NCBI GenBank assembly: GCA_025934135.1
Contig: JAICYR010000008.1
Span: 1-39,991, forward strand
From: Acidobacteriaceae bacterium
GTDB lineage: Bacteria > Acidobacteriota > Terriglobia > Terriglobales > Acidobacteriaceae
DNA length: 39,991 bases
Direction: 5' to 3'
Every line of letters begins with the position of its first letter. The first letter of the stretch is position 1. Position numbers and translations under genes: made by a program. The notes below the pieces were generated by a model. That model was not told where the DNA came from. It ran no database searches and was given only the letters and a program-made list of their open reading frames with translations. Shown one piece after another: positions 1 through 39,991 of this stretch.

Positions 1-27
1 AGTTTGCGCCTGTCTGGAGAAACCCAA

Positions 28-279
28 ATGGTAAATAACTGCGCGAACCCGAAATGCGCGAAACCGCTTCACTATCTGCGCGAAGGCCGAATTTTTGTAT
101 TCGACGCGGAGAGTGACAGTGACGCGCCGGTACACCGCATGGAGCATTTCTGGCTATGCGGCGTTTGCTCTCAAACGATGCGCCTTGAGAAGACTCGCCA
201 AGGCGTTCAAACAGTCTTGAAACCCGGTCTGCGTATGCGGGAGACGATGCAGGATATGAGACAGCCACTGGCTTCGTAA
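28..279 (+). CDS. Small zinc-ribbon-like protein, unknown function
   Basis: Encodes 83 residues from the ATG at 28, which has a good ribosome binding site (ggaga, about 7 nt upstream); an in-frame TTG at 4 is less likely. The protein has two cysteine pairs, CANPKC near the N-terminus and CGVC after WL about 40 residues later. This is the spacing of a small treble-clef or zinc-ribbon fold, so zinc binding is inferred. There is no signal peptide or membrane segment. The region between the pairs contains a short acidic stretch. It is transcribed towards the glycosyltransferase, and the two genes share a terminator. I do not recognise a named family; a small regulatory or nucleic-acid-binding role is possible but unproven. 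Confidence 0.75.
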   Translation: MVNNCANPKCAKPLHYLREGRIFVFDAESDSDAPVHRMEHFWLCGVCSQTMRLEKTRQGVQTVLKPGLRMRETMQDMRQPLAS

Positions 280-307
280 GGGTCTCCTCTGAGAAGGAGG
301 CCTGGGA

Positions 308-332
308 AAGAGCGCCCCATGCGGGCGCTCTT
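308..332. terminator. Bidirectional hairpin terminator between convergent genes
   Basis: A perfect 10-bp inverted repeat (308-317 with 323-332, 5-nt loop) lies between the convergent ends of the zinc-ribbon gene (279) and the glycosyltransferase gene (348). The stem is GC-rich, with AA/TT at its outer ends. The T-run is short, so the efficiency is uncertain. Confidence 0.7.
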
Positions 333-347
333 CGCGTTCTTGGATGA

Positions 348-1142
348 TTACTTTGCAGCGGGAATGGATGGCACGTATTCGCTGACGACTTTGCCGTAGG
401 TCCCAATCAGTGCGTTCCAGCGAATGAGGAGCAGCTCTTTCAGCATTTGCAATCCATCGCGCAGATAGCTGATGCGGGAGCGCTCATCGTGTCCCCAGCT
501 TACGGGCACCTCGCGAATGGTGTATCCGCGCTTGAGGGCGATGAAGAGAATTTCCGGATCGAAGCCCCAGCGCTCGATGCGCTGAAGCTGGAAGATGGTT
601 TGGGTGGCGTGCCGTGTGAAGGCCTTGAATCCGCATTGGGTGTCAGCGAAGGGCAGCCGCATAATTGCGCGCGTGACCAGATTGAAGCAGCGGCCAAAGA
701 ATCTGCGATAGAGGGGCTGACGAATGGTCTGGCGGCTCTGCGCGAGCCAGCGCGAGCCGATGGCGACGTCCGCGCCGTTGCGGATGGCGTCGAAGAGGCG
801 CGTCGCTTCCTGAATGGGAGAAGAAAGATCGGCGTCGGTGAAGAGGACAATATCGCCGGCGGCATTCAACATCCCGTTGCGGACGCTGTGTCCCTTGCCG
901 CGATTTTCTCCATTGGAGAGCAGCCGGACGTAGGGTTTGCGGAATGTAACGGCTTTCACGATTTCGGCGGTTGCGTCGGATGAGCCGTCATCGACGACAA
1001 TGACCTCGGCCCGCCAGGCGTTCGCCTCCACGCAGCGAACAACCTCGGAGAGCGTCGCTCCAATGCGCGCCTGCTCGTTGAAGGCGGGAATCACGATGCT
1101 GTATTCGATTTTCACCGGCGCCCAGCCTGTCTCGGGGGACAA
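348..1142 (-). CDS. GT2 family glycosyltransferase, dolichyl/polyprenyl-phosphate hexosyltransferase type
   Basis: A 264-residue GT-A fold enzyme. It starts with the GT2 signature IVIPAFNE, followed by VVDDGSSD (nucleotide-sugar binding) and LFTDADLSSP, the DxD metal-binding motif. The later segments DTQCGFKAF and RWGFDPEIL are typical of the dolichyl-phosphate glucosyl/mannosyltransferase branch (DPM1/ALG5-like). There is no C-terminal pair of membrane helices, so it is probably a peripheral inner-membrane enzyme moving a sugar from an NDP-sugar to a polyprenyl phosphate; the sugar cannot be read from sequence. The start is uncertain: TTG at 1142, or GTG at 1115, which would begin right at the domain (KIEYS). 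It stands alone and converges on the upstream small gene. Confidence 0.9.
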   Translation of the reverse strand: MSPETGWAPVKIEYSIVIPAFNEQARIGATLSEVVRCVEANAWRAEVIVVDDGSSDATAEIVKAVTFRKPYVRLLSNGENRGKGHSVRNGMLNAAGDIVLFTDADLSSPIQEATRLFDAIRNGADVAIGSRWLAQSRQTIRQPLYRRFFGRCFNLVTRAIMRLPFADTQCGFKAFTRHATQTIFQLQRIERWGFDPEILFIALKRGYTIREVPVSWGHDERSRISYLRDGLQMLKELLLIRWNALIGTYGKVVSEYVPSIPAAK

Positions 1143-1199
1143 CTAATTTCATCATAGCTTTGCGGCGAGGAACAGGGAAAGTGCCGCTGAAAGCGATTT

Positions 1200-1229
1200 T
1201 TGACTTTCGGCCCTCGCCCCGCCGATAAT
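1200..1229 (+). promoter_or_regulatory. Sigma70-type promoter for the HU gene
   Basis: TTGACT (1200-1205), an 18-bp spacer, then GATAAT (1224-1229): five of six matches in both boxes. It lies 65 bp upstream of the HU/IHF start in a 152-bp intergenic region that otherwise has no gene. Confidence 0.6.
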
Positions 1230-1294
1230 TTCCCGCATCTACTATCGTTAAAAGAGGTTAAGCTGAATAGAGAGCCTCGGGTCTGGAGCGCGTC

Positions 1295-1585
1295 ATGACA
1301 AAAGCAGAACTGGTTGAGGAAGTTACGCAGCTTGGCGATCTTACCCGCCGTGACGGCGAGGTGATCGTCGACACGATCTTTGACGCGGTGATTGGCGCGC
1401 TGAGAGCGGGCGACAAGATCGAGATCCGCGGATTCGGAAGCTTTCGCATCCGCCAGCGGAAGCCGAGAATTGGGCGCAATCCCAAGACCGGGGCCAAGGT
1501 GGATGTCCCGGCGAAACGAGTGCCCTACTTCAAGCCGAGCAAAGAGCTTCGCGATTTGGTGAACCCCGCGGAAAAAGTGGAATAG
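1295..1585 (+). CDS. HU/IHF family histone-like DNA-binding protein
   Basis: 96 residues, the normal length for HU or IHF subunits. Two N-terminal helices (MTKAELVEEV ... DAVIGAL) lead into the beta-saddle and DNA-binding arm. The family signature GFGSFRIRQRKPRIGRNPKT is present, with the intercalating-proline region around VPAKRVPYFKPS. It binds and bends DNA as a dimer, organising the nucleoid. The short arm and acidic tail fit either HU or IHF-beta; sequence alone does not separate them here. The ATG at 1295 follows a weak site (tctggagcg). A strong promoter lies just upstream and the gene appears monocistronic. Confidence 0.95.
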   Translation: MTKAELVEEVTQLGDLTRRDGEVIVDTIFDAVIGALRAGDKIEIRGFGSFRIRQRKPRIGRNPKTGAKVDVPAKRVPYFKPSKELRDLVNPAEKVE

Positions 1586-1657
1586 TAGCGGCGTCCGTTT
1601 TCCCACGACTGGTCGGCGATTGGATTTTAGCGGACAAGCCGGGGGAAAATAGTAACA

Positions 1658-2944
1658 ATGCTGCGAATGCGCAAAGAGAGCTTGTGGAGGCTAGCCTTCA
1701 CGCTAGTGCTGCTGCCGCTCCTGGCGGCAGGCTCACGGGCGGAAAAGCAAGCAGCCCATCCCGCACCAGGCGAGGAGAAGCCGGTGCGGGTGATTCCCGT
1801 AGACGATCTGGGATTTGTCCCGCCCAATCCGAGCTATCTGAGCCATCGGATCTCATTCGCGACGCTGGACTTTATCGATAGCGATCACCTCCTCTTTACG
1901 TTTCACGTGAACAAGCTGCTGGCGAGGATTCCTGGCGATCCGGCGGATGACGATGACCAGATGATCCATGCTGTGGTGCTGGATATCGGGGCTGGCAAGG
2001 TGCTGCGCAAAGCGGACTGGCGGATGCACGACCGGGGCCAATACCTGTGGGCGCTGCGGGACGGTGAGTTTCTGGTGCGGGAGCGCAACTCGCTGTTTTT
2101 TACCGACCGCAGCCTCGTACTGAAGCCGTATCTGGATTCTGAAGCGGAATTGCAGTGGGTGCAGGTTTCTCCCGCCCGCGGGCTGCTGATGATTGAAGCG
2201 AAGAAGGTCCTGCCGGCAAAGACTGAAGACGATGGTGAAAATAATGCGTCGGGGCCGCCGTCGCTCCTCGGCCCGTCTAACGGCGCGCAGCGTGAGGTGA
2301 CGCAGATGGTGCTCCTGCGGCCCGGCGAGCAGAAGGCGCTGGCTGGGGGCCAGATACGGACTCCAGGAACTGTGCCGCTTCTGGAGAACGGCCTTTTGGA
2401 TTTGGACGAGGGGAAAAAGCCGAAAGAGTGGGTGATTGTAAAAAAACTGATTGGCAGCACAAGGACGACGGTGGCAACGGTGAAGTCGTCGTGTGCTCCG
2501 CAACTGGTGATGCTGAGTGCGGACGTGTTGCTGTCGCAGGGGTGTCCCGTGCACGGTGGAAACGGCGACGAGGTAAGGGCTATTTTGCTGAATAGCGGCA
2601 AGGTGTTGTGGGGGGATTACTGGAACGCTAAATATGTCTGGCCGCATTTTAAGCTGGCGGAGGACGGGAGCCGCTTCGCGTATGAGTCGCTGGAGATGAA
2701 CCGCGACATTGGGACAATGGACTATTTCGGCGAAGACGATGTGGTGGCGCAGCCGGTGGGGGTCTTCAATACGAAAACAGGCGACATGGTGCTGGTGAAG
2801 GATGCCTCTCCGATCCTGAGCGCGGGGCAGAACTTCGCGCTGTCGGCGGACGGGCGGCGGTTCGCGATTCTGCGGAATGGGGCGATTGAGGTCTATGACT
2901 TGCCGCCGGTGGTGCTGGCTCCAACGACGGTGAAGAAGAAGTAG
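1658..2944 (+). CDS. Secreted protein of unknown function, probable beta-propeller-like
   Basis: 428 residues with an N-terminal signal peptide: MLRMRK, then a hydrophobic stretch LAFTLVLLPLLAAGSRA, with probable cleavage near residue 28. The mature part has no catalytic motif I recognise. Repeated short beta-rich units ending in polar turns (HAVVLDIGAGKVL, EVRAILLNSGKVLWGD, VGVFNTKTGDMVLV, FALSADGRRFAIL) look like degenerate WD40/propeller blades, as in secreted acidobacterial proteins. The last blade (IEVYDLP) closes just before the C-terminus. An internal acidic, low-complexity insertion follows KVLPAKTEDDG. It is a stand-alone gene that converges on the HEAT-like gene. The function is unknown. 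Confidence 0.75.
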   Translation: MLRMRKESLWRLAFTLVLLPLLAAGSRAEKQAAHPAPGEEKPVRVIPVDDLGFVPPNPSYLSHRISFATLDFIDSDHLLFTFHVNKLLARIPGDPADDDDQMIHAVVLDIGAGKVLRKADWRMHDRGQYLWALRDGEFLVRERNSLFFTDRSLVLKPYLDSEAELQWVQVSPARGLLMIEAKKVLPAKTEDDGENNASGPPSLLGPSNGAQREVTQMVLLRPGEQKALAGGQIRTPGTVPLLENGLLDLDEGKKPKEWVIVKKLIGSTRTTVATVKSSCAPQLVMLSADVLLSQGCPVHGGNGDEVRAILLNSGKVLWGDYWNAKYVWPHFKLAEDGSRFAYESLEMNRDIGTMDYFGEDDVVAQPVGVFNTKTGDMVLVKDASPILSAGQNFALSADGRRFAILRNGAIEVYDLPPVVLAPTTVKKK

Positions 2945-2963
2945 CTGCGCAGGTTCTGGGTTC

Positions 2964-2983
2964 TCACTGATCCGGATCAGTGA
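2964..2983. terminator. Perfect 20-bp palindrome between convergent genes
   Basis: tcactgatcc directly followed by its exact reverse complement, 20 bp without a loop. It sits 20 bp after the upstream plus-strand stop and covers the last codons and TGA of the minus-strand HEAT-like gene. A cruciform or bidirectional terminator is the simplest reading, but there is no T-run. A protein-binding site is an alternative. Confidence 0.4.
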
Positions 2984-3861
2984 AATGGCGTATGTCCCTG
3001 GGCGATGCGTTGGCGAACAGCAGCATAGTTTGTCTTCGGTAGATTGAGCGCGGCGTAAGTTTGGGCCTGGGAATCATCGAAATAAAGAAGCGACTCAGCG
3101 AGTGCGGTGCGTTCCGAGGCGGATGCCTTTTTGCATGCAGCGATGATCAAGGGAACCGATGATTTATCGCGGAGTTCTGCGAGACCTCTGGCCGAGGCTA
3201 CTTGAATTATGGAATTTGGGGACGTGAGACCCTGTCGAAGTAGGGGGATGCCGCGGGGATCGCCTGTGATCGCAAGAAAAAGTACAGGGCCTGGCATTTT
3301 CATAACTTCATAAATAAAAGCCGCGTTCTGATCCAGGTTCCGGGATTTTGCCCATGCAACAAACTTGGGACTCGTCCCATCTCGCGCGTCGGCCTTGAGG
3401 GGGAAGAGGATGTTGATCTTAATAATAGCTTGCGCCTGCTCAGCAAGATAATTCCAATACACATCGTCCTTAACGCCGAGCCTAATCAGGACGCTGGCGA
3501 TATGCAACTCATTTTCCATGTTGGACCAATCCGTCTCGAATCGGCCGTCGCTATGCTTCGAAGCTGAAGGAAGTTCTGCTTGCAGCGCTTGAACGCCGAG
3601 TGTGTGGTCGTGGCGCTGTTGGAATCTCTCTTCTAACACATCAATTGCTTGCAGATCGTGTGCTTTTGCGATCCGCTCCAAGTCAAAATCATCGAAGCGG
3701 TCCCGTTTGAGGGCTTCGACCAGATCGGGAGGCTGGTCCTGGGTGGTTCCGTGACCGGCTTGCCTTGCCCAGCAATACCCAGCGGGAGTGAGCAGCACAC
3801 AGACGGCCAGCAACGAACAAAGTGAGAGGAGCAGGCGCCTTATCGGCTTGGGCTTTTGCAT
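2977..3861 (-). CDS. Secreted HEAT-repeat-like protein, unknown function
   Basis: 294 residues from the ATG at 3861, chosen because it has a good ribosome binding site (agcagga, about 7 nt upstream) and starts a clear signal sequence: MQKPKPIRR, then LLLSLCSLLAVCVLLTPAG. The open frame continues upstream, but only across the hrcA gene. The C-terminal third (GIPLLRQGLTSPNSIIQVAS, then LAELRDKSSVPLIIAACKKA) has paired amphipathic helices like HEAT/PBS-lyase repeats, with conserved small residues and arginines. Such repeats form protein-binding scaffolds. It is divergent from hrcA with a 123-bp gap. No enzyme motif was seen. Confidence 0.7.
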   Translation of the reverse strand: MQKPKPIRRLLLSLCSLLAVCVLLTPAGYCWARQAGHGTTQDQPPDLVEALKRDRFDDFDLERIAKAHDLQAIDVLEERFQQRHDHTLGVQALQAELPSASKHSDGRFETDWSNMENELHIASVLIRLGVKDDVYWNYLAEQAQAIIKINILFPLKADARDGTSPKFVAWAKSRNLDQNAAFIYEVMKMPGPVLFLAITGDPRGIPLLRQGLTSPNSIIQVASARGLAELRDKSSVPLIIAACKKASASERTALAESLLYFDDSQAQTYAALNLPKTNYAAVRQRIAQGHTPFH

Positions 3862-3984
3862 TTGGATTCCTGCTACATCGGGAATTAACGCATCGGAGTT
3901 GCAGATGCATAATACGCTCTGCCGCGGGTGGCGGGGATATAAATATATATGAGGTTCCTGCCGTAGTGCAGACCCGGAGATGAG

Positions 3985-5022
3985 ATGGTATCCGAACCGC
4001 GGATCAGCGCGCGCGAGCGGCTGGTCCTGACGAGCATTATCGAGAGCTACATTGCGACGGGTGAGCCGGTTGGTTCGCAGACGCTGGCGCGGCAGTTCGG
4101 GAACCAGGAAGGCATGTCGGCGGCGACCATCCGCAACACCATGGCGGCGCTTGGGGATGCGGGACTGCTGGACCAGCCGCATACTTCGGCGGGGCGTGTC
4201 CCGACGGCGCAGGCGTTTCGGTTCTATGTGGAGCAGTTGGCGGGCGCGCCGAAGAGCCTGACGCGGGAGCGTCGTGAGCAGATTGACGAGAGCTTCGCGG
4301 GCGTGGGATCGAGCCAGCAGTTTCTGGAGCGGACCTCGCATGTGCTGGCGCTGGTTTCAAGCGGCGTGGGCGTGGCACTGGCCTCCGTTCGCGAGGCGCA
4401 GACGCTGGAGCACATTCATTTTTCCCGGCTGAGCACGGGCCGCGTGCTGGCGGTGGTGGTCACGACATCGGGCACGGTGCAGGACCGCGTGCTGCTGCTG
4501 GACCGCGATATGCCGGTGGGTGAGTTGGAGGCCTCAGCGCGGTTCCTGAATGAGAACTTTCATGGATGGTCGATTGACCGGATTCGCGGGGAACTTGACC
4601 GGCGTTTGATTGAAGAGCGGACGGAATATGACCGTCTGGCACAGGCCGTGAAGGAGCTATATCGCAAAGGCGCGCTGGAAGGCGAGAGTGCTTCCGGGCC
4701 GGTGATCTTTGTGGAGGGCGTGGCGAATCTGCTCTCTGGGGAAATGGACCGCGAGCGGCTGCGGGTAATGTTGACCGCGCTGGAGGCCAGGCAGCGGCTC
4801 ATTGAATTGCTGAACGCCTATGTGGACGCCCGGCAGAGAATGGTGCGCGTTGTGGTGGGGCTGGAAGATGCTGCTCCGGGCATGGAAAACCTGGTGTTGA
4901 TTGGCTCACCAGCGAACATGGGCACGGTCGCGGTGATCGGGTCCACGCGCATCCAATACGAGGAAACGATCAACGCGGTGGCGTATATTGCCCAGCTATC
5001 AGATCGGCTCCTTCAGGATTAA
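3985..5022 (+). CDS. hrcA: Heat-inducible transcription repressor HrcA
   Basis: 345 residues, the usual HrcA length. An N-terminal winged helix (residues about 5-75: ARERLVLTSIIESYIATGEP, then MSAATIRNTMAALGDAGLLD) precedes the conserved linker HTSAGRVPTAQAFRFYVE. A GAF-like dimerisation domain follows and ends with GSPANMGTVAVIGSTRIQYE. HrcA represses chaperone genes by binding CIRCE operators and is kept active by GroEL. The ATG at 3985 follows ggagatgag. It heads the cluster hrcA-grpE-dnaJ. I found no CIRCE-like inverted repeat (TTAGCACTC-N9-GAGTGCTAA) in the 123 bp upstream. Confidence 0.96.
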   Translation: MVSEPRISARERLVLTSIIESYIATGEPVGSQTLARQFGNQEGMSAATIRNTMAALGDAGLLDQPHTSAGRVPTAQAFRFYVEQLAGAPKSLTRERREQIDESFAGVGSSQQFLERTSHVLALVSSGVGVALASVREAQTLEHIHFSRLSTGRVLAVVVTTSGTVQDRVLLLDRDMPVGELEASARFLNENFHGWSIDRIRGELDRRLIEERTEYDRLAQAVKELYRKGALEGESASGPVIFVEGVANLLSGEMDRERLRVMLTALEARQRLIELLNAYVDARQRMVRVVVGLEDAAPGMENLVLIGSPANMGTVAVIGSTRIQYEETINAVAYIAQLSDRLLQD

Positions 5023-5112
5023 GCTCCCTACAGCCGCTGCTCGACCGTTTTGATGGATCGTGGCCGGGGATGGCGTCGCACGGTAAACTAAAGAAATACT
5101 GAACTTCCAATT

Positions 5113-5745
5113 ATGAGCCGAAGAATTTTTGTCGATAAGAAGATGAACAAGGAAGATATGGAGCCGCAGCAGCCCAATGGTGAGTCGCAGGACGCCGGGG
5201 CTGAATCGCAGGAGACATCTGGAGAATCTATTTCAGATAGCGCGAAGCCGGAAGGCGCGCTGGCGCAGGCGAATGCGATTTCGCAGGAAGATTATGACCG
5301 GTTAAAGGCGGAACGCGATTCGCTGCTGGATCGTCTGGCGCGCCTGCAGGCTGAGTTTGAAAATGCACGGAAGCGCGAGCAGCGGGAACGGACCGAGTTT
5401 CGAGACTTCGCCGTGGCGGGGGCCGTGGAGTTGTTTCTGCCGGTGCTGGATAATTTCCATCTTGCGCTGAAGGCCACGGGATCGGCCGAGCAACTGAGGG
5501 CCGGCGTCGAACTGATAGTGAAGCAGATGGAAGACGCCCTGCGCACGTTGAATGTGCAGCCGGTGGAGGCTGTGGGCGCGACATTTGATCCGCGCGTGCA
5601 TGAGGCTATTGAGATGGTGGAGAAGCCCGACGTCCCCGACCATCAGGTTTTTGACGAAGTGCGGCGCGGCTACCGAATCAAGGACCGGCTACTGCGTCCG
5701 GCCATGGTGCGCGTCGCCAGCAATCCGCAACAGAAGGAAGCATGA
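5113..5745 (+). CDS. grpE: Nucleotide exchange factor GrpE
   Basis: 210 residues from the ATG at 5113. Later in-frame ATGs at 5143 and 5158 are possible; the one at 5158 has aagga just upstream. A disordered polar N-terminus (many Gln, Glu, Ser) leads into a long coiled coil (YDRLKAERDSLLDRLARLQA, then EFENARKREQRE). A four-helix dimer region follows (LPVLDNFHLALK), then the C-terminal beta-wing with the GrpE signature VRRGYRIKDRLLRPAMVRVA. GrpE releases ADP from DnaK. It lies 90 bp after hrcA and overlaps dnaJ by 4 bp (ATGA), so the two are translationally coupled. Its partner dnaK is not in this window. Confidence 0.96.
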   Translation: MSRRIFVDKKMNKEDMEPQQPNGESQDAGAESQETSGESISDSAKPEGALAQANAISQEDYDRLKAERDSLLDRLARLQAEFENARKREQRERTEFRDFAVAGAVELFLPVLDNFHLALKATGSAEQLRAGVELIVKQMEDALRTLNVQPVEAVGATFDPRVHEAIEMVEKPDVPDHQVFDEVRRGYRIKDRLLRPAMVRVASNPQQKEA

Positions 5746-6869
5746 GTACATCCGCAAACGTGACTAAAGCCGATTACTACGAAGTATTGAGTGTGAGCCG
5801 CACAGCGTCCGACCAGGAGCTGAAGAGCGCGTATCGCAGGCTGGCGATGCAATATCATCCGGACCGTAACCCGGGAGACCACTCGGCGGAAGAGAAATTC
5901 AAGGAATGCAGCGAAGCGTACCAGGTGCTGAGCGATCCGGAGAAGCGCGCGGCGTATGACCGCTATGGCCATGCGGGCGTATCGGGTGCGGCCCAGGGTG
6001 GAAACCCGTTTGTGGATTTCCAGGATCTGGGAGATATTTTCGGCGATCTCTTCGGATTCAACATGGGGGGCGGCAGCCGCAGGCAGTCGCGTGTGCAAAA
6101 GGGCCGCGACCTGCGCTACGACCTGACGATTGAGTTTGAAGAAGCGGTCTTCGGCAAAGAGACGGAAATCTCGATCCACCGGATGGAACCATGTGTGGAC
6201 TGCAATGGGCTGGGCACGGCGAACGGGCGCGGTCCCTCCACCTGTAAGCAGTGCAACGGGCGCGGACAGGTACGCTACCAGCAGGGGTTCTTCTCGATTG
6301 CGCGGACGTGCAGCGTTTGCGGCGGAACCGGCTCGGTGATTTCCGACCCGTGCAAGACGTGCCGCGGCGATGGACGCACGGAGCGCGAGCACACCATCAA
6401 GGTCAGCATTCCGGCGGGCGTTGAAGAGGGGACGCGCATTCGCTATCAGGCCGAGGGCGACAAAGGGCCGAACGGCGGACCTTCCGGCGATCTGTACATT
6501 GTGCTGGCGGTGAAGCCTCACAAGTTTTTCGCGCGGGACGGGCACGACCTGCACTGCCAGATTCCGGTTTCGATTGCGCAAGCGGCGCTGGGCGCGGAGA
6601 TTCTGATTCCGACGCTGGAGGGCGAGTCCGTGCTGAAGATACCGGAGGGGACGCAAAGCGGGCGCGAGTTCCGGATGCGCAACAAGGGCGTTCCTTACCT
6701 GAACGAACATGGGCGCGGCGACCTGATCGCGCAGGTAGTAGTGCAAACGCCTAAGAAGCTGACAAAAATTCAAAAGGAACTGCTGCGGCAGCTTGGCGAG
6801 AGCTTGACGATGGAGAACACTCCGACGCCGAGGGGCATTTTTGAGAAGGTGAAGGAAATCTTCACGTAG
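5742..6869 (+). CDS. dnaJ: Chaperone protein DnaJ
   Basis: 375 residues, a full-length type I J-protein. The J domain (residues 10-78) carries HPD at 39-41. A Gly/Phe-rich linker (about 79-112) follows. The zinc-binding centre has four CxxCxGxG-type motifs with cysteines at 151/154, 168/171, 190/193 and 204/207, all intact. The C-terminal substrate-binding domains include GDLYIVLAVKPHKFFARDG and IPEGTQSGREFRMRNKG. It delivers substrates to DnaK and stimulates its ATPase. It overlaps the grpE stop in an ATGA junction. A hairpin terminator follows about 40 bp downstream, closing the transcription unit. Confidence 0.97.
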   Translation: MSTSANVTKADYYEVLSVSRTASDQELKSAYRRLAMQYHPDRNPGDHSAEEKFKECSEAYQVLSDPEKRAAYDRYGHAGVSGAAQGGNPFVDFQDLGDIFGDLFGFNMGGGSRRQSRVQKGRDLRYDLTIEFEEAVFGKETEISIHRMEPCVDCNGLGTANGRGPSTCKQCNGRGQVRYQQGFFSIARTCSVCGGTGSVISDPCKTCRGDGRTEREHTIKVSIPAGVEEGTRIRYQAEGDKGPNGGPSGDLYIVLAVKPHKFFARDGHDLHCQIPVSIAQAALGAEILIPTLEGESVLKIPEGTQSGREFRMRNKGVPYLNEHGRGDLIAQVVVQTPKKLTKIQKELLRQLGESLTMENTPTPRGIFEKVKEIFT

Positions 6870-6908
6870 AAGCGGTCCCAAGGTAATTCCACTTCGAGCA
6901 AGAGCTTT

Positions 6909-6928
6909 AGACCCGCTGTGGCGGGTCT
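6909..6928 (+). terminator. Hairpin terminator after dnaJ
   Basis: An 8-bp GC-rich inverted repeat (6909-6916 with 6921-6928) with a TGTG loop lies 40 bp after the dnaJ stop. It is followed by catacttt, so the T-run is weak. It separates the chaperone cluster from the TonB-dependent receptor. Confidence 0.6.
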
Positions 6929-6987
6929 CATACTTTGGTACTTGCGTCCGCCATTTTTATTGGACCGCCTAGCCGAAAACTGCTGTT

Positions 6988-9075
6988 GTGGAATATCGTC
7001 ATTTCATGCGGTCCAGGCGATTGAATAGTGAGCGTTGCCTTCGGGAGTCCCCGTTAAAAATTGGCAGTGCCGCATTGGTCTGCGTTTTCCTTTGCGTAAT
7101 GGCTGGGGAAGCTCGCGCGCGGGCATCGCAACCCGAAGACCGGGCCTCTGTTGATCTGGCGCACCTGAGCCTTGCCGCGCTTGGCAATGTTGAGGTCACG
7201 ACGACCACCAAGGAGCCGGAGGAGGTATGGAACACTCCGGCGGCAATCTACGTTATTACCCAGGAAGACATTCGGCGCTCCGGCGCGACCAGCATTCCGG
7301 AACTGCTGCGGCTTGCTCCCGGCGTGGAAGTGGCGCGCATCGATTCCGACCATTGGGCGATTGGAATTCGCGGATTCAACGGTCAATTCTCCAAGTCATT
7401 ACTGGTAATGATTGATGGTCGAAGCGTGTATTCTCCGCTGTTCGCGGGCGTGTACTGGCAGGTGCAGGACACTCTGCTGCCCGACATCAAGCGGATCGAA
7501 GTGATTCGCGGTCCCGGAGGCACGATCTGGGGCGCGAACGCCGTCAATGGCGTCATCAATATCATTACGAAAAACGCGAAGGACACCCACGGGGCGCTGG
7601 TTGCGGCGTCCGGGGGGACTGTTGACCAGGGCGAGCTGGCGGCCCGCGATGGGACCGCGCATGGCAGGAGCTTCGACTACCGTGTGTACGGCAAGGGGTT
7701 CATTCGCGGGCCGGAGTTTCATCCGGACGGAGAAAACTTCGACGAGTGGAAGATGGGGCAGCTCGGATTCCGCACGGACTGGCAGCCGAACGGCCGCGAC
7801 TGGGTAAATGTGCAGGGAGATCTGTATCGGGGCCGGATGGGTGAACGAGTGGGAATTTCGTTCTATTCGCCGCCATCGGTCGAGGTGATCCAAGACCCGG
7901 CGCACCACACCTCAGGTGGCAATGTGGTGGCGCGATGGCGGCACGAGGTGGACGCGAATTCGGACTTTGAGCTGCGTGGCTACTTTGACCGGACCACGCG
8001 GTTCAGTCCGCAACTGGATGAGACCCGCAACACGTTCGATCTGGATTTCCTCTATCACCGTGCCGCAGGAGCGCGTCAGGACATTCTGCTGGGAGCGGGG
8101 GCGAGGTGGAGTCCGGACCACATTGGGCAAAAGTTCACGACGCTGGATTTTGTGCCGCACGATGAGACGGACAGTATCTACAGTTGGTTCGCCCAGGATC
8201 GGCTTGGGCTTGTCCCGGACAAGCTGGCGCTGATTTTGGGATCGAAATTCGAGCGCAACAATCGCTCCGGATTTGAGTGGCAGCCGACAGGCAGGCTGCT
8301 GTGGACGCCTACTCCGCACCAGACCTTCTGGGCAGCGTTTACCAGAGCGGTGCGGACGCCTTCGCGTCTCGACCAGGACCTGCGGCTCACGGTCTATCTT
8401 GGTTTTCCCATAGCCGGATATCCCGCGTACTTCCGCTTGGATGGAAACAAGGACTTCAGGTCGGAGCAACTGCTGGGGACCGAGGTCGGATACCGCACGC
8501 TGGTTCGGCACAATCTGTATGTGGATTTGGCGCTCTTCCGCAATGAGTACAACGACCTTTATGGCTATGGCCCGCGCAGCAAATTTGTAGAAGCAAATCC
8601 GGCGCCGGCGCACACGGTTCTGTATCAAACGTTGGCGAATGCGCTTCAGGGAGATACGTCCGGCGGAGAGATTGCGCCGGATTGGAAGCTTTCTCGCTGG
8701 TTCGAAGTAAAGGGCTGGTACTCGTACCTGCACCTGCATGTGCATGACAAGGCGGGCTACACGGACGATCTGAATACCGTTGCAGATAACGGATCGAGTC
8801 CGCACCATCAGGCGAGAATCCAGGGATTATTCAACTTTCCCAAAAGGTTTGAGTTCGACGCGACCTACCGCTACGTCAGCAGCCTTCCCGCGCAGAAGGT
8901 GAAAGCCTACAGCACGGCGGACGCCCGCTTGGGCTGGCGCATGTCGAACCAATGGGCGCTTTCCGTGGCCGCACAAAACCTGTTGCGGCCGCATCATGCG
9001 GAGTTCGGCAGCGATGTGAATACGATTGTCGGAATTAGGCGGAGTGTCTACGCGCAGCTTCTGTGGACGCGGTAA
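6988..9075 (+). CDS. TonB-dependent outer-membrane receptor
   Basis: 695 residues from a GTG at 6988; an ATG at 7006 is an alternative, and neither has a clear ribosome binding site. A signal peptide (hydrophobic core SAALVCVFLCVMAG) leads to a plug domain of about 110 residues: VEVTTTTKEPEEVWNTPAAI, then RIEVIRGPGGTIWGANAVNG, the most conserved plug motif. A 22-strand-type barrel fills the rest. The ligand is unknown; vitamin B12/siderophore-like and glycan-type receptors share this plug. The C-terminus ends YAQLLWTR rather than with the usual terminal aromatic residue. It is a single gene with no SusD partner or TonB/ExbBD genes nearby, converging on rsmE. Confidence 0.93.
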   Translation: MEYRHFMRSRRLNSERCLRESPLKIGSAALVCVFLCVMAGEARARASQPEDRASVDLAHLSLAALGNVEVTTTTKEPEEVWNTPAAIYVITQEDIRRSGATSIPELLRLAPGVEVARIDSDHWAIGIRGFNGQFSKSLLVMIDGRSVYSPLFAGVYWQVQDTLLPDIKRIEVIRGPGGTIWGANAVNGVINIITKNAKDTHGALVAASGGTVDQGELAARDGTAHGRSFDYRVYGKGFIRGPEFHPDGENFDEWKMGQLGFRTDWQPNGRDWVNVQGDLYRGRMGERVGISFYSPPSVEVIQDPAHHTSGGNVVARWRHEVDANSDFELRGYFDRTTRFSPQLDETRNTFDLDFLYHRAAGARQDILLGAGARWSPDHIGQKFTTLDFVPHDETDSIYSWFAQDRLGLVPDKLALILGSKFERNNRSGFEWQPTGRLLWTPTPHQTFWAAFTRAVRTPSRLDQDLRLTVYLGFPIAGYPAYFRLDGNKDFRSEQLLGTEVGYRTLVRHNLYVDLALFRNEYNDLYGYGPRSKFVEANPAPAHTVLYQTLANALQGDTSGGEIAPDWKLSRWFEVKGWYSYLHLHVHDKAGYTDDLNTVADNGSSPHHQARIQGLFNFPKRFEFDATYRYVSSLPAQKVKAYSTADARLGWRMSNQWALSVAAQNLLRPHHAEFGSDVNTIVGIRRSVYAQLLWTR

Positions 9076-9092
9076 AGCGGGCCGGTTCGGGT

Positions 9093-9824
9093 TTATTCCA
9101 ACAAGGATGCAACGACCGCCAAGGCCGTAATCGCGGCGGTCTCGGCGCGAAGAATGCGGGGGCCGAGACTCACCGGCTTCCAGCCCGCGTCATCGAAGAT
9201 GGCTTCCTCCTCGGCGGCCCAACCTCCCTCGGGCCCGATGGCGAGACGAATCTCCGGAAAATCATCTCCTGTTATTTTCAAGGCCTCTTCGAGCGCGCCG
9301 CGCAGAGTGGTGGAGCGTTCCTGTTCGGCCAACACTAGCTTGACGGCATCGTCCTCGCGGGCAGCGGCCGTCTTGAGCGGGAGCGCGTCTTCGATCACGG
9401 GAATATCGGAGCGGCGGGACTGCTTAGCGGATTCATGCGCAATGCGGCGCCAGCGCTCCACGCGTCCGGGCGCGGACCGGACCAAATGCTTTTCAGCCCT
9501 GCGCGTGATGACCGGAACGATGCGGGCCACTCCGAGTTCCGTGGCTTTCTCGATTGCCCACTCCATGCGGTCGAACTTGAAGACGGCGAGCAGCAGGGTG
9601 ACGGGCAGCGCGGGCTCGGCCGGAATTTCCGCGACCAGGTTGAAGCGAACGGAGTCTCCGGTAATGCCGGCAATGACGGCGTGGTAGACGCGGTCGCCCG
9701 CAACGATGTCGAATTCCATGCCGGGCTGCGCGCGGAGCACGCGGATGAGGTGAGTGGCCTGCTCGCCAGTGAGTGACGCGGTGGCTTCGTCCCAGGTGTC
9801 GGCAATCCAGCGGCGGCGGGTCAT
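9093..9824 (-). CDS. rsmE: 16S rRNA (uracil1498-N3)-methyltransferase RsmE
   Basis: 243 residues from the ATG at 9824 (MTRRRW); an in-frame TTG at 9842 would add six residues. An N-terminal PUA-like RNA-binding domain (LTGEQATHLIRVLRAQPGME) is followed by a SPOUT methyltransferase fold. Family motifs are present: FKFDRMEWAIEKATELGVA, IGPEGGW, and LGPRILRAETAAI, which forms the trefoil knot that binds SAM. It methylates U1498 of 16S rRNA at the decoding centre. It converges on the TonB receptor with an 18-bp gap. The ribosome binding site is weak. Confidence 0.96.
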   Translation of the reverse strand: MTRRRWIADTWDEATASLTGEQATHLIRVLRAQPGMEFDIVAGDRVYHAVIAGITGDSVRFNLVAEIPAEPALPVTLLLAVFKFDRMEWAIEKATELGVARIVPVITRRAEKHLVRSAPGRVERWRRIAHESAKQSRRSDIPVIEDALPLKTAAAREDDAVKLVLAEQERSTTLRGALEEALKITGDDFPEIRLAIGPEGGWAAEEEAIFDDAGWKPVSLGPRILRAETAAITALAVVASLLE

Positions 9825-9868
9825 AGATGTATTTTCTCGCAAAAGATGTGGGATGCCGCGAAAACACT

Positions 9869-9894
9869 AAGGGGAACGCTTTCGCGTTCCCCTT
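9869..9894 (-). terminator. Strong intrinsic terminator of the Lys/Ala micro-gene
   Basis: A perfect 11-bp stem (9869-9879 with 9884-9894). On the minus strand the loop is a stable GAAA tetraloop, and the hairpin is followed by agtgtttt. It lies 25 bp beyond the stop of the small gene at 9919-9987. Confidence 0.8.
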
Positions 9895-9918
9895 GGGTGT
9901 TGCCTTTACTGCAACTGC

Positions 9919-9987
9919 TTACTTCTTCTTCGCGGCCTTCTTTGCAGGTTTCTTAGCCGCTTTCTTGGCTGCCTTTTTCGTTGCCAT
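9919..9987 (-). CDS. 22-residue Lys/Ala-rich micro-protein, histone H1-tail-like
   Basis: A short reading frame encoding 22 residues, ATG at 9987 and TAA at 9919. It contains only Met, Ala, Thr, Pro and 12 lysines, in the repeating pattern AAKK ... PAKK. The ribosome binding site is strong (aagggag, about 11 nt upstream), a near-consensus sigma70 promoter lies about 50 bp upstream, and a strong terminator follows, so it is probably a real, independently expressed gene. AAKK/PAKK repeats are typical of histone H1-like C-terminal tails (HctA/AlgP type), so DNA or RNA binding is inferred. There is no globular domain. The whole unit is only about 170 bp. Confidence 0.7.
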   Translation of the reverse strand: MATKKAAKKAAKKPAKKAAKKK

Positions 9988-10037
9988 AGTTTTCTATTCT
10001 CCCTTTTCACTGCAACTCAAATGTCGCAGTTAACGAA

Positions 10038-10066
10038 TGTATAGAAGCAGCGAAAAAGAGTGTCAA
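10038..10066 (-). promoter_or_regulatory. Near-consensus sigma70 promoter for the Lys/Ala micro-gene
   Basis: On the minus strand: TTGACA (10061-10066, perfect -35), a 17-bp spacer, and TATACA (10038-10043, five of six). An A/T-rich stretch lies immediately upstream (10067-10098), resembling an UP element. Predicted transcription starts near 10031, about 44 nt before the ATG at 9987. It is the best promoter in the window. Confidence 0.75.
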
Positions 10067-10185
10067 GAAAAAAATTGCATTTCGCGATTATTTTTTTGCT
10101 GAGATTCCGAACTGACTGCTGTTCTGTTTTCGCTCAGAGGAGATGCGAGTGCCTCGCGATGGCAATGACGACTCCGGTAATTGAG

Positions 10186-10887
10186 TCATGCCAGGCGTGT
10201 GCGATCATTCCAGCGCAGGCTGCGGCGCTGAATGGCGAGCAGACAGAACATGATTCCATAAGCGCTGATGGCGATCATTGCGCCGATGCCTTCGTATCCG
10301 TGGGCCGCGCCAAAGAGCAGGGAAGAGAGGATGATGCCGATCCAGAGCTTGCCGCGAATGGAAGCGAACTGCTGGAGCAGGTAGCCGCGGAAGACAAATT
10401 CTTCGACGAAGCCGGCGGTGCAGCAAAGGGCGAACCAGAGAAGAAGCTGCGGAATGGATTGGGGCGCGAGCGCGATGACTGTTTTCTGCGCGTGCATGAG
10501 GTGGGCGATCCGCAGCAGGCTGGCGATGCCGGCGAGCACAATGATGGCCATGATCCAGAAGACGAGCGCGATACCGAAGTCGCGGGCCCACTCCTTCAGT
10601 CCGGCGCGGCGCGTGCCCAGAATTTCCCGGACAGGCGTGCGGCCCATGCGCAGGCCCCACCAGGCGAGGAGCGCGAGGAACCACTCCCATGCGATGGTGA
10701 CGCCGTAGTGCAGGTAATGGCTACCGCCGAAACCCGCGGTCCCGGATTGAACCGTGCTGAGGGTGGAGACGCCAACAATGACCACCACCAGGATGGCGGT
10801 GTGCCACCAGGGCGCGACGGGCCGGTTGTGGCTGGGCCAGTGCGCGAGTTCGGATGGCGTTTCGGCGAGGTTCTCTGATACCTTCAT
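10186..10887 (-). CDS. CPBP family intramembrane protease, apparently frameshifted at its C-terminus
   Basis: 233 residues as read from the ATG at 10887; an earlier in-frame ATG lies at 10941. Several hydrophobic helices start at about residue 30. CPBP (CAAX protease/bacteriocin-processing) motifs are present: EE at 162-163 with R167 (EEFVFRG), and FGAAH with H196. The fourth motif, HxxxD/N, is missing from this frame, which ends RRSLRWNDRTRLA. In the next frame the DNA continues past about 10212 with GMIAHAWHDSITGVV to a TGA at 10134. That supplies exactly the missing motif (H...D) and the last helix, so a 1- or 2-nt indel near 10212 is likely. The substrate is unknown. It is divergent from the thiolase gene. 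Confidence 0.8.
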   Translation of the reverse strand: MKVSENLAETPSELAHWPSHNRPVAPWWHTAILVVVIVGVSTLSTVQSGTAGFGGSHYLHYGVTIAWEWFLALLAWWGLRMGRTPVREILGTRRAGLKEWARDFGIALVFWIMAIIVLAGIASLLRIAHLMHAQKTVIALAPQSIPQLLLWFALCCTAGFVEEFVFRGYLLQQFASIRGKLWIGIILSSLLFGAAHGYEGIGAMIAISAYGIMFCLLAIQRRSLRWNDRTRLA

Positions 10888-10968
10888 GGGTTCGCTGCAT
10901 TGAGTGTAGATGGGATTGAAACGGCTGGCGCGGGGGAGCATCGAATCAGTAGATAGGAGTGGAGAGCG

Positions 10969-12153
10969 ATGGAAGAGGTTGTGATTGTTGCGGCGGCGCG
11001 GACGCCGGTGGGGAAATTCCAGGGAGGATTGAGCAGCCTTTCGGCTACGCAATTGGGAGCGCTTGCAGTGCGCGAGGCGGTGAAGCGGGCGAAGCTCGAT
11101 CCGGCGCAGGTGGATGAGTGCATTATGGGCAACGTTGTGTCGGCGGGGCTGGGGCAGAATCCGGCGCGGCAGGCGGCGCTCAACGGAGGACTTCCGCCGG
11201 AGGTGAGCGCGCTGACCATCAACAAAGTCTGCGGGTCGGGGCTGAAGGCGATTGCCCTTGCGGTTCAGGCGATTCAAACAGGCAACTCCGGGATTGTGGT
11301 GGCGGGCGGAATGGAGTCGATGACCAACGCGCCATATCTCCTGCCGCAGGGGCGCAGCGGATTCAGGATGGGGAACTCCGTTGTGGTGGATTCAATGGTT
11401 CATGATGGGCTTTGGGACGCCTTCAACGACTACCACATGGGCGTCACGGGCGAGAACGTCGCGGAGAAGTACGGCATTTCTCGCGAGGAGCAGGACGAAT
11501 ACGCGCTGGACTCACATCGCAAGGCGGCGGCAGCGCGGCGCGACGGACGCTTCAAGGCGGAGATCGTTCCGGTGGAGATCCCGGCGAAGAAGAAAGGGCA
11601 GGCTCCGACGATTGTGGAAGCCGACGAGTCGATTCGCGAAGATGCGAGCATTGAGGCGCTGCGCGCGCTGAAGCCGGCCTTCAAAAAAGATGGGACGGTG
11701 ACGGCGGGAAATGCTCCTGGCGTGAACGACGCGGCGGCGGCGGTGGTGGTGATGACAGCCGGGCGGGCCCGTGAGTTGGGGCTGAAGCCGCTGGTCACAA
11801 TCCGGGCGCAGGCGACGAGCGGGATCGATCCAAAGTGGGTGATGATGGCTCCGGTGAGCGGCATCCGCAAGGTGCTGGAGCGCGCAAGATGGACGGCGGA
11901 GAGCGTGGACCTCTTCGAATTGAACGAGGCCTTTTCCGTCCAGGCCATCGCCGTCACTCGCGAACTGGGGATTCCGCTGGAGAAGGTGAACGTGAACGGC
12001 GGTGCGGTGGCCATCGGGCATCCGATTGGAGCGAGCGGCGCACGAGTGCTGATTACGCTGATTTACGAGATGATCCGGCGGGACGTGAAGCGCGGCGTGG
12101 CGGCGCTGTGCCTGGGTGGAGGGAATTCGGTGGCGTTGGCGGTGGAGAGGTGA
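10969..12153 (+). CDS. Acetyl-CoA C-acetyltransferase (thiolase)
   Basis: 394 residues, full length for a type II thiolase. The nucleophilic cysteine is at C88 (VCGSG), the catalytic histidine at H351 (GHPIGASG) and the second cysteine at C381 (CLGGG). NEAF and the signature [14 protein letters not shown] are intact. It condenses two acetyl-CoA to acetoacetyl-CoA or runs in reverse in fatty acid and ketone-body breakdown; the biosynthetic versus degradative role cannot be decided. The ATG at 10969 has a strong ribosome binding site (aggagtggag). It is divergent from the CPBP protease and appears to be a single gene; no hydroxyacyl-CoA dehydrogenase is adjacent. Confidence 0.96.
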
Positions 12154-12306
12154 GGGAAAATTGATCCTATACTTGCCGCGCAGATGCAAGAAAGATGGGC
12201 ACCCCGTCATCCGTGCCGCGGTCGAATCCGGCCTCTGTTCCGGAAATGTAATAGTCCCGTCAAAAGAAGTTTGATAGGGGGCCGTTTTGGCCGGAACTAG
12301 GCTATT

Positions 12307-12567
12307 ATGAGGTCAACGCGGAGCCGCAAGTCCGCTGCAAACAGGATAGAACCCGTGAAGATTTTGCCTGGTCTAAAATCGTGCCGTGAAAGCCGGATTG
12401 CATTGCGTCTGCTTGGATGGGCCTCCGTAACGATGGGAGTGGCCGCAGTGGGCCTGTATGTGGGCCGCGAGCTGCGCCTTCGCTATAAATTCAAACACCG
12501 CACCCCTGCGGACTTTTTCGCGCACGCCGGAGACGAGTCGCCGGCCGAGTACGGCGTGGGGATCTAG
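12307..12567 (+). CDS. Small single-pass membrane protein, unknown function
   Basis: 86 residues from an ATG at 12307; a GTG at 12355 would give a shorter 70-residue version, and neither has a clear ribosome binding site. There is a basic N-terminus, one hydrophobic segment (LLGWASVTMGVAAVGLYVG), then a basic patch (RELRLRYKFKHR) and an acidic tail. That suggests an inner-membrane protein with a short soluble tail. No family recognised. It ends at a strong bidirectional terminator shared with aconitase. Confidence 0.55.
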   Translation: MRSTRSRKSAANRIEPVKILPGLKSCRESRIALRLLGWASVTMGVAAVGLYVGRELRLRYKFKHRTPADFFAHAGDESPAEYGVGI

Positions 12568-12590
12568 TAACCAAGTTTCTCGAAACAAAG

Positions 12591-12617
12591 AAGCCCCGGA
12601 CGCATCCGGGGCTTTTG
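12591..12617. terminator. Bidirectional intrinsic terminator
   Basis: A perfect 10-bp stem (12591-12600 with 12605-12614) with a CGCA loop. It has a T-run on the plus side (ctttt) and AA-rich sequence before it (aaacaaag), which gives a T-run on the minus side. It lies between the convergent small membrane gene and acnA, so it serves both. Confidence 0.85.
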
Positions 12618-12637
12618 CTGTTGCGAACTCAGACCAG

Positions 12638-15445
<2,808 letters not shown>

Positions 15446-15695
15446 GGCATAGACCTTTCTTGGTGAGAGGCGCGGTCCCGGCGATGGGATGCGCGCAGCA
15501 GCGCGGGCGAGAGCGGCCCGCCGAAAACCCGTAACGAGAAAAATTCTAGTAATTCAGGAAAGGTTCCGTCCACGGTCGGGACGTCCGTGGCGAAAGCGCT
15601 TGAGAATTGGAGACAGGAGCAGCATTCTCATAGTCCTGATTCGATTTTATTCCAACCAAACTGAGACGCCCTTTGAAATAGACTGAAGATTGCCG

Positions 15696-16907
15696 ATGAG
15701 CGAAACCATCCTCCTACATTTCTCCGGCCCCGACCAGGCGGGGCTGACCAGCGAACTTACAGGCATTCTGGCCGACTTCCAGGCCTGCGTGCTCGATATT
15801 GGGCAGGCCGTGGTGCATGAAACGCTGGCTCTTGGCCTGCTCATCGAGATTCCAGCCGGGAGCGAATTTGCTCCGCTCAAGGCCGCGCTGCTCGCGAAAG
15901 CCGATAACCTCGGGCTGCACGTGCGCTTCACGCCCATCAGCCGGGAAGCGCTGGACCGTTGGCTGGCGGCGCAAGGCAAGGACCGGATTCTGGTCACGGT
16001 GCTGGGCCGCGCTATTTCCGCCGAGGCGCTATCGCGGGTGGGCAGAATTATCGCCACACATGGGCTGAACATCGATGAAATTCAGCGGCTCTCGCGCAGG
16101 CTTTCACTCGCCGTCCACACGCAGGCGGCGAATGCGTGTGTCGAGATGCGCGCCAGCGGCTCGGTCCAGAATGAGGACGCGATGCGGGCGGCATTTGTCG
16201 CTCTGGCGCAACAGATGCCCATCGACATCGCCTTCCAGCGTGAGAACATTTTCCGGCGCAACCGGCGGCTCTTCGCCTTCGATATGGATTCGACCCTGAT
16301 CCAGGGCGAGGTAATCGACGAGCTGGCGAAAATGGCCGGGGTCGCGGACAAGGTGGTCAGGATAACGGAATCGGCCATGCGCGGCGAAATCGAGTTTCAG
16401 GAGAGCTTCCGCCGCCGCGTGGCCCTGCTCAAGGGACTGCCGGAGACGCGCGTGCGGGACCTGATCGGGCGCATTCCGCTGGCCGAGGGCGCGGAGCGGC
16501 TCATCTCAACGCTGAAAACGCTGGGCTACAAAACCGCCATTCTTTCCGGCGGATTCACCTTCTTTGCGCGATGTCTTCAGCAGCGCTTCGGCATTGATTA
16601 TGTCCACGCAAACGAGCTTGAGTTTGCCGACGGCGTGGTGACGGGCGAGGTCACGGGCCAGATTATGGACGGGGCCCGTAAGGCCGCACTGCTCGAAGAA
16701 ATCGCCCGGCAGGAACATATCTCGCTCGAACAGGTCGTTGCCGTCGGCGATGGAGCCAACGACCTGCCCATGCTCAACCTCGCCGGAATGGGCATCGCCT
16801 TCCGTGCCAAGCCTCTCGTCCGCCAGAGCGCGGACCACTCGCTCACGCAACTCGGCCTCGACGGCCTGCTGTATCTCATCGGCGTGCGGGATAGGGATTT
16901 GGCGTAA
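15696..16907 (+). CDS. serB: Phosphoserine phosphatase SerB with N-terminal ACT domains
   Basis: 403 residues from the ATG at 15696 (tgaaga upstream); an in-frame TTG at 15690 would add two. Two ACT-like domains (about 1-85 and 97-175) probably sense serine or other amino acids. The HAD domain begins with FDMDSTLIQGE, nucleophile D196 and acid/base D198, followed by SGGFTFFA (motif II) and GDGANDLPM (metal-binding motif IV). It carries out the last step of serine synthesis, phosphoserine to serine, and feeds glycine/C1 metabolism, as does the gcv operon in this window. Its 3' end is partly duplicated at 17821-17925 beyond the nagB-like gene. Confidence 0.96.
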   Translation: MSETILLHFSGPDQAGLTSELTGILADFQACVLDIGQAVVHETLALGLLIEIPAGSEFAPLKAALLAKADNLGLHVRFTPISREALDRWLAAQGKDRILVTVLGRAISAEALSRVGRIIATHGLNIDEIQRLSRRLSLAVHTQAANACVEMRASGSVQNEDAMRAAFVALAQQMPIDIAFQRENIFRRNRRLFAFDMDSTLIQGEVIDELAKMAGVADKVVRITESAMRGEIEFQESFRRRVALLKGLPETRVRDLIGRIPLAEGAERLISTLKTLGYKTAILSGGFTFFARCLQQRFGIDYVHANELEFADGVVTGEVTGQIMDGARKAALLEEIARQEHISLEQVVAVGDGANDLPMLNLAGMGIAFRAKPLVRQSADHSLTQLGLDGLLYLIGVRDRDLA

Positions 16908-16943
16908 GCCGATAACCTCTGCAATCCAGCCCCTTCTTCCGCG

Positions 16944-17000
16944 ATGTCATCCTGAGCGGGGACGCGCGTTTTTGAGCGCGTCGCAGTCGAAGGATCTGCG
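16944..17000. repeat. Dispersed palindromic intergenic repeat
   Basis: A unit starting gtcatcctgagcg and ending gtcgaaggatctgcgg, with complementary ends (atcct 16949-16953, aggat 16991-16995) and an inner 7-bp hairpin (16961-16967 with 16976-16982). From memory, this unit is common between genes in Acidobacteriota and some other phyla. Here it sits between the convergent serB and nagB-like genes and could act as a bidirectional terminator. A degraded relative (gtcctcctgggcgg) is at 17961-17974. Confidence 0.5.
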
Positions 17001-17008
17001 GTTCTGCT

Positions 17009-17812
17009 TCATTTTGCGAAGACGCCCGCTGCGGCTTCTTTATCCAGATAAACCGTGGCATCAGGGTGGCGGCGCAGAATCGATGCGGGGCAACTGGTGG
17101 AGATTGGTCCCTGGATCAAATCCTTCACGGCCGATGCCTTACGCGGGCCCAATACTGTGAGAACAAGTTTGGGAACGCGGAACAAGGCTGGAATCGTAAC
17201 GGTGACGGCTGTCCGGGGGACGTCATCGAGAGAACCGAACCATCCTTCCGATGCCTGCTGCTGCCGGCACACCGAATCCAGATGAACGATCTTCACATCC
17301 AGGCGGTCCTCAAAGTCCGCCTCTGCCGGATCGTTGAAGGCGAGATGGCCATTTTCTCCGACGCCCAGCAGGCACAGTTGCGGACGAATCGCCCGAAGCC
17401 TCGCGGCGTACTGCTCGCATACCTGCTCAATGTCTTCCGCCGTGCCGTCGATTTCGTAGAACTCGCGCAACTTCACTTTGCTCGTTAAATGATGGCGCAG
17501 GTAGCCGCGAAAGGATGCCGGATGCGCGATCGGCAAACAGACGTATTCGTCGAGGTGAAATCCGAGCACTTTGTTCCACGGCAAGCCCCGCGTCGAGGTG
17601 AGTGCTTCGAGAGTGCCGATCTGGGAAGCGCCTGTGGCGAAGATGATGCCGAACTCATCCGCAGTTTCGCCAACGCGAGCGAGCATTCGTGCCGCGTCGT
17701 TTGCCGCGGCTTTGCTGGCGGACTCATTGTTTGAATGAATCTCAACGTTCAAAGCTCCGACTTTGAATCGGTGCAGCGGTTCAGGTGCGGGCAAGAGGTA
17801 TCTCCCTCGCAC
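17009..17812 (-). CDS. Glucosamine-6-phosphate deaminase-like protein (NagB family)
   Basis: 267 residues from a GTG at 17812; the first 20 or so residues may not belong to the fold, which starts near LNVEIHSNNESASKAAA. NagB/6-phosphogluconolactonase family motifs are present: FATGASQIGTLEAL (phosphate loop), FHLDEYVCL with the conserved Asp-Glu, and LGVGENGHLAFNDPA with the catalytic His region. It converts glucosamine-6-phosphate to fructose-6-phosphate and ammonia in amino-sugar use. The C-terminal allosteric part is close to standard length. It lies between serB and a broken copy of the serB 3' end, in opposite orientation, so it was probably placed here by recombination. Confidence 0.88.
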   Translation of the reverse strand: MRGRYLLPAPEPLHRFKVGALNVEIHSNNESASKAAANDAARMLARVGETADEFGIIFATGASQIGTLEALTSTRGLPWNKVLGFHLDEYVCLPIAHPASFRGYLRHHLTSKVKLREFYEIDGTAEDIEQVCEQYAARLRAIRPQLCLLGVGENGHLAFNDPAEADFEDRLDVKIVHLDSVCRQQQASEGWFGSLDDVPRTAVTVTIPALFRVPKLVLTVLGPRKASAVKDLIQGPISTSCPASILRRHPDATVYLDKEAAAGVFAK

Positions 17813-17820
17813 ATGTGATG

Positions 17821-17925
17821 GTAGCAGTAGGCGACGGAGCCAACGACCTCACCGCCCCCTGCCCCAACTCGGCTTGGATGGCCTGCTGTAATTATTGGGG
17901 CGAGAACAGGGATCTAGCTGCAGCG
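17821..17925 (+). pseudogene. Broken partial copy of the serB 3' end
   Basis: 17821-17850 reads VAVGDGANDL, identical to the SerB motif encoded from 16737. From 17865 a second block reads QLGLDGLL followed by a stop, matching SerB QLGLDGLLYLIG encoded from 16848. About 78 bp of serB between the blocks is replaced by roughly 11 bp, and the two blocks are in different frames, so the copy is dead. Synonymous differences show that it is old. It fills most of the 185-bp gap between the nagB-like and AIPR genes and marks a recombination scar. Confidence 0.75.
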
Positions 17926-17997
17926 CAGTAAACTAGCTTCACCCACCAATTTTCTGTGACGTCCTCCTGGGCGGAGCAGAGACGCTGTGGCGTCATT

Positions 17998-19713
17998 TCA
18001 ACTGACTGAAATCGACGCAGACGAATCGACCTCAGGAGCCAGCGCTTCCATGATGAAGGCCTTCAAGTCACGGCATTTGGAGGCGTTCTTGAATAGGTTA
18101 GCCGGATACGCTGTCGGAAATTTTTGAATCACCATAGTAATCGTCATCGCCAAGGAACTCGCAACAAGATCTTTAACCTGAGCCCTTCGCTCTTCATCCT
18201 CGGGAGCCTCAGTGACCCCTTCTGCGGCCAAACGCTGAAAAATAATGTGAAGTACGAAACGGTTGCCATGAATAGAGATCAACTGTTCCTTACCCTCGCG
18301 TTCTGCCTGTTCCCTCCGCAACGCGCTGTCGACCTGACGTAAAACGATGACTGCTCGCCACAATGATGCCGCCGTTGTTGAAGGATTAAAGATGGCGGTG
18401 TAAGGAGTTTTCGTGATGTCCTCATAAAGCATGCCGACCTCGCGTTTCGCCTGAACCGCGAATGAGACATCCTTCATTGCGCAAGCCAACGCCACCGCAG
18501 CCTCATCTAATGTGCAACCAGCCTCCCCCAGCGGCGTCTGCTCACCAGTTTGGTAGATATACTCCTTCTGCCGTTCAAGGAAGAGATCTGTTCGGAGCCG
18601 CCTCTGGTTCGGATCAAGCGCCGCAAAGTCCCTCTTCTCAATTCGATTCTGGGTATTCGCGGCCCGGGTGAGGTCATCACCGAACCCTGGCGGGCATTCC
18701 TCCAGCGAGACGAGCCGAACCAACACTTTCGCTCCAGCGATCGCCGTATTGTGAGCTTTTGCCACCTCAGAAACGGTGCCGACGGTCTGGGCCCCGTTAA
18801 CCACACTGGCGCCCCGGCACACGAATGTCCCTGTCTCGTTGTTTGCTCCCCCTAGCGGCTTTTTTCTAAGATTTTCGCAAAGTACAGTTATCCCATTGTT
18901 GAAATACCAAAATCTCTCGGGGTTCGAAATAAGTGTCCTCGAGATTGAATCGTTCACCTCCGTCAATCCCTTGAACTGTCTCAGGTTCTTTGCAGTAAGT
19001 CTTGTTCCAAACTGCCCCCAGGATGCTATGTCGGCTACAGCAACCTGTCCGTAGTATGCCAAGTAAGGCGTCTGCATCATGCCCCACTGGTGGAGCATTA
19101 CTTCCAAATCCACCGATTCGCCTGCCACTCCGGTAGCAACTATCCTGTGTAGTTCACCTTGATTAAGAACTTTAAGGGTCATCACCTCCGATGGGCTATT
19201 CATTTCGCCTAGGAGCTGTGCCAATGGGCCACTCGCGTCAGGTGACAGAAATTGTTCGCCCGTGTAAGTGAGAACTATCGTGAACCTTGCTGAAGCATCG
19301 GATAGCGCGGCAAACACCTTATCCCGGTGACGATCCATTTTTGAGTTAAATTTTTCAAACTTTGCATCCAGAACATCAGTGATGCCCTGAATGAACTTGT
19401 GAACGTCTCCAACTTCAACACTGCCATTCCCGCTTGAGTTCCATTTCGACTGGACCAGCAAGCAATTCTTCTCGGCAGCATCGTAATAAACCGCATCGAT
19501 GCCATTATCACCAGATCCGTCTGTAACACACTGCGCAGCACTAAGATCATCTAAGCTGCCAAGTTCTGCTATTGCGAACGCTGCCAGAGCACGTGTCAAT
19601 CGTGCTTTTTCCCGTTGCTCTTCCGAACTGGTTAGGACATCCGAAAGGTCGATGATACTGCCGAAGCGAGTCAGGATATTGTTCTTGATATGGCCTAAAT
19701 GGATGACGCTCAT
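17998..19713 (-). CDS. AIPR family protein with nuclease-like N-terminus, candidate phage-defence gene
   Basis: 571 residues from the ATG at 19713. The N-terminal part (about 1-110) looks like a PD-(D/E)xK/Mrr-type nuclease core: E50, then GDNGIDAVYY (D73), then LLVQSKW (Q88-x-K90). The centre carries the AIPR (abortive infection phage resistance) hallmarks: ERFWYFNNGITVLCENL (about 266-282) and GASVVNGAQTVGTV (301-314). The remainder is helical. AIPR proteins occur in phage-defence contexts; the mechanism here is inferred. By eye the gene is more AT-rich than its neighbours, stands alone, and lies between the serB remnant and an orphan terminator, which fits horizontal gain. A solitary restriction-like nuclease is an alternative description. 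Confidence 0.85.
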   Translation of the reverse strand: MSVIHLGHIKNNILTRFGSIIDLSDVLTSSEEQREKARLTRALAAFAIAELGSLDDLSAAQCVTDGSGDNGIDAVYYDAAEKNCLLVQSKWNSSGNGSVEVGDVHKFIQGITDVLDAKFEKFNSKMDRHRDKVFAALSDASARFTIVLTYTGEQFLSPDASGPLAQLLGEMNSPSEVMTLKVLNQGELHRIVATGVAGESVDLEVMLHQWGMMQTPYLAYYGQVAVADIASWGQFGTRLTAKNLRQFKGLTEVNDSISRTLISNPERFWYFNNGITVLCENLRKKPLGGANNETGTFVCRGASVVNGAQTVGTVSEVAKAHNTAIAGAKVLVRLVSLEECPPGFGDDLTRAANTQNRIEKRDFAALDPNQRRLRTDLFLERQKEYIYQTGEQTPLGEAGCTLDEAAVALACAMKDVSFAVQAKREVGMLYEDITKTPYTAIFNPSTTAASLWRAVIVLRQVDSALRREQAEREGKEQLISIHGNRFVLHIIFQRLAAEGVTEAPEDEERRAQVKDLVASSLAMTITMVIQKFPTAYPANLFKNASKCRDLKAFIMEALAPEVDSSASISVS

Positions 19714-20168
19714 TGTGCATTAAGCCTACTATCGAAAGTTGCTTGCGGCCAAAGGAATACTGCTGTTATCAACTCGAGACCCGGTTGGATATTCACAACA
19801 AAATTTTCCAAACCATGCATTTGAATTATTGCGATTCACTACAATAAGAATAGGGAGAGAAATAGGCCGCCGCGAGCGGCCTTTTGCTTTTGTGGCGGAA
19901 AGCTTCGGGCCAGAGGGAAGACCAACGGAATCAAACGCTTGAATGGAAGTGGCCGGAGATCAAACAGTTAGCAGGGGCGAATCCGGAAGTGCTTTGTTTT
20001 CAAACGTCCGGCGATAAGCCTTGAATTGTCATACGCTTCCGGAATTGCTGTTTTGCAAGGTCTTTATTTTCAAACGGGTGCAAAATCCGGGAAAAGCTAC
20101 TGAATTCGTTTTCCGGCAAACTCCGGTGAACTCAGCGAACCCGGGCTTCTCATTTACTCTGAAGAAGC
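19714..20168. other. 455-bp gene-free region with an orphan terminator and a short direct repeat
   Basis: No credible gene. It is AT-richer than the rest of the window. It contains a plus-strand terminator at 19864-19885 with no gene before it, and a 15-bp imperfect direct repeat, ctttgttttcaaacg (19992-20006) and ctttattttcaaacg (20062-20076), 70 bp apart. There are also several scattered tccgg motifs. It must hold the promoters of the divergent AIPR gene and of the ribH-nusB operon, but I cannot place them with confidence. No FMN riboswitch was recognised. Confidence 0.5.
19864..19885 (+). terminator. Orphan intrinsic terminator
   Basis: A 7-bp GC stem (19864-19870 with 19876-19882), 5-nt loop, then tttt and a second cttttg. 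It is oriented on the plus strand, but the only gene to its left (AIPR) runs the other way. It is either the end of an unrecognised small RNA from about 19715-19863 or a relic of a lost gene. Confidence 0.65.
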
Positions 20169-21044
20169 ATGATTAAAGGAATCACGATTGTCCGTCCGGC
20201 CGCGTCGCCGGGCGAGCTGGACGCGCTGGCGAGCTTCTTTTCCGCGCTCGGGTTTGAGCCAGGCAAGGGCTGGGACAACGACATCAGCCGGGGACGTCCC
20301 TTTCTTGCTCCGCTGGGGAACCTGGAGTTTGTGGACGGGACGATCCGTGTTCCATCGACCACGCTGATTGAAGTGACGGCGCTTGACGACGTCCGGCAGG
20401 TGGCCGAAGGCTGGCTCAATCAACATCTTGGCCGGGAGGCGGGCAAGCGCATTTCCGAAACCACCGAGACTCACTGGAAGTCGCGGGCGTTTACCGTGGA
20501 GCCCGCGCCGGGCCACTCCTTCACCTTTTGGGAATGGCTTGATCCGCTGAAGAACAAGCCCGCCGCACTGGAGGGCGACCTGGTCGCGACGGGCATGAAA
20601 TTCGCCATTGTCGTGGCTCGCTGGAACGCCGTCATCACGGACCGCCTGCTGCAGGGCGCGCTGGATTGCCTGCACCGCAGCGGCGTCCGAAGAGAAGATG
20701 TAAGCGTGGTGCGGGTTCCCGGAGCGTGGGAGGTTCCCGCCGCCGCCCGCGCCATCGCGGAGGCGAAGCAGGCCGATGCCATCATCACGCTCGGCTGCCT
20801 GCTGCGTGGCGAAACGGCGCACTTCGAGGCCATCTACAACGAGGTGGCGCGCGGCATTGGCCAGTCGCAGCAGGAGACCGGGGTCCCCCACTCCTTCGGC
20901 GTGCTGACCTGCGATACGCTCGAACAGGCGCTGGACCGCGCCGGCCTGAAGTCCGGCAACAAGGGCTTTGAAGCGGCGGCGGCGGCCATCGAAATGGTCT
21001 CGCTGGGGCGGAAGATTGCAGCCGGAACGGAAGCGGCCCGATGA
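20169..21044 (+). CDS. ribH: 6,7-dimethyl-8-ribityllumazine synthase with an extra N-terminal VOC-like domain
   Basis: 291 residues, against about 155 for a normal lumazine synthase. Residues 134-291 are a full RibH domain: FAIVVARWNAVITDRLLQGA, then VPGAWEVPAAA, LGCLLRGETAHFEAI with catalytic H218, and GVLTCDTLEQALDRAG with the SGNKGFEAA phosphate site. It condenses the ribityl-pyrimidinedione with dihydroxybutanone phosphate in riboflavin synthesis. Residues 1-125 (ALASFFSALGFEPGKGW ... FTFWEWLD) resemble a VOC/glyoxalase-type fold and have no stop or restart before RibH. The join (KNKPAALEG) is continuous. It overlaps nusB by 4 bp (ATGA), the usual ribH-nusB pairing. Confidence 0.9.
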   Translation: MIKGITIVRPAASPGELDALASFFSALGFEPGKGWDNDISRGRPFLAPLGNLEFVDGTIRVPSTTLIEVTALDDVRQVAEGWLNQHLGREAGKRISETTETHWKSRAFTVEPAPGHSFTFWEWLDPLKNKPAALEGDLVATGMKFAIVVARWNAVITDRLLQGALDCLHRSGVRREDVSVVRVPGAWEVPAAARAIAEAKQADAIITLGCLLRGETAHFEAIYNEVARGIGQSQQETGVPHSFGVLTCDTLEQALDRAGLKSGNKGFEAAAAAIEMVSLGRKIAAGTEAAR

Positions 21045-21463
21045 CCGTTACAGGCAAGCGGCGCAAGGGCCGCGAACTCGCCATGCAGATGCTGTTCCAG
21101 GCGGACATGGGGCGGCAGAATCCAGACGAGGTCCGCAAGACGTTCTGGCATGCTCGCGAGGAGGTGGAGCCCGATACGCGCGGCTTCGCCGAAGATCTGT
21201 TTCGCGTGGCCACGGCGCGCGAGGCGGAGATCGACGCCTTGATCGAGGAGCACTCGGCCAACTGGAAGCTGGCGCGCATGTCTTCGGTTGACCGCAACGT
21301 GCTGCGGACGGCGCTGGCCGAGTTGACCGGCTTTCCCGGCACGCCCGCGCCCATCGTCATCAACGAGGCGCTGGAGATCGCCCGCCGCTACTCCTCGGCG
21401 GAGTCGATCAACTTCCTGAACGGCGTGCTGGACGCGATCGCCCGCGAACGGCTGAAGGGTTAG
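21041..21463 (+). CDS. nusB: Transcription antitermination factor NusB
   Basis: 140 residues, the standard length, all-helical. Conserved segments are RRKGRELAMQMLFQADMG at the N-terminus (RNA binding, boxA), VDRNVLRTALAEL, and IVINEALEIARRYSSAES followed by NFLNGVLDAIA. NusB binds boxA of rRNA operons with NusE/S10 to support antitermination. It is translationally coupled to ribH through ATGA at 21041-21044. Its stop overlaps the stop of the convergent membrane regulator (TTAG, 21460-21463). Confidence 0.97.
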   Translation: MTVTGKRRKGRELAMQMLFQADMGRQNPDEVRKTFWHAREEVEPDTRGFAEDLFRVATAREAEIDALIEEHSANWKLARMSSVDRNVLRTALAELTGFPGTPAPIVINEALEIARRYSSAESINFLNGVLDAIARERLKG

Positions 21464-22344
21464 CGGACAACCACCGACTCGCGTTCCGACTTGCCCGCGC
21501 CCATCAGCATAAGTGAGCGCTGGGCGAAGGGCGAGTAGACGAGCAGCCCTGTACACGCCAGCGCCAGTCCGAAGTTGATATGGTGCAGAAGCAGGAAGGG
21601 CGAGAGCGCCCATAGCCAATCGAGCGGCAGAAGAAACGGCCAGAGCGTGAGGAACTTCTCCCGCGCGCGGGGCGCTCGGAACGCCACCGCTGAGAGGATG
21701 AAGGCGCGGGTCGGGATGAGGATGGCCGCCGTTACGATCAGCAGAACGAAGGTGGCGGTCGGCGTTGCCAGCGCGGAGAGAAGCTGCCTGATCTCCGCCA
21801 GGTTGGCGAGCGCCCCAATATAGAAGCCGAGATACATGAGCTGCAGCAGCAGGAAGAGGGTCCGCGTAACCGGATGCGGAACGTTCGGAAGCTCCTCTGG
21901 GGAAGACAGGATTCGGCGGCGAGTTTTGGGCGGGGTCGCGGTTGAGTCCGAGCGCGGGGATTCTGGAATCGGCGGCGGGTTTCCGTCCGCGAGCCGCTCC
22001 ACCGGAGCGATGAAACGATAACCCCGGCGGGCCAGCGTCTCGATGAATCGGGCGTTCCCTGCCGAGTCGCCCAGCGCCTCTCGAATCCGGTTCACCGCCG
22101 AGTTGACACCGTGCTCGTAATCGACGAAAGTTCCGTCGGGCCATAACTCGCAGGAGATTTCCTCCCGCGTGAGCAACTCGCCCGGCCGCTCCAGAAACAT
22201 GATCAGGACCTGAAAGGGCTGGGCGTTCAGCTTGACGCGGATCCCCTTGCGGCGAAGTTCGCCCGTGGCGGCATCGGCTTCAAACACACCGAAGCGGTAG
22301 CGCCGCGCCTGTTGCGGTTCCGATTGCGGGGTCGGCTCAGTCAT
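21460..22344 (-). CDS. Winged-helix transcriptional regulator with membrane C-terminus (CadC/ToxR-like)
   Basis: 294 residues from the ATG at 22344 (MTEPTPQ). A longer frame to 22512 exists, but the domain begins right after this ATG. An OmpR/PhoB-type winged helix occupies about 15-105: YRFGVFEADAATGELRRKG, then LLTREEISCELWPDG, VDYEHGVNSAVNRIREALGD and TLARRGYRFIAPV. A Pro-rich linker follows, then four or five membrane segments (TRTLFLLLQLMYLGFYIGAL, TATFVLLIVTAAILIP, and others). Acidobacteria often carry such wHTH proteins fused to TPR or propeller sensors; here the fused part is a membrane domain. The signal is unknown. It converges on nusB with overlapping stops and is divergent from the START-like gene. 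Confidence 0.85.
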   Translation of the reverse strand: MTEPTPQSEPQQARRYRFGVFEADAATGELRRKGIRVKLNAQPFQVLIMFLERPGELLTREEISCELWPDGTFVDYEHGVNSAVNRIREALGDSAGNARFIETLARRGYRFIAPVERLADGNPPPIPESPRSDSTATPPKTRRRILSSPEELPNVPHPVTRTLFLLLQLMYLGFYIGALANLAEIRQLLSALATPTATFVLLIVTAAILIPTRAFILSAVAFRAPRAREKFLTLWPFLLPLDWLWALSPFLLLHHINFGLALACTGLLVYSPFAQRSLMLMGAGKSERESVVVR

Positions 22345-22510
22345 GCTCAAGGTCGAGTTTATCCCGGTGGTCTTGAAGAGGCGCCATTGCTGAAAATATA
22401 AATTGCCGCAAGCCCGTGCCCTGCAAAGACTTATCCGGTGAGAAACAAACGCCGGCGCGGTGAGGTCCGGTGCATTGCTTCCATGAGCGGGAGACGCCAA
22501 ACTTCGGCCC

Positions 22511-23296
22511 ATGACTCAACAGAAACTCGCGTTCGCCTGCTTCACCGCGCTGCTCACGGTCGCTTCTGGGAGGGCCTCGGCGCAGCCGTCGCCGGGCGCG
22601 CTCGCCGCTTTCAGCTCCTATATAGGAAGGGTTGAGGGCCACTTCGCGGTGCAGCATTGGTCGCCCGTAGCCTCCCTCGGCCCCCAGGATGAGGCGCGGC
22701 TGCGGCGCGGCGAGTTGGTCGTGGATCGCCTCACGCCCTCCGCTGACAGCCAATTGCAGGGAGCGCTGCTGCACGACTGGAGCGGCACGGCATTTGTCCC
22801 CGGAGCGAAGGCCGAAGACTTCCAGCGGCTCATGGAGAACTACGGCGCGTATCCGCAGGTCTTTTCTCCGCAGGTGCAGCGGGCGCAAGTGTCGGCGCGA
22901 CAGGGCGATCAATTTCGGGTCATGCTGCGGGTGCGCCAACATCATGTCATCACGGTGGTGCTCGACATCACCAGCAACGTTCACTTTGTCCGGCTGGATG
23001 CGAGTCACGGATACAGCATCTCGCGCAGCACGAACGTTGCCGAGATCGACGACGAACACGCGCTCAGGCCCGATGCTTCCCACGGCTTTCTGTGGCGGAT
23101 CAACACCTACTGGAGTTACGAGGAGCGGGATGGAGGGCTTTACATGCGGATCGAGTCCGTCTCGCTCACGCGGTCCATTCCGCGCGGACTTGGCTGGGTT
23201 GTGGGGCCATTCGTGGAGAGCATTCCGCGCGAATCGATGGAGTTCACGTTGCGCTCCGTATGCAATGCGTTGCGAAACCAGGGAGGACAGAAATGA
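22511..23296 (+). CDS. Secreted START/SRPBCC-like protein, unknown function
   Basis: 261 residues with a signal peptide (LAFACFTALLTVASGRASA, probable cleavage before QPSP). The mature part has the alternating strand/helix pattern of a START/polyketide-cyclase-like lipid-binding fold, ending in a typical closing segment (GGLYMRIESVSLTRSIPRGL, then PFVESIPRESMEFTLRSVC). No catalytic motif is evident, so binding of a hydrophobic ligand in the periplasm is inferred. It overlaps the next gene by 4 bp (ATGA at 23293-23296), a CDP-alcohol phosphotransferase, which hints at a shared role in lipid chemistry. Confidence 0.7.
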   Translation: MTQQKLAFACFTALLTVASGRASAQPSPGALAAFSSYIGRVEGHFAVQHWSPVASLGPQDEARLRRGELVVDRLTPSADSQLQGALLHDWSGTAFVPGAKAEDFQRLMENYGAYPQVFSPQVQRAQVSARQGDQFRVMLRVRQHHVITVVLDITSNVHFVRLDASHGYSISRSTNVAEIDDEHALRPDASHGFLWRINTYWSYEERDGGLYMRIESVSLTRSIPRGLGWVVGPFVESIPRESMEFTLRSVCNALRNQGGQK

Positions 23297-23985
23297 ACGT
23301 TAATACGCAAGCGAATTTTACAACGGCGCGGCGGGTAAACCGGTCTCTGACCGCGGCGGCGGAAAAACGAGCTTTGGAATGGATGGCGGAACGCGCGCCG
23401 CGCTGGGTCACGTCAGACCAGCTTACGGCGTTGGGGCTGGCCGCCCAGGTCGGCTCAGGAATCTTCTTCGCGCTGTCACGATATGACCGCCGCGCACTGC
23501 TGCTGGTAGTGCTGTGCATCATTCTGAACTGGCTCGGCGACAGCCTGGACGGAACACTGGCCCGTGTGCGGAGGCAGCAGCGCCCGCGGTACGGATTCTA
23601 TGTCGATCATGTTGTGGACATCTTCGGGGCCACCGCGCTCATGGCGGGGCTTGCCTGCTCGGGGCTTCTGCATCCGGGTATAGCGGCGGCCATGTTGATT
23701 GCGTTTTTGCTGTTGTCAGCCGAGAGCTATCTCACCACCTATACACTGGGTCATTTTCAGCTTTCGCAGGGTGTATTCGGTCCTACGGAGATTCGCATTT
23801 TGCTGATCGCCGGCACTCTGGAGCTGCTGCGCACCCCGTATGCGACGGTGTTCGGGCGCAGGGTTCTGCTGTTCGACCTGGGAGGAGCTATCGCCGCAAC
23901 CGTGATGCTTTGCATGGCGGTCATTGTGGCCGTGCGGCACACCCGAGAGCTTTACCGTCAGGAGCCGGTGCCGCGTCGCAGTTGA
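23293..23985 (+). CDS. CDP-alcohol phosphatidyltransferase family protein
   Basis: 230 residues from the ATG at 23293, supported by ggaggac upstream and the ATGA overlap with the previous gene; the longer open frame from 23092 is not used. The family signature is complete: D83-x2-D86-G87-x2-A90-R91 ... G101-x3-D105-x3-D109 (GDSLDGTLARVRRQ, then YGFYVDHVVD). Six or so membrane helices follow. Such enzymes transfer a phospho-alcohol from a CDP-linked donor to a second alcohol in phospholipid synthesis. The acceptor cannot be read; phosphatidylinositol-phosphate, glycerol-phosphate and choline types share the motif. It ends just before the ilvA leader. Confidence 0.9.
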   Translation: MNVNTQANFTTARRVNRSLTAAAEKRALEWMAERAPRWVTSDQLTALGLAAQVGSGIFFALSRYDRRALLLVVLCIILNWLGDSLDGTLARVRRQQRPRYGFYVDHVVDIFGATALMAGLACSGLLHPGIAAAMLIAFLLLSAESYLTTYTLGHFQLSQGVFGPTEIRILLIAGTLELLRTPYATVFGRRVLLFDLGGAIAATVMLCMAVIVAVRHTRELYRQEPVPRRS

Positions 23986-24022
23986 CTTCCGGCGCGCGCT
24001 CTGTTTTCATCAGCACATTCGT

Positions 24023-24100
24023 ATGCAGCCCATGGTCGCTAATTCCGGAATCAGCATTCGCCGAGTTATTCGGATTATGGCGATTATTCCTTCTCCGTAG
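24023..24100 (+). CDS. Ile-rich leader peptide of ilvA (attenuator)
   Basis: A 25-codon frame, ATG at 24023 to TAG at 24098. It contains six isoleucine codons and two valines, most of them clustered late (IRRVIRIMAII) before PSP and the stop. A second in-frame ATG at 24032 could be used instead. The ribosome binding site is poor. It lies upstream of a strong terminator hairpin (24129-24159) and then ilvA, the first enzyme of isoleucine synthesis, which is exactly the layout of an ilv-type attenuator. Ribosome stalling when Ile-tRNA is short would favour read-through. Confidence 0.7.
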   Translation: MQPMVANSGISIRRVIRIMAIIPSP

Positions 24101-24159
24101 GAGCGGCGGCAGCGATTCGAGTATCGAGACCACCAGCTCCTGGAGCCTGGTGGTTTTTT
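24100..24159 (+). terminator. Attenuator terminator upstream of ilvA
   Basis: An 8-bp stem accaccag/ctggtggt (24129-24136 with 24147-24154), extended by ctc/gag inside, then six T (24154-24159). A competing pairing is possible between ggagc (24100-24104), right at the leader stop codon, and gctcc (24136-24140) in the terminator's left arm. This could serve as the antiterminator when the ribosome stalls earlier at the Ile codons. The hairpin ends 43 bp before ilvA. Confidence 0.7.
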
Positions 24160-24202
24160 CGTGATGAAAGCAGAAAAGCGATAATCAGAGGAACGACAAA
24201 TT

Positions 24203-25414
24203 ATGAGCGTAACGTTAGGCGGCATCCAAGAGGCGCGGCGGCGCATCCACAGCGACATTTATTTTTCGCCCGCACCGCACTCGGATGAATTGTCGAAGAT
24301 GACGGGTCAACAGGTCTTTCTCAAGCTCGACAACCTTCAGCGCACCGGGGCCTTCAAGGAGCGGGGCGCGCTCAACAAGATCCTTACGCTTGAGGACTGC
24401 GAAAAGCGGCGCGGAGTCATCGCGGCCAGCGCCGGAAATCATGCTCAGGCGGTTGCGTACCACGCTACGGCGCGCGGCATCCAGTCGCGGATTGTGATGC
24501 CGCTGATGACGCCGCTGGTGAAGACCGCGTCCACAGCGGCCTATGGGGCAGAGGTTGTGCTGCACGGCGGCAATTATGACGAGTCCTGCACGGAGGCACT
24601 TCGACTGGCAGCGCAGGACGGTATGACGTTTCTGCATCCCTTCGATGACGATGCCGTGATCGAAGGCCAGGGGACGCTTGGGCTTGAGCTGCTGGAGCAG
24701 ATTCCCGATCTTGAAGCTGTGGTGGTTCCAGTGGGAGGCGGCGGACTGATCGCGGGAGTGGCCTGCGCCATTAAGGAATCCGATCCGCACATTCGCGTCA
24801 TCGGGGTGCAGACGGAACGGCTGCCGTCCATGTTGCGGGCCGCAGATGCCGGGTCGCCGGTGACTCTGCCCGCTGAGGCGACGATTGCCGATGGCATTGC
24901 CGTGCGCCGCGCAGGGGAGCGAACGCTGCCGCTGGTCCAGCGCTACGTGGATGAGCTGGTCTCGGTAGATGAGGAGGAAATCGCCAAGGCCATTCTGGTT
25001 CTGCTGGAGCGCGAAAAGACGCTGGCGGAGGGAGCGGGGGCTGTCGCGCTTGCCGCGCTGCTCCAGCACAAGACCACGCTGCGCGGCCAGCGCACCGCCG
25101 TGGTGATTGGCGGAGGCAATATCGACGTGAGCCTGCTGGCCCGCATCATCGAGCGCGGTCTGGTGAAGGACGGACGCCGCACCCGGCTTCGCATTCACCT
25201 GACCGACCGACCCGGCGCGCTGCACGGGCTCACGCGGATTCTCGCCGACGCCCGCGCCAACATTGTGCAGACCGCGCACGACCGCACTCACTACGGCGTG
25301 AGCCTGGGCGACACCGTCATCGACATCACGCTGGAAACTCGTGGCGGCGAGCACATTGAAGAAATCCGAAAATCGCTGACCGAAGAGGGCTACCGTCACG
25401 AGAGGATCGACTAA
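24203..25414 (+). CDS. ilvA: Threonine ammonia-lyase (threonine dehydratase), single-ACT form
   Basis: 403 residues, the medium form with one C-terminal ACT domain. PLP binds K52 (RTGAFKERGALNKI); the phosphate loop is VGGGGLIAG (178-181 Gly). SAGNHAQAVA is the usual substrate-loop motif. The ACT domain (about 328-403: LRIHLTDRPGALHGLTRILA) probably binds Ile or Val as effector. It deaminates threonine to 2-oxobutanoate, the entry to isoleucine synthesis; the biosynthetic role is supported by the Ile-rich attenuator upstream. The ATG at 24203 follows cagagga. No other ilv or leu genes are in the window. Confidence 0.95.
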   Translation: MSVTLGGIQEARRRIHSDIYFSPAPHSDELSKMTGQQVFLKLDNLQRTGAFKERGALNKILTLEDCEKRRGVIAASAGNHAQAVAYHATARGIQSRIVMPLMTPLVKTASTAAYGAEVVLHGGNYDESCTEALRLAAQDGMTFLHPFDDDAVIEGQGTLGLELLEQIPDLEAVVVPVGGGGLIAGVACAIKESDPHIRVIGVQTERLPSMLRAADAGSPVTLPAEATIADGIAVRRAGERTLPLVQRYVDELVSVDEEEIAKAILVLLEREKTLAEGAGAVALAALLQHKTTLRGQRTAVVIGGGNIDVSLLARIIERGLVKDGRRTRLRIHLTDRPGALHGLTRILADARANIVQTAHDRTHYGVSLGDTVIDITLETRGGEHIEEIRKSLTEEGYRHERID

Positions 25415-25488
25415 GATAGCATCTTGGCGAAAGCCGATTGCTTCCTAAAAACTAGATTTATTGATTCGTCTGGCATAAAGGAGCCTCA

Positions 25489-26277
25489 ATGAGGATGGTC
25501 CGCATTTGCGCGCGATTCGCACCGATCTTCTTTCTCATTTTTATCGCGCCTGGGTTGTGGGCGCAGGCGGGACCGCCTTTCCAGACCGACGACCCGACTC
25601 CGGTGGATTATGGCCATTACGAGTTTTACGTCTTCGGAATCGCCGACGGAACGCCGGTTGAGACGGATGCGGTGGCGCCAGGATTTGAGTTCAACTGGGG
25701 CGCGGTCCCCAAGTTGCAGCTTCATGCGCTGGTGCCTTTCGGAATAGCGGCTCCCATGAACCATCCAGCCTATGGGCCGGACGGGCAAGGCCCCATCACC
25801 TATGGCCTGAGCGACATTGAATTGGGTGCGAAGTATGGCTTCATCACTCAGACCAAGCGCCGGCCCCAGATCGGCACTTTCCCGATGATCGAGATACCCA
25901 AAGACGATGAGCCCTGGTACAGGCTGCCCATCTGGGTGGCGAAGGACATTGGCCCGTGGAGCCTCGACGGCGGCGCGGGATACGTCGTGAATCCGCAGTC
26001 GGGGATGCGCAACTACCCTTACGGCGGTTTCCTTGTACGACGGACCATGAACAAGAAGCTTGATCTGGCGGCGGAGATTTTTTCTCACGGACGAGTTGAG
26101 CAGGATGTGGCGCTATCGCAGTCCTCCACGCTGATCGATGCCGGAGGGTTCTACAACTTCAGCCAGCCGGGGCTGCAACTGATCTTCGCCTACGGGCACT
26201 CCATTGCCGGACAGACGGAAAACTACGCCTACCTGGGCCTCTATAAAACCTGGGGAAAAGATAAAGGAAGCCATTAG
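25489..26277 (+). CDS. Probable outer-membrane beta-barrel protein
   Basis: 262 residues with a strong ribosome binding site (aaaggag, 5 nt before the ATG at 25489). A signal peptide (ARFAPIFFLIFIAPGLWAQ) is followed by GPPFQTDDPTPVDYGHYEFY, a motif typical of a widespread family of small secreted barrel proteins in Acidobacteria and Proteobacteria. The rest alternates short amphipathic strands and turns (YGLSDIELGAKYGFITQT, LDGGAGYVVNP, LIFAYGHSIAG). A role in passage of small molecules through the outer membrane is inferred from related MetA/phenol-degradation-type transporters. It is followed at 82 bp by two membrane-protein genes and may be co-transcribed. Confidence 0.7.
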   Translation: MRMVRICARFAPIFFLIFIAPGLWAQAGPPFQTDDPTPVDYGHYEFYVFGIADGTPVETDAVAPGFEFNWGAVPKLQLHALVPFGIAAPMNHPAYGPDGQGPITYGLSDIELGAKYGFITQTKRRPQIGTFPMIEIPKDDEPWYRLPIWVAKDIGPWSLDGGAGYVVNPQSGMRNYPYGGFLVRRTMNKKLDLAAEIFSHGRVEQDVALSQSSTLIDAGGFYNFSQPGLQLIFAYGHSIAGQTENYAYLGLYKTWGKDKGSH

Positions 26278-26359
26278 CTCGCGCTCCGCCAAAAAATGAT
26301 GTAGCCGAATGCCGGACGAGGCCGTAGAATGGCCGATATCCGGAAAGGTAATCGTTTTC

Positions 26360-26941
26360 ATGGAAATCACAGTGAGAAGTCTGTGGACACTGATCCATGG
26401 CTTCGGGTTCGGCGCCCTTTATCTGCTGGCTTGTTCCGGAGGGATCCTGGAACTCTACCGTTCCACCGCCTCGCCCGCTCCTACACCTTCCACGCCGCGG
26501 CACGAGATTTTCCTGCGCGTTTATCTCATCACCATGGTGGTTCTCGCATGGGGGGCAGTGCTGAGCGGGGCCTACATTGTGTATCCGTGGTATCGCGCGG
26601 TGCCGCCTCCGGGAGCCGTGAACTCCCTCATGTATCCTCAGCATCTGCTGATGTCCAACCCTTCCACCATCGGCTGGCACTCGCTCGGAATGGAATGGAA
26701 AGAGCATGTTTCCTGGCTCGCGCCCATTTCCATCACAATGGCCGCGTATGTGTTTATCCGCTATGGACGCGATCTCAGGAACCATCGGCAACTCCGCGCC
26801 GCCGTGCTCTCCTTTGCGCTCGTGTCCTTTGTTGCCGCCGGGGTGGCGGGTTTCTTTGGCGCGATGATCAACAAGAATGCGCCTGTTCAAGGCGGACACA
26901 CGATTCAGCTATCCCAAAATATGGAGGCGCTGGGGAAATGA
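26360..26941 (+). CDS. Multi-pass inner-membrane protein, unknown function
   Basis: 193 residues from the ATG at 26360, preferred over 26309 because ggaaagg lies about 10 nt upstream and the protein then begins directly with MEITVRSLWTLIHGFGFGAL. Four membrane segments are visible: LWTLIHGFGFGALYLLAC, VYLITMVVLAWGAVLSGAYI, LAPISITMAAYVFI, and LSFALVSFVAAGVAGFFGAM. Histidines at the membrane edge (LIHGFG, QHLLM, WHSLGM, EHVSW) could bind haem or metal, as in cytochrome b-like proteins; this is only a suggestion. It overlaps the next gene by 4 bp (ATGA), so the two are probably partners. Confidence 0.75.
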   Translation: MEITVRSLWTLIHGFGFGALYLLACSGGILELYRSTASPAPTPSTPRHEIFLRVYLITMVVLAWGAVLSGAYIVYPWYRAVPPPGAVNSLMYPQHLLMSNPSTIGWHSLGMEWKEHVSWLAPISITMAAYVFIRYGRDLRNHRQLRAAVLSFALVSFVAAGVAGFFGAMINKNAPVQGGHTIQLSQNMEALGK

Positions 26942-27294
26942 ATGCTTCAGTTGAAACTGCTCCGGTCAATACCGCGTCGCCCACGAGCCTCACAAACGGT
27001 CCCGCCGCCGCCGCGGTTCTTGCAGCCGGGATTGGCTCTTTCGCTCTTGGTGTGCTGGCGGTTGCGGGGGACAAATCAGCGCTCCTGAAAGGCTGGTTCA
27101 CTTTCTACAAACCGACCGGGCCACTCTCCGGGGTCACCACGTCCGCAGTGGTGATATGGCTGATTTGCTGGGGAGCATTGGAGTGGCGCTGGCGGAAATC
27201 GAGCGTCTCGGCGGGGCGCATCAGCGCCATAGCTCTGGTGCTGCTGGCTCTGGGCCTCATGCTTACTTTTCCGCCTATTGCGGACGTTCTATAG
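26938..27294 (+). CDS. Small three-helix membrane protein, unknown function
   Basis: 118 residues from the ATG at 26938, chosen because it forms an ATGA overlap with the preceding gene. A polar N-terminus is followed by three hydrophobic stretches: AAAAVLAAGIGSFALGVLAV, TTSAVVIWLICWGALEW, and ISAIALVLLALGLMLTFPPI. No motif is recognised. Probably a subunit or partner of the upstream membrane protein. Its stop overlaps that of the convergent LacI gene within CTATAG (27289-27294). Confidence 0.75.
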   Translation: MNASVETAPVNTASPTSLTNGPAAAAVLAAGIGSFALGVLAVAGDKSALLKGWFTFYKPTGPLSGVTTSAVVIWLICWGALEWRWRKSSVSAGRISAIALVLLALGLMLTFPPIADVL

Positions 27295-28320
27295 CGCCGG
27301 AGCTTTGTGGTCCGCATCCGGAACAGGCCCGGTGCTTTTGCGCGGCACCAACTCAGGCTCAATCCTGTACTCCGCGCCTTTTGCGGTGGCGGCGTCCCTG
27401 GTTCCGTGCAGGGCGCGAAAGGCGAGCTTTGCGATCTGCGCCCGTGAGAGCCGTACCGTGGTCAGCGGAGGCTGCGTGTACTCGCTCAAGGCAATGTCAT
27501 CGAAACCAATCACCGAAATGTCGTCTGGAACTTTCAGGCCATGTTCAAGAATGGCCCCCATGGCTCCGATGGCGGACATATCATTTGACGCCAGCACCGC
27601 CGTCGGGCGGGCCCCTGCCCCTTTCCGCAACAAACGCTTCATGGCATTATGGCCGCCATCCATGCGGTGGTTGCCTTCCTCGATCAAGTCTTTGGCTGGC
27701 CGCAAGCCCTTGCGCTTCATGCTGGCGAGAAAAGCCTTGCGCCTCACCTGCGCGGAGGTCAGGTCGGATGGGCCGCTGATAAACGCAATGGATTTGTGCC
27801 CCAGGCGGCGCAGGTGTTCCACGGCGGCATCCACGCCCGCGGCGTAATCAATGGTGATATTGCTGATGCCCTTCTGCACGGTCCCGGTATCGAGAAAAAC
27901 CAGCGGAATGTCGCGACTGCTGAATTCCTCGATCAGGTGTTCATCCATTTCCGAGGTCATAATGGCCACGCCGTCCACCTTACGCTGCAACATGCGGGCA
28001 ACGCACTGCTCGGTGCGGTGCTTGTCATAATTGGTGTTGGCGATCAGCACTTCCAGCCCATGCTGCACGGCGACATCCTCAAAGCTCTTTACCAGTTCGG
28101 GGAAAAACGGGTTGGTGATGTCGGAAATAATCAGGCCGTAGAGGCTGCTCCTGCCTGAGCCCAGCGCGCGCGCGTTGGTGTTGGGATAAAACTTGAGCGC
28201 CTCAATCGCGCGGCGCACACGCGCCGCCGTCTCCGCCGTGACCTTCTCGGAGCCGTTGATGGTGCGCGATACCGTTGCGGTGGAGACCCTGGCGGCGCGT
28301 GCAACTTCCTTAATATTCAT
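27289..28320 (-). CDS. LacI family transcriptional regulator
   Basis: 343 residues. The N-terminal helix-turn-helix and hinge (MNIKEVARAARVSTATVSRT, then FYPNTNARALGSGRSSLYGL) bind DNA. The periplasmic-binding-protein-like domain follows, with LIISDITNPFFPELVKSFED, AFISGPSDLTSAQVRRKAF, VLASNDMSAIGAMGAI and VIGFDDIALSEYTQPPLTTV. It is probably a sugar-responsive repressor or activator. It lies 56 bp downstream of the SGNH hydrolase gene on the same strand and near the GH3 gene, so these are its likely targets. A 14-bp imperfect palindrome in the GH3 promoter is a candidate operator. Confidence 0.95.
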   Translation of the reverse strand: MNIKEVARAARVSTATVSRTINGSEKVTAETAARVRRAIEALKFYPNTNARALGSGRSSLYGLIISDITNPFFPELVKSFEDVAVQHGLEVLIANTNYDKHRTEQCVARMLQRKVDGVAIMTSEMDEHLIEEFSSRDIPLVFLDTGTVQKGISNITIDYAAGVDAAVEHLRRLGHKSIAFISGPSDLTSAQVRRKAFLASMKRKGLRPAKDLIEEGNHRMDGGHNAMKRLLRKGAGARPTAVLASNDMSAIGAMGAILEHGLKVPDDISVIGFDDIALSEYTQPPLTTVRLSRAQIAKLAFRALHGTRDAATAKGAEYRIEPELVPRKSTGPVPDADHKAPAL

Positions 28321-28376
28321 AGGCCATGAACGTTATACCGGAAATCAGCGCACCTCGTCCTGAATCCACCAATTAT

Positions 28377-29615
28377 TCAGCGGGCGAACAGCGAAAGCGG
28401 AACGGCCTGGCCCATGGCTCGGTATCCGGCGGGCGAGGGATGCAGGTGGTCGCCGCAGTCGTAGTCGGGGCGCAGGCGGTCGGGTTGCTGTGGGTCGCGC
28501 ATGGTCTTGTCAAAGTCAAGCACGGCGTCGAAGTGTCCGGGGGCGCGAATCCATGCATTCACAGCCTGGCGATCGGCTTCGTCGCGGGCGTCTGGATGGT
28601 AGTAGTCCGAGCCCATGTAGGGCGTTATGGTCGCACCGATCACGCGGATGCCATGCGCGTGGGCGCGGGTGACGAGCTGCTCGTAGGCGGCTTCGATCCG
28701 CTCGACAAGCTGCGTGTGCGCGGCAGCGGGGACTTCGCCGTCGCGAGTGAGCCCGCCGAGGTCGTTCACTCCCTCAAAGACGATCAGCCAGCGCACTCTG
28801 GCCTGCGCCAGCACGTCGCGATTGAAACGTGCGAGCGCGTTTGGCCCGAGGCCGTCGATCAGCAGATGATTTCCGCCGATTCCTTCATTGAGCACGCCGA
28901 TGTCGCGCGTTGCGGCTGAGTTTTGGAGGCGCTCGGCGAGCACGTCAGTCCAGCGGTCGTTTCCGTTTGTTGTGGAGGCGTGGCCGTCGGTTATGGAATC
29001 GCCAAGCGCGACGATGGAGGCCGCTCCCGGCGTGGCCAACACATCAACTCCGGCGATTTGAAACCAGTGGTCCACAGTATTTGCGCCGGGCAATTTCGGG
29101 GATCCAACCTGATCTCCGTGGACATAATAGGAGGTTGCGCGGGAGCCGGGATGGCCGGTTTCGCGAGCCGGGGCGTCGTCCAGATGAAACGTAATGGCGA
29201 GATTCGAAAGCGGAGCAACCGGGTAGTCGATGGGATCGGAGATGTGCCCCGCTCCTGCTGGAACCGTTACTTCGCTTTTGCCGGAAAAAGTCAGCACCCG
29301 GTCGGAAGCTGGATCAATGTCCGGCGAAGCCGCGGAAAGCGGGCGGGCAATATGCACCGAGGTGAAGTGAAGCGGTTCGGTACCAAAAGCATTCGAGAGA
29401 TGCACGCGCAGCTCATTTCCACCAATCGACAGATGGACGATTTGGCGGACGGTGGTGTCGGTCATCTCCTGCTCCGGCAGCGCGTTTTGCGGTTCGGGAA
29501 TCTGCTGCGCCGACGACCAGCTTCCAACCCATACGCTGGCACTCGCCTGCGCTTTTCCCGGAGCGGCGAGGCAGAGAGCAGCCAGAAACATCATGGCGAG
29601 CAGCAGTTTTCTCAT
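28377..29615 (-). CDS. Secreted SGNH/GDSL hydrolase (esterase)
   Basis: 412 residues with a signal peptide (MRKLLLAMMFLAALCLAAPG). An N-terminal beta-sandwich (about 28-190: VWVGSWSSAQQIPEP and following) precedes the SGNH catalytic domain. The nucleophile is S207 in ALGDSITDG, with G in EGIGGN and N in FEGVNDLGG. The catalytic D389 and H392 are in CGDHLHPS. Related enzymes deacetylate plant or microbial polysaccharides; the substrate is not known here. Upstream of the LacI gene and probably co-transcribed with it. GH3 is on the same strand 2 kb further upstream, separated by the opposite-facing FG-GAP gene. Confidence 0.93.
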   Translation of the reverse strand: MRKLLLAMMFLAALCLAAPGKAQASASVWVGSWSSAQQIPEPQNALPEQEMTDTTVRQIVHLSIGGNELRVHLSNAFGTEPLHFTSVHIARPLSAASPDIDPASDRVLTFSGKSEVTVPAGAGHISDPIDYPVAPLSNLAITFHLDDAPARETGHPGSRATSYYVHGDQVGSPKLPGANTVDHWFQIAGVDVLATPGAASIVALGDSITDGHASTTNGNDRWTDVLAERLQNSAATRDIGVLNEGIGGNHLLIDGLGPNALARFNRDVLAQARVRWLIVFEGVNDLGGLTRDGEVPAAAHTQLVERIEAAYEQLVTRAHAHGIRVIGATITPYMGSDYYHPDARDEADRQAVNAWIRAPGHFDAVLDFDKTMRDPQQPDRLRPDYDCGDHLHPSPAGYRAMGQAVPLSLFAR

Positions 29616-29741
29616 CAGACCTCACTGGGTAAATCGCTTTTGTAAGCACCCAGAGTATAGCAGCCTGTGTGGCCGGAATGCGGCTTCGGGCTTGGCTCTG
29701 CTATCCTCAGCACGTATCCCGCGCGCAGGAGTCTTTTAGTT

Positions 29742-31583
29742 TTGCCAAGATACCGATGCCTTGCGGCTGCCCTCTTTCTGGCCGCCGTTCTTCCGGTTGC
29801 CTCGCTCGCCCAGCAGGCGCAGCAGCCAATGGGCGGGGGAAACGCCACGGGCGGTGCGCATGCCGCGATCCACGACGCGGAAAACCGGCCCATCACCGCC
29901 GGCGGATTTGTAAAGTCCGGCCCAGTCGTTTATCAGGACATCTCCCAAAAATCCGGCCTGGCTTCGTGGACGCACGTGATGGGCACGCCGCAGAAGAAGT
30001 TCATCATCGAGGCCAACGGATCGGGCATTTGCCTGCTGGACTACAACAACGACGGCTGGCTGGATATTTATCTGGTCAACGGATCGACCTACGACGCGCT
30101 CAGCGGCAAGACTGCGCCACCCCATGCCGCGCTCTTCCGTAACAATCATGATGGGACGTTTACCAATGTGGCCAACGTCGCCGGAGTCGAGAACGACCGC
30201 TGGGGATTCGGCTGCGCTGTCGGCGACTACGACAACGATGGCTGGCCCGACCTCTATGTGACGAATTTTGGCCAGAACCGCCTTTACCACAACAACCACG
30301 ACGGAACCTTCACCGATGTTGCGGTGAAGGCTGGAGTGACGCTGGGCAACTGGTCCACAGGCGCGACCTTTGGCGATTATGACGGCGATGGGCGGCTCGA
30401 TCTATTCGTTCCCGGATACGTTCATTACGACATGAGCAATCCGCCCATCCCCGGCACCAAGGCTGTTTCCTATAGCTTCTGCAACTTTCGCGGAATTTCC
30501 GTCATGTGCGGCCCGCGCGGACTTGAAGGCGAGCCGGACCATCTCTTTCACAACAACGGCGACGGAACCTTTACCGACGTAAGCGTCAAGGCGGGGGTGA
30601 GTGACCCCAACCGGTACTACGGATTCAGCAGCGTTTTTGTCGATCTGAACAACGACGGTAAGGTCGATCTGGCGGTGGCCGATGACTCCACGCCCGGCTA
30701 CCTTTACATTAACAAGGGCGACGGCACATTTGAGGATGACAGCTATGCCTCCGGCTTCGCGCTGAACCAGGACGGGCGCGAGATTGCTGGCATGGGACTC
30801 GCCGTGGGCGACTACGACAATGCCGGATGGGACAGCCTCTTCGTCACGGATTTTTCCGACGACTACGACGTGCTCTTCCATAATGACGGGCAGGGCAATT
30901 TCAGCGATGTGAGCTACCATGCCGGGGTGGCGCAAGACACGATTCCGTTTCTGGGCTGGGGCGACGGCTTTCTCGATTACAACAACGATGGCTGGAAAGA
31001 CCTGTTTACGGTCAATGGACATGTTTATCCCGGCGTGGACAAGCAGGACTGGGGAACGACTTTCGCCCAGCGCCCGCAGCTTTTCCGTAACGAACAGGGG
31101 AAAAAGTTCGCGCTGGTGCCGCCGGTTGAAAACACCGGGCTGGCCATCGTGACTCCGGGTCGCGGTGCGGCGTTTGGAGATTTGTTCAACGACGGCAAGA
31201 TCGATGTGGTCATCAGCCCGCTCGACGGCCACGCCATTCTGCTTCGCAACGTCAACCCGGACCATCACCACTGGGTTGAGCTGAAGCTTATTGGCGGATC
31301 CAAAGGCCCGCGCGATGCTGTTGGGGCGGCCGTTTACCTTACGGTCAACGGCATCCGCCAGCGCGGAGATGTTCTCAGTGGCGGAAGCTATATGTCGTCG
31401 AACGACCAGCGCGTCCATTTCGGCCTGGGCGACGCATCCAACGTCGACAAGGTAGAAATCCACTGGCCGGGCGGCCAGATGGAAACGGTCCACCTGCCGT
31501 CGGTAGACCGCATTTTCACCATCACACAGGGCAAAGGCATCACGGGCGAGCTATGCACCGCGTGCAAGCAGGCTAAGAAATAG
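29742..31583 (+). CDS. Secreted FG-GAP/VCBS repeat protein with C-terminal ASPIC/UnbV domain (CRTAC1-like)
   Basis: 613 residues from a TTG at 29742, chosen because aggagt lies 9 nt upstream and a signal peptide begins there (CLAAALFLAAVLPVASLAQ); the frame stays open to 29667. At least six FG-GAP repeats with calcium-binding DxDxDGxxD loops follow (LDYNNDGWLDIYLVNG, VGDYDNDGWPDLYVTN, FGDYDGDGRLDLFVPG, VDLNNDGKVDLAVADD, LDYNNDGWKDLFTVNG). They form a propeller. The C-terminal domain (VGAAVYLTVNGIRQRGDVLS, then HFGLGDASNVDKVEIHWPGG) is ASPIC/UnbV. Such proteins are abundant in Acidobacteria and thought to bind cell-surface or glycan ligands. No enzyme motif is present. It ends 43 bp from the convergent GH3 gene. 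Confidence 0.92.
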   Translation: MPRYRCLAAALFLAAVLPVASLAQQAQQPMGGGNATGGAHAAIHDAENRPITAGGFVKSGPVVYQDISQKSGLASWTHVMGTPQKKFIIEANGSGICLLDYNNDGWLDIYLVNGSTYDALSGKTAPPHAALFRNNHDGTFTNVANVAGVENDRWGFGCAVGDYDNDGWPDLYVTNFGQNRLYHNNHDGTFTDVAVKAGVTLGNWSTGATFGDYDGDGRLDLFVPGYVHYDMSNPPIPGTKAVSYSFCNFRGISVMCGPRGLEGEPDHLFHNNGDGTFTDVSVKAGVSDPNRYYGFSSVFVDLNNDGKVDLAVADDSTPGYLYINKGDGTFEDDSYASGFALNQDGREIAGMGLAVGDYDNAGWDSLFVTDFSDDYDVLFHNDGQGNFSDVSYHAGVAQDTIPFLGWGDGFLDYNNDGWKDLFTVNGHVYPGVDKQDWGTTFAQRPQLFRNEQGKKFALVPPVENTGLAIVTPGRGAAFGDLFNDGKIDVVISPLDGHAILLRNVNPDHHHWVELKLIGGSKGPRDAVGAAVYLTVNGIRQRGDVLSGGSYMSSNDQRVHFGLGDASNVDKVEIHWPGGQMETVHLPSVDRIFTITQGKGITGELCTACKQAKK

Positions 31584-31626
31584 CGAGTGCGCGGCGCCCA
31601 CAATGGTGAAGGCCGGACTCCCGTGA

Positions 31627-33888
31627 TTACTTGTTCAACGTAAAGCTCGCCGCCAGCGGTGTGTCGGCGGACGAAGGCCCGGCAAGAATCTTGTATTCGC
31701 CGGGGATCTCCTCCATCGCGTCCTTCTGGACGTTGTAGATGGAGAGGCAGAGCGGGTTGAGGTCGAGAGTCACGGCCTTCGCTTCGCCCGGCGCGAGATT
31801 GACCCTGTCGAAGGCGACCAGGCGCTTATAGCTTTCGCCCGCGGCTGTGGGCAACTCGGCATAGACCTCGGCGATTTCCGCTCCGGCGCGCTGGCCGGTG
31901 TTCTTGATGGTCATGGTTGCGGTGCGGCCCTGGGGATCAACCTTCAGGTCAGAGTACTGATAGGTGGTGTAGGAGAGTCCAAAGCCAAACGGAAGGAGCG
32001 GCGAAATATTCTTCTCCTCAAACCATTTGTAGCCCACGGCCGCTCCGGCTGTGTTGTAATCCACGTCAAACAAGGGCAGCTCTTTGAAGTTGCGCGTGAC
32101 CTTCTTTCCGTTGCGCGCGAAGGTGACGGTGTGGTCCACAGGCTTGAGATTGATGCCGGGAACTTCTGGATGGGGCAAGTCGGCATCGCTCTTTGCGAAA
32201 GTGACGGGCAGTTTGGCCGTGAAGTTCACTGTCCCGAACAGCAGATTCGCGAGCGCCTGCGCGCCGCCAATGCCGGGATACCAGGCTTCCACGATGCCCT
32301 GCACCTGATTGGCCCAGGGCATGGAGACGGGGCCTCCGGTCTCAAGCACGACAATGGTGTGGGGATTGGCCTCAGCAACAGCGGAAACTAGCGCGTCCTG
32401 ATTATCGGGCAGCGCGAGCGTGGGCCGGTCCATTCCTTCGCTCATCGGCTGGTTCACGAAGACGATTGCCACGTCTGCGGTTTTGGCGAAGTTCGCGGCG
32501 GAGGTATTGTCCGTGCCGGGATTGAACTCAACCTTGGCGTTAGGCGCGTGCTTACGGATATACCGGAGCGGCGAGGAGGGAAAGTAAACCACTTCCTGCC
32601 ACCTGGGTGATCCAGGATGCGGGTCGATGGCGTTGCCGCCAGGCGCATCCACCTGCGCCGAGCCTGCTCCGGAAAGCACGCCTACATCGGCATGGGAGCC
32701 GATGAGCGCAATGGAGTGGATGGAGGCGGCGTCGAGCGGCAGAATGTTGTTTTCGTTCTTGAGGAGGACGATGCTCTGCTCGGCAATGTGCTCGGCGTCG
32801 CGGCGGCCTTGGAAGGGATTGACGACCGAGCGCGGATCAACGGGGTAATCGATGATTCCTGCGGCGAACATGCTGCGCAGAATGCGGTGGTCCATGTCAT
32901 CGAGCCGCGACATGGGGACTTTGCCATCTTGAACAGCCTTCTTCAGAGGCTCTCCAAAGTAGCCTTCGTCGCCGGGCATTTCCTGGTCAAGCCCCGCGAG
33001 CGCGGCCTTCACGGTGGAATGCGTCGCACCCCAGTCGGAAACTACCCATCCCTTGAAGTGGAAGTCCTTTTTCAGCGCCTGATTCAGCAACCAGTCATTC
33101 TCGCAGGCATAGACGCCGTTGACGCGGTTGTAAGAGCACATTATGCCGGAGGGTTTGGCGATGCCGATGGCGATCTCAAACGCGAGCAGATCGCTCTCGC
33201 GGGCGGCGCGCTTGCTGATGTTGGCGCTCAGAACGGTGCGCCCGGTTTCCTGGTCATTGAAGGCGTAATGCTTGAGGTCGCTCATGATGTGCTGGGACTT
33301 GACGCCCTTCTCAACATTGCCGGTCATGGTCCCGGCGAGTAGGGGGTCTTCTCCGGCGTACTCAAAGTTGCGGCCATTGCGCGGCTCGCGGGTAATGTCC
33401 ATGCCGCCGCCAATGGACATGTTGTAGCCCTGGGCGCGAAGCTCGCGTCCGATCACCTCTCCGTAAAGCTGCGCGGCTTTGGGGTTCCAGCTTGAGGCGG
33501 CACCGAGCGTGGAGGGCAGCAGAGTGGAATAGCGGCCCATCACGGCGGCGAGGCGGACGCCGACTGCGGAGTCCTGCTGGTTGATAGGCGGAATGCCAAG
33601 CCGTGGAATACCCGGAACAAAGCCTGCGGACCAGTTGTCTCCGGGAGGGATGGGCGCGCCAGGGCGGAGCGCTCCCCAGCCGGTGCCGTGGACAAGCTGA
33701 ATCTTTTCGTCGAGAGTGAGCTGTTTCTGCACCATGTCGGCGCGCTGGTCGGGCGATAGCGATTTGTTGTCCCAGGGATGATGCTGCGCGGGCGGTTTGG
33801 GCGGCTCCTGCGAGCGGAGTGCGGGCGCGCTCAGGCAAGCCAGCGCGAGCAACGCCGGGGCGGAGCGAAACAGAATTCTGGCCTTCAT
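31627..33888 (-). CDS. Secreted glycoside hydrolase family 3 beta-glucosidase
   Basis: 753 residues from the ATG at 33888, supported by a strong site (aggagaaa, about 8 nt upstream) and a signal peptide (ILFRSAPALLALACLSAP). GH3 layout: an N-terminal barrel with nucleophile D285 in GWVVSDWGATH and substrate-site residues in YNMSIGGGMDITREPRNGR and SDLKHYAFNDQE. An alpha/beta sandwich follows (SIVLLKNENNILPLD ... VNQPMSEGMDRPTL), then a C-terminal fibronectin III-like domain (LLPFGFGLSYTTYQYSDLKV and following). It releases glucose, or xylose, from oligosaccharides in the periplasm or outside the cell. It has its own promoter with a possible LacI-type operator. Confidence 0.95.
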   Translation of the reverse strand: MKARILFRSAPALLALACLSAPALRSQEPPKPPAQHHPWDNKSLSPDQRADMVQKQLTLDEKIQLVHGTGWGALRPGAPIPPGDNWSAGFVPGIPRLGIPPINQQDSAVGVRLAAVMGRYSTLLPSTLGAASSWNPKAAQLYGEVIGRELRAQGYNMSIGGGMDITREPRNGRNFEYAGEDPLLAGTMTGNVEKGVKSQHIMSDLKHYAFNDQETGRTVLSANISKRAARESDLLAFEIAIGIAKPSGIMCSYNRVNGVYACENDWLLNQALKKDFHFKGWVVSDWGATHSTVKAALAGLDQEMPGDEGYFGEPLKKAVQDGKVPMSRLDDMDHRILRSMFAAGIIDYPVDPRSVVNPFQGRRDAEHIAEQSIVLLKNENNILPLDAASIHSIALIGSHADVGVLSGAGSAQVDAPGGNAIDPHPGSPRWQEVVYFPSSPLRYIRKHAPNAKVEFNPGTDNTSAANFAKTADVAIVFVNQPMSEGMDRPTLALPDNQDALVSAVAEANPHTIVVLETGGPVSMPWANQVQGIVEAWYPGIGGAQALANLLFGTVNFTAKLPVTFAKSDADLPHPEVPGINLKPVDHTVTFARNGKKVTRNFKELPLFDVDYNTAGAAVGYKWFEEKNISPLLPFGFGLSYTTYQYSDLKVDPQGRTATMTIKNTGQRAGAEIAEVYAELPTAAGESYKRLVAFDRVNLAPGEAKAVTLDLNPLCLSIYNVQKDAMEEIPGEYKILAGPSSADTPLAASFTLNK

Positions 33889-33922
33889 TGTGGGGTTTCT
33901 CCTGTGCAGTGACGCGGGTTTC

Positions 33923-33951
33923 ATCGTACGTTTTCGAACAGGCCTAGTCAA
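33923..33951 (-). promoter_or_regulatory. Sigma70-type promoter with candidate LacI operator for the GH3 gene
   Basis: On the minus strand: TTGACT (33946-33951), a 17-bp spacer, TACGAT (33923-33928). An imperfect 14-bp palindrome (33926-33939; outer halves GTnCG and CGnAC) overlaps the -10 box and spacer and contains the CGAAAACG core seen in many LacI-family operators. It lies about 35 bp before the GH3 start. The rest of the 218-bp gap to gcvT shows no gene and no recognisable glycine riboswitch. Confidence 0.45.
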
Positions 33952-34106
33952 TCGGTTTACTCAATGGATTGCGCGGTGGCTGCGTGGACCATCCGGCAAT
34001 GCCCGGAGGCAGCGCCAGTGCGGTGGGATCAGCCCCGTCACCGCGCCTTCGTTTGCCGTGCTAACGTAAAAGGTTCCAGACTTTTTCTCGGGGAAGGACC
34101 CCTGTC

Positions 34107-35243
34107 TTGTCCAGTTCCGCGCCTCCCGCGCTTCGCCAGACTCCGCTGAACGCCATGCACCGCCGCATGGGGGCCAAAATGGTCGATTTTGGCGGCTGGG
34201 ACATGCCTGTCGAATACTCCGGGCTGATTGCCGAGCACATGGTCGTCCGGACCGGGGTGGGCCTTTTCGATGTCAGCCACATGGGCGATATTCAGCTTCG
34301 CGGCCCGGAGGCCTTCGACGCGGTCCAGCACATCTCGATGAACGATGCCTCGAAGCTACAGATAGGCCAGGCGCACTACTCAGCCATGCTTTATCCAGAA
34401 GGCACGTTTGTGGATGACGTGATTGTGCATAAGCTGGGCGAGAACGATTACCTCATCGTCATCAATGCCGGTACGCGCGAAAAGGACTTCCAGTGGATCA
34501 AGCAGAACGCTAAGAGCTTCCACTGCCACGTTGCAAATTACAGCGACTATTACACACAGCTTGCTATTCAGGGGCCGCGCGCCGCGGAGATGCTGGCGAA
34601 ATTAACTAAGCTCGATCTGGACGCCATCAAGCCCTACTGGTTCCAGTGGGGAACTGTCTGCGGCTTGGCCAATACGCTGGTCGCCCGCACCGGATACACC
34701 GGCGAAGATGGCTTCGAGATTTATGTCCCCTCCGACGTGCCGACCAGCGAGCGAGTGTGGAACGAAGTGCTGGAAGCGGGCAGGGAATTCGGAATCCTGC
34801 CATGCGGACTGGGGGCGCGTAATACGCTACGGCTTGAGTCGGCCATGTCTCTTTATGGACACGAGATTTCCGAGACCATCAATCCTTTCGAGGCCCGGCT
34901 TGACCGCTTCCTTAAGCTGGACAAAGGCGATTTTCTCGGATCTGAGGCATTAAAGAAGGTTCAGGTTGAGGGTGGCCCAAAACGTAAGCTGGTTGGGCTG
35001 GAAATGCTCGAGCGCGGCATTGCCCGCGACGGCTACTCCGTCCTTAACCTTTCTGGGGAGAAAATAGGCGTGGTCACAAGCGGCTCGCCTGCTCCATATT
35101 TAAAGAAGAACATCGCGCTGGCCTACGTGCCGGTGGAGCTTGCGACAATCGACGCCGAAGTCGCCGTGGAAATTCGCGGCAATCCAGTCAAAGCGAAGAT
35201 TGTACCCACGCCGTTTTATCGCAGGCCGAAGAAGACAATTTAA
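34107..35243 (+). CDS. gcvT: Glycine cleavage system T protein (aminomethyltransferase)
   Basis: 378 residues from a TTG at 34107, chosen because ggaagga lies 8 nt upstream; an ATG at 34155 would cut into the conserved start (LRQTPLNAMHRRMGAKMVDF). Folate-binding motifs are present: GGWDMPVEYSG, FDVSHMGDIQLRG, TRTGYTGEDGFEIYV, and PCGLGARNTLRLES. It takes the aminomethyl group from the H protein to tetrahydrofolate, releasing ammonia and making 5,10-methylene-THF. First gene of gcvT-gcvH-gcvPA-gcvPB, all on the plus strand with gaps of 14, 2 and 5 bp. Confidence 0.97.
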   Translation: MSSSAPPALRQTPLNAMHRRMGAKMVDFGGWDMPVEYSGLIAEHMVVRTGVGLFDVSHMGDIQLRGPEAFDAVQHISMNDASKLQIGQAHYSAMLYPEGTFVDDVIVHKLGENDYLIVINAGTREKDFQWIKQNAKSFHCHVANYSDYYTQLAIQGPRAAEMLAKLTKLDLDAIKPYWFQWGTVCGLANTLVARTGYTGEDGFEIYVPSDVPTSERVWNEVLEAGREFGILPCGLGARNTLRLESAMSLYGHEISETINPFEARLDRFLKLDKGDFLGSEALKKVQVEGGPKRKLVGLEMLERGIARDGYSVLNLSGEKIGVVTSGSPAPYLKKNIALAYVPVELATIDAEVAVEIRGNPVKAKIVPTPFYRRPKKTI

Positions 35244-35257
35244 AGAGGACGAACCGA

Positions 35258-35647
35258 ATGGCATATCCGCAGAACTACAAATACACGCGCGAGCACGAGT
35301 GGATCGAGGCCGCGGGTAACCACGGCACCATCGGCATTACCGATTACGCGCAGAACTCGCTCGGCGACATCGTCTTCGTCGATGCTCCGAAGGTCGGTGC
35401 GACCGTCACGAAAGGCGAGGTCTTCGGCAGCGTGGAATCGGTCAAGGCCGTTTCCGACCTCTATTCCCCCGCCAGCGGCACCGTGACCGAAGTGAACGAG
35501 GCGTTGAAGGATTCGCCGGAAAAGCTCAACACCGAGGCACACTCCGCCTGGATTATCAAGGTTGAGTTGAGCAATCCGGGCGAGCTTGATGCACTTCTCT
35601 CAGCCGCCGACTACGAACAGTTCATCGCCGAAGAGGGCGGAAAGTAA
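35258..35647 (+). CDS. gcvH: Glycine cleavage system H protein
   Basis: 129 residues, the normal length. The lipoylation lysine is K63 in [15 protein letters not shown], inside the lipoyl-domain hairpin. The N-terminal REHEWIEA and [19 protein letters not shown] segments are typical. It shuttles the aminomethyl group between P, T and L proteins. The start at 35258 follows aaagagg. It lies 14 bp after gcvT and 2 bp before gcvPA. Lipoate attachment enzymes are not in the window. Confidence 0.98.
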
Positions 35648-35649
35648 CG

Positions 35650-36999
35650 ATGCGCTATCTCCCCAAGTCTGACGCCGAACGTGCAGCAATGCTCCGCGAC
35701 ATCGGCGTTGGATCCATTGATGAATTGTTCTCGGCCATCCCCGAGGAGTACCGTCTTGCCCGCGATCTGAACGCCCCGCGCCAGATGGGCGAGTCGGAAA
35801 TTGTCGACCACTTCAAGGCTGCGGCCCAGAAGAACGCCAACGGCTATACAAGCTTTCTCGGAGCGGGAGCTTACCGCCATTATCGGCCTGTCGTGATTGA
35901 CACGATTGTGCAGCGCGGCGAGTTTCTCACCTCCTACACGCCTTACCAGGCCGAAATCACCCAGGGCACGCTCCAGGCCATCTTTGAGTTCCAAACCATG
36001 ATCTGCGAACTTACCGGGATGGACATCGCCAACGCGTCCATGTACGACGGCTCGACCGGAGCCGCCGAGGCCGTCATGATGGCGGTTCGCGTTACCGGGC
36101 GCGACGGCGTGCTGGTCGCCCGCACCGCGCATCCCGAGTACCGCGAGGTCATGCACACCTACGCACAACACCAGGGCCATGAAGCGCGTGAAGTCGGATA
36201 CGGGCCGGACGGACGCATAGACCTGTCCGCGCTCGAACAGGCCGTGACTGAGGAAACCGCCTGCGTCCTGGTGCAGTCACCCAACTTCCTCGGCATCATC
36301 GAAGACATTCCCGCCATCGCCGAAATCGCCCATAAGAAAGACGCGCTGCTCATCGTTTCTATTGCGGAGGCCGTCTCGCTCGGCATTGTGCGTCCGCCAG
36401 TCGAGGCGGACATTGTTTCCATGGAAGCGCAGTCCTTCGGCGTCGCGCTCAGCTATGGAGGCCCCTACTGCGGAGTGATCGCGGCCAAGGAGAAATATCT
36501 GCGCCAGATGCCGGGCCGTCTGGTTGGCGAAACAACCGACACGCAGGGCCGCCGCGGATTCGTTCTCACGCTCTCCACGCGTGAGCAGCACATTCGCCGC
36601 GAGAAGGCGACCTCGAACATTTGCACGAACCAGGCTCTCGTCGCGCTTATGGCGACGGTCTTTCTTACTGTTTACGGCAAGCAGGGAATCCGCGAGTTGG
36701 CGCTCCAGAATTTGTCAAAAGCAAAATACGCCGCCGACACGCTCGGCAAGCACGGTAAGCTGCTCTTCGCCGGCACGCCGCGATTCCATGAGTTCGTCTT
36801 GCAGACGGAAGATCCGCCGAAACAGATCAATGTCCGCCTGCTGGAGAAGAAGATTATCGGCGGACTGCCGCTCAAAAAGTGGTATCCGGAACTGGGCAAC
36901 GCAAGCCTGTGGTGCGCTACGGAATTGACGACCAAAGACCAGATTGACGCGGCGGCCGCAGTGCTCGCGAGCGCGCCGGTCGCAGCAACGGCGAGATAG
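35650..36999 (+). CDS. gcvPA: Glycine dehydrogenase (decarboxylating) subunit 1
   Basis: 449 residues. This is the N-terminal half of the P protein in organisms where it is split in two. It begins with [20 protein letters not shown], and includes [43 protein letters not shown] and [19 protein letters not shown]. It has a PLP-transferase fold but lacks the PLP lysine, which is in subunit 2. With GcvPB it decarboxylates glycine and loads the aminomethyl group on GcvH. The ATG at 35650 is 2 bp after the gcvH stop and the gene is 5 bp from gcvPB. Confidence 0.97.
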
Positions 37000-37004
37000 A
37001 GACG

Positions 37005-38564
37005 ATGGCATTCACCGGCACAACCCGCAAAGTTACGGCGCACCTCACACAGAACGAAGCACTGAGCTTCGAGAAATCCGCTCCCGGCAAAAAGGGATAT
37101 AAGCTCGCGCCGCTCGACGTTCCCGAGGCCGATGCGTCCGCCCTGCTCGGCGACTCCGTGCGCTCCAATGAACCCATGCTGCCGGAGTTGAGCGAGATAG
37201 AAATCATCCGCCATTTCACGCGGCTCTCCACCTGGAACTACGCCATTGACCTCGGCATGTATCCGCTGGGCAGTTGCACTATGAAGTACAACCCGCGCGT
37301 CAATGAATTTGTCTCCCGCCTGGAAGGCATCGCTGAGGCGCATCCTTATCAGCCCGAGGCTCTCTCGCAGGGCTTGCTCGAAATCATCAAGCTGTTGCAG
37401 GACTGCCTGCTCGACATTACCGGGATGCACGCCATTACGCTTCAACCGGCAGCGGGCGCGCACGGCGAGTTCACCGGAATCCTGCTGGCACGCGCCTGGC
37501 ATGAGTCGAAGGGCAATCCCCGCAAGACCATCCTCATCCCCGACTCGGCCCACGGAACGAACCCCGCCACGGCGGCAAGTTGCGGTTACCAGATCATCAA
37601 CCTGAAATCAAACGAGCAGGGCGGAGTCGATGTGGCCGCGCTAGCGGAAATCGTGAACGAAGACACGGCCGCCATGATGCTCACCAATCCGTCCACCATC
37701 GGCGTCTTTGAGCACGAGATTCACAAGATTGCCGACGTGCTGCACGCCAAGGGTGCGCTGCTCTACATGGATGGTGCGAACATGAACGCGCTGGTGGGGA
37801 AAACCCGCCCCGGCGACTTCGGCGTGGACGTGATGCACCTGAATCTGCACAAGACCTTCTCCACGCCGCATGGCGGAGGCGGCCCTGGTTCTGGCCCAGT
37901 CGCCTGCAAAGATTTTCTGGAGCCGTTCCTGCCCACGCCTGTTCTGGCGCAAGGGCCCGACGGCCTGCTTCATTGGAATTACGACCGCCCGCAATCTGTC
38001 GGGCGTGTGCGTATGCTCTACGGTAACTTTGGAATGTTCGTTCGCGCGCTGGCCTATATTTTGGCAAACGGCCCTGACGGCCTGCGCCAGACCACGGAAG
38101 ACGCCGTGCTCAACGCCAACTACATTCGCAAGAAGTTGGAAGACGTGTACGAATTGCCCTACCCCACCGCCTCCATGCACGAGGTCGTCTTCAGCGACAA
38201 GCGGCAGGTGAAGAACAGGGTGAAGACGGGTGACATAGCCAAGCGGCTTATCGACTATGGCTTTCACCCCTACACCACGTCGTTTCCGCTCATCGTCCCC
38301 GGCGCGCTTATGATTGAGCCGACGGAGAGCGAGTCGCGCGAGGAACTGGACCTCTTCATCGACGCCATGCGCCAGATCGCGCGCGAAGCTGAGGAGAATC
38401 CGGAACTGGTCACGAGCGCGCCGCACTCCACGCGCATCTCGCGCCTGGATGAAACCACAGCCGCGCGTAAGCCTGTCCTGCGCTGGCACAAGCCGGTGGT
38501 TCGCTGGAAGACTCCGGGGCCGAACGATCCGGTGGAAATCGGCACTCCGGCCAAGGAGTGGTAG
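37005..38564 (+). CDS. gcvPB: Glycine dehydrogenase (decarboxylating) subunit 2
   Basis: 519 residues, the C-terminal catalytic half of the split P protein. The PLP lysine is K283 in VMHLNLHKTFSTPHGGGGPG. H183 lies in SAHGTNPATA, with YPLGSCTMKYNPRVN and TLQPAAGAHGEFTGIL also conserved. It ends with a lysine- and proline-rich tail (VLRWHKPVVRWKTPGPND) that varies between species. Last gene of the gcv operon; no clear hairpin terminator follows within 60 bp. The L protein (lipoamide dehydrogenase) must be encoded elsewhere. Confidence 0.97.
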   Translation: MAFTGTTRKVTAHLTQNEALSFEKSAPGKKGYKLAPLDVPEADASALLGDSVRSNEPMLPELSEIEIIRHFTRLSTWNYAIDLGMYPLGSCTMKYNPRVNEFVSRLEGIAEAHPYQPEALSQGLLEIIKLLQDCLLDITGMHAITLQPAAGAHGEFTGILLARAWHESKGNPRKTILIPDSAHGTNPATAASCGYQIINLKSNEQGGVDVAALAEIVNEDTAAMMLTNPSTIGVFEHEIHKIADVLHAKGALLYMDGANMNALVGKTRPGDFGVDVMHLNLHKTFSTPHGGGGPGSGPVACKDFLEPFLPTPVLAQGPDGLLHWNYDRPQSVGRVRMLYGNFGMFVRALAYILANGPDGLRQTTEDAVLNANYIRKKLEDVYELPYPTASMHEVVFSDKRQVKNRVKTGDIAKRLIDYGFHPYTTSFPLIVPGALMIEPTESESREELDLFIDAMRQIAREAEENPELVTSAPHSTRISRLDETTAARKPVLRWHKPVVRWKTPGPNDPVEIGTPAKEW

Positions 38565-38623
38565 CCGTTACCAACTGAATCGATTGATTCGCACTGGTAT
38601 TCGCCCAAAGCAGAAAAAAGTTG

Positions 38624-38652
38624 TTGCCGATCTGGGCCCGCGAAGCCATAAT
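38624..38652 (+). promoter_or_regulatory. Possible sigma70-type promoter for the DUF3857 gene
   Basis: TTGCCG (38624-38629), a 17-bp spacer, CATAAT (38647-38652). The -35 box is weak (four of six), the -10 is good (five of six). It lies 66 bp before the predicted TTG start at 38718, in the 153-bp gap after gcvPB. Confidence 0.4.
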
Positions 38653-38717
38653 AGGGCGACTCTTCGGAGCCCTGCCGTATTGCTCCGGAGGGAATTTCGC
38701 TTCGCCGGGGTCTTGAA

Positions 38718-39991
38718 TTGTCCGCACGTGTTCGTCGCCTCCTTGCCTTCTGTCTGGTTTTTTCCTGTTTGCCGGCGTTCGCCGCGGATTGGCAGCAGCC
38801 CACCTCCGCTGAACTGAGCATGAAAACCTACGCGGCGGACCCGAATGCGCCGGCGGTGTATCTCTACCGCGAGGAAACGGTAGATGACAAGCTGCACATG
38901 CACTCCATGTATGCCCGCATCAAGATTCTGAGTGAGAAGGGCAAGGAAATGTATGGAGACATTGAGATTCCATACGAAGCCTCGGCCTTCAGCATCGACA
39001 GCATTGCGGGCCGCACGATTCATGCCGACGGAACGGTGGTCCCATTTACCGGAAAGCCTAATGACAAGCTGCTGCTGAAGCAGGGAGGCCTGAAGGTAAT
39101 GGCCAAAGTTTTCAGCATGCCCGACGTTCAGGTGGGCAGCATTCTTGAATATCGCTACAAACTCCGATACAACGACGATATTCTCAGTTCGCCTCGTTGG
39201 GTCATTGAGCGCCGCGTGCCGGTGCTCAAGGCGCAGTATTATTTCCAGTCCAGCCCGGACCTGCACGGCAATTTGCGCTTTATAACCACCAATGAGTATG
39301 GCCATGTGGTCCGTGCGAACCAGCTTCTGTATAGTTCCATTCTTCCGCCGAGCGCCAAGGTGACGGAGGAGGTGAACGGCCGTTTCGACCTGGCAGTTGA
39401 GAACATTCCGGCACAGCCGGACGAGGATTATTTGCCACCCTTCGGCAGTCTGAGCTATCGGCTCATCTTCTATTATTCGCCGTTTCGGACTGCGCCCGAG
39501 TACTGGACGTCGAACGGGAAATACTGGTCCAAGGACTTTGATCACTTTGCCCACCCCTCGGACAAGATTCACAGCGCGGTGAATGGCATCATTGCTCCCG
39601 GAGACACAGCCGAGCGAAAGGTTGAAAAAATCTATGCGGCGGTCATGAAAGTGGACAATACCGACTTCACGCGCGAGCACTCAGCCGAGGAAAACAAGGC
39701 GGAGGGCGTGAAAGTAAAGACCGCCGATGATATCTGGGCACTACAGCGCGGCACCAGCGACCAGATCACGCGACTGTTTGTCGCGATGGTGCGGGCGGCA
39801 GGGCTCAAGGCGTATGGCGCGATCGTGGTGAACAACGACAGGAGCGTGTTTGAAAAGAACTTCCTGAACTGGAACCAGCTTGACGATGAGCTGGCGATTG
39901 TCTCCATCGACGGGAAGGAAAAATATTTCGATCCGGGAGAGCGGTATTGCGAGTTCGGCAAGCTCCATTGGAAGCACGCTTGGTCGGGCGG
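38718..39991 (+). CDS. DUF3857/transglutaminase-like secreted protein (3' end cut by window)
   Basis: The frame runs open from a TTG at 38718 to the window end (424 codons seen). The TTG gives a signal peptide (VRRLLAFCLVFSCLPAFAAD); an ATG at 38820 would lose it. The DUF3857 domain covers about 60-240: KILSEKGKEMYGDIEIPYEA, FTGKPNDKLLLKQG, and VQVGSILEYRYKLRYNDD. The following segment (TSDQITRLFVAMVRAAGLKA, then YFDPGERYCEFGKLHW) matches the transglutaminase-like core near its His/Asp region. Secreted proteins of this type are common in Acidobacteria and Bacteroidetes; the substrate is unknown. The start is the least certain part. Confidence 0.85.
   Translation, partial: MSARVRRLLAFCLVFSCLPAFAADWQQPTSAELSMKTYAADPNAPAVYLYREETVDDKLHMHSMYARIKILSEKGKEMYGDIEIPYEASAFSIDSIAGRTIHADGTVVPFTGKPNDKLLLKQGGLKVMAKVFSMPDVQVGSILEYRYKLRYNDDILSSPRWVIERRVPVLKAQYYFQSSPDLHGNLRFITTNEYGHVVRANQLLYSSILPPSAKVTEEVNGRFDLAVENIPAQPDEDYLPPFGSLSYRLIFYYSPFRTAPEYWTSNGKYWSKDFDHFAHPSDKIHSAVNGIIAPGDTAERKVEKIYAAVMKVDNTDFTREHSAEENKAEGVKVKTADDIWALQRGTSDQITRLFVAMVRAAGLKAYGAIVVNNDRSVFEKNFLNWNQLDDELAIVSIDGKEKYFDPGERYCEFGKLHWKHAWSG

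Follow-up and report, generated by a model that had tools for sequence, protein, structure and literature searches.

Is ilvA, whose product is the first committed enzyme of isoleucine synthesis, controlled in this bacterium by a leader peptide that senses isoleucine? The window analysed here is a stretch of 39,991 nucleotides, contig C210 of a draft genome of 3.69 Mb, and a preliminary description had pointed to an isoleucine-rich leader frame of 25 codons (six isoleucine and two valine), a strong terminator with six T and a competing 5-bp pairing ahead of the threonine dehydratase gene. Base-by-base reading of the window found the coordinates of all three to be exact (Table 1), and the pairing to be longer than had been claimed. 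We interpret the arrangement as a classical ribosome-mediated transcription attenuator that would sense charged isoleucyl-tRNA and control ilvA, a reading to which sequence comparison and modelling together lead us to give a probability of about 0.87.

Table 1. Features at the ilvA leader and their positions in the window
Feature	Position	Strand	Basis or remark
CDP-alcohol phosphatidyltransferase-domain ORF	23092-23985	+	Pfam PF01066
Promoter-like element TTGACT-17 nt-TTTCAT	23982-24010	+	Predicted; overlaps 3' end of the ORF ending at 23985
Isoleucine-rich leader frame, 25 codons + TAG	24023-24100	+	Sequence reading; counterparts in 19 relatives
CGA-GTT-A, window form of the in-frame CGA-ATT-A of most relatives	24062-24068	+	Motif comparison
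Region 2, 5' strand of the putative antiterminator; overlaps the leader stop codon	24099-24109	+	Pairs with 24130-24141; swap test, 49 ilvA leaders
Intrinsic terminator (regions 3 and 4) with six T	24129-24159	+	Folding; pair counts in relatives
Shine-Dalgarno-like AGAGGA of ilvA	24187-24192	+	Anti-SD pairing energy
ilvA, threonine ammonia-lyase with ACT domain	24203-25414	+	NCBIfam TIGR01127; Pfam PALP + ACT

The leader opens with an ATG at 24023-24025 and closes with a TAG at 24098-24100; one of its isoleucine codons is ATC and five are ATT. GGAGC at 24100-24104 is complementary to GCTCC at 24136-24140, and the complementarity continues over AGGAGC-GG-GG (24099-24109) and CC-CC-GCTCCT (24130-24141); four more pairs (24093-24096 with 24142-24145) bring the antiterminator duplex to -20.9 kcal/mol. 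The terminator hairpin (24129-24154) folds at -15.6 alone and at -19.3 with its flank, and the six T occupy 24154-24159. Simple consensus scans for promoters and terminators called neither element at the leader; in our opinion the terminator scan missed the hairpin because its stem has a one-base bulge. The ilvA protein scored 489.6 bits against the threonine ammonia-lyase model TIGR01127, with a cut-off of 378.75. Elsewhere in the genome there is a second threonine-dehydratase-like gene (C295:7677-8594, L082), 43% identical over residues 2-306, and a frame on the minus strand of the window (27289-28320) resembles, by eye, a LacI-family regulator.

On the attenuator reading, transcription would start just before the leader ATG and the leader would be translated. 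With enough isoleucine the ribosome would reach the UAG at region 2 and cover 24099-24109; region 3 (24130-24141) would then pair with region 4, the terminator would form and transcription would end near 24159. When isoleucine is short, the ribosome would instead stall at the isoleucine codons within codons 10-22, leaving region 2 free to capture region 3 as soon as this is transcribed, and RNA polymerase would continue into ilvA. The mechanism itself is already classical, and the acidobacterial element is a further instance of it: a soil acidobacterium would, if this is an attenuator, probably make ilvA only when isoleucine is short, in the manner of the E. coli textbook case.

The co-occurrence of leader frame and terminator is unlikely to be due to chance. 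Among 612 window frames of 15-60 codons (the longest per stop, on both strands) a single one has at least six isoleucines in 17 residues, and that frame contains the leader; dinucleotide shuffles of 23986-24202 produced a frame this rich in isoleucine in 4 of 2000 cases, and such a frame together with a terminator of -14 or below in 1 of 2000. A terminator of that strength on its own arose in 20 of 300 dinucleotide shuffles, and the upstream open reading frame ends at 23985 on the same strand, both of which would suit an ordinary terminator of the upstream gene lying beside a fortuitous isoleucine-rich frame, with the ilvA promoter further downstream. Against this stand the rarity of the two features in combination and the 19 relatives, described below, which keep the whole set before ilvA with leaders of differing length; we therefore regard such an arrangement as very improbable and retain the attenuator reading.

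A protein-similarity search confirmed 204 ilvA-like places, of which the best 80 were kept. Nineteen of these 80 (L001-L012, L015-L019, L031 and L038) retain the leader frame, the isoleucine codons, region 2, the terminator and the promoter-like box, so that the conservation in relatives on which the preliminary description had made its reading depend is present; its suspicion of an acidobacterial host agrees with these carriers, which are acidobacterial by record title. Two further loci, not counted among the 19, have only 52 nt of upstream sequence (L014) or carry the hairpin in otherwise ambiguous upstream sequence (L056), and in the other 59 of the 80 no short frame with at least five isoleucines in 17 residues was found within 250 nt upstream. 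That density was reached by 16 of the 20 carriers, window included, versus 0 of the 59 non-carriers. Carriers lie among the closer ilvA relatives, yet some close relatives (L013, L020) are without the element. The unannotated sequences upstream of the element look different between loci. In the window's own genome, inspection by eye of about 420 nt upstream of aspartokinase (L195) and leuA (L199) revealed no leader with terminator; the ilvD of this genome is cut by a contig end.

The 20 leaders are 24-40 codons long with 3-9 isoleucine codons each, and over the whole set 117 of these codons stand in frame, while the two remaining frames hold 12 and 6; a single isoleucine is present in one leader, L108, found later with a covariance model. 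The nucleotide sequence of region 2 (GGAGCGGGCGGC- or GCGGGTGCG-like) is conserved while the reading frame through it differs among subgroups, which would be expected if it serves both as RNA and as coding sequence; the leader stop lies at the start of region 2 in some subgroups and after about 12 nt or further in others. Strong nucleotide conservation, both of the GGAGCGGGCGGC-like region 2 and of a CGAATTA motif, would also suit a riboswitch that binds its ligand directly or of a T-box, the aptamer containing an open frame by chance. The varying frame length, the near-confinement of isoleucine to one frame and leader codons that seem to change with the downstream pathway all argue against this, as does the Rfam result: Rfam 15 gave 0 matches at the gathering score in the window and 0 at E<=10 in 23960-24230, and ten other acidobacterial loci (11 places with the window) were likewise without a match, while both E. 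coli controls, Thr_leader among them, matched once each. Riboswitch and T-box readings were rejected on the lack of an Rfam match and the almost exclusive use of one frame for isoleucine, and we leave them only a very slight chance.

An intrinsic terminator lies between leader and ilvA in all 20 carriers. In the alignment 96.9% of terminator cells are paired, with a covariation score of 0.377 versus 0.209 in shuffled alignments (0 of 500 as high). Two of the five terminator measures were no better than shuffles: 105 of 500 reached the observed number of doubly changed pairs, and 499 of 500 that of additional pair types. For the antiterminator we used an alignment-free swap test, which ignores relatedness, on 49 ilvA leaders, that is the first 20 and a further 29 found with R1, a covariance model of those 20. 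Each leader's own region 2:region 3 pairing averaged -17.8 kcal/mol versus -15.3 kcal/mol for swapped partners (sd 0.38, 0 of 5000), and with 73 leaders of all classes the values were -17.4 and -14.2 (0 of 5000). The same test was weak on the first 20 loci, with 1000 of 10000 shuffles as good; within subgroups of these loci the sequences of regions 2 and 3 resemble one another, and two region boundaries, at L001 and L002, had been placed too early. As a partner for its region 2, the window's own region 3 takes rank 17 among the 73. Column-wise covariation of the antiterminator in alignment A1 was no better than shuffles (66.8% versus 67.0%), in our opinion because the alignment register shifts between subgroups. 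Alignment A2 brings together 20 leaders of different genes and families; in it the two mutually exclusive helices covary above shuffles and 74.7% of antiterminator cells pair, the antiterminator columns having been picked by hand from the rows.

The effect of ribosome position was modelled on the ilvA leaders, not on the loci of the second model R2 described below. In most of the ribosome states the complete leader prefers the terminator at equilibrium, the ilvA mean being 0.94 for a ribosome at the stop codon and 0.78 for a stalled one, which means that any switch would have to be kinetic. Since neither E. coli control, thrL or ilvL, separates the states at equilibrium either, transcripts cut before region 4 were used. 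Without a ribosome, folding of the window leader put the terminator at 0.87 in the complete transcript and the antiterminator at 0.65 before region 4. In the cut window transcript the antiterminator had a probability of 0.24 with the ribosome at the stop codon versus 0.65 with it stalled at any of the six isoleucine codons. Its mean probability was higher when stalled in 49 of 49 ilvA leaders, and 25 of the 49 pass a strict rule (best stalled value >0.5, stop <0.25). The controls gave 0.00 at the stop codon, up to 0.62 stalled and 0.42 without a ribosome for thrL, and 0.16, up to 0.79 (but 0.02 for its final codon) and 0.75 respectively for ilvL. Shuffling the linker lowered the best stalled value of the ilvA leaders from 0.737 to 0.530 (sd 0.014, 20 shuffles). 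Without a ribosome the cut transcript still forms the antiterminator (window 0.65, ilvA mean 0.60), and a protective 1:2 hairpin is therefore not evident.

Ribosome occupancy of the leader could act by another route, through translational coupling or through control as in Streptomyces ilvB. Excerpts of one report describe S. coelicolor ilvB and, in part, leuA as having attenuator-like anatomy in which mutated leader codons were without effect (PMC1262725), and in the window 102 nt separate the leader stop from ilvA, which is preceded by a Shine-Dalgarno sequence of its own. A strong, conserved terminator with a matched antiterminator is, however, difficult to account for if the control does not act on transcription, and we judge these other routes improbable beside transcription attenuation.

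The leader itself appears to begin almost at the 5' end of its transcript. TTGAC, which was searched for, and TCTG stand at about equal spacing in all 20 aligned ilvA leaders, and a TTGAC-N17 promoter-like element directly precedes the leader in the window and the 19 relatives. Counted from the first base of TTGAC, the leader start lies 35-43 nt downstream at 17 of the 20 loci and 53 nt downstream at L012, L019 and L031; among the 73 leaders the distance is 35-45 nt in 54 and 51-62 nt in 8, with TTGAC not found in 11, the choice of leader start having preferred an upstream TTGAC. Given standard promoter geometry, a spacing of 35-43 nt would leave a 5' UTR of about 0-8 nt, from which we infer a near-leaderless start. 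Anti-SD pairing in the window is -6.0 kcal/mol before ilvA versus +1.2 before the leader ATG, and at 14 of the 20 loci, chosen for a match beginning at residue 1 of ilvA, it averages -0.66 kcal/mol in the 17 nt before the leader start versus -6.65 before ilvA. Translation of the leader is hinted at indirectly by the near-confinement of isoleucine to one reading frame. Lacking a Shine-Dalgarno sequence, the leader would have to be translated in a leaderless or nearly leaderless manner, which predicts SD-independent initiation feeding attenuation control. Leaderless short-ORF attenuators for cysteine reportedly occur in mycobacteria, to go by the title of a 2020 paper of Canestrari et al.; the likeness to them, judged from that title, is a leaderless frame rich in the sensed codon, which is cysteine there and isoleucine here.

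The preliminary description had confined its element to a single ilvA gene, but similar elements precede other genes in the Acidobacteriota. R1 had matches in 76 of 300 genomes of the window's family, seven of them only beside none of the genes named here, leaving 69 of 300. Eighty of 84 matches were fetched, the other four being opposite-strand echoes, and the next gene was ilvA at 48 (19 of these repeating loci already known), aspartokinase at 12, a PaiB-like FMN-binding gene at 4, an acetolactate-synthase-small-subunit-like gene at 3, ilvD and leuA at 2 each and a short ACT-like frame at 1; the 8 of 80 without any of these genes we take to be chance matches. At the one PaiB-like locus of the four that was examined (L116, 541-2915) the isoleucine leader is followed by the FMN-binding gene and then by a citramalate-synthase-like gene, whose protein scores 306 bits with TIGR00977, below the cut-off of 450; the position of the pair behind an isoleucine leader suggests a role in isoleucine synthesis, an example of how the element helps to assign genes to pathways. 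At L136, one examined of three, the acetolactate-synthase-small-subunit-like gene is followed by ilvA.

Across the phylum R1 matched 22 of 297 genomes and the second model, R2, 63 of 396, both figures including the window's family and neither model search giving an unbiased rate. Among 50 R2 loci examined of 99 rows (ten being R2 training loci), leaders with attenuator-like hairpins precede ilvD, ilvB, ilvN and the genes for citramalate synthase, homoserine dehydrogenase and aspartokinase, and leaders of amino-acid genes occur in eight families besides the window's (f24, f28, f29, f32, f44, f46, f84 and f85); the other R2 rows showed no clear leader or gene. Gene names were taken from reading translations, except for proteins scanned with NCBIfam or Pfam. 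Threonine-rich leaders of similar layout stand before aspartokinase and some homoserine dehydrogenase genes, and isoleucine/valine- or leucine-rich leaders before ilvD, ilvB, leuA and citramalate synthase, a match of codon to pathway that is partly by choice because the leader picker favoured I, L, V and T (in the R2 set also W, H, F and C). A model-free heuristic, applied to 30, 30 and 29 newly fetched loci of the best protein matches, found a leader with terminator before ilvD at 6 of 30 loci, before aspartokinase at 7 of 29 and before ilvA at 6 of 28, counting loci with enough upstream sequence. It overlooks some established elements (L265, L268) and admits others that are questionable (L206, L256). 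Inspected by eye, 10 of the 28 ilvA genes have an upstream terminator of the GCCACC, ACCACC or GCCATC type.

The anatomy recalls several known systems. With the E. coli thr attenuator (thrL; Rfam RF00506, Thr_leader) the ilvA element shares a leader peptide enriched in the sensed residues, a GC-rich region 2 over the leader stop, a terminator 5' arm complementary to region 2 and similar behaviour in the folding test, but the window has no Rfam match, its element would control ilvA and its leader AUG lies near the predicted start without a Shine-Dalgarno sequence. With the E. coli ilvXGMEDA attenuator (ilvL), whose operon includes ilvA as its name indicates, it shares a leader rich in isoleucine and valine, a terminator and control of isoleucine synthesis; there a long operon follows an Ile/Val/Leu leader, whereas here ilvA lies directly behind an isoleucine-dominated one. 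The ilvB attenuators of Corynebacterium and Mycobacterium, as excerpts of the reports present them, are likewise leader-peptide attenuators of branched-chain genes outside Proteobacteria, in another phylum and on another gene, the ilvB operon (PMC13236596, PMC1262725, PMC11857589). Framing the ilvA element by a contrast with Proteobacteria, as originally proposed, was too narrow, attenuation of branched-chain genes being already described for Actinobacteria in the portions available of two reports (PMC1262725, PMC13236596). A literature search, with most subscription papers outside it, yielded, among the papers listed, no report of acidobacterial attenuators that we recognised; in the parts seen, PMC4833913 mentions Acidobacteria for leader-gene distances and PMC8632094 deals with other ilv-linked motifs, in Veillonella and Leptospira. 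Ribosome-mediated attenuation, found in the literature in Proteobacteria and Actinobacteria among others, would here be extended to a major soil phylum, and the 49 ilvA leaders with their threonine, valine and leucine versions offer many natural copies for studying the evolution of the switch and changes in its specificity.

One feature is not explained by counting isoleucine codons. CGAATTA is exact in 18 of the 20 homology-found ilvA leaders (of the other two, the window has a single base changed and L009 is without the motif) and occurs in 55 of the 73 leaders of all classes, always read CGA-ATT-A, the R1-found leaders and the choice of frame being biased towards it. Seven upstream regions of aspartokinase genes with a CCCAC-type terminator were chosen by eye, and six of them contain the motif as well. 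CGA makes up 9 of 105 arginine codons in five window ORFs versus 54 of 152 in the 49 ilvA leaders, and a search by eye found no pairing partner for CGAATTA. A role in pacing through a slow codon is our guess. A broader proposal, tentative and on the whole rather doubtful, would be that leader-peptide attenuators largely control isoleucine, valine, leucine, threonine and perhaps cysteine synthesis throughout the phylum, those of ilvA at least being leaderless, and that the CGA-AUU-A of ilvA and aspartokinase leaders, independent of the residue sensed, is a programmed ribosome pause in which slow CGA decoding keeps ribosome and polymerase in step.

Some leaders stand before genes of other kinds. 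Two leaders before a prephenate dehydratase gene are rich in valine, not in phenylalanine; behind the dehydratase gene comes ilvB at L332 and an ilvD-like frame at L318. Valine/leucine-rich leaders with attenuator-like hairpins precede LysR-family regulators at L295 (by Pfam) and at L300 and L314 (by eye). Cysteine-rich leaders were seen at L338, with no clear gene, and at L322 (1-1084), where a leader ending in ICPICSCCCTTMMPGTSG and attenuator-like hairpins precede a gene with a siroheme synthase N-terminal domain and, further on, a sulfite/nitrite-reductase-like frame; L322 is a possible cysteine attenuator.
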